From Cyclobacteriaceae bacterium (lineage in GTDB: Bacteria > Bacteroidota > Bacteroidia > Cytophagales > Cyclobacteriaceae): a DNA stretch of 64,000 bases. The notes below the pieces were generated by a model. It had not been told where the DNA came from. It saw nothing but the letters and a program-made list of their open reading frames with translations, and ran no database searches. The position numbers and the translations under genes are program-made. The stretch lies in assembly GCA_016787725.1 (NCBI GenBank), contig JAEUTZ010000021.1, positions 124,001-188,000 on the forward strand, in the 5' to 3' direction. This document shows positions 1-64,000 of the stretch, piece by piece; within the stretch, counting starts at the first letter, position 1, and every line of letters begins with the position of its first letter.

Positions 1-1627
1 CCGATGCATTTCCAAAATAAATTCCTGACCCGTTTGTCGAAGTTACCGAGATGTTTCCATTAATCGTAACCGTACCATCGTTTGCTAGTATGATTCCTGA
101 AGCGGTATTGGCATTGGTGCACGTAAGGGTAACATTTCCAGTGATCGTTGCTGTGCTCGCGGCATTCCGGGCAATAATGGTATTCACGGCTCCCGCGGTA
201 TTGCCACCATGATTAATGATCAGGTCTCCATTAATTTGATTCCCTACTGAGTTGATACCAACCTGCACCCGGGAGGTACCGGTATTATTAATCGTGAGTC
301 CTCCATTAAAGATATCTGGATTGGTATTGGCCAAATTAAACTGACCCGATCCGCTGTTTATGATGGTGCATGACCCTGTGAAGGTATTGCCTCCGGTTGA
401 ATCATCATCGGTAGCACCTGTCTTCTCCATTGTGGAGACACCACCAACCGTCATTCCATTCAGGAAAATTCGGGGTGCACGAAAATTTACATTACCGGCA
501 AAGGAAGCTCCCGGACCAACATCAAGGCGGGCAGTTCCCGTTAGCAGAATGGTATGGTTGTCAATAGCTCCAAATCGCTCCAAGCTAAGACGGCCGTCCG
601 GAAATGAACCAACGGTCAAAGTTCTGCCTGCAGCCAGCGTTGAACTGGCTGTCGCATTGTCGTTGAAATAAATTTCGTTGGCACTGCCTGTATTGGTTAT
701 AGCGATATTTCCATTGTAGGTAGATGTACCATTGACTCCCATCTGAATATCGGTAGCGGAATTTGTATTGGTAAGATTAATTGTTACCGTGCCACCGAAC
801 GTGGCTGAGGAACCTGTTCCTTGTAAAAACCGGTGGTTGCTTTGCAGCGTTCCAGCACAATTAATGGTGAAGGTGCCAGAAACGGAAAAACTGGTGTTGT
901 TCCCTTCGCTGACAAGGAATGACCAGGCATCAGCTCCACCCGATTTATTGGTATTGAGCGTAAGATCGGTAAACGTGGTAGTCTGCCCTCCGTGGTTATT
1001 AGCAAAATAGAAGCGATAGTTTCCATTGTTATTGAATATTGCTGGTGCGGTAAATTGATCACGGTTGGTGTTTCCAAGCAATACCCAGCCGCCTCCTAAA
1101 TTGGTAATAGTGGTAGTTCCATTGAATACATTGTTGCCGGTGCTGTTATCGTTATTGTTATCTGTTTTAGAAACAGTTACGGAGCCATTAAACGTGGAAC
1201 CGTTAAAGAATATCCGGCCTGTGCTTCCATTAACTTTAGCTCCGAATGTTGTACCATTGAAGGTTGTGCTGCCCGTTGTATTAAGGGTTAATGCCCCGGT
1301 GGCTCCTCCGTTATTGATAGTTCCGGTTGTAAAGGTATTATTACCGGTGGTCGTAAGGTCAAATCCATTCAGATCGATGGTGCCGGTATAGCCGTTCACC
1401 GTAATTCCCGCTACATTTGGAGCTATATCCAGTGTGCAATTCCCCAAACCGGTTGCATTAAAAAGTACGGCATCAGCCGGGCCTGGTACACCAACAGGTG
1501 ACCAATTTGCCCCGTTGTTCCAGTTGGACGCTCCGGCAGCCACCCAGGTTTTTTGAGCCAGGAGTTGGCCGGTGGATAAAACCACAAGGGCAGAAAGCAC
1601 TATGTAAGAATAGAGAATCTTTATCAT
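1..1627 (-). CDS. Large secreted Asn/Thr/Gly-rich repeat protein (N-terminal part, runs off left edge)
   Basis: Reading the minus strand from the ATG at 1627 gives 542 codons with no stop before the window edge. Residues 1-25 form a signal peptide ending QLLAQ. The mature part begins with a WVAAGASNWNNGANWS motif and continues with Thr/Asn/Gly-rich repeats of the kind GNNTFNG...TTTITN, which predict a right-handed beta-helix as in Bacteroidota adhesin-like surface proteins. The C-terminus, where a type IX sorting domain would lie, is outside the window. The plus-strand ORFs inside this span are antisense to it. The reading frame is clear; the surface/adhesin role is inference. Confidence 0.85.
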   Translation of the reverse strand, partial: MIKILYSYIVLSALVVLSTGQLLAQKTWVAAGASNWNNGANWSPVGVPGPADAVLFNATGLGNCTLDIAPNVAGITVNGYTGTIDLNGFDLTTTGNNTFTTGTINNGGATGALTLNTTGSTTFNGTTFGAKVNGSTGRIFFNGSTFNGSVTVSKTDNNNDNSTGNNVFNGTTTITNLGGGWVLLGNTNRDQFTAPAIFNNNGNYRFYFANNHGGQTTTFTDLTLNTNKSGGADAWSFLVSEGNNTSFSVSGTFTINCAGTLQSNHRFLQGTGSSATFGGTVTINLTNTNSATDIQMGVNGTSTYNGNIAITNTGSANEIYFNDNATASSTLAAGRTLTVGSFPDGRLSLERFGAIDNHTILLTGTARLDVGPGASFAGNVNFRAPRIFLNGMTVGGVSTMEKTGATDDDSTGGNTFTGSCTIINSGSGQFNLANTNPDIFNGGLTINNTGTSRVQVGINSVGNQINGDLIINHGGNTAGAVNTIIARNAASTATITGNVTLTCTNANTASGIILANDGTVTINGNISVTSTNGSGIYFGNAS

Positions 1628-1719
1628 AGAAATGTAACTAAAACCTCTAAAATTAACTGATTTATACCGCTTAATCCTCCTTGGTAAATGTACTTTTTGC
1701 AAAGATTTCAGATTTTTTC

Positions 1720-1733
1720 CTAACATCCGTGAG
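1720..1733. promoter_or_regulatory. Operator-like inverted repeat, second copy of the motif at 4131
   Basis: CTAACATCCGTGAG matches the perfect palindrome CTAACATCCGTTAG at 4131-4144 in 13 of 14 positions. It lies downstream of a possible -7 element (TACTTTTT, 1691-1698) and overlaps the likely start of the hydrolase gene. A CTAAC-N4-GTTAG half-site arrangement suits a dimeric TetR-type repressor, but no such regulator is in the window. Confidence 0.4.
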
Positions 1734-2583
1734 TAGAACTAAACACAAAATTCCAATTCCATTGCGGCTTGTGCGGTGGGTCTTTCCAAAAATTGAGCTG
1801 ATTTCCACTAAACTGGCAGTACTGTACCTCGAAAAAATCTTCTTTACTCCCTTAAAATATAAGACTCCGGTTAAAGAGCTTGAGACCGAGAGAGCAGCAG
1901 TAAAAGGCCTTTTGGATTGTCAAGGTAAAAAAATTCAGCTCTATGAGTGGGGAAGTTCTGCTGCTCCTTACGTCATGGTAGTGCATGGATGGGCAGGGCG
2001 TGCTACTCAGTTTCGCAAATTTGTTCCAGTCTTTAATCAGGCTGGAGTAAGGGTTGTTGGATTTGATGGACCCGCTCATGGCAAATCGGAAGGAAAGCGA
2101 ACTTCGATTGCGGAATTCGAGACTGTAATGAGGGAGATAGTGAAACAGAAAGGAGTTCCCTTGGCCATCCTGGCACATTCCTTTGGAGGTGGGGCTGCTT
2201 TGTTTGCCATTCGAAATGGGTTGCCGGTAACCAAGCTGATTAACATCGCCAGCCCGACCATAAGTGACGAAATTATCAAGTCTTTTTTAACAGCCATCAA
2301 CGGATCATGGCCAACCGGTCTTCGGTTTAAAGAATTTATAAAAGTGAAATTTGGACGACCCTTTGAGGATTTTACGGCTATGAATATCATTAGGGGAATA
2401 ACAGGGTTGAACTTGATGCTTATTCACGACACAGAAGATAAAGAAGTGCGGATAATTCAGGCCCAGACACTGGCGAAGGAATATCCGCCCACAAAAATGT
2501 TAATTACGAATGGGTTAGGGCATAACAGGATTCTTAAAGATGATACCGTAATACAAGCTTGCTTGGATTTTGTGAGGAATTAG
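1729..2583 (+). CDS. Alpha/beta hydrolase
   Basis: Alpha/beta-hydrolase fold enzyme of 284 residues, substrate unknown. The oxyanion motif VVHGWAG is near residue 85, the nucleophile elbow AHSFGG has Ser near 151, the acid is probably the Asp in HDTEDKE, and the catalytic His is in GLGHNR near 265. There is no ATG at the 5' end. Possible starts are TTG 1681, GTG 1729, TTG 1762 and GTG 1771; GTG 1729 is chosen because 1681 precedes the apparent promoter. The N-terminal PLRLVRW...FFTPLKYKTP segment is typical of Bacteroidota hydrolases of this group. It is probably a single-gene unit under the operator-like site at its 5' end. Confidence 0.8.
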   Translation: MSRTKHKIPIPLRLVRWVFPKIELISTKLAVLYLEKIFFTPLKYKTPVKELETERAAVKGLLDCQGKKIQLYEWGSSAAPYVMVVHGWAGRATQFRKFVPVFNQAGVRVVGFDGPAHGKSEGKRTSIAEFETVMREIVKQKGVPLAILAHSFGGGAALFAIRNGLPVTKLINIASPTISDEIIKSFLTAINGSWPTGLRFKEFIKVKFGRPFEDFTAMNIIRGITGLNLMLIHDTEDKEVRIIQAQTLAKEYPPTKMLITNGLGHNRILKDDTVIQACLDFVRN

Positions 2584-2760
2584 ACCCTTTTGTAACTTTT
2601 AGGTCTCGAAAGCGTCTGAATCTCAAAAATTGCGGTACCGTTTATCAGAACAAATTGACATTTCTTCTCATTTTTGAAACCAAAATTGGAATTTCGAGTA
2701 AAACGATAGACGGATAAACTTTTCTGGACGTTTCATCATCAAAAAAATAATCAACAAGGT

Positions 2761-3486
2761 ATGCCCAACATAATTAAGACCACCCACATCTCCAAAGTAT
2801 ATAAGATGGGCAATAACATCGTAAATGCCCTTCAGGACATTTCAATCTCCATTGAAAAGGGAGAGTATGTGGCATTTATGGGACCTTCAGGCTCGGGGAA
2901 GTCAACCCTGATGAATATTGTAGGGTGCCTCGACTCGCCTACCACGGGCGAATACTGGCTTAATAACCAATTGGTGAGCGATATGACCGAGAATGAACTG
3001 GCTGTTGTCAGGAATAAGGAGATTGGCTTTGTATTTCAGACGTTTAATTTGTTACCACGGGCAACCGCACTTGATAATGTGGCATTGCCATTAATTTATG
3101 CCGGCTACAGTCGCAGTGAACGGGAAGAAATGGCAATGACTGCGCTGGAAAACGTTAGCCTGGGCGACCGACATCATCATAAGCCTAATGAACTTTCGGG
3201 TGGTCAGCGGCAACGAGTTGCTATTGCGCGTGCATTGGTTAACAATCCTTCTATTATTCTGGCCGATGAACCTACAGGGAATCTTGACTCCAAAACATCG
3301 TATGAGATCATGACGTTGTTTCACGAACTGCATGAAAAGGGCAATACCATCATTATGGTAACACACGAAGATGACATTGCTCATTATGCACACCGGATTA
3401 TTCGTTTGAAAGATGGTTTGATTGAGTGGGATAGGGGGAATGAGAACATTACGCGTGCCACTTCCCCAGTGGCCGTTGCTCATTAG
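2761..3486 (+). CDS. ABC transporter ATP-binding protein, LolD/MacB type
   Basis: The 241-residue protein is a cytoplasmic ATPase of the LolD/MacB/FtsE group, which normally drives lipoprotein release or efflux together with FtsX-like permeases. Walker A GPSGSGKS is at residues 41-48, a Q-loop lies in [17 protein letters not shown], the signature is LSGGQRQR and Walker B is IILADEP, followed by the D-loop and the H-loop His in VTHEDD. No permease or periplasmic adaptor gene is nearby, so the ATPase is an orphan here and its partner must be encoded elsewhere. The ATG at 2761 gives the standard N-terminus of the family. Confidence 0.9.
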
Positions 3487-3566
3487 ATTGTAAAAAAGAG
3501 TTTCAGGTCGGCCTTTCTATAGATTTGGTTTTTGTTTCTTGACAACAATTACCGGAACTTTAAGTA

Positions 3567-4118
3567 ATGAAAATCTATACGAAAACAGGTGATGCCGGAA
3601 CCACCTCTCTTTTCAGCGGAAGGCGGGTGTTGAAGTCGGAGCTTCGAATTGACACCTACGGCACCGTAGATGAACTCAATTCCTGGTTGGGGGTATTACG
3701 CGATCAACCAGTAAATCAATCCCGAAAGGATCTACTCATTGAGATTCAGGATCGACTTTTTACTATCGGCTCCATTCTTGCCACCGAACCTGGAAATGCC
3801 CAGGTGAAAATTCCAACTCTATTGGAAAGTGATGTTGCATTGCTCGAAAGAAAAATGGATGCGATTGATTCACAATTGCCACCCATGCGATCGTTTATAT
3901 TGCCCGGTGGACATCCCGCAGTTTCGTTTGGTCATGTTGCCCGTACGGTTTGTCGCAGAGCTGAGCGACTTGTTATTGCCCTGAGCCAGACTGAGGAAAT
4001 TGACCCTTTCGTAATCAAATACTTAAATCGGCTTTCGGACTATTTATTCATGCTTTGCAGAATGATGGCGCATGAGTTGAAGGCCGAAGAAACGCCCTGG
4101 AAACCAAAATTGATCTAA
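3567..4118 (+). CDS. Cob(I)yrinic acid a,c-diamide adenosyltransferase, PduO type
   Basis: The enzyme transfers the adenosyl group of ATP to cob(I)alamin to make adenosylcobalamin. The family's ATP-binding N-terminus is present (MKIYTKTGDAGTTSLFSG, residues 1-18), followed by TYGTVDELNSWLG, and the C-terminal helix carries the conserved VCRRAERLV motif. Length (183 residues) is normal for the PduO/EutT-like trimeric form. It lies 80 bp after the ABC ATPase gene and is not obviously co-regulated with the aminotransferase downstream, whose promoter begins just after the stop codon. Confidence 0.92.
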   Translation: MKIYTKTGDAGTTSLFSGRRVLKSELRIDTYGTVDELNSWLGVLRDQPVNQSRKDLLIEIQDRLFTIGSILATEPGNAQVKIPTLLESDVALLERKMDAIDSQLPPMRSFILPGGHPAVSFGHVARTVCRRAERLVIALSQTEEIDPFVIKYLNRLSDYLFMLCRMMAHELKAEETPWKPKLI

Positions 4119-4130
4119 TCTAATTTTAAC

Positions 4131-4144
4131 CTAACATCCGTTAG
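4131..4144. promoter_or_regulatory. Perfect CTAAC-N4-GTTAG palindrome overlapping the -33 region
   Basis: CTAACATCCGTTAG is a perfect 5-4-5 inverted repeat. Its right arm falls about 19 bp upstream of the -7 box at 4164-4171, that is, on the -33 position of the aminotransferase promoter, which suits repression. A near-identical copy is at 1720-1733. Confidence 0.55.
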
Positions 4145-4163
4145 TCAATCTGTTTTATAGTTG

Positions 4164-4171
4164 TATTTTTG
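4164..4171 (+). promoter_or_regulatory. -7 promoter element (TATTTTTG) of the aminotransferase gene
   Basis: TATTTTTG matches the Bacteroidota -7 consensus TAnnTTTG and lies 22 bp before the ATG at 4193. This also argues that the in-frame TTG at 4169, which lies inside the box, is not the start codon. Confidence 0.55.
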
Positions 4172-4192
4172 GGCGTCAAAAAATTTCAGATT

Positions 4193-5257
4193 ATGGTTGA
4201 TACGCTTAAAATAACAACCAACAAGGTTGCTCAATCCAGATTGTCCCAAATTGACTTTTCCAATCTTCCCTTTGGAAAGGTTTATTCCGATCATATGTTC
4301 ATAGCAGATTACCGTCAGAAAGATTGGAGCAACTTGCGGATTGTGCCCTATGGCTCTATGCCGATTAGCCCGGCTACACCCGCCTTGCACTATGGGCAAT
4401 CCATTTTTGAAGGGATGAAGGCGTATGCATCCCCGAGCAAGGAAGCGCTGGTATTTCGACCACTCGAAAATTGGAAACGCATGAACATTTCGGCTGAGCG
4501 AATGTGCATGCCGGCAATCCCGGAAGAATTGTTTATGGAGAGCCTCACTGCCCTGATCGACCTGGATCGAAACTGGATTCCAACGCAGGAAGGAAGTTCA
4601 TTATACATCCGGCCGTTTATGTTTTCTGCAGATGAGTTTATTGGCATCCGCCCTTCGGAGGATTTTACATTCATGATTATTCTGAGCCCGGTGGGCCCAT
4701 ATTACTCAACGCCTGTAAAAGTAAAAATTGAAACGCATTATACCCGGGCGGTGGAAGGGGGGACGGGTTACGCAAAAGCGGGCGGTAATTATGGAGGCGC
4801 CATTTATCCGGCAAAATTAGCCCAAGATCAAGGCTATCATCAGTTAATCTGGACCGATGGCAAGTCACATGAGTATGTAGAGGAAAGCGGCACCATGAAT
4901 GTTATGTTTGTCATTGATAACGTACTTGTAACACCGGAACTGAGTGATTCGATTTTAGCCGGAATTACACGCCAAAGCGTATTAGAACTGGCACGCCACT
5001 GGGGCATGAATGTTGAAGAGCGAAAGATTCCGGTCAAGGAGTTGGTCACCGCGTTGAAACAGGGCAATGTACAAGAAGCTTTCGGAGTTGGAACGGCCGC
5101 CACCATTGCACACATTGAATTGATTGGGTATGAAGGAAAGGACTACCAGCTCCCTCCCATTCCTAAGCGAACGTTTGCAAATAAAGTTTTCAAAGCGTTG
5201 GAAGATATAAAGCGAGGGAATAGTCCTGATCCATATGGTTGGGTGCACAGAATTTAG
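4193..5257 (+). CDS. ilvE: Branched-chain amino acid aminotransferase
   Basis: PLP enzyme of fold type IV that interconverts Leu, Ile and Val with their 2-oxo acids using 2-oxoglutarate/glutamate. From the ATG at 4193 it has 354 residues. The PLP lysine is in YAKAGGNYGG near residue 194, the phosphate-binding region includes VEESGTMNVMF, and GVGTAATI lies near the C-terminus. The length and the KxGGNYG motif fit the eukaryotic/BCAT2-like class of IlvE common in Bacteroidota. It has its own promoter, an operator-like palindrome on the -33 position and a terminator, so it is probably monocistronic. The N-terminal IRPFMFSADEFIGIRPSEDF segment also fits. Confidence 0.93.
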   Translation: MVDTLKITTNKVAQSRLSQIDFSNLPFGKVYSDHMFIADYRQKDWSNLRIVPYGSMPISPATPALHYGQSIFEGMKAYASPSKEALVFRPLENWKRMNISAERMCMPAIPEELFMESLTALIDLDRNWIPTQEGSSLYIRPFMFSADEFIGIRPSEDFTFMIILSPVGPYYSTPVKVKIETHYTRAVEGGTGYAKAGGNYGGAIYPAKLAQDQGYHQLIWTDGKSHEYVEESGTMNVMFVIDNVLVTPELSDSILAGITRQSVLELARHWGMNVEERKIPVKELVTALKQGNVQEAFGVGTAATIAHIELIGYEGKDYQLPPIPKRTFANKVFKALEDIKRGNSPDPYGWVHRI

Positions 5258-5265
5258 TGTTTACG

Positions 5266-5289
5266 AAAGCGGCTAAACCCGCTTTTTTT
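5266..5289 (+). terminator. Intrinsic terminator after the aminotransferase gene
   Basis: AAAGCGG and CCGCTTT form a 7-bp stem around a 6-base loop, followed by a run of T residues, starting 9 bp after the stop codon. Confidence 0.8.
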
Positions 5290-5314
5290 GTTTCTTGCCT
5301 AAGGATTTTAAATC

Positions 5315-5833
5315 GTGATTGTGCACTATCAAATCAGGTTGTTGTTCGTGGTTGGCATTTGCTTTGCCAGCATGGTTGCTTGTAGCCAAAATCAGCTCGT
5401 ATTGCTGAAGCGGGGAAACGTCATTGCCCGGTTCAACGAAGGTGAAACCATGAAATTTAAAATGCGAGATAAATCCGTATTGGAGGGAGTGGCCATCCGG
5501 TTCACCGATGTTTCGGTCATTACTCTGGGCGATACCGTTGATTTTGCCGCTATTGAAAAGATCAATGTAAAGGGTAGAAGGAAGTCTACGACCCTAAATA
5601 AAGTGGGAACCGTTTTGATGATTGCTGGCATAGGATATTTTGTAATCGACCAAGTAAATACCTTGTTGTTCGTGGAGGGACAAAGCGGAATCGACCAGGA
5701 TGTTGTCAAAGCCTCCATCGCATTAACTGCCACGGGTGCCGCCTTGAAGTACATCCGAAGTCCGTATCAAAAGCTTCGGGGGATATCCTTGCGCAGGGTA
5801 GATTCTAGTTCCCGTTATTACAAATACGATTGA
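5315..5833 (+). CDS. Hypothetical lipoprotein or secreted protein with two membrane-like segments
   Basis: I do not recognise the family. The 172-residue protein starts with a hydrophobic leader (LLFVVGICFASMVAC) whose MVAC resembles a lipobox, so it may be a lipoprotein; cleavage as a normal secreted protein is also possible. A beta-rich stretch up to about residue 90 (GNVIARFNEGETMKFKMRDK, VITLGDTVDFAAIEKI) is followed by two hydrophobic segments around 95-115 and 130-148, then a basic, Tyr/Arg-rich tail. Starts are GTG at 5315 or 5321. It lies between the aminotransferase terminator and prfB. Confidence 0.65.
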   Translation: MIVHYQIRLLFVVGICFASMVACSQNQLVLLKRGNVIARFNEGETMKFKMRDKSVLEGVAIRFTDVSVITLGDTVDFAAIEKINVKGRRKSTTLNKVGTVLMIAGIGYFVIDQVNTLLFVEGQSGIDQDVVKASIALTATGAALKYIRSPYQKLRGISLRRVDSSSRYYKYD

Positions 5834-5895
5834 GTTGAATCTCACTATCAATTCTCAGAAGAACCTGTTACCTTCGCGCTGAATTTTAATAAATC

Positions 5896-6997
5896 ATGAC
5901 CTCCGAACAATTAAAGGATCTGAAAGTCCGTGTTGCCGCCCTCAGGCGGTATCTTTGACTACGATCGAAAAATCGTAGAAATTCAAGACGAAGAACGAAT
6001 TACCCACCAGGCGGACTTCTGGAATAAACCCAAAGAAGCCGAGACCATCCTAAAGAATATCCGTACCAAAAAAATCTGGACCGATGCATTTGATCAGGTG
6101 AGCAAATTACTGGATGATCTGGATGTACTGAATGAATTTCATGAAGCCGGGGATGTCTCCGAAGAGGAGCTCGACAAAGAATATTTGAAAGCAGCCACGG
6201 CCATTGAGGAGTTGGAGTTTAAGAAGATGCTGAGTAAAGAAGAAGATCAACTCAGTGCGGTGATTGAAATTAACCCGGGAGCGGGTGGTACGGAAAGTAA
6301 CGACTGGGCTGAAATGCTTAACCGGATGTACATCATGTGGGGTGAGAAAAACGGTTATAAAGTTTCACAGATTGATTACCAGGCGGGCGAAGTGGCTGGG
6401 ATAAAATCCGCGACCCTGGAGATTGAAGGTCCTTTTGCCTATGGTAAGTTAAAGTCAGAGATCGGAGTTCATCGCCTGGTGCGCATTTCGCCTTTCGATT
6501 CAAACCAGCGGAGGCATACCTCCTTTGCCTCCGTCTTTGTCTATCCCAAAGTGGACGACTCCATACAGATCGAAGTAAATCCTGCGGATGTGGAAATCCA
6601 AACCTCGCGCTCGGGTGGCGCGGGAGGTCAGAATGTGAATAAGGTAGAAACGAAAGTACAATTGACTCATAAACCTACCGGAATTGTGATTGTTTGCCAG
6701 GTGGAACGTTCGCAGCATGCCAATCGGGAGCGGGCCATGCAAATGCTAAAATCAAAGTTGTACCAGTTGGAAATGGAGAAACGCAATGCCGCACGCGATA
6801 AAATTGAAGCTGGTAAAATGAAGATTGATTTCGGATCACAAATCAGAAATTATGTGTTGCATCCTTACAAACTGGTAAAAGATGCGCGCACGGGCGTGGA
6901 ACGCCATGATGCTCAAAATGTACTGGATGGTGATCTCGATGATTTTATCAAAGCCTATTTATTGGAAGATCAGGAATCTGCATCCGAGCAATCCTAA
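5896..6997 (+). CDS. prfB: Peptide chain release factor 2, expressed by programmed +1 frameshift
   Basis: RF2 recognises UGA and UAA stop codons and triggers peptide release on the ribosome. The ATG at 5896 opens a 20-codon reading frame that ends at TGA 5956-5958; shifting +1 at CTT-TGA continues in the next frame at GAC 5957 and gives a 366-residue protein, the usual RF2 length. The SPF tripeptide that reads the stop codon is in [11 protein letters not shown] and the catalytic GGQ is in [12 protein letters not shown] plain ORF search would start this gene at GTG 5930 and lose the N-terminus. The MFS gene begins on the next base after the stop. Confidence 0.95.
5944..5959 (+). promoter_or_regulatory. 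prfB autoregulatory frameshift site
   Basis: AGGCGG (5944-5949) lies 3 bases before the slippery CTTTGAC (5953-5959), the arrangement known from prfB in many bacteria. RF2 shortage stalls the ribosome at the weak UGA-C stop and favours the +1 slip, so RF2 controls its own synthesis. The Shine-Dalgarno-like element persists here although most genes in the window lack such sites. Confidence 0.93.
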
Positions 6998-8170
6998 TTG
7001 ACGTTGAGCAAATCGCATCGCGTGTATACCCGTTCTTTTTGGTGGCTGTGCCTGAGTACATTATTGTTTTTTGCCAGCTTTAATATGATTATTCCGGAAC
7101 TTCCGGATTATCTGACGCAATTAGGAGGAGCACAGTACAAGGGATTAATCATTTCGTTGTTTACTATAACAGCCATGATCTCACGGCCATTTAGCGGTCG
7201 GCTGGCTGATAAAATTGGTCGGGTTCCGGTTATGATTTTTGGAGCTGCGGTGTGTTTTACATGCAGCTTGTTTTATCCCGTTGTCTCCTCGCTAGCCGGA
7301 TTTTTTCTGCTTCGGTTCATCCATGGATTTTCTACCGGATTTACACCCACCGGTACAACTGCGTATCTGGCCGATATCATTCCTTCGGATCGGAGAGGGG
7401 AAGCAATGGGTATTTTGGGAACAGCCAGCGCCATTGGCATGGCGGGTGGTCCGGCTCTGGGGGGCCTGTTAGCCAATCAATTCAATCTCGATATCCTATT
7501 TTACAGTTCGTCCTTTCTAGCCCTTGTTGCCATAGTGATTTTGTGGCGCACCAAAGAAACATTAAAGACGAAATCACCTTTTTCACTTGACTCCATTAAA
7601 GTCAATAAGGACGACATCTTCGAACCGCTCGTGCTGGCACCGTGCCTGGTTATGGTGCTCACGGCTTTTGCCTATGGGTGTGTGTTTACGATCATTCCGG
7701 ACTTTGGTCAGTTTTTAGGAATCCGAAACAAAGGACTCTTGTTTACTTACCTTACCGTTGCATCACTCATCATCCGCTTAGTTGCCGGCAAGGCATCCGA
7801 TCGGTACGGTCGGGTTTCGGTTTTGCGAATTAGTACATTCTTTATCATAATTTCAATGTTGGTGATTGGTACGGCTAACACTACCACTCAACTAATTATA
7901 GGCGTAACGGTGTATGGATTTGCGCAGGGCTCTACTTCGCCCACGTTGTTAGCCTGGGCAACGGACCTAAGTGATGACCGGTTTAAAGGCCGGGGCATCG
8001 CTTCACTTTATATATTTATGGAGTTGGGCATTGGGTTGGGAGCATTTATTTCAGGATGGATTTATAGGAATGATCCTTCGCAGTTTTTTGTTACCTTTTC
8101 TGTAAGCAGTGGATTGGCGGCAGCAGCCTTCATTTATCTTTTCTTGAAACCTTACTTGGTTAAGGCATGA
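6998..8170 (+). CDS. Major facilitator superfamily transporter
   Basis: This 390-residue inner-membrane transporter of the drug/sugar-exporter MFS type has about 12 hydrophobic segments. Motif A is visible after the second helix (SGRLADKIGRVPV) and again in the second half (AGKASDRYGRVSV), and a motif-C-like glycine-rich helix (GILGTASAIGMAGGPALGG) points to an exporter (antiporter) subfamily. Start is TTG 6998, the base after the prfB stop, or TTG 7004; no ATG fits. It overlaps the next gene by 4 bp (ATGA), so the two are translationally coupled. The substrate cannot be told. Confidence 0.87.
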   Translation: MTLSKSHRVYTRSFWWLCLSTLLFFASFNMIIPELPDYLTQLGGAQYKGLIISLFTITAMISRPFSGRLADKIGRVPVMIFGAAVCFTCSLFYPVVSSLAGFFLLRFIHGFSTGFTPTGTTAYLADIIPSDRRGEAMGILGTASAIGMAGGPALGGLLANQFNLDILFYSSSFLALVAIVILWRTKETLKTKSPFSLDSIKVNKDDIFEPLVLAPCLVMVLTAFAYGCVFTIIPDFGQFLGIRNKGLLFTYLTVASLIIRLVAGKASDRYGRVSVLRISTFFIIISMLVIGTANTTTQLIIGVTVYGFAQGSTSPTLLAWATDLSDDRFKGRGIASLYIFMELGIGLGAFISGWIYRNDPSQFFVTFSVSSGLAAAAFIYLFLKPYLVKA

Positions 8171-8835
8171 TGAAACAAGTACCCTTTTATCTTTTTATCA
8201 TCATTGGAGCAATCCATTTGGCAGCCGTAACTTTTGGTCTGGAGTCAGTGAGCCTCTTATCCAAGCCGTTGATCATGATGACACTGGCAGGCTATTATTG
8301 GGCGCAAACTACTAAGTCCGACTATTTGTTTATTACCGCGATGTTGTTCTGTTGGGCCGGTGACGTTTTGCTGATGTATCAGCAAGCAGAGATTTTCTTT
8401 ATGTTAGGATTAACCTCCTTTTTGATTGGGCATATGCTGTACATTTTCGCGTATCGCAAGTTCAGGTTTAGGAAATCCATCAACACATTGTTGCCAACAC
8501 AAAGGATTCGATATGCATTGCCCATTATCCTCGCAGGAACCGGACTGGTTACAGTTTTGTATCCGTTCCTGGGTAGTTTAAAAGTACCGGTGATGATTTA
8601 TGCCTTGGTAATCACGATCATGACGCTTCAGGCTTTATTCCGTTTCGGGTTTACCAACACCCGAAGTTTTGCATTCATTTTAATCGGAGCGTTGCTTTTT
8701 ATGACTTCGGATTCCTTATTGGCTGTAAACAAATTTATGACGCCTTGGCCATTTGCTTCATTGAGCATAATGGCCACCTACATCGCAGCCCAATTTTTAA
8801 TTGTGGAAGGAGTTCTGGCTCATCCGAAGGAATAA
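8167..8835 (+). CDS. YhhN/TMEM86 family membrane protein
   Basis: The 222-residue integral membrane protein has about seven hydrophobic helices and carries the family's conserved polar residues (GYYWAQTTKSDY, FCWAGDVLLM, FLIGHMLYIFAY, LIGALLFMTSDSLLAVNKF). Animal members (TMEM86) hydrolyse the vinyl-ether bond of lysoplasmalogens; the bacterial role is not settled. The start overlaps the MFS stop as ATGA, and a second ATG follows directly at 8170. The operon ends at the hairpin at 8833-8862. Confidence 0.85.
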   Translation: MMKQVPFYLFIIIGAIHLAAVTFGLESVSLLSKPLIMMTLAGYYWAQTTKSDYLFITAMLFCWAGDVLLMYQQAEIFFMLGLTSFLIGHMLYIFAYRKFRFRKSINTLLPTQRIRYALPIILAGTGLVTVLYPFLGSLKVPVMIYALVITIMTLQALFRFGFTNTRSFAFILIGALLFMTSDSLLAVNKFMTPWPFASLSIMATYIAAQFLIVEGVLAHPKE

Positions 8836-8862
8836 AAAAATCCTTCCGGGTGGAAGGATTTA
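8833..8862. terminator. Bidirectional terminator between convergent genes
   Basis: AATCCTTCC (8839-8847) pairs with GGAAGGATT (8852-8860) around GGGT. The A-run on the left gives a strong T-tail for the minus-strand head-GIN gene; on the plus strand the tail is weaker. Confidence 0.8.
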
Positions 8863-8881
8863 ATGTAGCGTTACATTGAGT

Positions 8882-9694
8882 TTACATTTTTCTCACTTTT
8901 CCACTACCGGAAGAATGACTGTTTACCTGGCTGGGGTTACCCTTATAGGTTACGGTACCACTACCCGAAATCACGGCATCTAATTCGTTCTTCACATTGA
9001 TTGCAACATCCCCGGATCCGGAAATTCGTACTTCACATTTTTCAACTTCCAGTTCGGCAGCCTGCACTTCCCCCGCTCCGCTGATGGTGGTTTTGATTTC
9101 CCTGGCTGTACCGCTGGCAATTATTTTGCCGGAACCTGAAACACTCACATCAGCATCTTCAGCGATCGTACCAGCAATGTAAACTTTGCCGGAACCACTC
9201 ACTTTACTTTCAAGCGACCGGCAGGTTCCTTTAACATCGATATTGCCGGATCCAGAAACATTGGCTTCCATTTCACCACTTGCATCAACTTCAATTTTCA
9301 GGTTTCCGGAACCACTCACATTAAGGTCAAGATCCTTCGCTTTCAATTTCCCTTCACTGATTAGATCCCCGGATCCGCTCACACTCAGTCCTTCAATATC
9401 CTTTACAGTAACGTAAACGGTGATTTCATCATCGTCCCAATCCCAAATTTTCCAATCATTATCATTACCAATACTCAAGCGGCCGCCATTCACCTCGGTT
9501 TCTATTTTCTTCAAAACAGATTTGTCGCCTTCCAACATTACTTTTTGTTCGGTTCCCTGCTTCAGGTACAATTTACCGGGTACCCGAAATGATATTTTAG
9601 TGAAGGTGTCAACATTTCTGGTTTCCTTGGTTTGGCCAAAAGCAAAGGTTAGGGCAATTAACAAGGCTAACATGGAAGCGAATATTTTTTTCAT
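8882..9694 (-). CDS. Head-GIN domain (DUF2807) secreted protein
   Basis: Putative auto-transporter adhesin family protein of 270 residues from the ATG at 9694, chosen because it places a clean signal peptide (KIFASMLALLIALTFAFGQ) at the N-terminus; an upstream in-frame start at 9754 adds 20 unlikely residues. A strand pair (ISFRVPGKLYLKQG...VMLEGD) is followed by about ten turns repeating xSGSGxx (LSVSGSGDLIS, LNVSGSGNLKI, ANVSGSGNIDV and so on), which predict a regular beta-solenoid with one SGSG turn per rung. The function of the family is not established. The gene is monocistronic with the terminator at 8833-8862. Confidence 0.9.
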   Translation of the reverse strand: MKKIFASMLALLIALTFAFGQTKETRNVDTFTKISFRVPGKLYLKQGTEQKVMLEGDKSVLKKIETEVNGGRLSIGNDNDWKIWDWDDDEITVYVTVKDIEGLSVSGSGDLISEGKLKAKDLDLNVSGSGNLKIEVDASGEMEANVSGSGNIDVKGTCRSLESKVSGSGKVYIAGTIAEDADVSVSGSGKIIASGTAREIKTTISGAGEVQAAELEVEKCEVRISGSGDVAINVKNELDAVISGSGTVTYKGNPSQVNSHSSGSGKVRKM

Positions 9695-10021
9695 AAGGAT
9701 TGAGTTTCGGTCTGAATGACTGGGCACAATGGTGGAGGTTGCCTTTACGTTCAATATTTTTTTCAGCAGATTAATTTTTCTTCTTTAGGACGCAAAAATC
9801 GTCATTTGCGTTACAGATGAGCCCCTTTTATTTTCGCACAATCGAGCAGCCGAGGGGCATTTATGAAGAATCGGGAAGAAAAAATTCATAGCATTTGCCT
9901 ACCCTGTACAGTAAGAGGCTTAAATCAGGTCAAAAATTGAGTTTGTAAGATGCAACACATCATTGCTTTGCCTGGATGTTGGAAGTCCGGTTTTATGAAT
10001 GGTCGTATATGAAGGGGAAGA
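9695..10021. other. Intergenic region without a gene
   Basis: 327 bp between two minus-strand genes. I see no coding potential and no RNA fold beyond short inverted repeats. It should hold the head-GIN promoter (towards 9700-9800) and the 3' end of the exonuclease transcript. Confidence 0.5.
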
Positions 10022-10606
10022 CTACTGATTAAGTAATTTTTTATATATCTCAAGACAAACCCACGCATCGGTGGCTGCATAGCTGATTTGCTTTTCGTTT
10101 AGCGATTCCGCTTCCCAATTGCTGGTTTGAGCGCTTTTCGAAATCCGAAAACCCAGCAGAAGTGCCGTCAGTTTCTTAACACTTTCTACTTGCAGTCCGG
10201 CTTGTTTACTCAGCTCAGCCAATTCAATAAACCCGCGGGGCTCGTAATTTTTCAACCGTTGTAATGCCTTAATATCATCACGTAATGCAACTCCGGCTTT
10301 TAAAATGTTCTTATCTTCAAGAAAGTGAATAATGGCTGGATGCATGCCGGTAAACTTCAGCCTTATCAGAAAAACGGTATCGTAGGTGGCTATCTGCATC
10401 AGCGAAACCTTGTTTTGATGCCCCCGTACGAAAACAGGTTTTGTTTCCGTATCAAACCCCACAACAGAATGTTCTGTTATTTCGGTAAATGCCCGCGAAA
10501 CGTTTTTGTCTTCACTGACTATAACCACCTTACCCTTAAACGCTCCAAGCGGTAACTCGTTGATTTCTTCGTGTGTAATAGAAAACCGATTATGCCTGTG
10601 TGTCAT
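10022..10606 (-). CDS. 3'-5' exonuclease, DEDDy family (RNase D/WRN-like)
   Basis: The 194-residue single-domain nuclease has the DEDDy active-site set: Asp/Glu in VGFDTETKP (motif I), Asp in VALRDDIKAL (motif II) and Tyr/Asp in ISYAATDAWVCLEIY (motif III). These residues bind two metal ions for phosphodiester hydrolysis from 3' ends. It lacks the HRDC domain of RNase D, so it resembles the stand-alone exonuclease domain proteins of Bacteroidota. Its start overlaps the end of the antiporter gene by 17 bp, so the two are translated from one mRNA. Confidence 0.9.
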   Translation of the reverse strand: MTHRHNRFSITHEEINELPLGAFKGKVVIVSEDKNVSRAFTEITEHSVVGFDTETKPVFVRGHQNKVSLMQIATYDTVFLIRLKFTGMHPAIIHFLEDKNILKAGVALRDDIKALQRLKNYEPRGFIELAELSKQAGLQVESVKKLTALLLGFRISKSAQTSNWEAESLNEKQISYAATDAWVCLEIYKKLLNQ

Positions 10607-12038
10607 TCAACCTGCGAATCTTGTAGTTTAAGTACGCTTGTAGGACTGTCATCACGGGGCTGATGATGCAAAAAAAACAATAAGGTGCGTAGGCCATTGT
10701 TGCCACACCCAGCACGTTTGCTTGCGTGGCGCCACAGGTATTCCACGGGATAAGCACGGAAGTTACCGTGCCAGAGTCTTCCAGGGTTCTGCTCAACAAT
10801 TCGGGTTTGTATCCGCGCTTTCGATAGGTGTCCGCATACATTCTGCCGGGTACGGCAATGGCCATGTATTGATCGGAAGCGGTAAAATTAAAGAAGATAC
10901 AGGTTGCTGCGGTGGATCCAACCAGCGATCCGGTAGAATGAGCAAACCGGATGATCCGCTCGGCAATAACTTTCAACAATCCGGCTGACTCCATTACGCC
11001 TCCAAAGATCATGGCACAGAGAATGAGCCAAATGGTATTGAGCATGCCGCTCATCCCCTTCGCGGTTAACAACTCCGTTATCATTGGATCATTGGTTTGG
11101 ATGTTGATGGTCGTTGTCATTGCATTCATAACGGCCACAAAGGACGCCTTCAGATAGTTTCCTTCAATTCCGGAAATCTGACCGATGATTTGCGGTTGAA
11201 AGATGATGGCGGCAATACCTCCTAAAAGTGCCCCAACCAGAAGTGCTGGCAGTGCCGGAACCTTTTTAACGATCATGAATAAGACCAATGCGGGAACGAT
11301 GAACAATAATGGATTTAAGTTAAACTTATCTTCTAACGCTTTTAGTACAGCTGAACTATCGGCTGCTACTTCGGTTGTATCAAATGTGAAACCCCAGATC
11401 AGAAAGATGATTAATGTAATGATCAGCGTGGGTACGGTGGTATTCACCATATACCGGATGTGTGTGAACAAGTCAGTACCTGCCATGGCCGGTGCCAAGT
11501 TAGTGGTATCAGAAAGAGGAGACATTTTATCTCCAAAATAGGCGCCTGAAATAATGGCCCCGGCAATCACTCCTTCGTGGATGTCTAGCGCCTTCCCAAT
11601 GCCAAGCAAGGCAATCCCAACAGTGGCCACGGTGGACCAGGAGCTTCCGGTGGCCAACGAAACAATACTGCAAACAATGCAGGCTGCTAATAGAAAGATA
11701 GTAGGATTTAAAATCTTTAGTCCATAATAAATCATGGAGGGAACAATTCCACTCAGCAGCCACGTTCCGGAGAGAGAGCCAATCGTAAGGAGAATGAGCA
11801 TCGCAGCCATCGCTGAACTGATGCTCTTAACGATGCTCCCTTCAATTTCATGCCAGGTAAATCCTAACCGAAAGGAAATGATGCCGGCAATTCCGGATGC
11901 CAGCAATAACGCTATTTGATTGGCACCTGAAATTGCATCATTTCCCAATACCACCACATTGATGGTTAACAAAGCAATCAATACTATAATAGGAATAAGG
12001 GCAAGGCCGAGCGTTGGTTGCTTCTTAGTTAAATTCAT
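10590..12038 (-). CDS. nhaC: Na+/H+ antiporter NhaC
   Basis: The 482-residue inner-membrane protein of the NhaC family exchanges sodium for protons. It has about 11-12 hydrophobic helices and the family motifs TGSSWSTVATVGIALLGIG, SGAYFGDKMSPLSDTTNLAPA (the GDK-SP-D ion-site region) and a C-terminal WNTCGATQANVLGV. ATG 12038 is preferred over GTG 12041. The gene sits 37 bp after the saccharopine-dehydrogenase-like gene and overlaps the exonuclease gene, so the three form a likely minus-strand operon. Confidence 0.92.
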   Translation of the reverse strand: MNLTKKQPTLGLALIPIIVLIALLTINVVVLGNDAISGANQIALLLASGIAGIISFRLGFTWHEIEGSIVKSISSAMAAMLILLTIGSLSGTWLLSGIVPSMIYYGLKILNPTIFLLAACIVCSIVSLATGSSWSTVATVGIALLGIGKALDIHEGVIAGAIISGAYFGDKMSPLSDTTNLAPAMAGTDLFTHIRYMVNTTVPTLIITLIIFLIWGFTFDTTEVAADSSAVLKALEDKFNLNPLLFIVPALVLFMIVKKVPALPALLVGALLGGIAAIIFQPQIIGQISGIEGNYLKASFVAVMNAMTTTINIQTNDPMITELLTAKGMSGMLNTIWLILCAMIFGGVMESAGLLKVIAERIIRFAHSTGSLVGSTAATCIFFNFTASDQYMAIAVPGRMYADTYRKRGYKPELLSRTLEDSGTVTSVLIPWNTCGATQANVLGVATMAYAPYCFFCIISPVMTVLQAYLNYKIRRLNDTQA

Positions 12039-12078
12039 CACAATTTATTTTGGTAGCCAAGATAGGAATAAGTGATTG

Positions 12079-13203
12079 TTAGAAGGGGGAAGTCTTGTAA
12101 ATCACCCCCCTCGCTTTAAGATAATCGGTAATAAATGCAAAGGTTTGTTCACTTTCACCGAGGTATTCGGGAGGGCAAATGCCTTTGCGGGTAAATTGAT
12201 TGTTAATAACCAGGTTAACTACGGCCGTACACGTATAGCCCGTGGTGCGGGCCATGGACAAGGTTCCTGATTTTCTATCGGTACGGTCCAGTAAGTTGTA
12301 TTGAATTTTCTTTTCCTGACCGTTTTCTTCCCCCGTAATCCGGATCCGCATAACCGTAAACTCTTCTTCCCCCGGTTTCAACTTCCATAAGGGGAACAGC
12401 AGTTTGGCCGTCAGGTCAATCGGCCTGATTTTGGTTCCTTTTACATCCACCTCACGGTACGAAAAGAATCCAGTCTCGCGAAGCACGCGCAGGTATTCGA
12501 TGCAGCCCGGATAGCGCAAGGTTTTTTCAATCATATCCGGAATGTGACCCATGGTTTTAATGAGCGACCGCAGCCCATCGGAGTTCCAGGATTCCAGTGT
12601 GCCTACCTCATCAAAATGAATCAACTCAGGATCCGACAGCGCGTCTTTTACAACAACAACTCCGTTTTGTACATACCGTGCCGGGCGAACATATTCTTCG
12701 ATCACATCAATGGGGGAGAACACAGCCTTGTATTCATAGGGCCATTCGCGTACCCGTGGTAAACCGCCCACCAGGCATTCATACGATTTGACCTTTAATT
12801 TCTTGCTATAATAACCAAGAATAATGTTGCCCATACCGGGTGCAACACCACAATCGGTAACAATGGTGACGTTGTTCTTCCGGGCAATCTCATCAAGTAA
12901 AAAAGGGTCTTCCGGAAAGAAGGAGATGTCGACCATATTTTTTCCAGCCTCAATAACCTGCCGACAAGTTTCAAATCCCATAAACCCGGGCACCGCACCC
13001 ACAACCAGATCAAATGGCTTCAATAAGGAAGCTAACACGGTCGTATTTGACAAATCCGCTTTGAGGGTTTGAAGGCCAACGCTGCTTAATTCGGATAAGG
13101 ATTGCTCGTGAATATCCACAGCCGTCACCTCAAAAGTTCGGGCCAGGTCAATGGCCATTGCTTTTCCAACCAACCCGGCACCTAAAACCACTATTTTTTT
13201 CAT
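12079..13203 (-). CDS. Saccharopine dehydrogenase family oxidoreductase
   Basis: NAD(P)-dependent enzyme of 374 residues with a Rossmann N-terminus (KKIVVLGAGLVGKAMAIDLA). The central domain has TDCGVAPGMGNIILGYY and GGLPRVREWPYEYKAVFSP, characteristic of saccharopine-dehydrogenase-like and lysine 6-dehydrogenase-like proteins. The late section (MARTTGYTCTAVVNLV) fits the same group. It may act on saccharopine, lysine or a related amino acid, but specificity cannot be read from the sequence. It is the first gene of the probable operon with nhaC and the exonuclease. Confidence 0.88.
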   Translation of the reverse strand: MKKIVVLGAGLVGKAMAIDLARTFEVTAVDIHEQSLSELSSVGLQTLKADLSNTTVLASLLKPFDLVVGAVPGFMGFETCRQVIEAGKNMVDISFFPEDPFLLDEIARKNNVTIVTDCGVAPGMGNIILGYYSKKLKVKSYECLVGGLPRVREWPYEYKAVFSPIDVIEEYVRPARYVQNGVVVVKDALSDPELIHFDEVGTLESWNSDGLRSLIKTMGHIPDMIEKTLRYPGCIEYLRVLRETGFFSYREVDVKGTKIRPIDLTAKLLFPLWKLKPGEEEFTVMRIRITGEENGQEKKIQYNLLDRTDRKSGTLSMARTTGYTCTAVVNLVINNQFTRKGICPPEYLGESEQTFAFITDYLKARGVIYKTSPF

Positions 13204-13251
13204 TTGGATTTGCCTTAAAAGTCGTAAATCGAAAATCTAACCCGACTGTTT

Positions 13252-13761
13252 ATGTTTGATGCCGCCAAAATACTGGAAAAAGCAAAACATTCATCGTTTT
13301 ATTTGATGGTGCTGAATTGGTCGCTGAATCGCATGATTCCGTTCAATAAGCCGCATGGGTTTAGAATCATTGAGCTTGCAGACTACCGACTTAAAACCAT
13401 TATCCCCTATCGAAGGAATAATTTTAATCACATTCGGGGGTTGCATGCATGCGGTCTTGCTACGATCTCCGAATTCACCACCGGCTTTTTATTGCTCAGC
13501 AGCCTGAACATGAAAAAGTACCGGATTATCATGCAGCGGTTGGAGATGAATTATCACTATCAGGGAAAGATGGATGCCACAGCTGAATTCACTATTTCAA
13601 AACAATGGTTGGAGGAAAAGGTAATTCATCCGCTCAAGAGTCAGGAATCGGTGGTGGTTCCATGCGAAATTAAAATCCACGATACAAAAGGAAATCACCT
13701 CACTACCGGCCTGGTGTATTGGCAATTTAAGGATTGGGCCAATGTAAAAACAAAAGCATAA
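13252..13761 (+). CDS. Hot-dog fold protein, DUF4442 family
   Basis: The 169-residue cytoplasmic protein resembles PaaI-type thioesterases. The segment RRNNFNHIRGLHACGLATISEFTTG corresponds to the conserved region in which PaaI-like enzymes carry the N-x-x-x-x-H-G-G active-site helix; here GLHACGL replaces HGG, so thioester hydrolysis is plausible but not certain. It starts a plus-strand run with the next three genes, with 10 bp to the acyltransferase-like gene. Confidence 0.75.
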   Translation: MFDAAKILEKAKHSSFYLMVLNWSLNRMIPFNKPHGFRIIELADYRLKTIIPYRRNNFNHIRGLHACGLATISEFTTGFLLLSSLNMKKYRIIMQRLEMNYHYQGKMDATAEFTISKQWLEEKVIHPLKSQESVVVPCEIKIHDTKGNHLTTGLVYWQFKDWANVKTKA

Positions 13762-13771
13762 TCCGATATCT

Positions 13772-14704
13772 GTGCCTCGTTTCGTAATTTATCATCATGT
13801 GGATTTTTCATCTTGGAAATTGCAACCGGCTTTGTATTTATACAATGACCCAAAGCATCTGCATTTACAATCCAAAAGTGGATGGCACGTGTTTACCCTG
13901 CAGAATGAAAGTAGCGCCATCATGATGGCACGAATAGCCTTTCACCTCAAATCAGGAATTGCAGAAAGTCCGTTTCGTGCTCCTTTTGGTTCGATCGAGA
14001 TTTATCGAAAAATCAGTAAGCATCAGCTTGATGGTTTTTTGAAGGAGGTCATGGAGCGATTATCTCAATTGCCAGTTCGGAAAGTCATTATTAAAAATTT
14101 CCCAACCATCTATAATGAGCGTCATGCCCATTTAATTCATTCAGGTTTATCGGAATTGAAATTTACTAGTCATCAGGAAGTAGACAGTTGCATTTTGGTA
14201 GGCAAGGGTTCATTTGAGCGAGGGATTAAAATCTCGGAACGACAGAAGCTGAAGAAATCCAAATCAATCTTTCAGTTTTATCAAAGCGACCGACATCACT
14301 TGAAGCGTGCTTATTCGTTCATCCAAGATTGTCGTGCGGCAAAAGGTCAGTCTTTATCTATGTCCTTGCGGGATTTGCAAAAGGTAGTCCGTGCTTTTCC
14401 GAACCGGTTTTACATTTTTGAAGTGGGGAATAAGGAAGAAATTGCTGCGGCTGCCATTGCAATTCATGTTCACAAGGAAATTCTTTACACATTTTATTAT
14501 GCACACACTAAAAAATATGACCGAATCAGCCCGATTGTTTTTTTGATTTCTGGGATTTATTCCTTTTCAAAGCGGAAGAAAATAACCAAGATTGATCTCG
14601 GTACCTCCATGTTGGAAGGCCAGGTAAATCGTTCCCTCTTGCATTTTAAGAAAAGTATTGGTGGTGTATCCTCCAATAAATTGACATATTCTAAATCTTT
14701 TTAA
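13772..14704 (+). CDS. FemAB/GNAT-like acyltransferase
   Basis: The 310-residue protein has the layout of FemAB-like (peptidoglycan interpeptide or CelD/BcsL-type) acyltransferases: an N-terminal alpha/beta GNAT-like domain, a SERQKLKKS motif before a second domain, and a C-terminal GNAT fold with EIAAAAIAIHVHKEILYTFYYAH followed by KITKIDLGTS. No signal peptide is present. The start is GTG 13772. The neighbour is a glycosyltransferase whose ATG overlaps this stop codon, so a shared role in cell-surface glycan or amino-acyl modification is likely but not proven. Confidence 0.65.
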   Translation: MPRFVIYHHVDFSSWKLQPALYLYNDPKHLHLQSKSGWHVFTLQNESSAIMMARIAFHLKSGIAESPFRAPFGSIEIYRKISKHQLDGFLKEVMERLSQLPVRKVIIKNFPTIYNERHAHLIHSGLSELKFTSHQEVDSCILVGKGSFERGIKISERQKLKKSKSIFQFYQSDRHHLKRAYSFIQDCRAAKGQSLSMSLRDLQKVVRAFPNRFYIFEVGNKEEIAAAAIAIHVHKEILYTFYYAHTKKYDRISPIVFLISGIYSFSKRKKITKIDLGTSMLEGQVNRSLLHFKKSIGGVSSNKLTYSKSF

Positions 14705-15555
14705 TGAACGCGCTGGTTTCCATCATCTGCATCTGTCACAATCATGCCCGGTTTGTGACACAGGCATTGGATTCTGTAATCGCACAAACCTATCAGCCCA
14801 TCGAGTTAATTGTCATTGACGATGCCAGCACCGATGGCGGTGGTAAAATTATTAAACAGTGGTTGGCCCATCACCCAAATGCGACCTTGCTATTAAATGC
14901 TGAAAATATAGGGTACTGTAAAACTTTTAATAGGGCTTTTCGAATTGCCAGAGGACATTATATCATTGATCTGGCGGCCGATGATATTTTATTACCCAAC
15001 CGGGTGGAAGTGGGGGTAGCGGCATTGGAAAAGGCAGGAAGGGAGTACGGTGTTACTTTTTCAGATGCTGAGCACATAGACGAAAACGGCCTTACACGTT
15101 GGCGACATTCCGATAAGTATCCGCATCACACGATTCCTTCCGGGGATATTTATATCCATTTGATCAATCGATACTTTATTTGTTCGCCCACCATGATGCT
15201 CAGGCGCGAGGTATTGGAAGCAATGAACGGGTATGATGAATCGTTGACCTATGAGGATTTTGATTTGTGGATCCGGGCTTCAAGAACTCACAAGTACATT
15301 TACACACCGCAGGTTTTAGTGCGAAAGCGCAGGGTATCATATTCCCTGTCACAACGGCAAAGGAAGATTGGCTCAGACCAAAGCTACAGCACCTATCAGG
15401 TTTGTCAGAAAATCCGGGTATTGAATCGCACGGAGGCCGAACGCGGTGCATTAGATGCCCGCCTGGTTTATGAAATGAAAACGAGTCTGCGTCAACTTAA
15501 TTTTAAAGTGTTAATTAATTACTTTCAGTTATGGCTGATGAATCGGTCGAATTAA
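14704..15555 (+). CDS. Glycosyltransferase family 2
   Basis: The 283-residue GT-A fold enzyme transfers a sugar from a nucleotide-sugar donor. The N-terminus VSIICICHNHARFVTQALDSV and the donor-binding LIVIDDASTDGG are typical; the metal-binding AADD is in IIDLAADDILLPN near residue 92, and an acceptor-side EDFDLWIRASR follows the MMLRREVLEAM motif. There is no membrane anchor. The ATG overlaps the upstream TAA by one base, and the 3' end overlaps the DUF3667 gene by 25 bp. It probably acts on a surface polysaccharide. Confidence 0.9.
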   Translation: MNALVSIICICHNHARFVTQALDSVIAQTYQPIELIVIDDASTDGGGKIIKQWLAHHPNATLLLNAENIGYCKTFNRAFRIARGHYIIDLAADDILLPNRVEVGVAALEKAGREYGVTFSDAEHIDENGLTRWRHSDKYPHHTIPSGDIYIHLINRYFICSPTMMLRREVLEAMNGYDESLTYEDFDLWIRASRTHKYIYTPQVLVRKRRVSYSLSQRQRKIGSDQSYSTYQVCQKIRVLNRTEAERGALDARLVYEMKTSLRQLNFKVLINYFQLWLMNRSN

Positions 15556-16064
15556 GTAAACAGCCAGATTCAGTTTGTCTGAATTGTGATACTCCCTTGG
15601 TTGGCAAATTTTGTTCGACATGCGGGCAAAAGCGAATTGACGCTAAGGATCGTACGTTGTTGTATTTTTTTAAGCAATTCTTTGAGTCAGCGTTTTTTCT
15701 GGAAAATAGTTTTATTAACAATTTATGGCGACTATTAATCAGCCCTGGATTACAGGCCAATGACTTTGTTCAAGGTAGAAGGAGGCGATGGATGTCACCC
15801 TTTTCTATTTTCTTTTTGATCAACTTAATTTATTTTATTGTTAATCCATTAACGGATTTCAATTTACCGCTTGATAACCACCTGCGATATCATGCTACTA
15901 CATATAGTGGAATGGCAATAAGAATGGTCGAGAAGCGAATGGAAGCAAGGCAAGTAACATTTAAGGAGTATGCTCAGAAATTTGATCAGGAAACAATCGA
16001 TTATTCAAAAGCTTTGATGGTTTTGAATGTGCCCGTTTTGTCTCTTTTCTTTCTGATGACCTGA
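15531..16064 (+). CDS. DUF3667 membrane protein, apparently truncated at its 3' end
   Basis: The N-terminus carries the family's zinc-ribbon (CLNCDTPLVGKFCSTCGQKR, residues 18-37) followed by an amphipathic region and one clear membrane helix (SPFSIFFLINLIYFIVNPL). The protein stops at residue 177 in the middle of what should be the second membrane helix (LMVLNVPVLSLFFLMT). From what I know of the family, more helices and a cytoplasmic tail normally follow. The stop abuts the 3' end of rsgA directly, so the rest has probably been lost by deletion. Confidence 0.7.
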   Translation: MADESVELSKQPDSVCLNCDTPLVGKFCSTCGQKRIDAKDRTLLYFFKQFFESAFFLENSFINNLWRLLISPGLQANDFVQGRRRRWMSPFSIFFLINLIYFIVNPLTDFNLPLDNHLRYHATTYSGMAIRMVEKRMEARQVTFKEYAQKFDQETIDYSKALMVLNVPVLSLFFLMT

Positions 16065-16982
16065 TTATTTCCGGTTGTCTTCTCCCGTAGCCATGCTGTA
16101 ATAGCTTTGGTACCGGCTGGGGGCAATGAATCCCTTTTGCACAGCCTCCAGGATGGCACACTTAGGCTCATTCAGATGCAGGCATCGGGCTCCGAATTTA
16201 CAAGACAAACGCAGGTCGCGCATTTCCGGAAAATAATCTGAAATTTCCTGGGGTTCCATATCTACCAGACCCCATTCCTTAATCCCTGGGGTATCAATGA
16301 TGAATGTATTTTCATCCAGCTGAAACATTTCAGCAAAAGTGGTGGTATGGGTTCCCTTTTCAGTATAATCGGAAATTGTTCCTGTAGGTTGTTTTATACG
16401 TGGCGATAGCCGGTTTAACAAGGTGGATTTGCCGACACCGGAATGCCCGGAAATAAGCGTCACCTTATTTTTCAATGTTTCCATACACGGTTCAACACTC
16501 GAATCATTAATCGCGGAGATTGACAATACCTTCACGCCAATCGATTCATAGATGTTGGTGATGGATTCCAGGTCACCCACTTCATCACGATCCAGAAGAT
16601 CGATTTTATTAATAACCACTACCTGAGGAATGCGAAACGATTCTGCGGATACCAGTACCCGGTCAATGAATCCTAACGAAGTACGGGGTAGTTTGAGGGT
16701 AGCCATCACAAGCACCTGATCAATATTGGCGGCCAGCACACTTGCATGCCCTGTTCGTTTAACGGATTGCCGTAACATATGATTGTCGCGTGCGAGAATG
16801 CGGATAATAATCCCTTCCTTTTCGTCCGCTTCAAATTCCACCCGGTCGCCCACGGCAATAGGATTGCTTTCTTTGAATCCTTCCAGTCGCAGTTTGCCAC
16901 GAATGCGGCAAGTATATTGCTTCTGGTTTTCACCGACCACCTCATACCACGATCCGGTCGATTTCAACACCCGCCCAATCAT
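16065..16982 (-). CDS. rsgA: Ribosome small subunit-dependent GTPase A
   Basis: This circularly permuted GTPase (305 residues) helps late 30S subunit maturation. An OB-fold domain (GRVLKSTGSWYEVV...RIRGKLR) is followed by the permuted G motifs: G4 in VVINKIDLL, G1 GHSGVGKST, G2 TTTFAEMF and G3 DTPGIKEWG. The C-terminal zinc site is Cys-x6-Cys-x-His-x5-Cys in CKFGARCLHLNEPKC. Its ATG overlaps the waaA stop by 4 bp, so waaA and rsgA are co-translated. Confidence 0.95.
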   Translation of the reverse strand: MIGRVLKSTGSWYEVVGENQKQYTCRIRGKLRLEGFKESNPIAVGDRVEFEADEKEGIIIRILARDNHMLRQSVKRTGHASVLAANIDQVLVMATLKLPRTSLGFIDRVLVSAESFRIPQVVVINKIDLLDRDEVGDLESITNIYESIGVKVLSISAINDSSVEPCMETLKNKVTLISGHSGVGKSTLLNRLSPRIKQPTGTISDYTEKGTHTTTFAEMFQLDENTFIIDTPGIKEWGLVDMEPQEISDYFPEMRDLRLSCKFGARCLHLNEPKCAILEAVQKGFIAPSRYQSYYSMATGEDNRK

Positions 16983-18217
16983 GACCTCAGGTATTTTTGA
17001 CAGTACGATAAAATTTTTTGGGTGGCGCCCAGATTTTCATGCACGTAAGCCTTTGTTACTTCACAGGCCAATAGAAAATTCTCGGGTCGGTTCACCATCA
17101 TTTCGTAGGTGGCTTTGAGCTCTGAATAGTCGGCAATAGCAAAAGCTCCACCTCGCATAATCAGTTCTTTTGCTTCCTGATATTTTTCATAATTCTTGTT
17201 TCCGAAAAAAATCGGTACGCCAAAACAAGCCGCTTCCAGAATATTGTGAAGTCCTTTCCCAAAGGCTCCGCCTACGAACGCATATTCGCCATACCGATAT
17301 AAGCGGGACAGCATGCCTACATTATCGATGATCAAAACGGAATAGGATTCTATCTGTTGTGGGGCGTTTGAAAACCGGATGCACTTGGCATTAATACTTT
17401 TTTCTATCTCCGTTATGAACTCTTCTGAAATTTCGTGGGGAGCTATGATGAATTTTAAGGTACGTTTATGTTCATTGATAAAGGGTGCCAATACTTCCAG
17501 GTCTTCGGGCCATAAGCTGCCAATCACCATTGCCCGATCGCTGCCTTTGAATTTTTCGGCAACATCGATGGTAGCAACATGCTGGGTAATCGCAAATACG
17601 CGATCAAACCGGGTGTCTCCGGCAAGCGAGGCCTGGTTAATGCCAATGGATTGAAGTAACGCAATTGATTGAGTGGTTTGTACAAAAAAGTGATCGAAAT
17701 TCCTTAAGATTTTTCTGAACGAAGAGCCGTACCATTTGAAGAAAACCTGATCTGGCCTGAAAATGCTGGAAGCGGAAATGACCGGTATTGACTTCCGTTT
17801 AAGTTCGATCGTAAAATGAAGCCAGAACTCATACTTAATGAAAACCGCCAGCTGTGGATCTACCAATTCGATAAACTTTCTTGCATGAGCAGGTGTATCC
17901 CATGGCAAATAGAAAATATAATCAGCGCCTGGATAATTTTTACGCACTTCATAACCCGAGGGTGAAAAGAATGTCAAAAAGATTTTATGGTCGGGATATT
18001 GCTGTTTAAATGCTTCCATAAGGGGTCGACCCTGTTCAAATTCGCCCAGGGAAGCACAATGAACCCAAATGATGGAATGTTGTTCACTTTCAAGCGCATG
18101 TTTAATCCGTGAAAAGAGATCTTGTCGACCGGCCACAAACAGCCGGGCTTTGCCATTAAAGAACGAAGCAAGAAAATAAATGATCCTTAAGAGAAATATG
18201 GAGGCATTGTATAGCAA
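16979..18217 (-). CDS. waaA: 3-deoxy-D-manno-octulosonic acid (Kdo) transferase
   Basis: GT30 enzyme that attaches Kdo to lipid IVA in the inner leaflet of the inner membrane, so the organism makes LPS. A membrane anchor spans residues 1-20, followed by IWVHCASLGEFEQGRPL (the catalytic Glu region of WaaA), FFSPSGYEVRKNYPGADYIFYLPWDT and EYAFVGGAFGKGLHNILEAACFGVPI in the donor-binding domain. The length of 412 is standard. The start is TTG 18217; no in-frame ATG precedes the membrane segment. It shares a 4-bp overlap with rsgA. Confidence 0.93.
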   Translation of the reverse strand: MLYNASIFLLRIIYFLASFFNGKARLFVAGRQDLFSRIKHALESEQHSIIWVHCASLGEFEQGRPLMEAFKQQYPDHKIFLTFFSPSGYEVRKNYPGADYIFYLPWDTPAHARKFIELVDPQLAVFIKYEFWLHFTIELKRKSIPVISASSIFRPDQVFFKWYGSSFRKILRNFDHFFVQTTQSIALLQSIGINQASLAGDTRFDRVFAITQHVATIDVAEKFKGSDRAMVIGSLWPEDLEVLAPFINEHKRTLKFIIAPHEISEEFITEIEKSINAKCIRFSNAPQQIESYSVLIIDNVGMLSRLYRYGEYAFVGGAFGKGLHNILEAACFGVPIFFGNKNYEKYQEAKELIMRGGAFAIADYSELKATYEMMVNRPENFLLACEVTKAYVHENLGATQKILSYCQKYLRS

Positions 18218-18249
18218 CCGTTGGGTATTAAAGCATGTATGGATTCGAC

Positions 18250-19023
18250 CTATTTCCCTTTGAATTCAGGCTTGCGTTTATCCACAAAAGCCTTCATGCC
18301 TTCCTTCTGATCTTCTGACGCAAAGGTGAGGTAGAAATTTTTTCGTTCCAGCGTCAGTCCTTCATCCAGGTGAGTCTCAAAGGAGCGATTGATGGATTCC
18401 TTTGCCAATTGAACAGCTACTGGTGAAAGTTGGGCAATCTCCCTGGCCAGTTGAAACGCCTCCTGTAAATACATTTCTTTTGGAACCACTTTGTTCACCA
18501 ATCCATAAAAGTGGGCTTCCTCAGCCGAAAGAAACCGGCCCGTTAGAATTAACTCCATTGCTTTCGCCTTTCCAATCGCTTTCGTAAGGCGTTGGGTACC
18601 TCCGGCCCCCGGAATGGTACCAAGTTTGATTTCGGGCTGACCGAATTTTGCCGTCTCAGAAGCAATAATCATATCGCAGGTCATGGCAAACTCGCAACCA
18701 CCCCCCAAGGCAAACCCGGATACCGCGGCAAGGATGGGTTTTTTGGTTTTGCGAATCTGTTCCCAGGTACTGAACTGATCAAGCAACAGCATATCAACCG
18801 CTGACTTGTCGGCCATTTGCTTAATGTCGGCACCCGCAGCAAAAGCCTGTTCATTGCCGGTAATGATGATAACCCGCACCTGGTCATTTTTATCGAGTTG
18901 TTGCAGGGCATCACACACTTCCTGCATGAGTTGCCGGTTCAACGCGTTTAATTCTTTTGGTCGGTTGAGCTCCAGCAAGGCAACGTGGGGCTCTTTTTGT
19001 TCAGTCACTTTTATCAATTCCAT
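18250..19023 (-). CDS. Enoyl-CoA hydratase/isomerase (crotonase) family
   Basis: The 257-residue cytoplasmic enzyme hydrates trans-2-enoyl-CoA in fatty-acid or amino-acid breakdown. The first oxyanion-hole segment is AFAAGADIKQM and the second ALGGGCEFAMTCDMIIA, where the Glu of CEFAM is a catalytic acid; the second catalytic Glu is expected in LGTIPGAGGTQRL, but Ile-Pro-Gly is present there, as in many paralogues of the FadB/PaaF type. Transcription probably continues 32 bp into waaA, giving a crotonase-waaA-rsgA unit. Confidence 0.9.
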   Translation of the reverse strand: MELIKVTEQKEPHVALLELNRPKELNALNRQLMQEVCDALQQLDKNDQVRVIIITGNEQAFAAGADIKQMADKSAVDMLLLDQFSTWEQIRKTKKPILAAVSGFALGGGCEFAMTCDMIIASETAKFGQPEIKLGTIPGAGGTQRLTKAIGKAKAMELILTGRFLSAEEAHFYGLVNKVVPKEMYLQEAFQLAREIAQLSPVAVQLAKESINRSFETHLDEGLTLERKNFYLTFASEDQKEGMKAFVDKRKPEFKGK

Positions 19024-19064
19024 CGGATAATACTTTCGGCAAAACTAAGCATTATCAAAGGGCG

Positions 19065-19099
19065 AAAAAAAGAAAGGCCTCCTCTCGTTTGAGGAGGCC
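19065..19099 (-). terminator. Minus-strand terminator hairpin in a divergent intergenic region
   Basis: GGCCTCCTC (19076-19084) pairs perfectly with GAGGAGGCC (19091-19099); on the minus strand the stem is followed by TTTCTTTTTTT. It lies upstream of the minus-strand crotonase gene, where no terminator is expected unless an unrecognised minus-strand transcript begins near 19100-19190. Confidence 0.7.
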
Positions 19100-19193
19100 A
19101 TTTCTAACCAAAAGGCGAATAAAAAATGTGCTATGCAGGATTATATACAAGGATCGTTTCCAAAGTAACCTGACGAGAAATTAATTTTACGGC

Positions 19194-19661
19194 ATGAAAG
19201 TACTTTTCGTTTGTCTGGGCAATATTTGCCGGTCGCCCCTTGCCGAGGCTGTCTTTAAACATAAAATTACCGCACATCAATTGGCAGATCGTATTGAAGC
19301 CGACTCCTGCGGCACAGGGGACTATCACCTTGGTCACCAGCCCGATCCTCGCACCATTAAAACGGCACAACGTAATGGAGTCGCCATCTGGCATGAGGCG
19401 CGGCAGTTGATGGATCAGGACCTCACTGAATTTGATTACATCCTGGCGATGGATCAAAGTAATTATGACAATATTCTAAAAATGCCTTCCGCTGGCCGGC
19501 ATCAGCATAAGGTACGCTTGCTGCGCGAGTTTGACCCACTCGGTATGGGCGATGTTCCGGATCCGTATTGGGGCAATCTAGACGACTTTCAAGAAGTTTT
19601 TCAAATCGTGGATCGGTCGATGGATGGATTTTTGAAGGAAGTGAAACGAACACTTGCCTAA
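19194..19661 (+). CDS. Low molecular weight protein-tyrosine phosphatase
   Basis: The 155-residue phosphatase dephosphorylates tyrosine-phosphorylated proteins, often kinases that control polysaccharide export. The N-terminal P-loop VCLGNICRSP carries the catalytic Cys (residue 7) and Arg (residue 13); the general acid Asp is in PDPYWG. The length is typical. No tyrosine kinase or capsule gene is nearby. The 3' end overlaps the convergent aspartokinase gene by 4 bp. Confidence 0.95.
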   Translation: MKVLFVCLGNICRSPLAEAVFKHKITAHQLADRIEADSCGTGDYHLGHQPDPRTIKTAQRNGVAIWHEARQLMDQDLTEFDYILAMDQSNYDNILKMPSAGRHQHKVRLLREFDPLGMGDVPDPYWGNLDDFQEVFQIVDRSMDGFLKEVKRTLA

Positions 19662-20899
19662 ACCCGAACCAATACCTGGAGTGTTGAGCGGGAGGATTGT
19701 TCCAAAATCACTCCTGGCCTGGTACGGTATTCATCAAAAGTTGCAGCATCGTAATTCTTTACGGTGATCAGCGTGAGGCCCGTGTTGTAATACACTTCAA
19801 ATGTTTTACTGAGTGCCTTAATCAAGTTGGGAATTTTGATTTCCCGGAAATCAACACAAAAGGAAAAGGAAATCGCTGAATTTTGCATGACGTTAATTCG
19901 CACATCGTGTTTGGAGAGTGTATCGAAGATAGCACTCATCTGTTGTTCGTTTACGAAGGAATAATCGGTGACTTTGCAGGATATCAAACATTGATTCTCC
20001 TTAAATACAATAAGCGGAGGTAGTTTGTCCACTTTGCAGTCGTGTATGATGGTACCGGCCAGACCCGGATCATCGAAATTTTTTACCCGGAGCGGAATGC
20101 CGGCATTGGCTAACGGTTTGATGGTTTTAGGATGGATTACCGAAGCACCATAGTAAGTCATTTCTGCCGCTTCCTGATACGGTAGCTCTTCAAAGACGAT
20201 GGCATGGGGTAACCGCTTGGGATCTGCGCTCATCACTCCGGGCACATCTTTCCAAATGGTAACGGATTGTGCATTCAAACAGGCGGCAAAGATGGCCGCG
20301 CTGTAGTCGGAGCCTTCCCGCCCAAGGGTGGTCGTGGTTTTTCCGGTACCTCCGATAAACCCTTGCGTGATGATTATTTTTGTGGGCAGAATCTTTTTTA
20401 AAGCTTGAATAGCTGATTTAGTTTTTACCCAATCCACATTCGCCTCCCGGTAGGTGGTATCGGTTATAATATATTCCCGGGCATCTATCCACGTGGTTTC
20501 AAAACCCTGCTTCACGAGGTAGTGATGCAAAATCATGGAGGAAAGTAATTCGCCTTTGGAAACGATTTGATCATAACATTGGTCATAATCTTCGATCTTG
20601 GATACGACCATAGAAACCTGATTGAATTGTTCCTGTAGTGCAGTAAGAAATTGCGGATCGGTGATTCCTAATTGTTCAAGGATTTGGGTGTGGTATTGTT
20701 GAATTTCCTGGAGGGTTGGTTGAATATCTTTTTGTTGGTGAGCCAGGGCCACTACCTTTTCGAATGCGTTTGTTGTCTTGCCGATGGCCGATACGACAAT
20801 CAATGGGGGCTCGGAAGCAAATTGCTGGACAATGGTGGCCACATTTTTAATGGCGAGCGCATTTTTTACAGAAGCGCCTCCGAACTTAAATACCTTCAT
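19658..20899 (-). CDS. lysC: Aspartate kinase
   Basis: First enzyme of the aspartate pathway to Lys, Thr and Met; it phosphorylates aspartate with ATP. The 413-residue protein opens with the kinase motif [10 protein letters not shown], has [28 protein letters not shown] (Asp and ATP site) and [11 protein letters not shown], and closes with a regulatory part that includes one recognisable ACT-like segment ([20 protein letters not shown]). The regulatory region fits a monofunctional aspartokinase. It is divergent from fbp, with 100 bp between the two ATG codons. Confidence 0.93.
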
Positions 20900-20911
20900 A
20901 ACTCGTTTTGG

Positions 20912-20942
20912 TTGATTTCAAACGTTTGCAAAGCTATATTTG
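20912..20942 (+). promoter_or_regulatory. Bacteroidota-type promoter of fbp
   Basis: TTG at 20912-20914 and TATATTTG at 20935-20942 are separated by 20 bp, matching the -33/-7 consensus exactly at the -7 box. The expected start of transcription is near 20949, about 50 bp before the fbp ATG. Confidence 0.7.
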
Positions 20943-20998
20943 TCCTGAATTTTACCGGGGCCGAATTTAGGGATTCCGGTTGCCAAACCTCCAACCCA

Positions 20999-21997
20999 AT
21001 GACTAATTTCATGGAAGCTTCCCGTATCGCGTTGCCCATCGGAACGGCACTTGATCGGTTTATTAAAAATAACCAGGACCAGTTTCAATATGCCAGTGGA
21101 GAGTTATCGCAGCTACTGCGCGACATCGCGCTGGCGTCCAAGGTAGTAAACCGGGAAGTAAACAAAGCCGGCTTGATTGACATTATGGGCCCGATGGGTT
21201 CGCAAAACACGGGTGGCGAGCAACAGCAGAAACTGGATGTACTGGCCAACATCCGGTTTACTCGTGCCCTCACCAAGGGAGGCGAGGCGTGTGCCTTAAT
21301 CTCAGAAGAAACGGAGTCGTACGTTGATTTGAACAACGAAGGTCGCTATGTAATTGCCATAGATCCATTGGATGGATCTTCCAATATTGATGTGAATGTA
21401 TCGATCGGAACAATTTTTTCGATTTACCGAAGAAAGAGTACGGTGGGCCAGCCTATTCAGGATGAAGATATTCTGCAAACCGGAGATGAGCAGGTGGCAG
21501 CCGGCTACATTCTTTATGGTTCATCCACCATGTTGGTGTATACTACCGGGCACGGTGTAAACGGCTTTACGTATGAGAGTACCCTGGGTGAGTATGTATT
21601 ATCGCACCCGAACATGAAAATTCCAGAAGCAGGCAAGATTTATTCGATTAACGAAGGGTCTTCCAATTCGTTTTCCAAGCCTGTGTTGCAATACATTCAA
21701 TTTTGTAAAGACAATCAGTATACGGCACGGTATATTGGCTCGTTGGTCGCGGATTTCCATCGCAACCTGTTAAAGGGAGGAATTTACATTTACCCGGCAA
21801 CAGCCAAAGATAAAAACGGAAAACTTCGACTGATGTACGAATGCAATGCACTTGCCTTTTTAGCAGAGCAGGCTGGGGGCAGCGCCTCCAATGGAATTTC
21901 AAGAATTTTGGAAATCAAACCCCGCGACCTGCATCAGCGCACACCCTTTTATGTGGGTTCAAAAAAGATGGTGGAGAAAGCGGTTAGCTTTATTTAG
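20999..21997 (+). CDS. fbp: Fructose-1,6-bisphosphatase class I
   Basis: Gluconeogenic enzyme that converts fructose 1,6-bisphosphate to fructose 6-phosphate. From ATG 20999 it has 332 residues. The metal-binding segment [17 protein letters not shown] near residue 120 and the AGGSASNG / [12 protein letters not shown]-terminal part are diagnostic, and [19 protein letters not shown] matches the family's N-terminal region. The reading frame is open upstream to 20672, but that part lies antisense to aspartokinase and before the promoter, so it is not translated. A second ATG follows at 21011. The 3' end overlaps the DUF5606 gene by 8 bp. Confidence 0.95.
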
Positions 21998-22406
21998 TGA
22001 CTTCGGGTTTTTCGACAAAAATTTCAGGGGCTTGCTCCTGCAGGACCGAATACCACTTCACCAATTTTTTTATGTCTGAGACATACACCCGATTTTCATC
22101 AAATTCAGGCAGCACCGACTTGAGAAATGCTTTCAGTTCATTGTTATCCGAGTTGGCATCTACACCCAAATCATTTTTGAAATCCTGATGGATTTTTTTT
22201 AGCACGCTTTCGAGTGCCACGGTTCCTTCTTTGGTAGTGGTGTAAATGGAGATTTCACTCAGCAGTGACAAACGTTGATTGGGGCTGGCAATAATGCGGG
22301 TTTTCGAAGCATCAAGGGATTCGAGTAACACACCGGTCTTTCCGGGTTTCAATACTTTAAATAAGCCACCCTTACCACTGATCGAGGCGATTTCAGATAA
22401 TTCCAT
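21990..22406 (-). CDS. DUF5606 family protein
   Basis: The 138-residue cytoplasmic protein belongs to a family found in Bacteroidota. The N-terminal half ([30 protein letters not shown]) predicts a small beta domain and the C-terminal half ([27 protein letters not shown]) helices, ending in a Glu/Pro-rich tail. Function is unknown; the family is commonly found next to engB or translation-related genes, and here engB is immediately upstream, 31 bp away on the same strand, so they are probably co-transcribed. Confidence 0.8.
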
Positions 22407-22437
22407 AGTCAGTTTCTTTTCAGGGTCGCAAAACTAA

Positions 22438-23046
22438 TCATTTTATCGGGTTTGCCTGAATGGCTTTATCAATAAAGTCGAGGATAGCAGAGCGACCTGA
22501 TTTTTTTTCGGCAGAAGAAACAAACAAGGGCGGAAGTTCTTCCCATTGTTCCAACAGGCGCTTTTCGATTTTACTTCGGGATCGCGTCAGCTCGCTTTGT
22601 TTTATCTTATCCGTTTTGGTAAGCACCAGCGCCAACGGTATACCCTGGGCTCCAAGCCGGTGAATAAAATCCATGTCTATCGCCTGGGGGTCCAACCGGG
22701 AATCAATCAGGACAAAGGTGCAATACAAGTTCTCCCGTTTTTCGAAGTACGATGCAATCATATCCGACCACTTCCCTTTTGTTTCCTTGCTTACGCTGGC
22801 ATAGCCATAGCCTGGTAAGTCTACGAGGTACCAATTTTTGTTAATCAAGAAATGATTGATGGTTTGGGTTTTCCCTGGTGTTGATGATGTTTTGGCAAGA
22901 TCCTTGCGTCCGGTTAACATGTTGATGAGTGATGATTTACCAACGTTTGAGCGGCCAATAAATGCAAACTCAGGCTTTGTTGGGGGTGGACATTTTTCGA
23001 TGTCCGTGTTACTGATAACAAACTCGGCCGAGGTGATTTCCATCAT
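22438..23046 (-). CDS. engB: Ribosome biogenesis GTP-binding protein YihA/YsxC
   Basis: Essential TRAFAC-class GTPase of 202 residues required for assembly of the 50S subunit. G1 GRSNVGKSS, G2 STPGKTQT, G3 DLPGYGYA and G4 LTKTDK are all present in order, with the G5 SSAEKKSG near the C-terminus. Two ATG codons follow each other at 23046 and 23043. It probably heads the transcript that also carries the DUF5606 gene. Confidence 0.95.
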   Translation of the reverse strand: MMEITSAEFVISNTDIEKCPPPTKPEFAFIGRSNVGKSSLINMLTGRKDLAKTSSTPGKTQTINHFLINKNWYLVDLPGYGYASVSKETKGKWSDMIASYFEKRENLYCTFVLIDSRLDPQAIDMDFIHRLGAQGIPLALVLTKTDKIKQSELTRSRSKIEKRLLEQWEELPPLFVSSAEKKSGRSAILDFIDKAIQANPIK

Positions 23047-23196
23047 TCATCTGCATTTCTATTGCTTTGCAAAGTACTAAAATGTAATTTATGAGTGCTT
23101 TACGGTTCTAATTTGTAAATTTTAGTGCATTTTGATTTCAGACCTTTGTTCGTGGCATTAGTAAATATTTTTTTCCGACTTATCCTATTTTTATCC

Positions 23197-25173
23197 ATGC
23201 TGTTTCGTAAAGGCCTCCTTCTGCTCTTTATCGTGGTAAGTGTACATGGTCTTGCTCAGGAGCAAGACAAGGAGCAAGCCCGTCAATACTTTGAAATGGC
23301 CACGGAGATCATGGCCAGTACAAAGGCAGTGGATGACGCCCGCGAATTGATGATCATGGCAGCCAATTATGACACGACCAATGTGCGCGCCAATCTGGAT
23401 GCCGGACTTATGCACTTAGGTACTATTCACAAAGAGCAAGCGGTCAAGTATTTGCAGCGTGTGTATCGACAGAATAAAAATTTTCGATTTGATCTGGAGT
23501 ATCAGATTGCTCTGGGGTATCAGTATGGCCTTGATTTCGATAAAGCACTGGCGTTCTATACCCAATACCGTTTTAAGATAGACAGAAACCCCTCATATGC
23601 AGGAAAAGACCGGGTGGATATCAAAGAAGTTAATCGGAGGATGGAGGAGTGTGCAAACGGCAAGGAGTTCGTAGCGCATCCCCAGCCGTATTCCATTACC
23701 AACGTTGGCGCTGAAATAAATTCAGAATTTGATGATTATGCTCCGGTAGTCAATGCGGATGAAACCGAGCTGATTTTTACCACCCGCAGACGGGAAGGAA
23801 ATCTGAATGAGAATGTAGGAGATGACAACCGACCCTTTGAAGATATTTTTGTAAGCAAGAAAGAAGGTGGGAGTTGGCAACCAGCAAAAAATATTGGTGC
23901 TTCCGTGAATACGCGCTTCAACGATTCCAACATAGCGCTCTCACCGAATGGAAATATTTTATTCCTGTATAAAGATGGCGTTGGTGATGGAGATATTTTT
24001 TCGAGTACACGCCAACCGGATGGTACCTGGACCAAGCCGGCACCCCTGCCGGGGGCCGTTAATTCTTCCTTTTACGAATCATCAATAAGCATTACGAAGG
24101 ATGAGTCAACCATTTTTTTTGCGAGTGAACGACCGGGTGGACTTGGGGGCCTCGATATCTATTCCTGTACGAAGGACAAAAAGGGAGCCTGGACAGTGGT
24201 CAGAAATCTGGGGCCGGACATCAATACCGAGTACGATGAAGAAGCTCCGTTTATCGATTATGACGGGAAGACTCTCTACTTTAGCTCGAAGGGAAGAAAA
24301 GGAATGGGCGGCTATGATATTTTCAAATCAACTTTAATTAATCTGGAAAAGCGCGAATGGTCTGATCCGGAAAACCTCGGGTACCCGATCAATACACCAG
24401 ACGATGAAGTTTTTATTGTTGGCACCGCTACCCCCAACCGATTTTACTTTTCTTCCGTACGCAGCGATGGCGTTGGTTATTCCGACATTTACCTGATTTC
24501 TGATAAACAGGAACCCGAGAAGAAAGTAGCGGAGAAGAAAGAAATTCAACCCATCAAGTTCATTGTCGAAATCGTTGATTCAGAGACAAAGTCCCCGATT
24601 GAAGCCAAGGCGCGCATGCGTGGAAAAGATAATTCAGCCATTGGGTCAACCAGTTTAGGAACAGGAGTATTTGAATTTGGCATCGTATCCACGGTACCGA
24701 AGGAGTATACGGTATCTGTTGAAATGGACGGGTACATTTTTGAAAATGTAAAAGTGTTGCTGGGCCGCGCCACAGAAGAGCAGCAGACGATTAATCGGAA
24801 GGTTTTGTTACGAAAGATTGCCGTAGGCGAGGTTTCCGCGTTGCGCCATGTATTTTTTGATTTCGGCAAAGCCACCTTACAGGAAGAGTCTTCCGCAGAA
24901 TTGAATATGATGGTAACCATGATGAAGCAAAACCAGTCCATGCAGGTGGAAATTGGCGGACACACGGATGATGTGGGCAGTGACAGCTTTAACAAAAAGC
25001 TTTCTCAGCAACGCGCTGATGCTGTCAAGGGGTATTTAACCTCGAATGGCATTAACAGTAAGCGTATCAAGTCCATTGGCTATGGTGAGGAGCGCCCGCT
25101 GGTTTCCAATGATGATGAAGCGGGTGGGCGCGAAATCAACCGCAGAGTCGAATTTAAAGTGATTGCCAAATAA
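23197..25173 (+). CDS. PorE-like OmpA family protein (TPR, beta-propeller, CRD, OmpA_C)
   Basis: Outer-membrane-associated periplasmic protein of 658 residues. Signal peptide (KGLLLLFIVVSVHGLAQ), then TPR-like helices (about 20-170), PD40/WD40-like propeller repeats (about 190-450, with DDYAPVVNADETELIFTTRR, FNDSNIALSPNGNILFLY, SSISITKDESTIFFASERPGG), a carboxypeptidase-regulatory-like domain (FIVEIVDSETKSPIEAKARM) and a C-terminal OmpA peptidoglycan-binding domain (VEIGGHTDDVGSDSFN..., NRRVEF). This is the domain order of PorE of the type IX secretion system. ATG 23197 is chosen because it places the signal peptide first; the frame is open to 23125. Confidence 0.85.
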   Translation: MLFRKGLLLLFIVVSVHGLAQEQDKEQARQYFEMATEIMASTKAVDDARELMIMAANYDTTNVRANLDAGLMHLGTIHKEQAVKYLQRVYRQNKNFRFDLEYQIALGYQYGLDFDKALAFYTQYRFKIDRNPSYAGKDRVDIKEVNRRMEECANGKEFVAHPQPYSITNVGAEINSEFDDYAPVVNADETELIFTTRRREGNLNENVGDDNRPFEDIFVSKKEGGSWQPAKNIGASVNTRFNDSNIALSPNGNILFLYKDGVGDGDIFSSTRQPDGTWTKPAPLPGAVNSSFYESSISITKDESTIFFASERPGGLGGLDIYSCTKDKKGAWTVVRNLGPDINTEYDEEAPFIDYDGKTLYFSSKGRKGMGGYDIFKSTLINLEKREWSDPENLGYPINTPDDEVFIVGTATPNRFYFSSVRSDGVGYSDIYLISDKQEPEKKVAEKKEIQPIKFIVEIVDSETKSPIEAKARMRGKDNSAIGSTSLGTGVFEFGIVSTVPKEYTVSVEMDGYIFENVKVLLGRATEEQQTINRKVLLRKIAVGEVSALRHVFFDFGKATLQEESSAELNMMVTMMKQNQSMQVEIGGHTDDVGSDSFNKKLSQQRADAVKGYLTSNGINSKRIKSIGYGEERPLVSNDDEAGGREINRRVEFKVIAK

Positions 25174-25211
25174 CTCAAAAACCATTTCATGATCTTCTTG
25201 TTTAAAAAGGG

Positions 25212-25219
25212 TACTTTTG
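25212..25219 (+). promoter_or_regulatory. -7 promoter element (TACTTTTG) of menG
   Basis: TACTTTTG matches TAnnTTTG and lies 23 bp before the TTG start of the methyltransferase gene. I do not see a good -33 element 19-21 bp upstream, so confidence is moderate. Confidence 0.45.
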
Positions 25220-25241
25220 TGCCACTTTAATAAACACTGTT

Positions 25242-25964
25242 TTGACTGTTGTACCGTACAAAGAAGACCAGGCTGGAAAAAAGCAGCAGGTAGCCCGCAT
25301 GTTTGATTCCATTAGCGGCAACTATGATTTCTTGAATCATTTTTTAAGTTTGGGCATCGACATCCGCTGGCGAAAAAAGGCCATTAACCTCTTAGCCGAT
25401 GGCAAGCCAAAAGTAATATTGGATGTTGCAACCGGCACCGGTGATTTTGCTGTGGAGACATTGAAATTAAACCCAGAGCAGGTGATTGGTGTGGATATAT
25501 CGGAGGGGATGCTGGAAGTAGGTCGAAAGAAAATGAAAACCCGTGGTTACGAACACACGATCGACTTGCGGTTGGGAGACTCTGAAAATCTTCCGTTCGA
25601 GGAAAATAAATTTGATGCTGTGATCGTTGCCTTTGGTGTGCGAAACTTTGAGAACCTCGAAAAGGGATTATCTGAAATGCACCGGGTATTGAAGCCGGGT
25701 GGCCGCATGGTCGTACTGGAGTTTTCAAAACCACGTGCATTTCCCTTTAAACAACTGTATAACTTTTATTTTAACTTCATTTTGCCTAAAATAGGCCGAT
25801 TGATTTCGCGCGATCCGGCTGCCTACACGTATTTACCCGAGTCCGTGCAAGCCTTTCCGGATGGTGATGATTTTACCAGCATATTAAAGCGCCTGGGATT
25901 TAACCAAACTTCATGCAAGCCTTTGACATTCGGAATCAGTTCGCTTTATACCGGAATAAAGTAA
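25242..25964 (+). CDS. menG: Demethylmenaquinone methyltransferase (UbiE/MenG)
   Basis: SAM-dependent methyltransferase of 240 residues that completes menaquinone synthesis by C-methylation. The MFDSISGNYDFLNHFLSLGID opening, SAM motif LDVATGTGDFAVE, DISEGMLEVGRKK and the later FGVRNFENLEKGL match the UbiE/COQ5 family. The start is TTG 25242. Its last 52 bp overlap porT, an order I know from many Bacteroidota, where this methyltransferase gene precedes porT. Confidence 0.94.
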   Translation: MTVVPYKEDQAGKKQQVARMFDSISGNYDFLNHFLSLGIDIRWRKKAINLLADGKPKVILDVATGTGDFAVETLKLNPEQVIGVDISEGMLEVGRKKMKTRGYEHTIDLRLGDSENLPFEENKFDAVIVAFGVRNFENLEKGLSEMHRVLKPGGRMVVLEFSKPRAFPFKQLYNFYFNFILPKIGRLISRDPAAYTYLPESVQAFPDGDDFTSILKRLGFNQTSCKPLTFGISSLYTGIK

Positions 25965-26650
25965 TTCTGGTAGTAGTAATCGCGCTGGCACCATCCCTGG
26001 CGCAGGCGCAGTTTTTTAAGTGGGCGCGTCAGAATAATCCTAATTACGATGAACGGTTAATCAGCTATGGATTTATGATTGGGTTGCACACAACAGCCTA
26101 TCAGGTTACCTATGCTGATCAGTTTGTCACAACTCCCTTCGATACGGTACACTCCGTTATGGCTGAATTCTCGCCCGGTTTTTCGTTGGGGTTTTTAGTC
26201 AACTTTAGGGTCAGTGAGTTTATTGATTTAAGATTAATGCCCAAAGCAGGATTTTATACCCACAAATTGCGCTATAACTATACTGATGAAACTTTTAATC
26301 TTCAATACATCGAAACCGCGCACGTAGAGTTTCCGATTTTAGTCAAATACAAATCCATGCGAAGAGGAAATGTGCGTATGTACATGATTGGTGGTGTTAC
26401 CCCGGGCTTTGAGATTTCCGGTAAAAATGATATCCAGACAACCTCCGCTTCGCTGGACATTCGAAAGAACAACATTCAATTAGAGGGAGGAATTGGTTTT
26501 GATTTCTATTTCCCGCTTTTCAAATTCTCGCAGGAAATCCGGTTTGCGAGAGGAATCTCGAATATGTTGGGTTCTGACCCAAGCATCTATCGCGACCCGC
26601 TGAAACGCCTCAATACAAATACCATAGCGGTGTATTTTGTGTTTCAGTAG
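25913..26650 (+). CDS. porT: PorT-family outer membrane beta-barrel protein (type IX secretion)
   Basis: The 245-residue protein has a signal peptide (ILVVVIALAPSLAQAQ) and alternating amphipathic strands typical of an eight-stranded outer-membrane barrel (FSPGFSLGFLVNFRVSEFIDLRLMPKAGFYTHKLRYNY, FPILVKYKSM, GGIGFDFYFPLFKFSQEIRFARG). PorT is needed for gingipain-type protein secretion through the type IX system. Placement directly after menG with a 52-bp overlap is the usual setting. The ATG at 25913 is inside menG; a later Val/Leu start cannot be excluded. Confidence 0.88.
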   Translation: MQAFDIRNQFALYRNKVILVVVIALAPSLAQAQFFKWARQNNPNYDERLISYGFMIGLHTTAYQVTYADQFVTTPFDTVHSVMAEFSPGFSLGFLVNFRVSEFIDLRLMPKAGFYTHKLRYNYTDETFNLQYIETAHVEFPILVKYKSMRRGNVRMYMIGGVTPGFEISGKNDIQTTSASLDIRKNNIQLEGGIGFDFYFPLFKFSQEIRFARGISNMLGSDPSIYRDPLKRLNTNTIAVYFVFQ

Positions 26651-26683
26651 GCTACCTTTATAGCTCAATCTCAACTTGAAAGT

Positions 26684-27442
26684 ATGTCTACCAAACGAAT
26701 CGCCTTAATAACAGGGGCCACCTCCGGCATTGGTGAAGCCACCGCCCGCTTGCTCGCAGCCAATCAATTTAATCTGATCTTGTGTGGGCGCAGGCAAGAT
26801 CGCCTGGCTACCTTGGCTACTGACTTAAGTAAACAAGCTGACGTGACCACCCTTTCTTTTGATGTGCGCAATGAACCTGAAGTCTCACAGAGCATCGCAT
26901 CACTACCTGCAAAATGGAAGAACATAGACGCATTGATCAACAATGCGGGCAACGCGCATGGGTTGGATCCCATTCAAACCGGGAGTATTGAAGACTGGGA
27001 TGCCATGATGGATATCAATGTGAAGGGCCTGCTGTATGTTACGAAGGCAGTGTTGCCAAGTATGGTTTCCCGCAATCAGGGGCATATCATTAATATTGGT
27101 TCCATTGCCGGAAAAGAAATCTATGGCAATGGCAACGTGTATTGTGCCAGCAAGTTTGCTGTGGATGCGTTGACAAAAGGCATGCGGATTGATTTGAATC
27201 CGCATAACATCAAAGTAACAGGTATCCATCCGGGGTTGGTAGAAACGGAATTTTCAATCGTGCGATTTAAGGGCGATGCAGATCGGGCAGCCAATGTATA
27301 TAAAGGCCTGGAACCTTTACGGGGCGAAGACATTGCTGACTTAATCCTGTTTACGTTAACCAGGCCCGCCCATGTTGTAGTGGCTGATTTAGTAGTGCTT
27401 CCTACCGCACAAGCCAGCGCAACGGTTGTGAGGAGAAATTAA
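26684..27442 (+). CDS. SDR family NAD(P)-dependent oxidoreductase (YdfG-like)
   Basis: Classical short-chain dehydrogenase of 252 residues. Nucleotide-binding TGATSGIGEA (residues 10-19), NNAG in LINNAGNAHG, catalytic Ser in INIGSIAGKEIYG and Tyr/Lys in YCASKFAVD, with VAETEF-type HPGLVETEFS after them, match the YdfG/serine 3-dehydrogenase-like subgroup. The substrate may be a hydroxy amino acid or another small alcohol. It starts 33 bp after porT; no terminator separates them. Confidence 0.92.
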   Translation: MSTKRIALITGATSGIGEATARLLAANQFNLILCGRRQDRLATLATDLSKQADVTTLSFDVRNEPEVSQSIASLPAKWKNIDALINNAGNAHGLDPIQTGSIEDWDAMMDINVKGLLYVTKAVLPSMVSRNQGHIINIGSIAGKEIYGNGNVYCASKFAVDALTKGMRIDLNPHNIKVTGIHPGLVETEFSIVRFKGDADRAANVYKGLEPLRGEDIADLILFTLTRPAHVVVADLVVLPTAQASATVVRRN

Positions 27443-27498
27443 TGGGATTGATTTAGAAATCGCAGCTTCGATAATTTAGATATATCTTTTCAATTGAA

Positions 27499-28056
27499 TT
27501 ACTTTCTTCGAATCGAGCAACCCGATGCGCGTTGAGTGGGCGCTTCAATTTTTTGCCCGGCTAGCAATTTATCCATGGCATCTTTTAAAAAATTTTCTTT
27601 CACATCCTGTGCTACCTGCGGATTGTCGTCAATCGCGCCACTGTAAACGACATTGTATTTTCCACTTGCTGTGGACACTAAAAAGACCTCCGGACTTTTT
27701 CGTGCACCAAACAGTTCCATCACTACCTGATCTTTATCCGCCAGGTAGGGCGCGTCTACATCTTTGTAGTGGATGGCCATCTGGTCAGCACTTTCCTGAG
27801 GCTCCTGGTTTGAGTTGATAAACAGGAATTGGATTTTACCGGAATACTGCGTAACCAGTGCTTTTAGACGTTCTTTGTAATAATTGTCGAACGGACATTC
27901 ATGGCTGGTAAATATGACCGCAATCCCTGGCGACTTAATATTGGAAAGCGTAACGGTTTTACCGTCTTTCGTATTCACTAACGAGAAGTCTTTTATTCCC
28001 TGAGCAACTAATTGCGAGGCGGTAAGAAGAAAGATAAGCAGCAGAATTTGTTTCAT
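27499..28056 (-). CDS. Secreted redoxin-domain protein with a single Cys at the active-site position
   Basis: Thioredoxin-fold protein of 185 residues from ATG 28056, which opens a clean signal peptide (QILLLIFLLTASQLVAQ); the frame is open 12 codons further upstream. The redoxin N-terminus IKDFSLVNTKDGKTVTL and VIFTSHECPFDNYY are as in Bacteroidota AhpC/TSA-like redoxins, where Cys-Pro-Phe-Asp stands in for CxxC, so it cannot form the usual intramolecular disulfide there. A second Cys is in the C-terminal GCSIRRK. It is probably periplasmic and thiol-active, partner unknown. Confidence 0.85.
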   Translation of the reverse strand: MKQILLLIFLLTASQLVAQGIKDFSLVNTKDGKTVTLSNIKSPGIAVIFTSHECPFDNYYKERLKALVTQYSGKIQFLFINSNQEPQESADQMAIHYKDVDAPYLADKDQVVMELFGARKSPEVFLVSTASGKYNVVYSGAIDDNPQVAQDVKENFLKDAMDKLLAGQKIEAPTQRASGCSIRRK

Positions 28057-28066
28057 GTGGTCGAAT

Positions 28067-28690
28067 TTAGGGTTTTGTGCAAACCAAAACATAATCAGGT
28101 TGAATGCTATATGTTAACGTCAATTCACGTGTAAACCCATTAACTTGAATTTTTCCGGATAATTCACCGGAACGCATCAAGGTAAACGGCTCTATGCGTA
28201 AATGAATAGCAAAATGAAGGCCACGTTTTCCGTAGGATTTATACAAGGCTTCTTTCGCGCACCAATAAACACAATGTTTTAGAACATCCGTTCCGGCATC
28301 TGTTAATTCTGTAGGTGCCAGGACCCGCGAAGCGATGTTTAATAATTTTGACTTGGGTTGTTCCAAATCGATACCCACCGCTAAGGTTGGATTGATTTGT
28401 GCCGCCACATACGGGTACGAATGCGATAATGAAATTTGATGTGGAAGATTTTTCAGATAAGGTTTTCCATATTCATCTTTTTCAAGTCCATAAAAGTCCA
28501 TTCCACACTGCTCTACCAGCGTCCTTAACAATAAACGCCCTGCCAGCCATTCCAACCGTTTGGTTGCACTCACAATGGATGGATCGGCATTTTCCCCGGT
28601 TAGCGAACCCAGTTCCGCCTCCCCCTCTGAAATGAACCAAAGTGCCCACCCACTTTGCGCATCATCTTTTTGTATTTTCATCAGGGGCAT
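28067..28690 (-). CDS. 4'-phosphopantetheinyl transferase (Sfp type)
   Basis: Transfers the phosphopantetheine arm of CoA to a carrier-protein serine. The family signatures are both visible: VGIDLEQPKSK (the G-[IV]-D-x-E motif that binds metal) and WCAKEALYKSYGKRG (W-x-x-K-E-A-x-x-K). The start is set at ATG 28690, giving 207 residues, because the open frame upstream is antisense to the WD40 gene region and rich in unlikely residues. It is 10 bp upstream of the redoxin gene, so they are co-transcribed. No PKS or NRPS genes are in the window; fatty-acid ACP is the likely substrate. Confidence 0.9.
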   Translation of the reverse strand: MPLMKIQKDDAQSGWALWFISEGEAELGSLTGENADPSIVSATKRLEWLAGRLLLRTLVEQCGMDFYGLEKDEYGKPYLKNLPHQISLSHSYPYVAAQINPTLAVGIDLEQPKSKLLNIASRVLAPTELTDAGTDVLKHCVYWCAKEALYKSYGKRGLHFAIHLRIEPFTLMRSGELSGKIQVNGFTRELTLTYSIQPDYVLVCTKP

Positions 28691-28747
28691 TGGTTTCTCT
28701 CTCTTATTCACACAATTTTGGTAAAAAAATTGGATTAAACGAACCGC

Positions 28748-29674
28748 ATGTCTTCCATTCAGGTAAGGAAGGTACATTCCTTCAACGGCCATCGCGATTG
28801 TGTTTACACTTTGGCTGGTTCTACTATGCCTTCGATTTTCTTTTCGGGCGGTGGGGATGGGATGGTAGTGAAGTGGGATTTAACTACTCCCAATGAAGGT
28901 GTATTGATCGCCACCTTACCCAATTCAATTTACGCCCTTCACCCAATCAAAGATTCCGATCTCATTATTGCAGGCCATAATTATGAAGGAATCCATCTGT
29001 TGAATTGGCGACAAAAGAAGGAAGCGGCATCACTCAAGGTAACCTCAGCAGCCATCTTTGATATAATTACGTTTGAAGGGGATATTCTAATTGCTACTGG
29101 TGATGGCGCGTTGGTGGTTGTTGATCTACTCAACTTGCAAATAAAGAGAAAGCTATTCAGGTCAGAAAAGAATACCCGGGTATTGGCAGTTAATCCAGAG
29201 ACGGGAGAAGTAGCGGTTGGCTATAGCGATTCCTATATCCGGATTTTTTCGCTACGCGACTACCAGTTGAAATATGAGTTTCAGGCGCATCAAAATTCAG
29301 TATTTGCACTTCGCTATACACCGGATCATAAATTTTTGATCAGCGGTTCGCGCGATGCCCGGTTAAAAGCCTGGGATGTGACCTCTGGGTACAAACAATC
29401 AGCGGAAGTGGTGGCTCACTTGTTTGCCATTAACCACATTGCCTTTAGCCCTTCCGGGGAATACTTTGCCACGGCCAGCATGGATAAGTCGATAAAAGTA
29501 TGGCAAACCGAGGAACTTCGATTATTGAAAGTAATTGATAAAGCCCGGCATGCAGGGCATGGTACTTCCGTCAATAAATTATTATGGACGTCCCACCAAA
29601 ATCAGTTGATCAGCGCCAGTGACGACCGAACGATTTCCGTTTGGGAGATCGGTTTTCCGGGCCCTGGCACATAG
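28748..29674 (+). CDS. WD40 repeat protein
   Basis: The 308-residue cytoplasmic protein with no signal peptide is probably a seven-bladed propeller. Recognisable blade ends are GHRDCVYTLAGSTMPSIFFSGGGDGMVVKWDL, FALRYTPDHKFLISGSRDARLKAWDV, INHIAFSPSGEYFATASMDKSIKVW and VNKLLWTSHQNQLISASDDRTISVWEI. The role is likely as a protein-interaction scaffold; nothing in it shows a catalytic part. Divergent from the phosphopantetheinyl transferase gene with 57 bp between starts. Confidence 0.88.
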   Translation: MSSIQVRKVHSFNGHRDCVYTLAGSTMPSIFFSGGGDGMVVKWDLTTPNEGVLIATLPNSIYALHPIKDSDLIIAGHNYEGIHLLNWRQKKEAASLKVTSAAIFDIITFEGDILIATGDGALVVVDLLNLQIKRKLFRSEKNTRVLAVNPETGEVAVGYSDSYIRIFSLRDYQLKYEFQAHQNSVFALRYTPDHKFLISGSRDARLKAWDVTSGYKQSAEVVAHLFAINHIAFSPSGEYFATASMDKSIKVWQTEELRLLKVIDKARHAGHGTSVNKLLWTSHQNQLISASDDRTISVWEIGFPGPGT

Positions 29675-29734
29675 CGGGGTGCACCTAACCAGTTCCATTG
29701 TCCTGAAAATCGGTAGATTTTTAACAAAAATTCA

Positions 29735-29742
29735 TACATTTG
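29735..29742 (+). promoter_or_regulatory. -7 promoter element (TACATTTG) upstream of divIVA
   Basis: TACATTTG fits TAnnTTTG exactly. Transcription from here would give a leader of about 90 nt before the ATG at 29839. Confidence 0.5.
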
Positions 29743-29838
29743 ACTGTGGATTAACGTTATAGCTGTCAAAGCCTTAGGAATTGGCAGCCATTTTTTAGGC
29801 TTATTATTTTTTAATCTTGTAATTAAACCACGCCCTTT

Positions 29839-30537
29839 ATGAAAATCACACCGTTGGAAATCCGCCAGAAAGCTTTCGAAAAAGTACTTCGTGGCTACGA
29901 CAAGGATGAAGTAAATGCGTTTTTGCTCACGCTTTCACAGGAATGGGAGCGGGTGTTGGATGAAACCAAAGAGATGCGCATCAAGTTAGAGGCCACCGAA
30001 CGTGAAGTGGGCAAATTGCGCGAAGTAGAGAGTTCTTTATTTAAAACCTTAAAAACAGCCGAGGATACCGGTGCCAATGTGATTGGCCAAGCCAATAAAA
30101 CTGCTGAGTTGATCTTGAGGGAAAATCAGCTAAAGGCCGAAGCCATGCTCAATGAGGCAAAGTCGAAGGCAAAGAATACAATTGAAGAAGCTGAAATGAT
30201 TTCACGGCAAATGCTGGAGGAAATGGAGGAGCGTTTAAAGACCATGGGCCAGCATTATAAAACCCTCGAGTTGCATCGTGATAATTTATTATCGGATCTG
30301 AAACGACTGGCGGGTGAAACAATCGACCGGGTTGAAAGGGCCAAGTCGGCCGCCCGCGATTTTGATCCGGATCAACACCTGGCACTGGCTAAGCGTGAAA
30401 GTAAAAAGGCATTGTTTCCGAATGCAGAGTTGGAGAGTGAGATAAAGAAATCATTGCCCCCCATCGTAACCGAAACAGTGAAAACGGTAATGGTGGAAAG
30501 CACGCAACAACGCTCGTTCTTTGATGACATTCAATGA
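29839..30537 (+). CDS. DivIVA domain-containing protein
   Basis: The 232-residue coiled-coil protein starts MKITPLEIRQKAFEKVLRGYDKDEVNAFL, the N-terminal DivIVA motif (membrane-curvature-binding in Gram-positive bacteria). Residues about 35-160 are a continuous Glu/Lys-rich coiled coil. A basic/acidic tail ends QQRSFFDDIQ. A role in cell-pole or septum organisation is inferred from the family only; in Bacteroidota it is poorly studied. It overlaps folB by 4 bp (ATGA). Confidence 0.88.
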   Translation: MKITPLEIRQKAFEKVLRGYDKDEVNAFLLTLSQEWERVLDETKEMRIKLEATEREVGKLREVESSLFKTLKTAEDTGANVIGQANKTAELILRENQLKAEAMLNEAKSKAKNTIEEAEMISRQMLEEMEERLKTMGQHYKTLELHRDNLLSDLKRLAGETIDRVERAKSAARDFDPDQHLALAKRESKKALFPNAELESEIKKSLPPIVTETVKTVMVESTQQRSFFDDIQ

Positions 30538-30896
30538 CGGGAAAAGTAGCGCTGGAAGGACTTGAATTTCATGCCTACCATGGTGTCTATCCGCATGAGC
30601 GATCCTCAGGAAATAAGTTTGAAGTAGATGTCGTTGTAGAAACAGAATTTGCTAATTCAGCATTTCATGACGACTTAAATGGCACCATCAATTACGAAAA
30701 TTTATATTCTATTGTAAAAGAGGAGATGGCCAAACCCTCTAAGTTACTGGAAACGGTTGGGCATGCCATCGCCAGTAAAACCCTGGAAACATTTCGTGAG
30801 GCGAAACACGTTGAAGTGCAAATTTCTAAATTCAATCCACCCATTGGGGGCGTTTGCAGGAAAGCAACCGTAACTGTAAATCAGAGCAGAGGGTAA
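30534..30896 (+). CDS. folB: Dihydroneopterin aldolase
   Basis: Folate-pathway enzyme that converts dihydroneopterin to hydroxymethyl-dihydropterin and glycolaldehyde; works as an octamer in the cytoplasm. The 120-residue chain matches the family: LEGLEFHAYHGVYPHERSSGNKFEVDVVVE (active-site Glu region), INYENLYSIVKEEM and LETVGHAIASKTLE. The catalytic Lys/Glu/His region toward the C-terminus is EVQISKFNPPIGG. It is translationally coupled to the DivIVA gene. Confidence 0.93.
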   Translation: MTGKVALEGLEFHAYHGVYPHERSSGNKFEVDVVVETEFANSAFHDDLNGTINYENLYSIVKEEMAKPSKLLETVGHAIASKTLETFREAKHVEVQISKFNPPIGGVCRKATVTVNQSRG

Positions 30897-30900
30897 TATC

Positions 30901-31203
30901 CTATCCCGGGTCTGTAAACATAAATCCCCTGGCATCCGCTCCTTCATAGAAGTCCACCTCTTTGCCGATCAGGTACATCGTGTGCTTTTTATCCACCAGC
31001 AGGTTGATACCTTCCAGCGTATAGGTTAAGTCGGAAGGTTTTTCTTTATCAAACCCAATAATTAAAGCGGCTCCCCCGCATCCACCGCCACGAATCCCTA
31101 CCCGTAATCCGTACTCTACCGGAATATTTTTTGTCTGCATGATTTTGCGAACCTCCGCAGCGGCCCGTGCTGTCAATCCAACCGGTTTAAGTTTTTCAAG
31201 CAT
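30901..31203 (-). CDS. A-type iron-sulfur carrier-like protein lacking the C-terminal CGCG motif
   Basis: HesB/IscA family protein of 100 residues. The family region GLRVGIRGGGCGGAALIIGFD carries the first conserved Cys and MYLIGKEVDFYEGADARGFMF the C-terminal strand, but the chain stops at FTDPG where canonical members continue for about ten residues to a CGCG cluster-binding pair. Only one of three cluster ligands remains. The same shape may be normal for some Bacteroidota, so I do not call it a pseudogene. It is convergent with folB, 4 bp away. Confidence 0.85.
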   Translation of the reverse strand: MLEKLKPVGLTARAAAEVRKIMQTKNIPVEYGLRVGIRGGGCGGAALIIGFDKEKPSDLTYTLEGINLLVDKKHTMYLIGKEVDFYEGADARGFMFTDPG

Positions 31204-31276
31204 CCGTTTTTATATTGGGGTTGATAACATCAAAAATATCTAAAATTTAAACACCTTTGAATCTCATTTAATTCCT

Positions 31277-31798
31277 ATGGAAGCTTTAATTGAATTCGGA
31301 AAAATCCTAATCCCAGCCTCGTTGGTCCTTTACGCAGTTTACCTCACGGTGCGTACGTTCATGATCAAAGAGATCGAGCTAAAAAAATTGGAGATTCGAA
31401 CGCGGAGCATTGAAACCATTTTGCCGGCCCGGCTCCAGGCCTATGAGCGTATGACGCTCTTTCTGGAGCGGATTGCACCTCAAAACCTGCTGATTCGATT
31501 GAATAATCCGGGGTTTTCTGCGCGCGATTTTCAAAAGACTTTGCTTGATGAAATCAGAAATGAATACAACCACAATGTTTCTCAGCAGGTGTATATGGGG
31601 GAGGAGGTTTGGAACCAGATTCGAAACGCCAAAGAGGACCTGGTGATTTTAATTAATGAAGCCGCCTCTTCAATGCCAACCGAAGCCAACAGCATTGATC
31701 TTTCGAAGAAGATTTTTGAGATGGTAATGGAAAAGAAAGTTGATTTGATCGGGATGGCGCTTTCTGAACTTCGAAAAGAAATTCAACAAACATTCTAA
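31277..31798 (+). CDS. Conserved hypothetical protein with N-terminal membrane helix
   Basis: I do not recognise a characterised family. The 173-residue chain has one membrane helix (residues 8-28, GKILIPASLVLYAVYLTV), a basic linker, and a helical cytoplasmic domain: SIETILPARLQAYERMTLFLERIAPQNLL, then ARDFQKTLLDEIRNEYNHNVSQQVYM and a C-terminal helix. Proteins of this pattern (tail domain with IAPQNLLIRL and NEYNHNVSQQ) recur in Bacteroidota; a Pfam DUF of that kind is likely. Its stop overlaps the start of the next gene (TAATG), so the two are coupled. Confidence 0.75.
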   Translation: MEALIEFGKILIPASLVLYAVYLTVRTFMIKEIELKKLEIRTRSIETILPARLQAYERMTLFLERIAPQNLLIRLNNPGFSARDFQKTLLDEIRNEYNHNVSQQVYMGEEVWNQIRNAKEDLVILINEAASSMPTEANSIDLSKKIFEMVMEKKVDLIGMALSELRKEIQQTF

Positions 31799-32439
31799 TG
31801 GCCCGAACTGCGCTTGTAGCCGGGTCAACCGGATTAATAGGCAGCCAGCTGGTGGATTTACTCCTGGCAGATGGGTATTACAATAAAGTCATTGCCCTTA
31901 GCAGAAAGTCTTTGCCGGTTTCACACACCAGGTTGCAGAATGTTTTGGTTGACATCCATTCGTTGGATAAACTCTCCACCCTCAAAGCAGACGATGTCTT
32001 TTGCTGTTTGGGAACTACCATGAAGCAGGCAGGATCGAAAGAAGCCTTTAAACGTGTGGATTACGAATACCCGCTTCAACTGGCTAAGTCGCTTAAGTCG
32101 ACTGGAGCAAAAAAATTCCTATTGGTCTCAGCCCTGGGTGCCGACAAAAGTTCTCGGATTTTTTACAACAAAGTAAAGGGGATAGTCGAAGAGGGCATCG
32201 GAAATCTTGCGTATGATAGTTATCATATTTTCAGACCTTCCCTTTTGATTGGACCCCGAAAGGAAGCGCGAGCCGGGGAGGATGCTGCCAAGATCTTTTA
32301 TTCATTTTTTGGTTTTCTGATCCCCAAAAAATACAAAGGAATCGAATCGGCAAAAGTAGCACGGGCCATGATGACCGAAGCCAAATCTGATAAAGTTGGA
32401 TTGCAGATCTATGAATCAGTTGCGCTTCAGGAATATTGA
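31798..32439 (+). CDS. NAD(P)H-binding oxidoreductase, HTATIP2/TIP30-like
   Basis: The 213-residue atypical short-chain reductase has an N-terminal Rossmann motif ARTALVAGSTGLIGSQL and the segment DDVFCCLGTTMKQAGSKEAFKRVDYEYPLQLA typical of the HTATIP2/YbjT-like group. LLVSALGADKSSRIFYNKVKG contains the Ser and the Y-x-x-x-K pair. The substrate is unknown. ATG overlaps the upstream TAA. The dtd gene follows 22 bp later, so a three-gene operon is likely. Confidence 0.88.
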   Translation: MARTALVAGSTGLIGSQLVDLLLADGYYNKVIALSRKSLPVSHTRLQNVLVDIHSLDKLSTLKADDVFCCLGTTMKQAGSKEAFKRVDYEYPLQLAKSLKSTGAKKFLLVSALGADKSSRIFYNKVKGIVEEGIGNLAYDSYHIFRPSLLIGPRKEARAGEDAAKIFYSFFGFLIPKKYKGIESAKVARAMMTEAKSDKVGLQIYESVALQEY

Positions 32440-32461
32440 AAGAGCATAGCAGAAATAGTAA

Positions 32462-32914
32462 ATGATTGCAGTGATTCAACGAGTGAGCCAGGCTTCGGTA
32501 GAAATTGAGGCGGTGACGAAAGCCCGGATCGGGCGGGGCTTACTCGTATTGGTGGGAATTGAGGATGCGGATGGACAGGACGATATTGATTGGTTAGCGG
32601 CTAAGCTTGTAAATCTTCGCGTTTTCAACGATGACCAGGGAGTGATGAATGTAAGCGTAAAGGATGTGCAGGGAGACATTTTACTGGTCAGTCAGTTTAC
32701 ATTACAAGCGAGTACCAAAAAGGGAAACCGGCCCAGCTATTTGAAGGCTGCCAAACCCGAAATTGCCATTCCTATTTATCAGCGATTCGTTGATGCGATC
32801 AGCGGCCATTTGGAAAGACCTGTACTTACTGGTGAATTTGGAGCCGATATGCAGGTGAAGTTAATTAATGATGGACCCGTTACCATTTTGATGGATACCA
32901 AAAACAGAGTGTAA
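32462..32914 (+). CDS. dtd: D-aminoacyl-tRNA deacylase
   Basis: Removes D-amino acids and glycine mischarged on tRNA. The 150-residue homodimeric enzyme carries both family motifs at the active site: SQFTLQASTKKGNRPSY near residue 79 and the Gly-Pro cis motif in NDGPVTILMDTKN near the C-terminus. The N-terminus MIAVIQRVSQASVEIE is a textbook match. The convergent channel gene ends 5 bp after its stop. Confidence 0.95.
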   Translation: MIAVIQRVSQASVEIEAVTKARIGRGLLVLVGIEDADGQDDIDWLAAKLVNLRVFNDDQGVMNVSVKDVQGDILLVSQFTLQASTKKGNRPSYLKAAKPEIAIPIYQRFVDAISGHLERPVLTGEFGADMQVKLINDGPVTILMDTKNRV

Positions 32915-32919
32915 GCTTC

Positions 32920-33864
32920 TCAAAAGATAGCGATGCCCACCATAACGAGGTTTGAAAGAACATACAACCCAATTACCCACCGAGATCCAATGTGATTAAA
33001 TCGGATGGCTGCGTCTTTATTTCCATTGTCATATCGCCTGAGAGCAACCGCAGACACTACAAGGGTTGCGAAAATGGCCAGGAAGGTAAGGGTATGCAAA
33101 ACATCGACTAATGTGAAAGCTGAGCTTTCTGGCAAAATGGAATCGATGATGTATTTATTACCGACCGTGGCAAACAAACCACCCACAGGCAAACCAAAGC
33201 GAGGTTCCAGTTCTGAAACCTGAATGGAAAAGCTGATCACTGAGATGAGAAAGGCGATGTACATTCCAATAAAAATTTTCAGGAATAACCCCCATGCACT
33301 CCGTTCAATATCCATCTCAATCGTAAACGCTGAAAAATTCTGATAGTCCCGGTGTGGGCTCGGGTCTCCAAAGCCGGTCTCATAATCATTTAGTACAGAC
33401 GTTACTTTGAAGTTGGTAATGTCCCATCCATCCAGGGCCTCGGCTTTGTCGTACGTGCTGCCTTTAAAATCCGGGATAAATACCAGGTTGTTGATATCAA
33501 ACAACGCATTTTCGATCTGCACCCGAAGATGTTGCTTATCAAATGGAAAGTCCGCAACCTGCCAGCTTTCCTTCATCGTGGTTTTCATTTTCATGATCGC
33601 CCAGGTTTTTCCGGCAATACTGTCGAGCATTACTTCTGGCGTGTCTATGGACTTTGCATTGGGGATATCCAACTGATTAGAAAAGTCAAAATCCGGATTA
33701 TCGTACAAAAACCACAGCCAGAATCGCATCGTGTATTGTTTGTCGCGAAAATTGATATCATGCACACTGATTACATACGCGCCCACCGTCACCGTATCCG
33801 GTTGTCCTTGAAGTGACTTGGAGCCGAGTAGGCAAAGAATGACGAAGACCAGACAACGGTTCAT
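32920..33864 (-). CDS. Pentameric ligand-gated ion channel homologue (prokaryotic Cys-loop-like)
   Basis: Membrane protein of 314 residues with a signal peptide (CLVFVILCLLGSKSLQGQ). The extracellular beta-sandwich has VGAYVISVHDINFRDKQYTMRFWLWFLYDN and the FPFDKQ motif in DFPFDKQHLRVQIEN, which in the Cys-loop superfamily marks the loop between strands 6 and 7; as in GLIC and ELIC, the flanking cysteines are absent. Four helices follow: M1 LFLKIFIGMYIAFLISVISF, pore-lining M2 after GLPVGGLF, M3 DVLHTLTFLAIFATLVV and M4 at the very C-terminus. The ligand is unknown. Confidence 0.85.
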   Translation of the reverse strand: MNRCLVFVILCLLGSKSLQGQPDTVTVGAYVISVHDINFRDKQYTMRFWLWFLYDNPDFDFSNQLDIPNAKSIDTPEVMLDSIAGKTWAIMKMKTTMKESWQVADFPFDKQHLRVQIENALFDINNLVFIPDFKGSTYDKAEALDGWDITNFKVTSVLNDYETGFGDPSPHRDYQNFSAFTIEMDIERSAWGLFLKIFIGMYIAFLISVISFSIQVSELEPRFGLPVGGLFATVGNKYIIDSILPESSAFTLVDVLHTLTFLAIFATLVVSAVALRRYDNGNKDAAIRFNHIGSRWVIGLYVLSNLVMVGIAIF

Positions 33865-33948
33865 GGGGTTGGTGATTGGGTTTTGTGAAGGTAGAAAAAG
33901 TTAGCTACCCCTTAAAATCAAACTGCCGGGTACCGGCAGTTTGATAAA

Positions 33949-36378
33949 TTAGTATTTCAGGTTCACCTTGGCATCTTTGGGTTTCTCTTTTGGATTTTTT
34001 ACATAGGTTTCCAACCAGGTATCCATTTCCCAAAGTGTATGCAGGATACTTTCCTTGGCAGCATACCCATGGCTTTCATAGGGCAACACTACGTAACGGG
34101 CGGTTCCGCCATGTCCTTTAATTGCATTGTAAAACCGTTCGGTCTGAATAGGGAACGTTCCCGAATTATTGTCCGCTTCCCCGTGAATGAATAAAATCGG
34201 TTCTTTCAATTGATCGGCATACGAGAAAGGAGACATTTCATAATACACTTCCGGTGCCTGCCAATAGGTACGCTCTTCGGCCTGAAAGCCAAAGGGCGTG
34301 AGCGTGCGATTATAGGCTCCGCTACGGGCAATCCCAGCTTTAAAAATATCGGAATGAGCTAACAAGTTGGCGGTCATGAAAGCGCCATACGAATGACCGC
34401 CAACACCAACCCGGGTTGGATCCAACACGCCCATCGAACTTCCATAGTCAACCACAGCCTGGGCACTTGCCACCAATTGTTGTACATAGGTATCATTGGG
34501 CTCCTGATCGCCCTCGCCTACGATGGGCATCGATGCATTATCGAGCACAGCATACCCCCGCATAACCCAATAAATAGGTCCTCCCCAACTCAACCGGGTG
34601 AACGTATGGGGTGAGCCCTTCACCTGTCCTGCTGCATCGGCCGATTTAAATTCCCGCGGATAAGCCCATACAAATCCTGGTAAAGGACCGTCTTCCTTTT
34701 TATAGCCGGGTGGTAAATACAAATCGGCAGACAATTCAACTCCGTCTGCTCGTTTGTACTTCAACACTTCTTTCTTCACATCTTTTATCTGTGGGTAAGG
34801 ATGTGGGAAAGAAGTTACTTGCGTAAGTTTTAGTGAGCCAATAGAGCGTTGAAAATAATTGGGGTTTTCCGAATTGGATTCGCGGACTGTTATGAAAATC
34901 CCCTTCTTTGCATCCAGCATCGTCACGAATGATTCATAATACGGTGCAGTACATTGCCATTGGCGATTTTTCTTGAAGGCGGTGAGATCCATTTTATCCA
35001 GGAAAGGCATATCTCCGGTGGGAGAGGATCCTGCACCACTTAAAAAGACCGTATTATCTTTATTGATCAACATGACATTACGACCGTATTGATTGGGGGT
35101 CATAACTACAGTACCCGGATCACCGTAAGCATCTTCGTAATTGCGATCAAAGACCATTTTCTTCTGACCGGTTGCAGGATTGACCTGATACACGCGCTCC
35201 TTGCGTTCGCTTGTCCAGCGCTCATGCACCCATGCAACTTGATCATTACCCCAGGCAATACGCGAATAGCGGAGTGGTAAACTGATCAATTCTTTGGGCG
35301 AACCCGAGAAGGGGTACTCCCACGTAAAAACTTTGTCGCGTATTTCGGCTTTTGCTTTTGGATCACCCCCATCTTGCGCGTGGGCCCATACCAGGGTCGC
35401 GGGTTTGTCCGCGCGCCACTGGTGCGACCGGGGTTCCCGTTGCGTTGCATTAAAACCCGTTGGAATATAGTCTAACAATGGAACGCGGACAATTTCCTTC
35501 ACCAGTTTTCCGGACAGATCAAGGACGCTTACCGTTTTTGGAAAAAGTCCTGCCGGTACCAAATACGAATAGGGTCGTTGGATTATTTCGGTTAAGATCA
35601 GGGCTCCATCCGGAGATGGATTGAATTCAGAATGAATAGCCGCGGAGCTCAACGTCTTTTCCGCACCTGTCAGATTTTTTAAAACCAGGTCAGATTGGGT
35701 GTAGTAGTCAAAGGCTGCTTCATCATATGGATTTTTTAACAAATCCTGGTAGGTTCTGGATGGTGCCTTCTTACCCAGATTCTCCTCCACAATTGGCCCT
35801 GTGGGTACTCTTGACTTTTCAGGGAGTGGCTTTAATGTTTGTGGCACAGCCGTAAATAAGATCTGTTGTGAATTGGAGAGCCAGGTGTATCCTCCCATCG
35901 TAGTATTCAATTTCCGATCCGATATCCTTGAAGCAGAAAGCGAACCCACATCAATCAACCACAATTCAATCTGTTCCGGATTGTTCTGAAGGAAGGCAAT
36001 GTATTTGCTATCGGGGGAGAATGTGATGCTGCTGGCAGTGAGCGGAGCGGGTAGATTTTTAATTTCCACCTCCGCATTGTCGCTTAGTCGTTTCACCTTC
36101 AAGCCTACGGAGTAATTGCTGCGGCTTGGACCGAAATTTTGGGGATTAATCCGTAATCCGCCTATGCGCAATTCTGGCCTCGATAATTGTTCTATGGTTG
36201 GAAAATCCGAACGCTCCAACAACAACATCCATTGTTTGTCAGGAGAGAATAATACAAATGGCGTCAGCGGGGCTTCCAGTAATTTGGCGATTTCTTCCGG
36301 GGGCCGCTGGTAGGTTAGATTTTCCTGAGTATAACCAGTTGTGACTGCAACCAGAAGTATATAGAGTATTCTTTTCAT
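33949..36378 (-). CDS. S9 family peptidase (prolyl oligopeptidase/glutamyl endopeptidase-like), secreted
   Basis: The 809-residue serine peptidase has a signal peptide (RILYILLVAVTTGYTQ), a long N-terminal beta-propeller region, and a C-terminal alpha/beta-hydrolase domain. The nucleophile is in VGGHSYGAFM, the Asp is in LFIHGEADNNSG and the His in LPYESHGYA. The start at 36378 is chosen over the in-frame 36399 because it puts the signal peptide first. The propeller limits access to small peptides; it resembles glutamyl aminopeptidases of this group. It is not in an operon, with 123 bp to the next gene. Confidence 0.92.
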   Translation of the reverse strand: MKRILYILLVAVTTGYTQENLTYQRPPEEIAKLLEAPLTPFVLFSPDKQWMLLLERSDFPTIEQLSRPELRIGGLRINPQNFGPSRSNYSVGLKVKRLSDNAEVEIKNLPAPLTASSITFSPDSKYIAFLQNNPEQIELWLIDVGSLSASRISDRKLNTTMGGYTWLSNSQQILFTAVPQTLKPLPEKSRVPTGPIVEENLGKKAPSRTYQDLLKNPYDEAAFDYYTQSDLVLKNLTGAEKTLSSAAIHSEFNPSPDGALILTEIIQRPYSYLVPAGLFPKTVSVLDLSGKLVKEIVRVPLLDYIPTGFNATQREPRSHQWRADKPATLVWAHAQDGGDPKAKAEIRDKVFTWEYPFSGSPKELISLPLRYSRIAWGNDQVAWVHERWTSERKERVYQVNPATGQKKMVFDRNYEDAYGDPGTVVMTPNQYGRNVMLINKDNTVFLSGAGSSPTGDMPFLDKMDLTAFKKNRQWQCTAPYYESFVTMLDAKKGIFITVRESNSENPNYFQRSIGSLKLTQVTSFPHPYPQIKDVKKEVLKYKRADGVELSADLYLPPGYKKEDGPLPGFVWAYPREFKSADAAGQVKGSPHTFTRLSWGGPIYWVMRGYAVLDNASMPIVGEGDQEPNDTYVQQLVASAQAVVDYGSSMGVLDPTRVGVGGHSYGAFMTANLLAHSDIFKAGIARSGAYNRTLTPFGFQAEERTYWQAPEVYYEMSPFSYADQLKEPILFIHGEADNNSGTFPIQTERFYNAIKGHGGTARYVVLPYESHGYAAKESILHTLWEMDTWLETYVKNPKEKPKDAKVNLKY

Positions 36379-36521
36379 AACAGAGGAGATTAGTTCCAAA
36401 ACTAACCATTCCCAGAGGGATTCAGGTTGGTATTCTTTGAAATCCTTAATTTAATGGACGATCGGTTTAAAAAAGTCAAATTCTTGGGGTAATTTTCGAG
36501 CCAATCTAACTCCATTAACCT

Positions 36522-36962
36522 ATGCTTGACTTGCTGGTTCTCACTCATTCGGTTGTCCGCTATTTCGTTTTAATTTTTTTATTGGTGGTTATTGTCCGGT
36601 CGGTGATGGGGTGGCAAAGTAAATCAGACTACGCTCCCCTCGATGACAAATTGAGTTTGTGGTTATTCATCTTTACCCATACCCAACTACTTTTCGGTTT
36701 AATTCTATTTTTTGTTAGTCCGGTGGTGATTTTTAGTGGTACTTCCATGAAAGACCCGGTGGCGCGCTATTGGTTGGTGGAGCATAGTGCGATGATGTTG
36801 ATCGCAGTAATCTTAATTACCGTGGCCCGCATCAGCGCCAAAAAATTAACCGAGGGCGTGGCCAAACACAGAAGACTTTTTATTTTCAATATCCTTGCAC
36901 TAATCATTATCCTGGTTGCCATTGCCCAAAGCCAACGCGGATTCTTTAATCTGCCGATGTAA
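36522..36962 (+). CDS. Small four-helix membrane protein (Bacteroidota conserved)
   Basis: The 146-residue integral membrane protein has four hydrophobic helices (residues about 5-28, 45-70, 85-105, 120-140). Polar residues inside or near the helices include the His in LTHSVVRYF and HTQLLFGLILF and VEHSAMMLI, which recall haem- or metal-binding histidines in b-type cytochromes, but no CxxCH or defined motif is present. The ORF starts at ATG 36522 and ends QRGFFNLPM. I know similar proteins only as uncharacterised. Confidence 0.75.
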   Translation: MLDLLVLTHSVVRYFVLIFLLVVIVRSVMGWQSKSDYAPLDDKLSLWLFIFTHTQLLFGLILFFVSPVVIFSGTSMKDPVARYWLVEHSAMMLIAVILITVARISAKKLTEGVAKHRRLFIFNILALIIILVAIAQSQRGFFNLPM

Positions 36963-37105
36963 ACGCTTTGTATCGACATAATTTCCGGCCTAATTTTGGC
37001 TGGTAGTGAACCCGGGTTACTGATATTGTGCTACCTTTAATAAGAATAGTATACTCATGAAATAGCCTTCTTTGGCTATTCCCTATACAGATAAATACAT
37101 AACAG

Positions 37106-38863
37106 ATGAAATATTGTATTGCTTTAATCTTTTGTCTGGTTGGCATCAACGCAATCGCTCAGGAAATCAGTCCGCGCTACGAATTGGTGAAGATGAATGA
37201 TAACATCAATACGTTATATCATCAGGTATCTCCGGTGATCTCCACGGACGGAACGAGGCTGTATTACTTTGTAAGCAATCACCCGCAAAACACATACGGA
37301 AAAGAAAACAGCCAGGATATTTGGGTTTCCACATTGGATGATAAGGGCGTCTGGTCGGAAGGAAAACGGGTGGGACCTCCATTGAATCAAAATCGGTACA
37401 ACCAGGTATTTAATGTGCTGGCCGATGGATCGCTGTTGGTACGAGGCGGACGGGCAAAAAATTCAAAAGGATTCTCATTGGTAAGTGCCGGGGGTGGATG
37501 GTCGGAGCTGGATATCCCTGGATTTGGTGACATGGATAAGGGCATCTTCAATGGGGCCACTATTTCGTCAGATGCAAAACATCTGATCCTCTATTTTTCA
37601 GAAAAAGTTGGTGATAAATTCAGTGACCTTTATCTCTCAAAACTGGAAAATGATCGATGGACCAAACCTGTGAAATTGAAGATCAGTTCTCCGGCCGATG
37701 ACTATAGTCCATTCCTGGCACCGGATCAAAAGACCTTATATTTTTCAAGCGACCGTTATTCGAAAGATAAGGTTGGCAGCACCGATATATACAAAACAAC
37801 CCGACTTGATGATACTTGGTTAAATTGGTCAGAACCTGTAAACCTCGGTCGTGCCATCAATACCCCAGTCGGGGATGCCTACTTTTCTATTGATGCGCAG
37901 GGTAATATTTTCACCGCCCGGTCGGGTGCCCGGGTGGATGGTGGTAACTTTGACCTTTTTATTTTAAGGCCACGCAATTTGAAAATTGTGTTGACAGGCA
38001 CCACCTTCAGTCAAAAGACACAATTGCCGGTCCAATCTTTAGTTGAAGTGAAGATGAAGGACCAAAGCCCGGTAAACTTGCGTACAACCCCGAATGGAAT
38101 TTTTGAGATCCGGGTACCAGAAATAGAGGAGTACACGATCACCGCAGCTTTGGCAGGATTTCTTCCGTTTACACAAACCTACAAGGTGCCGCGCATCAAC
38201 CGCGATACAACTCTTCACGTTGATATTTATTTGACTCCGCTGGCCAAGCAATTAGTGCTATCAGGAGAAATTCTCGATAAAAAGACGAGTCAGAAAGTGG
38301 CTGCATCAAAAGTAGAGATTTCCTACAAGCCCGACCGGTCCGTTCGTTATTCCCTAACTGCTGGCGATGGAGCTTATTCACAAAATATTGATGGGTTAGG
38401 GTGGTATTTGTTTACCGCTTCCGCAGAGGGCTACCTGAATGCCACCGATAGTGTGGAGGTTGCCAGCGAAGACGTAACCCCGGTTATTAAGAATGTATTT
38501 CTTACTCAGATTGAAGTGGGGCTTACCGTTCGGTTAAAGAACATTTATTTCGACTTCGATAAAACAACGTTAAAGTCGGAATCCTTTGTGGAGTTGGATC
38601 GCGTGGTTGATTTTCTGAACCGGAATTCATCCGTATCGATTGAAATAGCCGGACACACGGATAATAAAGGCTCCGATACCTATAACCAAAATCTGTCGCA
38701 AGGGCGTTCACAGTCGGTGGTGGATTATCTCATCAGCAAAGGCATTGATCCAGCGCGGTTGGAGGCGCGTGGTTATGGCGAATCCAAACCGGTCGAAACC
38801 AACGAAACCGAAGAAGGGCGTGCCATCAATCGCAGGGTGGAGTTTACCGTGTTGAAGATTTAA
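37106..38863 (+). CDS. OmpA family protein with propeller repeats (PorE-like, no TPR)
   Basis: Second protein of the PorE type in the window, 585 residues. A signal peptide (CIALIFCLVGINAIAQ) is followed by propeller repeats (SPVISTDGTRLYYFVSNHP, GATISSDAKHLILYFSEKVGD, YSPFLAPDQKTLYFSSDRYSKD), two carboxypeptidase-regulatory-like domains (around FSQKTQLPVQSLVEV and LDKKTSQKVAASKVEI) and a C-terminal OmpA domain (IEIAGHTDNKGSDTYN, AINRRVEFTVL). It lacks the TPR region of the protein at 23197. Peptidoglycan anchoring of an outer-membrane assembly is likely. Confidence 0.88.
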   Translation: MKYCIALIFCLVGINAIAQEISPRYELVKMNDNINTLYHQVSPVISTDGTRLYYFVSNHPQNTYGKENSQDIWVSTLDDKGVWSEGKRVGPPLNQNRYNQVFNVLADGSLLVRGGRAKNSKGFSLVSAGGGWSELDIPGFGDMDKGIFNGATISSDAKHLILYFSEKVGDKFSDLYLSKLENDRWTKPVKLKISSPADDYSPFLAPDQKTLYFSSDRYSKDKVGSTDIYKTTRLDDTWLNWSEPVNLGRAINTPVGDAYFSIDAQGNIFTARSGARVDGGNFDLFILRPRNLKIVLTGTTFSQKTQLPVQSLVEVKMKDQSPVNLRTTPNGIFEIRVPEIEEYTITAALAGFLPFTQTYKVPRINRDTTLHVDIYLTPLAKQLVLSGEILDKKTSQKVAASKVEISYKPDRSVRYSLTAGDGAYSQNIDGLGWYLFTASAEGYLNATDSVEVASEDVTPVIKNVFLTQIEVGLTVRLKNIYFDFDKTTLKSESFVELDRVVDFLNRNSSVSIEIAGHTDNKGSDTYNQNLSQGRSQSVVDYLISKGIDPARLEARGYGESKPVETNETEEGRAINRRVEFTVLKI

Positions 38864-39270
38864 GATGATTCGATCGAATCAAATTCCCGGTTGCATTGCT
38901 CACAGTGATACACTTTCTTAACCGGTAGAAATAAGCCGGCCAGGATTCCGGAAATGATATAGGGGATCAGTTTTTTGCGACTGGGTTCGTAGGTCAGATC
39001 TTTTGAATAGCAAACCGGACATTGTCTCACCATCGGTAACTCTTCAGTGAGAATTTCTTTCACACGGTCCAGGTCTTTCTGAAAAATATGTAATCTCACT
39101 CCTGGGAATAATTCATTGCGAAAAGGGTAGAGGGAAACAAAATGTTCATCCGATAAAAAACATGGAACCCCAAAGGCATCCAGCTTGGTTTTTGCAAGGT
39201 TGGCAGCCACAACCGTATCGTACGAGTCGAAAACGATGATTTTTTCCAAAGATTCAGCAAACTCATTCAT
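38860..39270 (-). CDS. DUF2007-domain protein with zinc-ribbon-like Cys pairs and a membrane helix
   Basis: Of 136 residues from ATG 39270. The N-terminal part (KIIVFDSYDTVVAANLAKTKLDAFGVPCFLSDE) is a DUF2007 putative signal-transducing domain, a small ferredoxin-like fold. A Cys pair (CPVCYS), a membrane helix (PYIISGILAGLFLPV) and a second pair (CEQCNREF) follow, so a zinc ribbon would have its two halves on either side of the helix, which is odd and suggests a hairpin or a short amphipathic segment. Function is unknown. It overlaps the OmpA gene by 4 bp at the 3' end. Confidence 0.8.
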   Translation of the reverse strand: MNEFAESLEKIIVFDSYDTVVAANLAKTKLDAFGVPCFLSDEHFVSLYPFRNELFPGVRLHIFQKDLDRVKEILTEELPMVRQCPVCYSKDLTYEPSRKKLIPYIISGILAGLFLPVKKVYHCEQCNREFDSIESS

Positions 39271-39383
39271 ACCCTGATTTGGGAAGATACCGAACAATTT
39301 GAAGGGAATTCGCTACCCGAGGCCTTGAAATTTTAAACTATCTTGTAACATCTGGTTATCCTCACCGTCTTGCCTTTGAAACG

Positions 39384-39896
39384 ATGAATCTCGAAGTCTT
39401 TGAAAATCGGGTTCTGCCTGTAAAAAACAAGCTTTTTCGATTTGCTTTCCGCCTTTTGGGAAGCTCCGAAGAAGCGAAGGATGTGGTTCAGGAAGTACTG
39501 ATTAAAGTGTGGAACGGACGCGAGCAGATGGCGGATGTGCAGAACATGGAGGCCTGGTGTATGCGCATCACTAAAAATCTCTCGCTGGATCGTCTTCGAT
39601 CGCGCCAACGCAGGGCTACCGACCCCATTGAAGAAGGAGTTGAAATTCATCACGAAACGTTAACGCCTCATGAGAGGACAGAAATTCATGAGAACATGCA
39701 ACGAATAAATGAGATGATAGCAGCGTTGCCCGAGAAGCAACGCCAGGTGATACACCTTCGTGATGTGGAAGGGTATAGTTACAACGAAATTTGTGAGATT
39801 CTGGAACTGGACATGAACCAGGTAAAAGTAAACTTGTTCCGCGCACGGAATGCCGTTCGGGAAAAATTTGTAAAAATGAATGCGTATGGACTCTAA
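39384..39896 (+). CDS. ECF-type RNA polymerase sigma factor
   Basis: Sigma-70 family protein of the extracytoplasmic-function group, 170 residues, with region 2 (LLGSSEEAKDVVQEVLIKVWNG) and region 4 (LPEKQRQVIHLRDVEGYSYNEICEILELDMNQVKVNLFRARNAVR), a helix-turn-helix that reads the -33 element. The next gene overlaps by 17 bp and looks like its anti-sigma partner. It would redirect RNA polymerase to a stress or envelope regulon that probably includes the three DUF4252 genes downstream. Confidence 0.93.
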   Translation: MNLEVFENRVLPVKNKLFRFAFRLLGSSEEAKDVVQEVLIKVWNGREQMADVQNMEAWCMRITKNLSLDRLRSRQRRATDPIEEGVEIHHETLTPHERTEIHENMQRINEMIAALPEKQRQVIHLRDVEGYSYNEICEILELDMNQVKVNLFRARNAVREKFVKMNAYGL

Positions 39897-40410
39897 GCAC
39901 ATTGAAAAGCTGCTGGAGAAGTACTGGAACTGCGATACCTCGCTGGAGGAGGAAAAAGAACTACGTGAATTTTTTCGAGGTCCGGTGCCCGAAAACATGA
40001 ATGATGTTGCCGCCATGTTCCGGTATTTTGACAGTCAGCAAAAGCAACAGCTAACCAGTCCGGATTTTGATGCGACTCTGAAAAAGAAAATCAAGCAGCA
40101 TCGTCCGGAAGGCAAAGTGGTAAAGCTGGTTTACTTCTATAGCCGGATAGCGGCAGGTTTGTTGGTGGTGGTGGCGGCCACCTATTTTGTACGTCAGGAA
40201 GTACGAAAGGCATATCCACCCGAGATTGCAGATACCTACAGTGATCCCAAACTGGCCCTGGAGGAAACAAAAAAAGCACTGTTAATGATCTCGAAAGGAT
40301 TTAACAAAGCACAAAAAGAAGCGGGAAAAATAAAAGTATTTAACGAGGCTGAGGAAAAAATACAAGGCAAAGTGCTGGACGAAGTAAAGAAGACGGACGG
40401 CCAGATTTAA
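39880..40410 (+). CDS. Putative anti-sigma factor, single membrane helix
   Basis: Of 176 residues. The cytoplasmic N-terminus (MDSKHIEKLLEKYWNCDTSLEEEKELREFFRG) has the zinc-less helical look of Bacteroidota anti-sigma N-domains, and one membrane helix (YFYSRIAAGLLVVVAATYFV, residues about 80-100) leads to a periplasmic, Lys-rich helical tail (EAGKIKVFNEAEEKIQGKVLDEVKK). Starts are ATG 39880 or 39886. The 17-bp overlap with the sigma gene is the usual layout. Direct evidence for sigma binding is lacking. Confidence 0.7.
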   Translation: MRMDSKHIEKLLEKYWNCDTSLEEEKELREFFRGPVPENMNDVAAMFRYFDSQQKQQLTSPDFDATLKKKIKQHRPEGKVVKLVYFYSRIAAGLLVVVAATYFVRQEVRKAYPPEIADTYSDPKLALEETKKALLMISKGFNKAQKEAGKIKVFNEAEEKIQGKVLDEVKKTDGQI

Positions 40411-40444
40411 TAAGGAATCAATAAAAGGAAATAAAAAAATTAAA

Positions 40445-40981
40445 ATGAATACGGGTATGAAAAAGTTAATGATGGTGGTAGTTATGATGGCGGCAGCCAT
40501 CGCAGTACAGGCACAAGGCGATGCGATCTCGAAGTTCTTCACGAAATATCAGAACGATGTGTCGTTTAGCCAGGTAAATATGAGCAGTAAAATGTTTAGC
40601 CTGATGGCTAACCTGGAAGTGGAAAATCCGGAAGATCAGGAAGTGGTGAATATGATCAGCAAATTGAAGGGTCTTCGGATCCTGGCTAAGGAGGAAGCAC
40701 GCGATTCACGAGAGCTTTATAAGGAAGCATTGAGCATGATTCCGAAGAATGAGTTTGAAGAACTGATGTCCGTTCGCGATAAAGATAAAGACATGAAATT
40801 CTATATTAAGGAATCAGGTGGCAAAATCAGTGAATTGGTAATGGTTGCCGGGGGGAATGATGAATTTATGATCTTGAGCTTATTCGGTGAAATTGACCTG
40901 AAGCAGGTTTCTAAAATCAGCAAGAAGATGAACATCGATGGGTTGGAGAACCTGGAGAAAATAAAAGATAAGAAGAACTGA
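40445..40981 (+). CDS. DUF4252 family protein 1 of 3
   Basis: Secreted protein of 178 residues with signal peptide MKKLMMVVVMMAAAIAVQAQ; the first ATG at 40445 is 5 codons upstream of a second. Family features are the SFSQVNMSSKMFSLMANLE stretch, LKGLRILAKEE, FEELMSVRDKDKDMKFYIKESGGKISELVMVAGGNDEFMILSLFG and the final helix. The family is small and restricted to Bacteroidota as far as I know, with no known activity. It follows the anti-sigma gene closely and ends at a terminator, so it can be transcribed separately from the next two. Confidence 0.88.
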   Translation: MNTGMKKLMMVVVMMAAAIAVQAQGDAISKFFTKYQNDVSFSQVNMSSKMFSLMANLEVENPEDQEVVNMISKLKGLRILAKEEARDSRELYKEALSMIPKNEFEELMSVRDKDKDMKFYIKESGGKISELVMVAGGNDEFMILSLFGEIDLKQVSKISKKMNIDGLENLEKIKDKKN

Positions 40982-40994
40982 TTTTAAAATATCC

Positions 40995-41031
40995 AAAAAG
41001 GGTGCATGGTTCGTGCATCCTTTTTCTTTTT
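40995..41031 (+). terminator. Intrinsic terminator after the first DUF4252 gene
   Basis: A 12-bp stem (AAAAAGGGTGCA with TGCATCCTTTTT, one G-T pair) followed by CTTTTT. It partly separates the first DUF4252 gene from the next two. Confidence 0.75.
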
Positions 41032-41058
41032 GTACTCGTCTTAGTGTAAAATCCGAAC

Positions 41059-41541
41059 ATGAAAGCACTCTATACCTTCGCTATTCTGATCTTCGTATCC
41101 ATGGCATGCCTAGGGCAAAGCTATAGTTATCAGACCTTAAAGGAAAAATTTACAGACCAACCCAATGTACACAGCTTTTCTTTTAACGGCTGGGTGGGCC
41201 GGATGGTGCTTAATCTGGCCGGGGAACAAGAGTTTCGTCATGCCGTCAAGGACTTAAATCATATCCGGTTTCTCACGATTCCCCGCTCGGAGTTTAGCCA
41301 GCAGCAGGTTTCTGTAACCGGATTTAAAAACGTGTTGAAAAAGGATGGTTTTGAGGAACTCGCCTTCATCCGGGATCATGGAGATGAAATCACCCTGTAT
41401 CTTCGGGAAGGAAAAAATAATAAGAATCGTTACTTTGCATTGATTGAAGAGCCTGACGAAATCATTGCCATTGAACTTAAAGGCTATATTGATCCGCGGT
41501 TGTTAAATCCGGAAAACACCAGGCTGGCATTCAATCAATAA
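41059..41541 (+). CDS. DUF4252 family protein 2 of 3
   Basis: Secreted 160-residue protein with a leader (YTFAILIFVSMACLGQ). It is a divergent member: the HSFSFNGWVGRMVLNLAG, HIRFLTIPRSEFSQ and FEELAFIRDHGDEITLYLREG segments align by pattern with the first and third copies, but the acidic C-terminal portion is different (LIEEPDEIIAIELKGYIDPRLL). The start is ATG 41059, with 3 bp between its stop and the next gene's ATG. It probably arose by duplication within this locus, although the residue identity looks low. Confidence 0.82.
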   Translation: MKALYTFAILIFVSMACLGQSYSYQTLKEKFTDQPNVHSFSFNGWVGRMVLNLAGEQEFRHAVKDLNHIRFLTIPRSEFSQQQVSVTGFKNVLKKDGFEELAFIRDHGDEITLYLREGKNNKNRYFALIEEPDEIIAIELKGYIDPRLLNPENTRLAFNQ

Positions 41542-41544
41542 TCT

Positions 41545-42087
41545 ATGAAACCAATACTCACCTTGATTGTTGTTGGGTTCTCCCTGACAGCCATTGCGCA
41601 AACGAAAACAACAACAGCTCTCGATGAAAAATATGAGGAGGGGCTATCTTTATTTTTTTATCGCAACACGCTTCGAATGCTTAATCAAACGGATGACCCC
41701 GCATTTGACGAGCTGATTAAAGACATTGAAAAGATGAAATTCCTGATGATCAATAAGGAGGAATCAAAGTTCACCAGCGCGGATTACACTAAATTGTTGA
41801 CCGGATATAAGTCGGAATCCTATGAAGAGATGATGAGCGGCCGGATGGAAGGCCGAAGCTTTGATGTATACCTGCGTGAGAGCGGAGGGGATGTAAAGGG
41901 CACCATTATCCTGGCCAATGACTCCACCAGCCTGATGGTGTTGGATATTCTGGGAAAGATTTCATTATCGAAAGTGCCTGATTTTTTTAAAGCCATTGAT
42001 GAAAGCACGGACATTGGAAGCAAAATAAAAGATTTTACGCAGGGCACAGATTCCAAAAAGAAGAAAAAGGAACCCACCATTGATTAA
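41545..42087 (+). CDS. DUF4252 family protein 3 of 3
   Basis: Secreted 180-residue protein with a leader (ILTLIVVGFSLTAIAQ). It aligns with copy 1 across LFFYRNTLRMLNQTDDPAFDELIKDIEKMKFLMINKEE, YEEMMSGRMEGRSFDVYLRESGGDVKGTIILANDSTSLMVLDILGKI and ends with a Lys-rich tail. With copies 1 and 2 it forms a tandem array following the sigma/anti-sigma genes. The ABC gene starts 10 bp after its stop, so these may share a transcript. Confidence 0.88.
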   Translation: MKPILTLIVVGFSLTAIAQTKTTTALDEKYEEGLSLFFYRNTLRMLNQTDDPAFDELIKDIEKMKFLMINKEESKFTSADYTKLLTGYKSESYEEMMSGRMEGRSFDVYLRESGGDVKGTIILANDSTSLMVLDILGKISLSKVPDFFKAIDESTDIGSKIKDFTQGTDSKKKKKEPTID

Positions 42088-42097
42088 CTGAATTACT

Positions 42098-42994
42098 TTG
42101 GAGACTGTATTATCCATTCATAAGCTGACCAAGAATTTTGGAAAGCTTTGTGCCGTTAACCAACTCGATCTGGAAGTTAAGCGTGGACAGGTATTTGGTA
42201 TGCTGGGCCCCAATGGCAGCGGCAAAACTACCACGTTGGGTATGCTCATGGGAGTAGTCAATCCAACCTCCGGAAGTTTCTCGTGGTTTGGAGAGCCGGC
42301 CACACACCATACCCGCAAGAAGATCGGTGCCGTATTGGAACACCCCATCTTCTATCCTTATCTGAGCGGTCAAAAGAATCTGGAGCTTAATGCGATGATC
42401 AAGGGCGCTGATCCAAACAATATCCCTAAGGTGTTGGAGACAGTGGAACTTACTTCCCGCAAAGATGATAAGTATCGGACGTATTCCTTAGGGATGAAAC
42501 AACGGTTAGCCATTGCCTCCGCCTTGGTTAGCGATCCAATCATTTTAATTCTGGATGAGCCAACCAATGGGTTGGATCCCATGGGAATTGCCGAAATCCG
42601 GGAAATCATAAAAAAAATTGCTGCAGACGGTAAGACGATCATTCTTGCCAGTCACTTGTTGGATGAAGTGCAAAAGGTATGTACTCATTTTGCCGTGTTA
42701 AAGCGGGGCACCCTTATGCATCTGGGTCCGGTGGATGATGTAGGAAAAGGCGAGGAGATTGTAGAAGTGCAAGCTTACCATGATGATCTGGGAGTACTGT
42801 TGCAGGAGTTCGCAGGCAGTGCCACGATCAAAAAGGATAATGGACTTTTTCAGGTGATGATGAAGGATGGATTTCACAGCAAAGACCTGAATCGGTTTTT
42901 GTTTGATAAAGGAATTGTGGCCTCACACCTGGCTACCCGTAAGAAAAGTCTGGAGAAGCAGTTCCTGGAAATCCTTGCAGATACAAAGCATTAA
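42098..42994 (+). CDS. ABC transporter ATP-binding protein
   Basis: The 298-residue ATPase of an ABC-2-type exporter has Walker A GPNGSGKTT at residues about 36-44, signature YSLGMKQRLAIASAL, Walker B IILILDEPTNGLDP and the H-loop in LASHLLDEVQK. A C-terminal extension of about 80 residues (GPVDDVGKGEEIVEVQAYHDDLG...) is common in Bacteroidota pairs. The start is TTG 42098. The cognate permease follows 31 bp downstream. The exported substrate is unknown; some such pairs act in antibiotic resistance or gliding. Confidence 0.9.
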   Translation: METVLSIHKLTKNFGKLCAVNQLDLEVKRGQVFGMLGPNGSGKTTTLGMLMGVVNPTSGSFSWFGEPATHHTRKKIGAVLEHPIFYPYLSGQKNLELNAMIKGADPNNIPKVLETVELTSRKDDKYRTYSLGMKQRLAIASALVSDPIILILDEPTNGLDPMGIAEIREIIKKIAADGKTIILASHLLDEVQKVCTHFAVLKRGTLMHLGPVDDVGKGEEIVEVQAYHDDLGVLLQEFAGSATIKKDNGLFQVMMKDGFHSKDLNRFLFDKGIVASHLATRKKSLEKQFLEILADTKH

Positions 42995-43025
42995 TATCAT
43001 CTGATTTTGTAAATCGATTGTACGC

Positions 43026-43844
43026 ATGTTGCACTTACTGAAAGTAGATCTGAAGAAAATGACCAGCTACCGCACCTTTTGGGTGATTTGTGGCTTGTAT
43101 TTTCTTACCCTGGGGTTCACCACCGCCAGTGGCATGGAAATCTTAAAATGGTTGGCCAGCAAAGGGGCTGAATTTGGAGCCTCTATCAACATCAACCGTA
43201 TTCCGTTGTATCACTTTCCGGATATTTGGCAAAACCTGATCTGGATCAGCGGTTTGTTTAAAATTGTTTTGGCGGTGATGGTCGTAATTTCCATTACGAA
43301 TGAATATCAATATCGAACCATTCGCCAAAACATTATTGACGGGTTAAGCCGCTGGGAGTTTTTACAATCCAAAATCCTAACCAACGTGCTGCTCAGTTTA
43401 ATGAGTGTGGTCATGATTTTATCCATTGCCCTGGTAACCGGTTTTATTTATACGCCCACCATCGAATGGGACTATTTCTTTATGGGCGCTGAGTTTTTTG
43501 TAGCGTACTTCCTGGAAATCTTTGCCTTTCTATCCTACGCTCTGATGCTGGGTATCTTTATTCAACGCTCGGGATTAACCATTGTCTTGTTGATGCTTTC
43601 GCACATGATTGAAGCCATCATCAAAGTGAATATTTTTCGCTCCGGTGTAGAAGATCAGATCGGGTGGCTTAAACAATTCTTTCCACTGGAATCAATCACC
43701 AACCTGGTACCGCTGCCGTTTGCCCGGTATGCTTTGCAGGAGATTCAGGATTATGTAGCCCTGAGCGCGGTGGCGATTGCCCTCGTGTGGACCATTCTCT
43801 TCAATTATTTTGCCTACCTGAAATTGAAAAGAGCGGATATCTAG
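43026..43844 (+). CDS. ABC-2 type permease
   Basis: The 272-residue membrane protein has about six hydrophobic helices (around 17-35, 75-100, 120-150, 155-185, 190-210, 240-265). The cytoplasmic loop NEYQYRTIRQNIIDGLSRWEFLQSK carries the E-Y-x-x-x-T-I/R coupling motif of ABC-2 permeases. It pairs with the ATPase gene just upstream to form an ABC exporter. The 3' end overlaps the GNAT gene by 4 bp, convergently. Confidence 0.88.
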   Translation: MLHLLKVDLKKMTSYRTFWVICGLYFLTLGFTTASGMEILKWLASKGAEFGASININRIPLYHFPDIWQNLIWISGLFKIVLAVMVVISITNEYQYRTIRQNIIDGLSRWEFLQSKILTNVLLSLMSVVMILSIALVTGFIYTPTIEWDYFFMGAEFFVAYFLEIFAFLSYALMLGIFIQRSGLTIVLLMLSHMIEAIIKVNIFRSGVEDQIGWLKQFFPLESITNLVPLPFARYALQEIQDYVALSAVAIALVWTILFNYFAYLKLKRADI

Positions 43845-44278
43845 CGTTTCGGTGAAAGGAGTTTTATAAAATGCTTGCTTACTTCGCAATACCCTCGCTT
43901 TAAGTAGAATTGATGGGTCATATTTCGTTTTAAGTTGCTGGTTACTTCTACCTTAATGCAGTTATTCGATTGAAAATACTTTTCAGCAGCCGTTAAAAGT
44001 TGACTACCCGTGCCCGTCCCTCGAATGGATTCGTCTACACAAAAGGCGGTTATCCTCCCAATGCATTGCGTGTGATGCATCGCCTGGTAGAAGTGTAAGG
44101 AAATAAATCCCAAGGCATAACTGCCTTCTTTTGCTACCAGCAAGCGATACCCGGCTGCCTGATGGGCGACTATCCGATCCGCCACCTGTTGCACCGAAGC
44201 CGGATATCCCAATTGCTCCAGCAAGTTTGCCAGTTGTGGAGCATCCTGAAGTTGGGCGGTGTCGATCTGAAGCTGCAT
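43841..44278 (-). CDS. GNAT family N-acetyltransferase
   Basis: The 145-residue acetyltransferase uses acetyl-CoA, target unknown. The N-terminus MQLQIDTAQLQDAPQLANLLEQLGYP is typical, the acetyl-CoA pyrophosphate loop is ESIRGTGTGSQLL (the R/Q-x-x-G-x-G/A motif) and the C-terminal part KVEVTSNLKRNMTHQFYLKRGY carries the Tyr/Arg area that usually acts as general acid. It is a stand-alone gene between the ABC permease and SemiSWEET, convergent with the former. Confidence 0.92.
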   Translation of the reverse strand: MQLQIDTAQLQDAPQLANLLEQLGYPASVQQVADRIVAHQAAGYRLLVAKEGSYALGFISLHFYQAMHHTQCIGRITAFCVDESIRGTGTGSQLLTAAEKYFQSNNCIKVEVTSNLKRNMTHQFYLKRGYCEVSKHFIKLLSPKR

Positions 44279-44322
44279 GTTAGTTATGTGAAGGTACGGA
44301 AGATGTGTACTTTTGAAAAGCG

Positions 44323-44589
44323 ATGGACATGGACAATACCAAATTGTTGGGACTGGTGGCCGGGTTGCTCACTACCCTTTCGTTTGTGCCGCAGGTCGTT
44401 AAAACCTGGCGGTCGCGGTCGGCCCGCGATTTATCACTTGTTATGTTCTTGTTGTATTGCCTGGGTGTATTTCTCTGGATGATCTATGGATTTATGATCG
44501 ATGAGTTGCCGGTCATCCTGTGGAACATCATCACCCTGATACTGGCCAGTATTATTCTGGTATTCAAAATCCGGTATAAAGATCAATGA
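44323..44589 (+). CDS. SemiSWEET sugar transporter (PQ-loop/MtN3 family)
   Basis: The 88-residue three-helix membrane protein is half of a eukaryotic SWEET and works as a dimer carrying sugars down their gradient. The family marker is the proline-glutamine loop in TTLSFVPQVVKTWRSRSARDLSL (PQ near residue 23-24), with the second helix MFLLYCLGVFLWMIYGFM and third helix ILWNIITLILASIILVF. The length is the normal bacterial size. It overlaps the 3' end of the convergent CDF-like gene by 7 bp. Confidence 0.92.
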   Translation: MDMDNTKLLGLVAGLLTTLSFVPQVVKTWRSRSARDLSLVMFLLYCLGVFLWMIYGFMIDELPVILWNIITLILASIILVFKIRYKDQ

Positions 44590-45236
44590 TCACAACCGCA
44601 GTGTTTATTACTCGCGGCTTTTTCAAAACACTCTTTCCCTTCCTGATACGAAAACCAGGCCAATCCCAAGGTGCCGATGGCATCGGCATAGGCGAATCCG
44701 ATCCAGGAGTAGAGGGCACTCGAAGCTAATAACACACACGACATGTAAATGCACACCTTGGTACAGTTGGCATCGGCCAGAATGGCATCGGATTGAAGTT
44801 TCTTTCCACTTTTAATTTTACCGTAAATGAGGAAGAACATGACCACAATGGATATCAGGGCCACCACCACACCCCAAAACGTGGTAACCGGATGTTGCCC
44901 CAGGTACATTGTTATAAGCGAAGAGGAGACCAGGCCGGCCACCAATATATAGAATGAGTACCCTGTGATTTTAAGAGCGGTTCTCTCAAATTCGCTACGG
45001 CTGCTGTGCGGGTTTTGACGAATGCGAATGACCATGTATACAATCCCAATTCCTGAAATCATTTCAATGAAGCTATCCACTCCAAATCCAAACAAGGCGA
45101 GGGTTTCATCTTCAAATCCAAACCAGGTGGAAATAATGCCTTCAATCAAATTATAAACAATGGTGAAGATGCCCAGGGCCAATGCTACATCGTACCACTT
45201 CTTTTCCTCACCCGTTGAAAGGCTCATCGAATTCAT
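44583..45236 (-). CDS. Cation transporter, CDF-like (partial cation-efflux fold)
   Basis: The 217-residue membrane protein has about six hydrophobic helices and matches the cation diffusion facilitator pattern in the segments FGFEDETLALFGFGVDSFIEMISG (metal-site Asp pair on helix 2) and DAILADANCTKVCIYMSCVLLA (helix 5). It lacks the C-terminal cytoplasmic domain of full CDF proteins and ends HCGCDH, a short metal-binding tail. Zinc, cadmium or cobalt efflux is likely. ATG 45236 or 45227. It overlaps the SemiSWEET gene by 7 bp. Confidence 0.8.
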   Translation of the reverse strand: MNSMSLSTGEEKKWYDVALALGIFTIVYNLIEGIISTWFGFEDETLALFGFGVDSFIEMISGIGIVYMVIRIRQNPHSSRSEFERTALKITGYSFYILVAGLVSSSLITMYLGQHPVTTFWGVVVALISIVVMFFLIYGKIKSGKKLQSDAILADANCTKVCIYMSCVLLASSALYSWIGFAYADAIGTLGLAWFSYQEGKECFEKAASNKHCGCDH

Positions 45237-45549
45237 CTCGAAAAGTAGGGGGTCCTGTTATAGCATCAAATTGATTTTATTGAAAATGTAGGTAGTTGCA
45301 ACTTCGCTACATAAAATCCTGCTGCTTCTGCAACGAAGTTTCATCGTAGCGTTCATCAACAACGAATAACTCGTCAAAACACATTTCCGAAAAAGTTGTT
45401 AAAACCCTTTGTTGAACTTGATTGAAGGTGGCAGTAAACCGATTCAAATTGGGCCATAATGACTTACCTTTTTTGAGCTCACTGCCGTTTTGACCCCTTT
45501 TTACATAAAGGAATGAAGATTGAGTGAAGGATGGTGAAAAAATGAAGAT
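45237..45549. other. Intergenic region without a gene
   Basis: 313 bp between divergent genes. It holds promoters for the cation transporter (minus) and the Hsp20 gene (plus). The 89-codon minus-strand ORF crossing its right part runs into the Hsp20 coding region and has no family features, so I do not call it. Weak inverted repeats CGCTAC/GTAGCG (near 45305 and 45345) may fold. Confidence 0.5.
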
Positions 45550-45933
45550 ATGAGACGTGCAGGTTTTATTAGCCAAGAAATTTTACAAAGCATTGATATA
45601 GCCAATACCTTACAGGGTGGTATCTCTGAGCCGGCAATTAAGTTGTCGCGGTTTTCGCATGCGCGGCAGATAGAATTGCGGGTACCCGGTGTTATGAGTG
45701 ATCAAATGCATGTAAAGATTAACAACAATCAATTACTTGTGTACTACGAACATCGAATTGAAATAGGAGGACAGGTGGTTCCGGTACCGCATGTCGTTTA
45801 CAATAAGCCGATACCGTACTTTATTGATGCCAACCGGATCAAGGCCACCTATGAAGAAAATGTGCTGCGGGTGCACTTACCCTACAATGAATTGGCCAAT
45901 GGTTTTCATCGCGAGATACCCATCGAGCGGTAA
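45550..45933 (+). CDS. Hsp20/alpha-crystallin small heat shock protein
   Basis: The 127-residue chaperone-like protein is a short, divergent member of the family. The alpha-crystallin domain runs from about residue 32 to 125 (FSHARQIELRVPGVMSDQMHVKINNNQLLVYYEH ... IKATYEENVLRVHLPY). The variable N-terminal arm is short and there is no recognisable IxI motif at the tail, so it may not form the large oligomers of IbpA. It would prevent aggregation of unfolded proteins after heat or other stress. Confidence 0.8.
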   Translation: MRRAGFISQEILQSIDIANTLQGGISEPAIKLSRFSHARQIELRVPGVMSDQMHVKINNNQLLVYYEHRIEIGGQVVPVPHVVYNKPIPYFIDANRIKATYEENVLRVHLPYNELANGFHREIPIER

Positions 45934-45960
45934 TCAGATCTGCCGGGATGAAATTCCTGA

Positions 45961-46713
45961 TCAAAGACCTTTGATGCTCATTCCACCGTCTACCGAAATA
46001 TTCTGCCCGGTAATGTAGCTGCTTTTGTCCATGGCGAGGTAAGCGGCCAGGCTGGCAACTTCTTCCGGCTTGCCGATGCGACCCAGTGGAGTCCGGGCCA
46101 CGATTTTTTCATACCGATCGATTTGAGTGAGTACGGGTTCCGTTAGCGGAGTTTCAATATACCAGGGTGAAATGGCATTTACCCGGATGTTGTCCGCACT
46201 CCACTCTGCAGCGAGGTGCCGCGTGAGTTGAATGATCGCTGCTTTGGTCATACCATACGGGGGGCCGCTTTGCACATCCAGGTAGCCCGCCACGGATGCA
46301 ATGTTGATCACGCTGCCATGCGTTGAATTTTTCAGATAGGGATAACAGCCGTGGGTTAATTGGAGCATGCTGAATAAATTCGTTTCAAACAGCTGGCGCA
46401 TTTCGGCATCCGTGTAGTCAGCAAATTTTTTACGGAGGTTAGTGCCTACATTATTTACCAGCACATCCAGTTTGCCCCAGTTTTCTGATACCCGCTTTAC
46501 AAGGTCACCCCGAAAAACAGCATTCGTTAAATCCCCTTCGTAGGTAAAGAGATTGGCTGAGTTTTTTACTTTTCCCTGAATGGCTTTTGTATTGCGGGCG
46601 ATCACGAGTACTTCTGCCCCGAGTTCAAGAAACTCGCGTGCGATGGCCAGACCAATGCCTTTGGTACCTCCGGTAATTAATGCTTTCTTTCCTTGCAGCG
46701 TCCAGCCACTCAT
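45961..46713 (-). CDS. SDR family oxidoreductase (tropinone reductase-like)
   Basis: The 250-residue short-chain dehydrogenase has the NADP-binding TGGTKGIGLA (residues about 13-22), NNVG in VLVNNVGTNLRKK, Ser in INIASVAGY and YGMTKAAI with Tyr/Lys; the tail ITGQNISVDGG is characteristic. It belongs to the tropinone reductase-like subgroup, substrate unknown. Its start overlaps the stop of the zinc-ribbon gene by 4 bp, so both lie in one transcript. Confidence 0.93.
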   Translation of the reverse strand: MSGWTLQGKKALITGGTKGIGLAIAREFLELGAEVLVIARNTKAIQGKVKNSANLFTYEGDLTNAVFRGDLVKRVSENWGKLDVLVNNVGTNLRKKFADYTDAEMRQLFETNLFSMLQLTHGCYPYLKNSTHGSVINIASVAGYLDVQSGPPYGMTKAAIIQLTRHLAAEWSADNIRVNAISPWYIETPLTEPVLTQIDRYEKIVARTPLGRIGKPEEVASLAAYLAMDKSSYITGQNISVDGGMSIKGL

Positions 46714-47093
46714 AACGGTTGTTGTTTAGGTGATTCACTCTTTACTACTAAAAGATACCAGTTTTTTTCGAGGGGCAGGTAGCCCTGTTCATAGCAAAAG
46801 AAATACACGGCCCCCTCCTTGGTTATGTATTGGCTGGTGAAGTAGGTAAAGTCAAAACCTTTTTCATTCAGCTTATCGCGATTGACTTTGGTCTTACCAC
46901 TCGTATTCAGCTCCAGCAAAATCCTGCGGTTTTTACGCAGGATGTTGGTGACATTGTTCATGTAAACGGTCTCGTCCCGGTTTAATTTATTGTTGTATGC
47001 CACCCGGCACTGGTCTGAGCAAAATTTTTTGTCGGAACGCCCGGTAATCTTACCGCCACACTCCAAACACAGTTTTTCTTGCTTTTTAGACAT
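46710..47093 (-). CDS. Zinc-ribbon (DUF2116-like) protein
   Basis: The 127-residue cytoplasmic protein has an N-terminal zinc ribbon (CLECGGKITGRSDKKFCSDQC, with two Cys pairs spaced as CxxC...CxxxC) and then a helical/beta domain with no family I can name (NNVTNILRKNRRILLELNTSGKTKVNRDKL, FDFTYFTSQYITKEGAVYFFCYEQGYLPL). Proteins with this ribbon are common in Bacteroidota near ssb or SDR genes, and many bind nucleic acid. The palindrome array at 47118-47182 lies directly upstream. Confidence 0.75.
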   Translation of the reverse strand: MSKKQEKLCLECGGKITGRSDKKFCSDQCRVAYNNKLNRDETVYMNNVTNILRKNRRILLELNTSGKTKVNRDKLNEKGFDFTYFTSQYITKEGAVYFFCYEQGYLPLEKNWYLLVVKSESPKQQPL

Positions 47094-47117
47094 GTTTTGA
47101 GGGTTTTTCTGGGTTTT

Positions 47118-47182
47118 GCTAGCCGTTTATAAACGTTTATAAACGAATATAAACGAAACTAATTGATTAATAAACGACTAGC
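47118..47182. repeat. Array of phased CGTTTATAAACG palindromes inside an inverted repeat
   Basis: Two perfect 12-bp palindromes CGTTTATAAACG overlap at 47124-47135 and 47134-47145; a degenerate third starts at 47144 and ATAAACG recurs at 47170. The four ATAAACG units begin at 47129, 47139, 47149 and 47170, that is 10, 10 and 21 bp apart, on one face of the helix. The whole is framed by GCTAGCCGTTTAT (47118-47130) and ATAAACGACTAGC (47170-47182), complementary in 12 of 13 positions. It lies between the divergent zinc-ribbon gene and ssb. Confidence 0.85.
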
Positions 47183-47279
47183 AGGTTTCCGGCCCCACAC
47201 CTTTGTATCGTCAATCGGCAACAAACCCGGTTGATGTAAAACTGAAAAAATAAATGTTTAACAATTAAATCCTACAAGT

Positions 47280-47618
47280 ATGAAAAGTGTTAGAAACAGC
47301 GTGCAGTTGATCGGTCGGTTGGGCAAAGACCCGGAAGTAAAAAACGTTGGAAAGAGCCAGCGGGCTACCTTCTCCATTGCGACCACCGATAATTACAAAA
47401 ATGCCAAAGGCGAAAAGGTGGAAGACACCCAGTGGCACAACGTGGTGATGTGGGGCAAGCTGGCCGAGATTGCCGGTCAGTACCTGAAGAAGGGTGCCGA
47501 GGTTGCCGTGGAAGGCAAGCTCGTGCACCGGGTGTACGAAACCGACAAAGGGGAGAAGCGCTTCTTCACCGAAATCAATGTAAACGATTTGGCGATGTTA
47601 GGCAGCAAGCAGAAGTAA
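47280..47618 (+). CDS. ssb: Single-stranded DNA-binding protein, short form without acidic tail
   Basis: OB-fold protein of 112 residues: MKSVRNSVQLIGRLGKDPEVK, FSIATTDNYKNAKGEKVEDTQWHNVVMWGKLAEIAGQYLKKGAEVAVEGKL and YETDKGEKRFFTEINVNDLAML cover the complete OB fold. It stops right after that with GSKQK, so the disordered linker and the acidic tip that recruits repair and replication enzymes in SSB are missing. This marks it as a short paralogue rather than the main replicative SSB. The gene has its own terminator and the palindrome array in its upstream region. Confidence 0.92.
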   Translation: MKSVRNSVQLIGRLGKDPEVKNVGKSQRATFSIATTDNYKNAKGEKVEDTQWHNVVMWGKLAEIAGQYLKKGAEVAVEGKLVHRVYETDKGEKRFFTEINVNDLAMLGSKQK

Positions 47619-47638
47619 TCGCTGCTTCGCGTAAAGGA

Positions 47639-47667
47639 AAGGTCACCCGGACGGTGACCTTTTTTTA
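47639..47667 (+). terminator. Intrinsic terminator of ssb
   Basis: AAGGTCACC (47639-47647) and GGTGACCTT (47653-47661) form a 9-bp stem with loop CGGAC, followed by six T residues. Confidence 0.9.
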
Positions 47668-47682
47668 TTTCTAACCCATGCG

Positions 47683-47712
47683 TTTGAACCAACCTTCACT
47701 TTGCTAACTTTA
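47683..47712 (+). promoter_or_regulatory. Promoter of the GH30 gene
   Basis: TTTG (47683-47686) and TAACTTTA (47705-47712) are separated by 18 bp, matching the Bacteroidota -33/-7 consensus except for the last base. Transcription would start at about 47717-47720, close to the ATG at 47717, so the mRNA may be leaderless. Confidence 0.5.
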
Positions 47713-47716
47713 TTCA

Positions 47717-49132
47717 ATGCAAACCAGCCCCCTTCCTTTTTTGCTAATTGTATCGCTTGGCCTGATCATCAGCCAGTCTTGTTCTGATAAAAAAGCGGAT
47801 CGTGTAGCAATTAACAGTTGGATCACAGCACCCGATCGGTCAGCCCTGTTATCGCCTGCCCCGGCATTTTTTTTTGATGGACAGGAGTCAGCCACATCGG
47901 TTATCGAAGTGGATACGAGTGTGCTTTATCAAACCCTGGACGGATTTGGATTTGCCTTAACCGGTGGTAGCGCGATGTTATTGAATACAAAGCTTTCAGC
48001 GGATCAGCGTGCAGCCTTGTTACGGGAGCTTTTTCTAACCGAAGACAACGGCATCGGCATCAGTTACCTGCGGGTAAGCATTGGCAGTTCGGATCTGGAT
48101 GAACTGATTTTTACATACAACGATCTGCCGGAAGGCAAAACCGATGTCACGCTTTCCAACTTCAGTTTATCGTATGATACGCTGCACCTGATTCCGGTAT
48201 TGAAAGAGATTCTGGCCCTGAATCCGAAAATTAAAATCATGGGCAGCCCGTGGACGCCCCCTGTTTGGATGAAGACCAATCAATTACCGAAAGGGGGAAA
48301 GTTGAAGCCGGAATACTACCCGGCATATGCCAACTACTTCGTTAAGTACATACAGGCAATGGAACAAGAAGGAATTGCGATTGATGCAATCACCATTCAG
48401 AATGAACCAGAGAACCCCAAGAATACACCCAGCTTGGCGATGACGGCTGCTGAGCAAAGCGAATTTATCAAGAAGCATCTGGGTCCGGCTTTTCAAGCGG
48501 CAGGAATTACTACTAAAATCATTTTGTTTGATCACAATTGCGATCATCCCGAGTATCCGATCTCTATTTTAGATGATCCTGAAACCAAACCATTTGTAGA
48601 TGGCTCGGCCTTTCACATGTACCTGGGTGCGATTACCGCACTCTCGCAAGTGCATGAAGCACATCCGGATAAACATCTTTATTTCACGGAGCAGTGGACT
48701 TCCGGGAACGGGGAGTTTGGTGGCGACCTGCGTTGGCATGTTAAGAACCTGATGGTGGGGGCTACCCGCAACTGGAGCCGGAATGTGCTGGAATGGAACC
48801 TGGCGGCCGATCAAAACTTTGATCCGCATACCAATGATGGTGGTTGTGACATTTGCCAGGGGGCGCTGACAATCAGTGACCAGATTACCCGCAATGTTTC
48901 TTACTATATAATTGGACATGCGTCTAAATTTGTCCCTGCGGGTTCTGTGCGGATTAAATCCAATGTAGCCGGGAATTTATATAATGTGGCCTTTCTAACG
49001 CCTGCAGGAGAAAAGGTGTTACTGGTTTTAAACGATGAGGACCAACCCCAATCCTTTTCGATTCGTTCGAATAACAAGACGGCCACCACCCACCTGGCGG
49101 GGGGTAGCGTAGCAACGTATGTCTGGAAATAA
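47717..49132 (+). CDS. Glycoside hydrolase family 30 lipoprotein
   Basis: Retaining glycosidase of 471 residues with a TIM-barrel and side beta domain. A lipobox-like IISQSC lies near residue 22, so it is probably a lipoprotein anchored in the outer membrane. GH30 motifs are clear: YLRVSIGSSDLDE, PWTPPVWMKTN, the acid/base Glu in ITIQNEPENPK and the nucleophile Glu in YFTEQWTSG. The C-terminal beta domain ends the chain. It resembles the beta-glucosidase/glucosylceramidase branch. It starts a two-gene unit with the RidA-like gene. Confidence 0.93.
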   Translation: MQTSPLPFLLIVSLGLIISQSCSDKKADRVAINSWITAPDRSALLSPAPAFFFDGQESATSVIEVDTSVLYQTLDGFGFALTGGSAMLLNTKLSADQRAALLRELFLTEDNGIGISYLRVSIGSSDLDELIFTYNDLPEGKTDVTLSNFSLSYDTLHLIPVLKEILALNPKIKIMGSPWTPPVWMKTNQLPKGGKLKPEYYPAYANYFVKYIQAMEQEGIAIDAITIQNEPENPKNTPSLAMTAAEQSEFIKKHLGPAFQAAGITTKIILFDHNCDHPEYPISILDDPETKPFVDGSAFHMYLGAITALSQVHEAHPDKHLYFTEQWTSGNGEFGGDLRWHVKNLMVGATRNWSRNVLEWNLAADQNFDPHTNDGGCDICQGALTISDQITRNVSYYIIGHASKFVPAGSVRIKSNVAGNLYNVAFLTPAGEKVLLVLNDEDQPQSFSIRSNNKTATTHLAGGSVATYVWK

Positions 49133-49591
49133 ATGCGAAATATGAAAAGAGTGCTATTATTTTTTACGGTCATACTGTGTCAATCGGGATGGGCACAGGA
49201 CAAGCAGTACCTTAATCCGTTTGGAACGAAGCCTCCGGGGTATACCCATGTGGTGGTGACAGGCCCGGGCAAAACCATTTACATTTCAGGGCAGGTACCT
49301 ACGAATGGAGCCGGAGAAATTGTGGGCAAAGGGGACCTGAAAGCGCAAGTGACCCAGGTGTATGAAAATCTGAGTGTCGCTTTGAGAGCGGCCGGGGCTA
49401 CTTTTGATGATGTAGTAAAAATGAATACGTACGTAGTGAATTATAAGCCGGCTGATGTAACGGTGATCCGTGAGGTGCGTTCAAAATACCTGTCAAAGGA
49501 AAACCCACCCGCCAGTACGCTGGCAGGGGTTCAGGCCTTGTTTCATCCCGATGTGATGATCGAAATAGAGGCGATTGCCGTGGTCAAATAA
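49133..49591 (+). CDS. Secreted RidA-family protein without the catalytic arginine
   Basis: The 152-residue protein has a signal peptide (RVLLFFTVILCQSGWAQ) and the Rid fold: NPFGTKPPGYTHVVVTGPGKTIYISGQVPTNGAGE, QVYENLSVALRAAGATFDDVVKMNTYVV, and the C-terminal MIEIEAIAVV. In RidA proper the strand before the last one reads PARSxVxV with the Arg that binds the enamine acid; here the region reads NPPASTLAGVQALF, with Ser in its place. So deaminase activity is doubtful. It begins on the base after the GH30 stop, so the two are in one operon. Confidence 0.85.
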   Translation: MRNMKRVLLFFTVILCQSGWAQDKQYLNPFGTKPPGYTHVVVTGPGKTIYISGQVPTNGAGEIVGKGDLKAQVTQVYENLSVALRAAGATFDDVVKMNTYVVNYKPADVTVIREVRSKYLSKENPPASTLAGVQALFHPDVMIEIEAIAVVK

Positions 49592-49664
49592 ATAGTTTTT
49601 ACAGAACCCTGACTTTAATTACCTTTGCCGGAATTCTTGCGGACGGTAAGATCATTTAGTTTTT

Positions 49665-49736
49665 GGTTCCGTAGTACAATGGATAGTATTTCAGATTCCG
49701 ATTCTGAAGATGCAGGTTCGATTCCTGCCGGGACTA
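49665..49736 (+). tRNA. tRNA-Arg (anticodon CCG)
   Basis: A 72-nt cloverleaf: acceptor GGTTCCG/CGGGACT with G-T pairs, D-arm GTAC/GTAT with GG in the loop, anticodon stem TCAGA/TCTGA with loop TTCCGAT (anticodon CCG), T-stem GCAGG/CCTGC with loop TTCGATT and discriminator A. CCA is not encoded. It reads CGG codons. Its 3' part is repeated downstream of the GIY-YIG gene. Confidence 0.93.
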
Positions 49737-49741
49737 CAAAT
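49709..49741 (+). repeat. 33-bp direct repeat, upstream copy: 3' end of tRNA-Arg
   Basis: This segment starts with GATGCAGGTTC and ends GGGACTACAAAT. It covers the last 28 bases of the tRNA (end of the variable region, T-arm and acceptor 3' half) plus 5 flanking bases. The same 33 bases recur at 49988-49998 and 50026-50047, interrupted by a 27-bp insert. Confidence 0.9.
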
Positions 49742-49750
49742 CTTTCGATT

Positions 49751-50011
49751 TTGAATTGGTTTGTTTATGTGCTTCAAAGTGAAATCGATTCAACTTTTTA
49801 TGTAGGGATGTCGCAAGATGTAAAGAAGCGACTCATTGAGCACAATTCAGGAAAATCAAAATACACTTCAGGTCATCGTCCCTGGAAGTTGATTTACTTT
49901 GAAGAGGCGGGTACATCCACAGATGCTCGCAAACGGGAAAAATATTTCAAATCCGCTGCCGGTAAAAAGTATCTTCATAAAATAATTGATGCAGGTTCCC
50001 TGCCTGCGTGA
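49751..50011 (+). CDS. GIY-YIG nuclease domain protein (UPF0213-like)
   Basis: The 86-residue single-domain protein from TTG 49751 runs NWFVYVLQSE...STFYVGMSQDVKKRLIEHNSG, which carries the YVL and YVG strands and the catalytic Arg of the GIY-YIG fold (Y-x-G-x-s-x-D-x-x-x-R). RPWKLIYFEE, then ARKREKYFKSAAGKKYL with the catalytic Glu of REK follow. Such domains cut DNA in UvrC and homing nucleases. The frame is open back through the tRNA, but that part is an RNA gene. The C-terminus DAGSLPA comes from the repeat and the palindrome insert, which supplies the stop codon. Confidence 0.85.
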   Translation: MNWFVYVLQSEIDSTFYVGMSQDVKKRLIEHNSGKSKYTSGHRPWKLIYFEEAGTSTDARKREKYFKSAAGKKYLHKIIDAGSLPA

Positions 50012-50047
50012 GGCAGTCAGGCAGGGATTCCTGCCGGGACTACAAAT
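49988..50047 (+). repeat. 33-bp direct repeat, displaced copy, interrupted by a 27-bp insert
   Basis: Bases 49988-49998 (GATGCAGGTTC) and 50026-50047 (GATTCC...TACAAAT) together reproduce the 33 bases at 49709-49741 without mismatch. The break falls in the T-loop position of the tRNA sequence. Confidence 0.88.
49999..50025. repeat. 27-bp palindromic insert within the displaced repeat copy
   Basis: The insert starts CCTGCCTG and ends CAGGCAGG, a perfect 8-bp inverted repeat around GTGAGGCAGT, so it folds as a hairpin. It is 27 bases long, a multiple of three, and contains the TGA stop of the nuclease gene. It looks like a small palindromic mobile repeat. Confidence 0.8.
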
Positions 50048-50051
50048 TCAT

Positions 50052-50088
50052 AAATCCTTTAATTCAAAAATGAGTTGAAGGATTTTTT
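50052..50088 (+). terminator. Intrinsic terminator downstream of the tRNA/GIY-YIG locus
   Basis: A 14-bp stem AAATCCTTTAATTC (50052-50065) with GAGTTGAAGGATTT (50072-50085), including two G-T pairs, followed by T residues. It is 5 bp after the displaced tRNA end, as expected for the original tRNA-Arg terminator. Confidence 0.85.
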
Positions 50089-50195
50089 ATTTGTATTCGG
50101 CCAATAGGATCTCAAATTATTTCCGCGCAATCGCCTGTTCCTTTTACCAAAAAGGAAAACATTCACTTCCTGTTTCCGGTCTTTAAAAAATTCAA

Positions 50196-52436
50196 TTATC
50201 TCAAAACGTAGCCGATGGTAAGGAAGTAAGTTCTACCATCCGCGGGCAGAACACCCGGTCCCGGATAGCCACCGGCTCTGCGCGTAAAGTAGCGTTCATT
50301 TAACAGGTTATTTGCCCCTGCTTTCAAAGAGAATCCGGATTTGTGTTTATAGCCAAGGGTAGCATCCAGAATGGAATACGAAGGCACCAGTCCATTCTGT
50401 GCATTGGCAGTCGCTGCTTCGGTATTGTTTGCATCGGTAAACACCTTGTCGGTATAGCTATACTGGAGGGTTGTTTCTAACGCTCGAAAAGAATACGTTA
50501 TTCCGGTGCGAAAAATATTCTCAGGGGCATATTCAACCTTGTTATCCTTATAGTTGGTTTCACTCAAGGCATTGTTCACCACCGTAACCACTTTTAAATT
50601 CTCATAGCGTGCATCATTGTAGGAATATGATGCAAAGATGCCTAACCCTGCATTCTTCGCTGAGCGGCTTAACACCTTTGTAACATTTAACTCTCCGAAA
50701 ACTTCAGCGCCTTTGGCATTGCTGCTTCCTACATTGGTGCGGTAGTTATAAAATGACCCATCCACGCTTTGCTGCTTAATGGTTCCGATCCGGTTGTCAT
50801 AATCAAGATGGAATACACTCACATCGAAGCGAAATAAATCCTGTATATCCCCCCGGTAGCCAACATCTATATTTAATCCTTTGGCATCGGTTAGATTGGG
50901 ATCAATGATATCCGTTGTGGGGGGTGTAGTAAGGTCAGCAAATTGTACAGGGCGATAGGACTGGGTAGCATTGGCATACAACTTGGTTGTGCCCGTAAGC
51001 AAATACTCCACACCGATACCACCAATTACAAAGCCACGCGCGCGTTCCTGATCTTGTAAATAAACCGGATTGCCATTGGTCAGGCTGTTGTAGCCCGTTG
51101 CTTCGGCCTGCAGGTATTCATAACGCACACCCGGAATAATCAATAGCTTCTCCGTGATGCTGAAAAGATTTTCAACAAATACCGCTGCATTTCTACTCCG
51201 GTAGTCAATGTCGCCTGTCCACGTACCGCTAACTAAACTGATATCATACCCGGTGCCGGTAGTTCCCTGGCCACCCCGGTAACGGAACGTGCTTCCCGAG
51301 TAAAGCCGCATACCTGCACTCAGGTTATGCCCCTGGCCCCCGGCCTGATAGGTGAGGAGGTACCGGGCTTCTACTCCATTGTTGCGATAATGATCGATGT
51401 CTACCGTGCGATTGCTATACGCACCCGTGGCGGGGTTGATTGCATCCGCTACGGTAATCCCGCCAGCGGGGAAATACCCGACACTGTTGCGATCGCCCAG
51501 AATATTAAAGAGCTTCAGGTTGAGGTGTTGATTGGAGTTGATCTTGTAATCGGCACGGAGTGCAGCCGTCTGCCAGGTAAGGTCAAACCAGTTTCTGCTT
51601 CGTACGCTTTGTTGCGGGTTACTATTGAATTGTGCATCGGTAAGGCCACCGGGTTGTTGACTGGTTGAATGCCATCGGGTAAATTCCGTTGTAATGGAAA
51701 CCTGATCATTTAAGTGATAGGTGAAAGTTCCGGAGCCGGTGTTGCTTTTGTATTGATTATTGTCGCGCCATCCATCGGCATTACGGTGATCGAAGAACGC
51801 ATAGTAGTTCAACTTCCTGGTCTTGCCGCCAATTGCATTATAGGTATTGAACAATCCAAAACTTCCAACGGTTTGAAAAGTTTCTACTTGAAAGGGCTTT
51901 GTAAATTCACTTCCATTCTTGAGAATATAATTAACCATACCCCCGATTTGGGGTCCGTATTGCAAGGCACCGTGGCCGCGCACGAATTCAATTCTTTGAA
52001 CGGATTGCAGTTGCGGATTATAGTATGCCTCGGGATAACCGTATGGATCAGCGGCAATGTCATAGCCGTTTTGTCTTACATTGAATTCCCAGGAGCGGTT
52101 GGGACTCAAACCGCGGCTGGCGATGTTAATCTGAAGACCGCTGCTCTCACTCTCCCAAATAAAAATGCCCGGCACTTTGGCCATTACCTGGCGCATGGTA
52201 TTGGTAACTACGTTGCCCTGCACATTGTCCAATACGATGAGGGAGCTTTTCTTTCCGGCATAGATGTTCGTGCCCACGATTTCGGGCAGTTGGTGAATAT
52301 CCGACTTGCTGCCGCGCCCAACCACGGTAATTTCTGCCAAAATTCTGGTATTCAAGGTATCCGACTCCCGGGAGTCTTGAGCATGGGCCAGTGTTGCAAA
52401 CGAAGCAAAAACGGCTAAAACAGCGGAATTCTTCAT
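50196..52436 (-). CDS. TonB-dependent outer-membrane receptor, FecA-like
   Basis: Outer-membrane 22-strand barrel of 746 residues for TonB/ExbBD-driven uptake. A signal peptide (SAVLAVFASFATLAHAQ) is followed by a TonB-box-like EITVVGRG near residue 35, the plug domain (VVTNTMRQVMAKVPGIFIWES, INIASRGLSPNRSWEFNVRQNGYDI) and a long barrel ending in RYFTRRAGGYPGPGVLPADGRTYFLTIGYVLR. The plug pattern GLSPNRSWEFNVRQNGYDIAADPYG is closest to FecA-type receptors for ferric citrate. There is no N-terminal signalling domain. Two Fur-like boxes overlap its promoter, so iron uptake is the likely role. Confidence 0.94.
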   Translation of the reverse strand: MKNSAVLAVFASFATLAHAQDSRESDTLNTRILAEITVVGRGSKSDIHQLPEIVGTNIYAGKKSSLIVLDNVQGNVVTNTMRQVMAKVPGIFIWESESSGLQINIASRGLSPNRSWEFNVRQNGYDIAADPYGYPEAYYNPQLQSVQRIEFVRGHGALQYGPQIGGMVNYILKNGSEFTKPFQVETFQTVGSFGLFNTYNAIGGKTRKLNYYAFFDHRNADGWRDNNQYKSNTGSGTFTYHLNDQVSITTEFTRWHSTSQQPGGLTDAQFNSNPQQSVRSRNWFDLTWQTAALRADYKINSNQHLNLKLFNILGDRNSVGYFPAGGITVADAINPATGAYSNRTVDIDHYRNNGVEARYLLTYQAGGQGHNLSAGMRLYSGSTFRYRGGQGTTGTGYDISLVSGTWTGDIDYRSRNAAVFVENLFSITEKLLIIPGVRYEYLQAEATGYNSLTNGNPVYLQDQERARGFVIGGIGVEYLLTGTTKLYANATQSYRPVQFADLTTPPTTDIIDPNLTDAKGLNIDVGYRGDIQDLFRFDVSVFHLDYDNRIGTIKQQSVDGSFYNYRTNVGSSNAKGAEVFGELNVTKVLSRSAKNAGLGIFASYSYNDARYENLKVVTVVNNALSETNYKDNKVEYAPENIFRTGITYSFRALETTLQYSYTDKVFTDANNTEAATANAQNGLVPSYSILDATLGYKHKSGFSLKAGANNLLNERYFTRRAGGYPGPGVLPADGRTYFLTIGYVLR

Positions 52437-52441
52437 GTTTA

Positions 52442-52458
52442 TTTAGAATCGTTTTAAA
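52442..52458. promoter_or_regulatory. Second Fur-like box, imperfect
   Basis: TTTAGAATCGTTTTAAA follows the 8-1-8 pattern of the box at 52472 with two mismatches in the right arm. It ends 5 bp before the receptor start codon on the minus strand. Confidence 0.5.
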
Positions 52459-52466
52459 CAAAAGTA
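52459..52466 (-). promoter_or_regulatory. -7 promoter element (TACTTTTG) of the TonB receptor gene
   Basis: On the minus strand CAAAAGTA reads TACTTTTG, a perfect TAnnTTTG box. The two Fur-like boxes sit directly on either side of it. Confidence 0.6.
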
Positions 52467-52471
52467 TATAT

Positions 52472-52488
52472 TTTAGAATAATTCTAAA
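52472..52488. promoter_or_regulatory. Fur-like box, perfect 8-1-8 palindrome
   Basis: TTTAGAATAATTCTAAA has perfect arms around one base. It covers the spacer between the -33 and -7 positions of the receptor promoter, as for an iron-responsive repressor (Fur family). No regulator gene is in the window. Confidence 0.65.
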
Positions 52489-53177
52489 TAATTGGATCGA
52501 ATTATTTTTGCTTTAGCGCAAAGGGAATTGGGGGAAGCATCGGCCTGGTGGCGCACAAAATTTCTTAGCCGGGTTTCCTGATTTTAAGACCCGGAAAGAG
52601 CGCGAATAAGGGCACTATATTCCCAACAAAACTTAACTCCTGATTCCGGAATACCAGGAATACAACCAATTACTTTTGGTGAGGGAGTTTGATTTGGGAG
52701 TATTATTATGGGAGCGATATATGGAGTAATAGTTGTAACATGGATTCAAAGTCTCACTTTGCTCAACATAGTCGTAATCAATCTTAAATTGCCCACTTTA
52801 AATCTGGATGGGAAGGATATACCTCCTCTGGTTTCTATAAAACTTGGTTCATTGAGACTGTCAACGCTTACCGACTGATATACATTTCAGGGATGATAGC
52901 AACGGTCATTTTGGTATTCAGATTGATTAAATCAAATCAGATGTATTAATTATGAGTTATGCGCAGTTTCAAACCTCCTAAGCCATTAGGAGTAACTCCT
53001 AAGTAAATCATTTAATATTCTTTCCATAATGAGAAATTAATACTTAATCAAAGTTTGTGCATGTTCATAGCCCTATTTGAGTGTACTTCATGAATCAATT
53101 AGTAAAATTTTGACTAAATTGAATTTACCAGATTCCATCCAATAGGCAGTCTTGTATAATCTTAGATCATCATTAAG
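52489..53177. other. Low-coding, AT-rich region
   Basis: About 690 bp without an intact gene between the receptor promoter and the TlpA gene. Apart from the decayed frame listed at 52708-52949 I see no RNA gene or repeats. AT-rich sequence begins here and continues to about 56 kb. Confidence 0.5.
52708..52949 (+). pseudogene. Remnant of a small integral membrane protein, frameshifted
   Basis: ATG 52708 opens a 56-codon frame with a hydrophobic helix (IYGVIVVTWIQSLTLLNIVVI) that stops at TGA 52876-52878; the +1 frame then continues VNAYRLIYISGMIATVILVFRLIKSNQMY to TAA 52949, a second helix. The two pieces look like halves of a short Bacteroidota membrane protein joined by one lost or gained base near 52850. 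Without a homologue this is tentative. Confidence 0.4.
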
Positions 53178-54680
53178 ATGCAGATAGGCAAAACCTACTT
53201 AAACTGGATTAACATTCTTACTATCGCTTTGTCTATTTGTGGCTGCAATTCCCAACCTGTTGATTCAATTATAAAGATCTCTTCCTCGTTTAATAAAAGA
53301 GTAAATGATTCATTATTTCTGTACCACAGACCTGTTATTTTCGATAATAAGTTCCTAGCCAAATTGTCTTTGGATTCCACTTCGCAAATCGAGTTTGAAA
53401 TCGATATAGACCGCCCAACATTTGCATCAATTGACGTTGGTAATGCGTATGGCATAGTATTCGTAAAGCCAGGGGTTGACTTGAACTTCTCCGTAAACAA
53501 TAACGAGAACGGCAGGTTTTTGAAGCTGAGACATAAAGGAGAAAATGAGCTGGCGCACATAAACAACTACATCAATGATGTCTCCTCCTTTATTTCCCGC
53601 ACAAGATCAAATGCATTGATGGAGAAGGAGATCAGAGCATTCTTAACGACCTATGATTCATTATCCTCAATTATAACAAATTATCATGCTCATTTTTTAG
53701 ACAGCATTTCCTTGATGAATGAATCAAGGTTGTTGATAGATAACTTTCGCTTAGTGGCATTATTAGACGTGAAGTTATGGTACGCTTTTCTGCATCATAA
53801 CAATTTTCTTGTAGAACAAATCTATTCTTATCAGGATGGAAAGGAAATACAGGATTACGTTGCTCCATTTGACCTGAAGAATAGCATGCTGCAAGTTCCC
53901 TTGGATTCTTCATTCCTTGACATTAACCTTCCGCACTATTTAGATGTTCTTTATGCTTATCGCATGTTGAAATTTCATTTTCCAATATTTGACCCCAAGG
54001 CTTGGGATAAGCCAGATCCTCGATTGCCAGTATTAATAGTTGAGCAGATTGAAAGGGAGAAATTTCCACAGGCAATCCAAGAGTACATGATTGCTTCTGA
54101 AATTGGTAATTTCATGGTGGAGCGTGGTATTTCTGAGAATGTAGATACCGTATTTAATAGGTTTAAAAGACAATATTCTGATTCAAAATACTTATCATTC
54201 TTGCAGAAGACATATGATGAACAGCTTGCCATATTGCCAGGTAGCATAGCCCCTGATTTTACTGGTAAAACACCGCAAGAATCACAGGTTTCCTTGCATG
54301 ATTTTAAGGGCAAAGTTGTTTATGTGGATGTGTGGGCTACCTGGTGTGGACCGTGTATTAAGGAAATACCTTTTGCTATAGAATTACACAAAAAATTTAA
54401 AGCCAGTGATCAAGTGGTTTTCCTGAATGTTTCTGTTGACAAAGATATTGCAGCATGGAAAGAGAAAGTTGCCCAGGAAACGGAGTGGAAAGGAATTCAT
54501 ATAAACTTGAACAAGGAACAAACGGATTCCCTTGGGATAAACTACCGGGTTATTGGTTATCCAAAGTACTTTTTAATTGATAAGTCAGGTAAGATTGTAT
54601 CAGCACGGGCCCCGAGGCCATCCTCGAATGATAATATCGTTAATGAAATACGAAGACTAGTCGAGACCAAAGTGCCTTAA
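53178..54680 (+). CDS. TlpA/ResA-type thioredoxin lipoprotein with large N-terminal domain
   Basis: The 500-residue protein has a leader ending LSICGC, probably a lipobox, then a beta-rich domain (DUF4369-like, roughly residues 30-110, containing FASIDVGNAYGIVFVKPGVDLNF), a helical middle part and a C-terminal thioredoxin domain from about residue 350, with VDVWATWCGPCIKEIPF carrying the redox CxxC. It would reduce or oxidise periplasmic disulfides, for instance in cytochrome c maturation. The AT content is clearly higher than in the flanking 56-58 kb gene, and it faces a second TlpA-type gene convergently. Confidence 0.88.
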   Translation: MQIGKTYLNWINILTIALSICGCNSQPVDSIIKISSSFNKRVNDSLFLYHRPVIFDNKFLAKLSLDSTSQIEFEIDIDRPTFASIDVGNAYGIVFVKPGVDLNFSVNNNENGRFLKLRHKGENELAHINNYINDVSSFISRTRSNALMEKEIRAFLTTYDSLSSIITNYHAHFLDSISLMNESRLLIDNFRLVALLDVKLWYAFLHHNNFLVEQIYSYQDGKEIQDYVAPFDLKNSMLQVPLDSSFLDINLPHYLDVLYAYRMLKFHFPIFDPKAWDKPDPRLPVLIVEQIEREKFPQAIQEYMIASEIGNFMVERGISENVDTVFNRFKRQYSDSKYLSFLQKTYDEQLAILPGSIAPDFTGKTPQESQVSLHDFKGKVVYVDVWATWCGPCIKEIPFAIELHKKFKASDQVVFLNVSVDKDIAAWKEKVAQETEWKGIHINLNKEQTDSLGINYRVIGYPKYFLIDKSGKIVSARAPRPSSNDNIVNEIRRLVETKVP

Positions 54681-54719
54681 TGATTTGCCAAATCTTATCT
54701 GTAAATGGTAGGTTTACTT

Positions 54720-55832
54720 CTACAAATATTTCACTATTACTTTTTCAAGATCATCCGACCAACCGTATTGCGTATGCCTGATTATCCCTTCTTTATCAAC
54801 TAAAATGTAAAGCGGAAAGGCATTCACCATATACTTATTCGAGGTCACCTGGTCACCAAATAACACGGAATAATTCAATTCCATTTTAGCCTTAAATGCA
54901 TGTATCTTATTAAATGTGTTTTTATCCGAAACAATACTTAGGATTACTAAATCATCACTGGAGTATTTATCTGCAATTATTTTAATTTTAGGAATGCTTT
55001 GTCTACAAGGACCACACCAAATTTCCCAGAAGTCGAGAAGTATTGTCTTTCCTTTTAATGCTGATAATCTATGACTTTGATCACTTGTTTCACCGAGTTC
55101 AAAATCAGGAGCAATCTTGTTAATGAGCGTATTTAAATTCACATGAATATCTTTTGGGGCTTCATACGTATACGCCAAGAGAAATTCTTTACTTGAAAAT
55201 GGATCAATGAAATTGGCAGCGTTGATTTTCAGATGATAGATATATGATATATTTACTTGTTTAGCCCCTAAACTGGTTAGTGTATGGTACCGGTATACAG
55301 GGAGATAGGTCTTGTTATCAATATGTACTTCTTTGTATCTATTCGTTATTTGGTACTCTTGATTATCGGGGTAATCAAATCTCAATACATACGTACTGTC
55401 AGTTTGGGTAAGCGTGATTTGTTTATATCCTACTGTTCTTTGTACAAATTCAGATAAAACCATTTGTCCCCCCGGGTGGCCTAACATACCACGGTGAATT
55501 TGCTCCTTTTCTATTTTATAACTTTTTAATTTCTCATTGATAAGGTAATAGTCAGACCCATAGTAAATCAATTCCTCATCAATATCATTTCGTTTGCCCT
55601 TGAACAAGAAACCAAACAATGTGTCAGATTTTTGTCGCTTCATTATACAATATCCTCGATTGTCCCACACAGTTCCCGTTAAAAAGGTGTCAATATTGTG
55701 CGTATTGTATGAGATGTTATTCAAGTTGCCTATCGCTTCGTAGTACTTAGTGAGAACAGACTCTGGCGTTTGAGACCAGGGCAACTGGTAAAGAGTAATA
55801 ATGCATACTAATGTAAGAATGTGTTTTAGCAT
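54720..55832 (-). CDS. TlpA-type thioredoxin family protein
   Basis: The 370-residue protein has a signal peptide (LTLVCIITLYQLPWSQ), an N-terminal domain of about 200 residues (YDNRGYCIMKRQKSDTLFGFLFKG... LPVYRYHTLTSLGAKQVNISYIY) resembling outer-membrane-lipoprotein-carrier-like folds, and a C-terminal thioredoxin domain from about residue 238 with DFWEIWCGPCRQSIPK. The N-terminal domain differs from that of the convergent neighbour at 53178, so the pair is not a simple tandem duplication. It is similarly AT-rich. The start is ATG 55832. Confidence 0.88.
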   Translation of the reverse strand: MLKHILTLVCIITLYQLPWSQTPESVLTKYYEAIGNLNNISYNTHNIDTFLTGTVWDNRGYCIMKRQKSDTLFGFLFKGKRNDIDEELIYYGSDYYLINEKLKSYKIEKEQIHRGMLGHPGGQMVLSEFVQRTVGYKQITLTQTDSTYVLRFDYPDNQEYQITNRYKEVHIDNKTYLPVYRYHTLTSLGAKQVNISYIYHLKINAANFIDPFSSKEFLLAYTYEAPKDIHVNLNTLINKIAPDFELGETSDQSHRLSALKGKTILLDFWEIWCGPCRQSIPKIKIIADKYSSDDLVILSIVSDKNTFNKIHAFKAKMELNYSVLFGDQVTSNKYMVNAFPLYILVDKEGIIRHTQYGWSDDLEKVIVKYL

Positions 55833-56279
55833 ATATTATTAAATTGCTTGTGCATAACCTTTGTGCTTATGAGTAGATTTTTGAGACAGGTAATCTCCCA
55901 CAGTGAACTACGGAATTTATGGAATTTGTTCTTATTGATTGAATCAATCTAGTCCGAGTATTGCTTTATCTACCAATCTTCCTTGTCCAGTTTTCAGGAA
56001 CCGATGTAGCCGATTGTGAAATCGGTATTATCAACCGTACCAAAACGCCATTCGTGAATTTACTAAATAGTTTGATGCCTACCGACATTGTCCAAAAACA
56101 GTGTTGGCAGCCGTTAATTAGTACACAATTTCCTATATTCCTCTTTCAGAATCCATAAAATTGCCACAAAAACAATTGGATTCCTGCCGTTGCCGTCATT
56201 GAAGCTGTACACCAAATCGACTACAAAAAACGGTGAAGACAAAGTTGTATCTTCAGGTCGAAGAATTTCACTCCCTACC
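55833..56279. other. Intergenic region without a gene
   Basis: 447 bp between the TlpA-type gene and the serine hydrolase gene. I see a 7-1-7 palindrome (ATTGATTGAATCAAT, 55934-55948) and a 6-bp hairpin CCGATT/AATCGG near 56010, but no coding potential. The 65-codon plus-strand ORF inside it (55961-56158) has no recognisable features. Confidence 0.5.
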
Positions 56280-58154
56280 ATGAAAAAGATTTTATTCATT
56301 GCCTTTTCCCTACTTGTTCAATTTGCCAGCGCCCAGTCACTCACCGATTCGGTAGCGCTGGAAGCATTTATGGACGGGTTGATCACCGCCCACATGAAGG
56401 AGAAAAAAGTGGCCGGTGCCACCCTCGCCATTGTGCACCAGGGCAAGGTGGTTTTGAAAAAGGGCTATGGTTTTGCGGATCTACAAACGCAAACGCCCGT
56501 TCATCCGGATAGCACACTTTTTCGAATCGGCTCCATCTCCAAAATGTTTGTGTGGGTAAGTGTGATGCAATTGGTGGCCGAAGGAAAACTCGATCTCAAT
56601 GCCGATGTGAATCAATACCTCACCGGTTTTCAAATCCCACCCACGTATGACCAACCCATCACCCTCAAGCACCTGATGACGCACACTCCGGGGTTTGAAG
56701 ATCATGTGATTAACTTATTTGCAAAAGACTCCACCGTGCTCAGGCCCCTCGGTGACATCCTGAAAGAGGAATTACCCGCCCGCGTGCGGCCTCCTTACAC
56801 TCAATCTTCCTACTCGAATCATGGAACCGGCATCGCAGCGCACGTAGTGGAAAATGTGAGCGGAATGACCTTTTACCAATATGTGCAACAAAAAATCCTC
56901 ACCCCGCTGCACATGGATTTCACTTCGTTCCAGCAGCCATTACCCGCCCACCTGCAAAAGCATATGGCATCGGGTTACCGGGATGTCAATCACCTGGTGA
57001 AAATACAAGACTTTGAGTATGTGCCGCTCTATCCGGTAGGGGCCGCCAGTGCTTCTGCCGAAAACATGACGCATTTCATGTTGGCTTTACTGCAACATGG
57101 AAAATACAACGGCTTCCAGTTGCTGGACAGTGCCACGCTGGCATTGATGAAATCCAACGCGCATCAGCATCACCCGCGGGTAAATCCGATGCGGTATGGG
57201 TTTATGGACTTAAGTCAAAATGGAGTAACCGTGATTGGCCACGGGGGCGACACGTTCTGGTTTCATTCATTGATGGCATTAATGCCGGATCATCAAACCG
57301 GAATCTTTTTTTCGGCTAACACCGATACCGGGGCCCCGATTTATATGAAGCTGTTGGAAGCGTTTATGGACCGCTACTTTCCGGAAACGCAACCGCTTCC
57401 AATTCCCATGAAAGTGACCAAGGACTGGTTGCAAAAGTTTGCGGGCGAATATGAGATCAATCGCTACCCACACGATGACCTCACCAAGATCAGCGCGTTG
57501 ATGAGCCGCCTTACCGTTTCGGTTCAGGATTCCAGCAAGTTGCGGCTCACCCTGGGCGAGGAGGTGTCGCTCTATGTTCCTATCGACAGTACTACGTTTC
57601 GCGAAGAAACTACTTCCGAGACACTCGCCTTTGAACGCGATAAAGAGGGTCGTGTTATCCATGTCTACCTGGGGGGCTTGCCAATTCTGGCGGGCGATAA
57701 GAAGGCAGGCCTGGATACATCTTCCAGCCAGACGATGATTTTGGTATTCATCCTGGTGACGGCCTTGCTTACCATCCTGTATTGGCCACTGGCCTACTTC
57801 CTCCGCAGAAAATACCAGCGCAGAACAAACACGAAGAATCCTTTCCCGTTCACCGGAAAGTCGATCGCCTGGCTTAATTATTTCTTGCTACTTGTGTTTT
57901 TGTTGGGTTTTATGGTGGCGTTGTCGGATCCACTCGAAATTGTATACGGTGTTCCGGGCGCATTGAAATTTGTATTGGTGATCCCGTTCCTGATCATGAT
58001 TACCACGGTGTTCATGGTGGTATTCCTCATTCGCAACGTCACCAACTCCCGATACAGTGTATGGGGGCGAATAGGGTATGCCGTATTGTGTCTGACCAGC
58101 CTGGTGGCATTATGGCAACTGAATTACTGGAATCTGATTGGATTCAATTATTAA
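56280..58154 (+). CDS. Serine hydrolase, beta-lactamase/class C PBP fold, with C-terminal membrane domain
   Basis: The 624-residue enzyme starts at ATG 56280 with a signal peptide (KILFIAFSLLVQFASAQ). The SxxK motif is IGSISKMFVW, the YxN motif is in QSSYSNHGTG and the third element is HGGDTF, as in class C beta-lactamases and D-alanyl-D-alanine peptidases. A domain of about 150 residues follows, and then about four membrane helices from residue 490 on (ILVFILVTALLTILYWPLAYFL ...). The anchored form suits an esterase or peptidase at the membrane. Open frame to 56190 lacks a leader. Confidence 0.9.
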   Translation: MKKILFIAFSLLVQFASAQSLTDSVALEAFMDGLITAHMKEKKVAGATLAIVHQGKVVLKKGYGFADLQTQTPVHPDSTLFRIGSISKMFVWVSVMQLVAEGKLDLNADVNQYLTGFQIPPTYDQPITLKHLMTHTPGFEDHVINLFAKDSTVLRPLGDILKEELPARVRPPYTQSSYSNHGTGIAAHVVENVSGMTFYQYVQQKILTPLHMDFTSFQQPLPAHLQKHMASGYRDVNHLVKIQDFEYVPLYPVGAASASAENMTHFMLALLQHGKYNGFQLLDSATLALMKSNAHQHHPRVNPMRYGFMDLSQNGVTVIGHGGDTFWFHSLMALMPDHQTGIFFSANTDTGAPIYMKLLEAFMDRYFPETQPLPIPMKVTKDWLQKFAGEYEINRYPHDDLTKISALMSRLTVSVQDSSKLRLTLGEEVSLYVPIDSTTFREETTSETLAFERDKEGRVIHVYLGGLPILAGDKKAGLDTSSSQTMILVFILVTALLTILYWPLAYFLRRKYQRRTNTKNPFPFTGKSIAWLNYFLLLVFLLGFMVALSDPLEIVYGVPGALKFVLVIPFLIMITTVFMVVFLIRNVTNSRYSVWGRIGYAVLCLTSLVALWQLNYWNLIGFNY

Positions 58155-58221
58155 CTTCATGAGATCATATGAACGCCAGGGGTGATCTCAACGGTGACTT
58201 GTAGATTATTAAACTTCATTG

Positions 58222-58734
58222 TTATTCAAGCTCTTCTTCTGGCACATCTTCTTCCCCGGTATCCTCCGCATCCAATTCTTCGGCTACTGTATCCATGGCC
58301 GCTTCTGCCCACGCTACAATCTTTTCCCGTTGTGCGTCATCCAGGCTGGCGGACGGGTGCATGAAGGTGTAAATTTTCATGGGCATCCGGCCTTCTCCTA
58401 CTTCTACGGAGATATCATCGAGTATTCCCAAGATATCATCCGGATCGTAGTCTTGCCAGATCGAAAAATTAAGTTCGTCACGACCTTCGCGCACATCGCG
58501 GGCCACCAGCCACGAAGCAGGGGCCACGTGTGAATACCACGGATAGGTGGTTTCGTTGCTGTGGCAACTGTAACAGGATGTTTTTAAAAGAGCGGCAACA
58601 TCCTGGTTGACCAAGCTGGTCCTCATAATGTCACCAGGATTATCGGAAACGACAGGGGGTAGGTCCGTTGGAATCAATTGGATCCCCAGAAAAAGGAGGC
58701 CGACCCCACCCAGGATGTAGTGCCACCGCTTCAT
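58222..58734 (-). CDS. Haem-binding domain protein (c-type, CxxCH), with acidic tail
   Basis: The 170-residue protein from ATG 58734 has an N-terminal membrane anchor (WHYILGGVGLLFLGIQLIP), a haem-attachment CYSCH in LLKTSCYSCHSNETTYPWYSHVAPASWLV and then a C-terminal tail of almost only acidic residues (AEELDAEDTGEEDVPEEELE). The haem-binding family is known in Bacteroidota, where TYPWYSHVAP is conserved. ATG overlaps the upstream TAA (TAATG), so it is coupled to the cytochrome gene. It likely faces the periplasm. Confidence 0.9.
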   Translation of the reverse strand: MKRWHYILGGVGLLFLGIQLIPTDLPPVVSDNPGDIMRTSLVNQDVAALLKTSCYSCHSNETTYPWYSHVAPASWLVARDVREGRDELNFSIWQDYDPDDILGILDDISVEVGEGRMPMKIYTFMHPSASLDDAQREKIVAWAEAAMDTVAEELDAEDTGEEDVPEEELE

Positions 58735-59129
58735 TATTTTGATTTTTTCTTTTTGCCGGCACTCCACTCCACCAACGTAGCCAACTCGGCTTCCGTCAGC
58801 GCAGCTTCCGGTTTGTTTTCCAGAAATTTCTTGGGCGGCATTTCACCCTTCTCCAATACTTCTGAAATTTCACCCATGGCCGCCATGCGCTTTGATTTTT
58901 TCATTTTATCGAGGGCATCCCAATCCAGTTTTGCTTTTCCTTTTTCATTTTTCGAATTGGCGTTGTGACAGCCATAACATTTTTGATCCACCACGGCCTT
59001 CACATTGTCGGGCAGGGCGGCTTCATGCGTGTTGATGGTCAGTACGGTTCCTGGCTCGGATGCGGAGTTTCCTTGCAGAAAAAGAATACCAACGAGTGCT
59101 ATGGCGGGGATTGATAGGAGCTTTTTCAT
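58734..59129 (-). CDS. Small c-type cytochrome/haem-binding protein
   Basis: The 131-residue protein has a signal peptide (LLSIPAIALVGILFLQGNSA) and one haem-binding CYGCH in AVVDQKCYGCHNANSKNEKGKAKLDWD, plus a possible distal Met in KGEMPPKKFLENKPEAALTEAELATLVEW, a layout shared with the next gene. It is probably a periplasmic electron carrier or haem-binding partner. It is first in a two-gene transcript; 184 bp separate its start from the HTH gene. Confidence 0.88.
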   Translation of the reverse strand: MKKLLSIPAIALVGILFLQGNSASEPGTVLTINTHEAALPDNVKAVVDQKCYGCHNANSKNEKGKAKLDWDALDKMKKSKRMAAMGEISEVLEKGEMPPKKFLENKPEAALTEAELATLVEWSAGKKKKSK

Positions 59130-59313
59130 GATGAGGGGGTTAAAGTTGATGTAGGGAATTTCAGCAAGTTTTTTCTTGGAATCAATTTTATTAGACGAAA
59201 TGAACCAAGTACTAGATGAATCGCCTGTTTTTAGTTGCGCCTAAAACGAGGGGTACCCGATTTTGAGGTAAACCGCAGAATCATGATAAAGTGACTGCAG
59301 CGGATTTACTCAA

Positions 59314-59673
59314 CTAACTGTTATTTTCTGAAGCGAGTTTATCCAACATCTGGCTGAGTTGGTCAATCTTGTCTTCCGGCAACTGGATCAGTTTGCTTAC
59401 CAGACTGCCTTTGCGCTTGCGGCCGGCCAGCTTGTAAAGCATTAGCTTTTCCGCACCGTTTAGCGAAGAGGGGGGTGTCCAACTCAGCAGATCGTTGGGC
59501 GTACAATTAAATAGGAGGCAGAGCTTTTCCAGGTGTTTGTAATTCAGCTTGATAATCTGATTCCGGAGCAGCCGGTTTGCGGTATGATAGGTAAAGCCGG
59601 CTTGAATGAGAAACTGAAGCGGGTACTGAATCCCCTTTGTTTCCATAAATCGGGTCAAATCAAGGGTGATCAT
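59314..59673 (-). CDS. Helix-turn-helix (Cro/C1-type) regulator
   Basis: The 119-residue protein has a Cro/C1-type HTH from about residue 10 to 65 (MITLDLTRFMETKGIQYPLQFLIQAGFTYHTANRLLRNQIIKLNYKHLEKLCLLFNCTPNDLL), as in YozG-like regulators. A basic hinge (AGRKRKGSLVSKLI) leads to a C-terminal amphipathic helix for dimerisation. Its target is unknown. The 495-bp gap upstream contains a GTAAAC/GTTTAC inverted repeat that could be an operator. Confidence 0.85.
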   Translation of the reverse strand: MITLDLTRFMETKGIQYPLQFLIQAGFTYHTANRLLRNQIIKLNYKHLEKLCLLFNCTPNDLLSWTPPSSLNGAEKLMLYKLAGRKRKGSLVSKLIQLPEDKIDQLSQMLDKLASENNS

Positions 59674-60168
59674 AACAATTCTTTTAAATAGTGTTGAGAT
59701 ACTGCAAGCTCTTGTTAGAATTCTGTGAATACCAGATGAATTCTTGTTATAATTTGTTGGATTTTTATCAATTAGTCAAGGAATTGTTTATGTATTTGTT
59801 GAAATGATCACCATTATGGAAATATCATATCCAATATTTGTTAGGTTGTTTTCAAAATGTGTTAATTCTTTAAACATAGGTGATAGGTTACTATAATAAT
59901 GTGTTTGTAACCGGTAAACTTTGTGACGGTTTACTGTAAATATGCGTTGGTATCATGTAAAATCCTGTTATTTCAGCAGTAAGAGGAGATCAATTCAGAC
60001 ATCCCAGTAAAACTCCGAGGTAGCCGGTTGATGGATTAATGAATAGCAGAGAGTATTTTGGAAGGACTAACAACCTACCGCGAATAACAACCAACCCTGT
60101 CCAGTTCACACCCGGCTAAAAGCTAACGGGTACTGTTTTCATAGGTGATCGTGATTTGACCGAATAGG
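59674..60168. other. Intergenic region with an inverted repeat
   Basis: 495 bp between two minus-strand genes. GTAAAC (59914-59919) and GTTTAC (59929-59934) form a 6-bp inverted repeat 9 bases apart. A perfect GATTTGACC/GGTCAAATC hairpin (60154-60176) covers the stop codon of the outer-membrane protein gene but lacks a T-tail. No ORF or RNA gene is recognisable. Confidence 0.5.
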
Positions 60169-60954
60169 TCAAATCCTATTTACAGCAAAATTACGATTGA
60201 ACGTATAAATCAAACTCACGTTCCAGTCGAAGTCTTTGGCCGGTATTTCCGTTTGAATCGCCTGGTTAACGATGCTGGAAATGGTTAATGGAAAATCCCG
60301 GATGCCCAACGTGGTAGTTGCATTCACATAAAATCCGTCATTAGCATCTACTTTCAGATAGAACACTTGCGGGTTAAAACTGAAATACGTTTTGCCCACC
60401 AATTTGATTTTAATGAAGTTACCCTGCAAGGACAAGAAGTTCGTATTCTGGGGTCCACTTTTTTGAAAAGCATGACCCCGCAAATAATATAAACCTACAG
60501 TGATATTATCTTTGATTTTGTAAGTAGGTATAATTTCCGCTGCCAGAAATCGCCTCATGACGGATAGGTTATCTTCAACTCCGTTGATGGTTACCGGGAG
60601 GGTAACAAAATTCAGTCCGGGAAGATGACCTCCAAATGTCAGTTGAAATTTAGGTTTTATGATCGCTTTATACCGGTATATAAAGATAAATGACCAAGGG
60701 CGTCCTTCCAGCGCATAGCGAAACTGTGGCTCAAAGCTAAGACGCTTATTGCCCATGCGCATATCTAAGAATGCGGCAGGATCGCCCAGCGTAAAGGCAG
60801 GCACAATCGAGAATCCATTATTGGTTACACTCAGGTCGGCATGAAAATAGAACGTACTATCCTTCCTTTGACTAGACGCTTCAAAATTTGCAAGGAATAA
60901 AACAAGGGTAGCAGCCAAGCATATTGTTGATTGCCTGTTCTTAGATGTGTTCAT
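60169..60954 (-). CDS. Putative outer-membrane beta-barrel protein
   Basis: The 261-residue protein has a signal peptide (TICLAATLVLFLANFEASS) and alternating strands with aromatic ends (FSIVPAFTLGDP, LSFEPQFRYALEGRPWSFIFIYRYKAIIKPKFQLTFGG, NVSLIYTFNRNF), which suggest a barrel of 10-14 strands. I do not recognise a named family. It stands between the HTH gene and the AraC-type gene, and its transcription is on the same strand as both. The stop codon lies inside a perfect hairpin. Confidence 0.75.
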   Translation of the reverse strand: MNTSKNRQSTICLAATLVLFLANFEASSQRKDSTFYFHADLSVTNNGFSIVPAFTLGDPAAFLDMRMGNKRLSFEPQFRYALEGRPWSFIFIYRYKAIIKPKFQLTFGGHLPGLNFVTLPVTINGVEDNLSVMRRFLAAEIIPTYKIKDNITVGLYYLRGHAFQKSGPQNTNFLSLQGNFIKIKLVGKTYFSFNPQVFYLKVDANDGFYVNATTTLGIRDFPLTISSIVNQAIQTEIPAKDFDWNVSLIYTFNRNFAVNRI

Positions 60955-61014
60955 TATTTTAGTGAGGCTGATTATTCGTACAAATGAAATTTATTTTTTA
61001 GCCAGAATTACCTG

Positions 61015-61908
61015 CTAGTTAAGCGAGCGATATTCCTGCGGGGAAACTCCCACGTGTTGTTTAAACACCCGGCTAAAGTGTTGTGGATACTTAAATCCTA
61101 ATTCGTAGGCAATTTCGCTTACCGACTTTCGGGTATCGAAAATTTTTTCTTTGGCCACTTCAATAAGTTTCAATTGGATATACTCGTGCGCAGATTTTCC
61201 GGTTTCCTTTTTTATGAGATCGCCAAAGTAGTTTGCCGAAAGGTTCAATTCGTGGGCGCAGTAAGCAACTGAAGGAAGACCAACTTCCTGAGGCTTATCT
61301 GTTAAAAAGAAATCATGGAGCAATGTTTCAAATTTTTCAAGTGTTCCTTTTATCGCATGCTCGCGGGTGATGAACTGGCGATCGTAAAACCGAATGCAGT
61401 AGTTCAGAAATAATTCAATATTGGAGACGATCAGCTTCTTACTGTGCTTGTCAACCCCTTGTTCTAACTCAAATTTGATTTTTGCAAAACAATCGAGGAT
61501 GATTTGTCGTTCGCGTTCCGACAAGTGAAGGGCCTCATTCGTGGAGTATGAAAAGAAAGTGTAGTCATTCATTTGGCGACTCAGGGAAGTGCCGTGGATA
61601 AAATCGGCATGAAAGACCAACGCGAGACCTTGCGGTTGATAATATTCTTCACCCTGTGAGCCGATTACCTGATTGGGGGCAAGAAACACAAGGGTGCCCT
61701 CTTCATAATCGTAATTACTGATCCCATATTTAAGATCGCCACATTTTATCTCTTTCAGGAACACCACATAAAATCCGTAACTCATTCGTTTCATCTGCCG
61801 GGGTGCTGCTTTTGAGAGATCAACTACGCTTACCAGCGGATGCAGCGTTTCATTTCTATTGAATGCATTGTACTGGCCAACGGTATCAAACTTCAATATC
61901 TCTTCCAT
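61015..61908 (-). CDS. AraC family transcriptional regulator
   Basis: The 297-residue regulator has an N-terminal cupin-like sensing domain (SYGFYVVFLKEIKCGDLKYGISNYDYEEGTLVFLAPNQVI...GLALVFHADF) and a C-terminal DNA-binding domain with two HTH units: LPSVAYCAHELNLSANYFGDLIKKETGKSAHEYI and SVSEIAYELGFKYPQHFSRVFKQHVGVSPQEYR. It is divergent from the aldo/keto reductase operon with 153 bp between the starts, the usual place for a regulator of that operon. The small-molecule inducer is unknown. Confidence 0.93.
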   Translation of the reverse strand: MEEILKFDTVGQYNAFNRNETLHPLVSVVDLSKAAPRQMKRMSYGFYVVFLKEIKCGDLKYGISNYDYEEGTLVFLAPNQVIGSQGEEYYQPQGLALVFHADFIHGTSLSRQMNDYTFFSYSTNEALHLSERERQIILDCFAKIKFELEQGVDKHSKKLIVSNIELFLNYCIRFYDRQFITREHAIKGTLEKFETLLHDFFLTDKPQEVGLPSVAYCAHELNLSANYFGDLIKKETGKSAHEYIQLKLIEVAKEKIFDTRKSVSEIAYELGFKYPQHFSRVFKQHVGVSPQEYRSLN

Positions 61909-61962
61909 ACTTCATTCTTATTGACTCAAAAGTAAGGGGTATTCATGTCGAATACATACTGA

Positions 61963-63045
<1,083 letters not shown>

Positions 63046-63056
63046 TTAAGGGTGCT

Positions 63057-63527
63057 ATGAAAAATATCTTACTCCTTGCTATCTCATGCGCTGCGATTCT
63101 TTCATCGTGCACGCAACAGAAAGGCATTAATGACCAATCGACAGCGAATGGTGTTTTTCTGAGAGGAACAAAAATCACCAACGACAACTTCAAAGGCACA
63201 GCCTATTTGAAAATGCTGATGGATGCGGATAGTCTAAACCCTACTACAGTGGGCCATGTAACATTCGAGCCTAGTGCAAGAACGAAGTGGCATGTACATC
63301 CCGGAGGGCAAATACTTTTGGTAATGGATGGAGTTGGCTATTACCAGGAGAAAGGACAAACAAAAAAAATTCTGCGCAAAGGCGATGTTATAAAGTGCCC
63401 TGCCAATGTTCCTCATTGGCATGGCGCCAGTGCCGACAGCAGCTTCGTGCAGATAGCAATCACCAATCGTCATTTGGGCGAGACCCTTTGGCTGCAGGAA
63501 GTGACCGATGAAGAATATAAAAATTAA
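63057..63527 (+). CDS. Cupin-domain lipoprotein
   Basis: The 156-residue protein has a leader with the lipobox LSSC (ILLLAISCAAILSSCTQQ). The cupin motifs are visible: GHVTFEPSARTKWHVHPGGQILLVMDGVGYYQEKG (motif 1, with H-x-H) and GDVIKCPANVPHWHGASADSSFVQIAI (motif 2). The three His residues suit metal binding. Members of this group include enzymes acting on gamma-carboxymuconolactone-like compounds, but the substrate is not evident. It follows the aldo/keto reductase by 11 bp. Confidence 0.9.
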   Translation: MKNILLLAISCAAILSSCTQQKGINDQSTANGVFLRGTKITNDNFKGTAYLKMLMDADSLNPTTVGHVTFEPSARTKWHVHPGGQILLVMDGVGYYQEKGQTKKILRKGDVIKCPANVPHWHGASADSSFVQIAITNRHLGETLWLQEVTDEEYKN

Positions 63528-63548
63528 ACAACAAACTGTATAAACGCT

Positions 63549-64000
63549 ATGAAACAATCAATGCTTGGATTCTGCTTGCTGGTGATGACAGTCGTTTCAT
63601 CCAACGCCCAAACTTCAACCAAATCCCTCAGTAAAGAAGAACAGGAAGTTGTCAATCTGTCGAAAGACAAGTGGCAATGGATGGCCGACAAGGATGTGGA
63701 TAAACTTGCGGTGCTCTTTCACGACCAATCAAAGTTTGTACACATGAGCGGCACCTGGAGAAGAGATGAAGAACTCGAAATTATTAAGACCGGAAGCATC
63801 TGGTATAAAAAAGCCACTGTGCATGACACAGCAATGGAACTAATTGGAAAAACGGCTGTTGTCTGGAATCGGATTACGCTTGAGTCTGAAGTAAGAGGGA
63901 ATGATGCCAAAGTTGAATTTACAGTTACGGAAGTTTACCAGAAAGACGGTAAGACCTGGAAAATGTTAGCGCTTACATTTAGCAGTGTTCGCGACACACA
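63549..64000 (+). CDS. Secreted NTF2-like (DUF4440/SnoaL type) protein, runs off right edge
   Basis: From ATG 63549 the frame stays open for 150 codons to the window edge. A signal peptide (MLGFCLLVMTVVSSNAQ) precedes an NTF2-like cone fold: LSKDKWQWMADKDVDKLAVLFHDQSKFVHMSGTWRRDEELEIIKTG and KVEFTVTEVYQKDGKTWKMLALTFSSV. DUF4440 domains end at about this length, so only a few residues are missing. It is the third gene of the aldo/keto reductase operon, 21 bp after the cupin gene. Confidence 0.85.
   Translation, partial: MKQSMLGFCLLVMTVVSSNAQTSTKSLSKEEQEVVNLSKDKWQWMADKDVDKLAVLFHDQSKFVHMSGTWRRDEELEIIKTGSIWYKKATVHDTAMELIGKTAVVWNRITLESEVRGNDAKVEFTVTEVYQKDGKTWKMLALTFSSVRDT

What the first reader, a model, noticed from the sequence alone, without database searches (positions are those of the whole stretch)
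49665..50088. GIY-YIG nuclease gene inserted at the 3' end of tRNA-Arg(CCG), with the tRNA end duplicated
The last 28 bases of the tRNA plus 5 flanking bases (49709-49741) recur without mismatch (49988-49998 plus 50026-50047) on the far side of an 86-codon GIY-YIG gene. A hairpin terminator follows the second copy by 5 bp, so the second copy is probably the original tRNA end and the first was brought in by the element. This is the signature of integration at a tRNA, yet no integrase is present and the whole unit is 279 bp. A self-splicing intron is not visible. If the GIY-YIG enzyme cuts the intact tRNA gene, the cassette would be a minimal homing element that rebuilds the tRNA it invades. I do not know of a description of this exact arrangement, which is only a limit of my knowledge.
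Basis: partly seen in the sequence, partly recalled or inferred. Interest (0 to 1): 0.85.

Follow-up and report, generated by a model that had tools for sequence, protein, structure and literature searches.

The report
Tiny nuclease cassettes that rebuild tRNA genes
A small nuclease gene sits beside an intact tRNA gene with a broken copy of that same tRNA on its other side, and the same arrangement recurs at many different tRNA genes in Bacteroidota and several other phyla, which points to a family of minimal selfish elements that invade essential tRNA genes without destroying them.

Summary
The tRNA-Arg(CCG) 3' end (49709-49741) recurs without mismatch beyond a GIY-YIG gene, but the second copy is split inside its T loop by a 27-bp hairpin whose pattern occurs once in this genome. 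It is not a one-off. Of 172 unique loci encoding the same GIY-YIG subfamily, 148 have a tRNA within 300 bp, the nearest always on the same strand, and 132 carry a partial copy of that tRNA beyond the gene; at the stricter cut-off own tRNAs matched in 131 of 156 loci, other-isotype tRNAs in 0. About 30 tRNA species and several phyla are involved. Cassettes lie 3' or 5' of the intact tRNA; the leftover copy is often broken by a hairpin, mostly in the T loop (3' type) or D loop (5' type). The gene tree follows tRNA isotype, not genome, and an occupied/empty species pair shows the insertion. The protein is under purifying selection. Most likely a homing-like element that cuts a conserved tRNA loop and leaves a rebuilt tRNA; cleavage and mobility are inferred. 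Closest analogues: phage SegB, fungal mitochondrial mobile ORFs. My open-library searches found no description.

The parts
49620..49627 (+). TACCTTTG, matches the TAnnTTTG promoter element of Bacteroidota; putative promoter for tRNA and nuclease gene
   Evidence: seen; the motif is recalled, not from a call; the sigma-70 scan found no promoter
49665..49737 (+). intact tRNA-Arg(CCG)
   Evidence: ARAGORN, Rfam RF00005 63.8 bits
49709..49741 (+). first copy of the duplicated stretch (tRNA positions 45-73 plus 4 bases beyond)
49751..50011 (+). GIY-YIG nuclease ORF, TTG start, 86 aa; stop codon lies inside the hairpin; same frame open upstream to 49625 through the tRNA
   Evidence: AlphaFold2 model pLDDT 94.9, nearest PDB fold UPF0213 then Slx1
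49988..49998 (+). second copy, inner part (variable loop, T stem, start of T loop)
49999..50025 (+). 27-bp hairpin splitting the T loop of the second copy between GGTTC and GATTCC; only match of its pattern in the genome
50026..50047 (+). second copy, outer part (rest of T arm, 3' acceptor strand, 4 bases beyond)
50052..50085 (+). terminator-like hairpin, probably the native terminator of the tRNA gene

Best explanation
This is one member of a widespread family of minimal, integrase-free elements that live in tRNA genes. Each consists of a GIY-YIG nuclease gene of about 80 codons, an intact tRNA on one side and a leftover part of the same tRNA, often broken by a hairpin, on the other. Most likely mechanism: the nuclease breaks a tRNA gene at a conserved loop (mostly the T loop for the 3' type, the D loop for the 5' type), and repair leaves the cassette with a duplicated tRNA end, so that one complete tRNA gene always remains. 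The hairpin in the leftover copy splits the presumed cut site. In the 3' type the gene lies downstream of the tRNA, which keeps its promoter; in the 5' type it lies between the leftover 5' part with the native upstream flank and the intact tRNA, so the tRNA is probably co-transcribed with it. SHOWN: anatomy, same-strand rule, match of the copy to the local tRNA, an occupied/empty pair, isotype-tracking phylogeny, purifying selection, hairpin position. INFERRED: cutting, cut site, repair route, movement between cells, role of the hairpin, co-transcription.
For: Nearest tRNA on the same strand in 148 of 172 strong-subfamily loci, 0 opposite; copy of that tRNA in 132; controls: other-isotype tRNA 0 of 156 at score >=36, 4 of 49 GIY-less tRNA loci. 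The GIY tree needs 45 isotype changes versus 95.7 shuffled (149 tips), whereas genome labels within the genus show no signal, 50 versus 48.6. Occupied L298 versus empty L304 with 86% and 83% identical flanks. Occupied alleles are scattered among empties on the flank tree (4 of 30 loci, 4 changes). Hairpin inserts in the T loop: 28 of 29 in the 3' type; in the D loop: 28 of 30 in the 5' type; counting every insert of 12 or more bases, 37 of 39 and 36 of 43. The 3'-type position coincides with the reverse complement of the reported cutting motif RAWTSGAAC of SegB, a GIY-YIG enzyme that cuts phage tRNA genes (passages of PMC13096335). dN/dS median 0.15 in 45 usable, non-independent pairs.
Against: No cleavage or transfer was observed. 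The intact tRNA still carries the presumed target, so self-cutting is unexplained; in the 3' type up to 89 bp of flank is duplicated too. Only 81 of 139 copies hold a detected hairpin insert of stem >=5, and 35 of 125 inserts lie outside the three loops. 16 of 148 tRNA-linked genes show no copy, and 24 of 172 have no tRNA, some of these at contig ends. GIY proteins at the same tRNA-Pro in four related species are 56-64% identical while flanks are 73-80% identical in DNA, so no recent exchange among those is seen. The domain is closer to Slx1/UPF0213 than to I-TevI and has no separate DNA-binding domain. No phage or plasmid record matches at 60% identity or more.
Confidence: 0.6

Rival explanations
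1. A structure-specific (Slx1-like) nuclease cuts hairpins extruded by tRNA genes and moves or inserts palindromes into hairpin loops; the hairpin is the true mobile end of the element, in the manner of REP sequences and their transposases.
For: Closest solved relatives are UPF0213 and Slx1. Hairpin inserts lie in or at the edge of loops, 67 of 90 versus 34.6% expected (not independent). Different hairpin sequences occupy the same loop position. The 20-mer CCTGCCTGCCGGCAGGCAGG is also found at non-tRNA sites, and all 23 genomes that hold it (of 296) are among the 187 with the GIY family (kinship not corrected).
Against: The palindrome is rare (own genome: one match to the window's pattern; three of the 20-mer within 2 mismatches, none at a tRNA), unlike REPs. 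Isotype tracking speaks for recognition of more than shape.
Confidence: 0.15
2. The enzyme acts on tRNA itself: a tRNA-cutting toxin, with the hairpin-blocked copy transcribed as a decoy RNA that restrains it.
For: Gene clades follow tRNA isotype; the window's leftover copy folds into one long hairpin, T stem plus insert, z -4.1; in the Pro(TGG) loci shown the anticodon arm of the copy is replaced by another hairpin.
Against: A toxin pair need not sit at its own target gene, yet in 148 of 172 loci it does, always same-strand. Many copies, including the window's, are only halves of a tRNA. No GIY-YIG tRNase is known to me (recalled).
Confidence: 0.1
3. Ordinary local tandem duplication: a resident UPF0213-type gene became trapped downstream of tRNA promoters and is inherited vertically; duplications come and go by recombination and no homing occurs.
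For: Tandem arrays of nearly identical units (L290, 99.7-100% in the four units compared); duplicated terminators are host-like in two of four loci; no clear recent transfer.
Against: Would not explain the same arrangement at about 30 tRNA species in several phyla, the D-loop/T-loop rule, isotype-specific clades, or occupied alleles scattered among empty ones.
Confidence: 0.1

Closest known systems
SegB of phages T4/T6 (free-standing GIY-YIG homing endonuclease of phage tRNA regions)
   Same: GIY-YIG nuclease beside tRNA genes; SegB cuts within phage tRNA genes, motif RAWTSGAAC in 23 of 83 sites (T-loop sequence); drives segmental amplification of tRNA plus segB (passages of PMC13096335)
   Different: Phage, not chromosomal; reported without preference for isotype; no rebuilt tRNA with a hairpin-broken leftover copy in the passages read; our protein is 86 aa and nearer Slx1/UPF0213
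Mobile ORFs (mORFs) of fungal mitochondria (Allomyces atp6; Glomus atp6, atp9, cox2, nad3)
   Same: Endonuclease gene inserted in a gene whose end is duplicated, so the gene is rebuilt and the native end is left beyond the insert; GIY-YIG in the atp9 case (passages of PMC3630166)
   Different: Protein genes in mitochondria; the rebuilt end is held to be foreign there, whereas here the copy matches the local tRNA; the word hairpin does not occur in that paper; here 5' and 3' types exist
UPF0213 / Slx1 GIY-YIG proteins
   Same: Sequence and fold (1zg2 4.1e-17; Slx1 2.2e-8)
   Different: Not known to me as tRNA-linked elements (recalled); of 32 GIY loci scoring worse than 1e-20 here, 23 have no tRNA neighbour, 8 have one (7 with a copy), 1 lies at a contig edge
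Integrative elements at tRNA 3' ends (tyrosine integrases; recalled)
   Same: tRNA end duplicated and tRNA restored
   Different: No integrase; also inserts at 5' ends; cassette about 0.3 kb; leftover copy often broken by a hairpin

Membership tests
GIY-YIG superfamily | GIY-YIG domain with conserved catalytic residues | tested here: met
   PF01541 above cut-off; Y5, Y16, G18, R26, H30, E62 invariant in 30 sequences; fold matches. That these are the catalytic positions is recalled.
Free-standing homing endonuclease element | occupied and empty alleles at the same site | tested here: met
   L298 versus L304; 16 of 21 held same-genus tRNA-Arg(CCG) loci without gene or clear copy (one of the 16 borderline)
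Free-standing homing endonuclease element | endonuclease cuts the empty allele and drives its own inheritance | not testable with these tools
   needs biochemistry and crosses
Free-standing homing endonuclease element | occupied allele is resistant to its own enzyme | tested here: inconclusive
   leftover copy is often split at a recurring loop position, but the intact tRNA keeps that sequence
mORF-type gene-end-replacing element | invaded gene is rebuilt and its native end left beyond the endonuclease gene | tested here: met
   right copy joins the shared flank; copies in 132 of 148 tRNA-linked loci
mORF-type gene-end-replacing element | rebuilt end is of foreign origin | tested here: inconclusive
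   copies match the local tRNA, but tRNAs are too conserved to tell; terminator copies are host-like in two of four loci
Group I intron with GIY-YIG enzyme | catalytic intron RNA | tested here: not met
   no Rfam intron match at E<=1 in 49300-50500
Integrase-driven element at a tRNA gene | site-specific recombinase inside the unit | tested here: not met
   the unit holds only the GIY-YIG gene
REP/RAYT-like palindrome system | many dispersed copies of the palindrome in the genome | tested here: not met
   one match to its pattern in 4.2 Mb

The most novel reading that the evidence does not exclude
A previously unrecognised class of mobile element spanning Bacteroidota, Ignavibacteriota, Patescibacteria and others: a single 80-residue structure-sensing nuclease that invades tRNA genes at their two most conserved loops, duplicates the tRNA end so the host stays viable, seals the leftover copy with a hairpin, and in its 5' form makes an essential tRNA depend on transcription through the element, so that it cannot easily be lost.
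Probability: 0.4. Interest if true: 0.92.

Novelty: new variant of a known kind. Interest (0 to 1): 0.85.

Why it matters
tRNA genes are essential and nearly universal, so an element that can enter them and rebuild them has an almost unlimited supply of targets. If confirmed, it would be among the smallest homing-type elements in bacteria, would explain many small 'GIY-YIG nuclease family' genes and tRNA fragments in Bacteroidota and candidate-phyla genomes, and would link chromosomal elements to the SegB/tRNA system of phages. It also makes a question testable: how an enzyme with only a catalytic domain finds one tRNA species.

Tried and rejected
Self-splicing intron: no Rfam match. Integrase element: none in the unit. 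Palindrome as an abundant repeat: rejected for this genome; it does occur at non-tRNA sites elsewhere (of one site in each of 23 genomes, 1 lies in a tRNA copy beside a GIY gene, 2 others within 70 bp of a tRNA). Phage or plasmid carriage: 16 phage records and 2 plasmid records matched, all below 60% identity, hosts Rhizobium or Listeria and two without a stated host, one of these from human faeces; not followed further. Foreign origin of the first copy: not supported. Start codon inside the tRNA: possible for some Arg(CCG) 3' types; 75 of 89 3'-type genes have an ATG between tRNA and domain, so it is not general. Window gene: 61-67% identical to genes at tRNA-Leu(CAA), while its last residues match the Arg(CCG) gene of L118, which suggests a mosaic or a switch of target; seen by eye only. 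Loci were mostly taken from the best-scoring matches, so the fraction with tRNAs among weak matches is less certain. Corrected on checking: the 5'-type flank measure was off by one base and not freed of duplicates; it was redone and the report uses.

Full report
THE OBSERVATION. The window holds an intact tRNA-Arg(CCG) at 49665-49737, a GIY-YIG ORF at 49751-50011 (PF01541, 1.5e-16), and beyond it a second copy of the tRNA 3' end that is identical over 33 of 33 bases but split by a 27-bp palindrome. The split lies in the T loop, between GGTTC and GATTCC. The hairpin extends the T stem (z -4.1) and carries the stop codon of the ORF. A terminator-like hairpin follows at 50052-50085. The pattern CCTGCCYG-N(2-16)-CAGGCRGG, which describes this palindrome, occurs exactly once in the 4.2-Mb genome, here.

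SAME GENOME. Of ten GIY-YIG matches in the genome, five lie beside a tRNA: Arg(CCG) (the window), Ser(TGA), Leu(GAG), Ser(GGA) at a contig end, and Pro(TGG). By eye the Ser(TGA) case is the mirror image: a degenerate 5' part of the tRNA, with hairpins in the D and anticodon loops, then the gene, then the intact tRNA. The genes at Leu(GAG) and Pro(TGG) contain stops.

SAME tRNA IN RELATIVES. A search of 39 relatives gave 21 same-genus loci with tRNA-Arg(CCG). Three carry the gene (L023 3' type; L017 and L020 5' type), two carry only broken tRNA copies (L014 three broken units beside the intact one; L026 three 92-bp repeats), and 16 have neither; one of these 16, L021, has a borderline upstream score of 26.2. 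Among the loci held at that point, the gene closest to the window's (L035; 61% identical) sits at tRNA-Leu(CAA) and its copy is of the Leu tRNA, so the copy matches the local tRNA, not the gene's kin.

A FAMILY. I gathered loci from the genus (63 of 63 genomes have PF01541 matches, of which a part is listed; 60 more regions from that list), from 296 genomes of the phylum (187 with a match at E<=1e-10; one locus per genome for the best), and from one-genome-per-species contigs with names (80 loci kept of 174). After removal of duplicates by gene sequence there were 204 loci. Of 172 that match the subfamily profile at E<1e-20, 148 have a tRNA within 300 bp, the nearest always on the same strand; 132 of the 148 have a copy of that tRNA on the other side of the gene; 16 show none; 24 of the 172 have no tRNA, some of these at contig ends. 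Of 32 weaker loci 23 have no tRNA, 8 have one (7 with a copy) and 1 lies at an edge. Controls (156 loci, with at least three duplicates, identified, left in): own tRNA against the far side of the gene, 139 at score >=26 and 131 at >=36; tRNA of another isotype, 6 and 0; own tRNA against the next 330 bp outward, 11 and 10. Among 49 GIY-less tRNA loci, 8 and 4 reach these scores. In the named set 59 of 80 have tRNA plus copy, 10 tRNA only, 11 no tRNA; Bacteroidota 42 of 49 with copy, and further cases in Ignavibacteriota, Fidelibacterota, Omnitrophota, Planctomycetota and several Patescibacteria lineages. A later set of 20 fetched regions gave 18 with tRNA and copy and 2 without a tRNA within reach. 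Among the 139 copies, 30 tRNA labels occur, one of them uncertain. Three genus loci are identical in gene DNA to named records, of which two are titled Cyclobacteriaceae, so the window is probably from that family.

TWO TYPES. Of 139 copies, 81 are 3' type and 58 are 5' type. Among single-gene loci freed of duplicates, the 5' type (52) has a median of 5 bp between gene domain and intact tRNA and a median of 0 bp of upstream flank duplicated (10 bp or more in 4 of 52, at most 50); the 3' type (69) has a spacer of 42 bp and a duplication that reaches a median 7 and up to 89 bp beyond the tRNA (25 bp or more in 25 of 69). In L298 and L292 that duplication covers the terminator. In 37 of 67 5'-type loci the gene's stop codon lies inside the intact tRNA. 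I infer that in most 5'-type loci the tRNA depends on transcription through the nuclease gene.

THE HAIRPIN. 106 of 139 copies contain an internal insert of 12 or more bases, and 81 a hairpin with a perfect stem of 5 or more; in the other 58 no such hairpin was detected. Of 90 such hairpins 67 lie in or at the edge of a loop, against 34.6% expected (p 1.3e-14, but related loci are not independent). After removal of repeats, 28 of 29 T-loop hairpins belong to the 3' type and 28 of 30 D-loop hairpins to the 5' type, often at GGTTC|GA or GGTTCGA|, and GGATA|G or GGTA|G. Without the stem filter (125 inserts of 12 or more bases) it is 37 of 39 and 36 of 43; 8 lie in the anticodon loop and 35 outside the loops. 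The hairpin sequence varies while its place stays. In Pro(TGG) loci the anticodon arm of the copy is replaced by another hairpin. The exact 20-mer CCTGCCTGCCGGCAGGCAGG recurs at the end of the D loop of Arg copies in Bacteroidota and in the D stem of copies in two Patescibacteria (L174, L206); genome-wide it is rare (23 of 296 genomes; all 23 are among the 187 with the gene family, kinship not corrected), and most sites inspected are not at tRNAs.

EVOLUTION. The gene tree (149 tips) needs 45 changes of isotype against 95.7 in 40 shuffles (minimum 92); within the genus (56 tips) the genome label shows no clustering (50 against 48.6) while isotype does (17 against 40.0). dN/dS is 0.15 at the median in 45 usable pairs, all below 0.5; pairs are not independent and 187 further pairs were saturated or undefined. 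In another genus, 150 genomes were searched with an occupied tRNA-Pro(TGG) locus. Of 30 loci held, 4 are occupied and 26 are not. Occupied L298 and empty L304 share 86% of 691 bp upstream and 83% of about 1,320 bp downstream; the occupied allele has gene, copy and a second terminator between tRNA and shared flank. On the flank tree the four occupied alleles are scattered (4 changes, shuffled mean 3.9, minimum 3), two of them sister to empty ones. Their genes are 56-64% identical as proteins, flanks 73-80% as DNA: repeated gain from different sources, fast change or old presence with many losses, not recent exchange among these four. The duplicated terminator resembles that of the nearest empties in L286 and L298; that of L292 resembles L307, not its near relative L295; L290 was not compared. 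So the duplication looks locally made or homogenised, with limited evidence. The nearest relative of the first locus, L287, is empty and has the tRNA inverted between the same flanks. Tandem arrays occur, five units in L290 (of four compared, identity 99.7-100%).

PROTEIN. An AlphaFold2 model has pLDDT 94.9. Profile and fold searches put it nearest UPF0213 (1zg2 4.1e-17) and Slx1 (2.2e-8), with I-TevI far behind (2.8e-3). The Slx1 entries are titled structure-specific endonuclease. Residues Y5, Y16, G18, R26, H30 and E62 are invariant in 30 sequences.

MECHANISM. Homing-like invasion fits best: the gene sits at its presumed target, clades keep to a tRNA isotype, and empty alleles exist. Independent support for the cut site comes from SegB: the passages I read (PMC13096335) report cutting inside phage tRNA genes and the motif RAWTSGAAC (23 of 83 sites); its reverse complement GTTCSAWTY is the T-loop sequence that 3'-type hairpins split. 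The weak point is self-cutting, since the intact tRNA keeps that sequence. A hairpin-moving, structure-specific enzyme and an RNA-level toxin with decoy remain possible; see the rivals.

KNOWN OR NEW. The arrangement resembles fungal mitochondrial mORFs, which duplicate the end of an invaded protein gene (passages of PMC3630166), and SegB. Of PMC1564403 (GIY-YIG superfamily) and PMC3984707 (bacterial group I introns) I saw passages only; those do not describe it. Full-text searches listed no title or abstract on GIY-YIG genes with duplicated tRNA ends in bacteria; the listings were capped, cover only the open library, and papers beyond the four named were not opened. I therefore call it a new variant of a known kind.

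Noticed in passing
L287 (relative of L266), tRNA-Pro(TGG) at 1340-1415 minus: The tRNA gene with its surroundings is inverted between flanks that are 89% and 86% identical to those of the occupied relative; a hint of tRNA-gene flipping in an empty allele.
   Followed up: partly
L014:1573-2000 and L026:1502-1850: Arrays of hairpin-broken tRNA copies beside an intact tRNA-Arg(CCG) without a detected nuclease gene; probably relics.
   Followed up: partly
L001:1200-2000 and L004:1200-1950 (own genome): GIY-YIG genes of the other, non-tRNA kind flanked by what look like repeats (in L001 CTTCGACAGGCTCAG-type palindromes on both sides, seen by eye); may be a second repeat-associated GIY-YIG system.
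   Followed up: no
window 49754-49987 versus L044 and L118: The nuclease looks mosaic: most of it resembles genes at tRNA-Leu(CAA), its last 20 or so residues the gene at tRNA-Arg(CCG) of another species.
   Followed up: partly
L290:2026-3659, L137, L267, L268, L269: Tandem arrays of three or more cassettes at one tRNA, nearly identical where checked (L290).
   Followed up: partly
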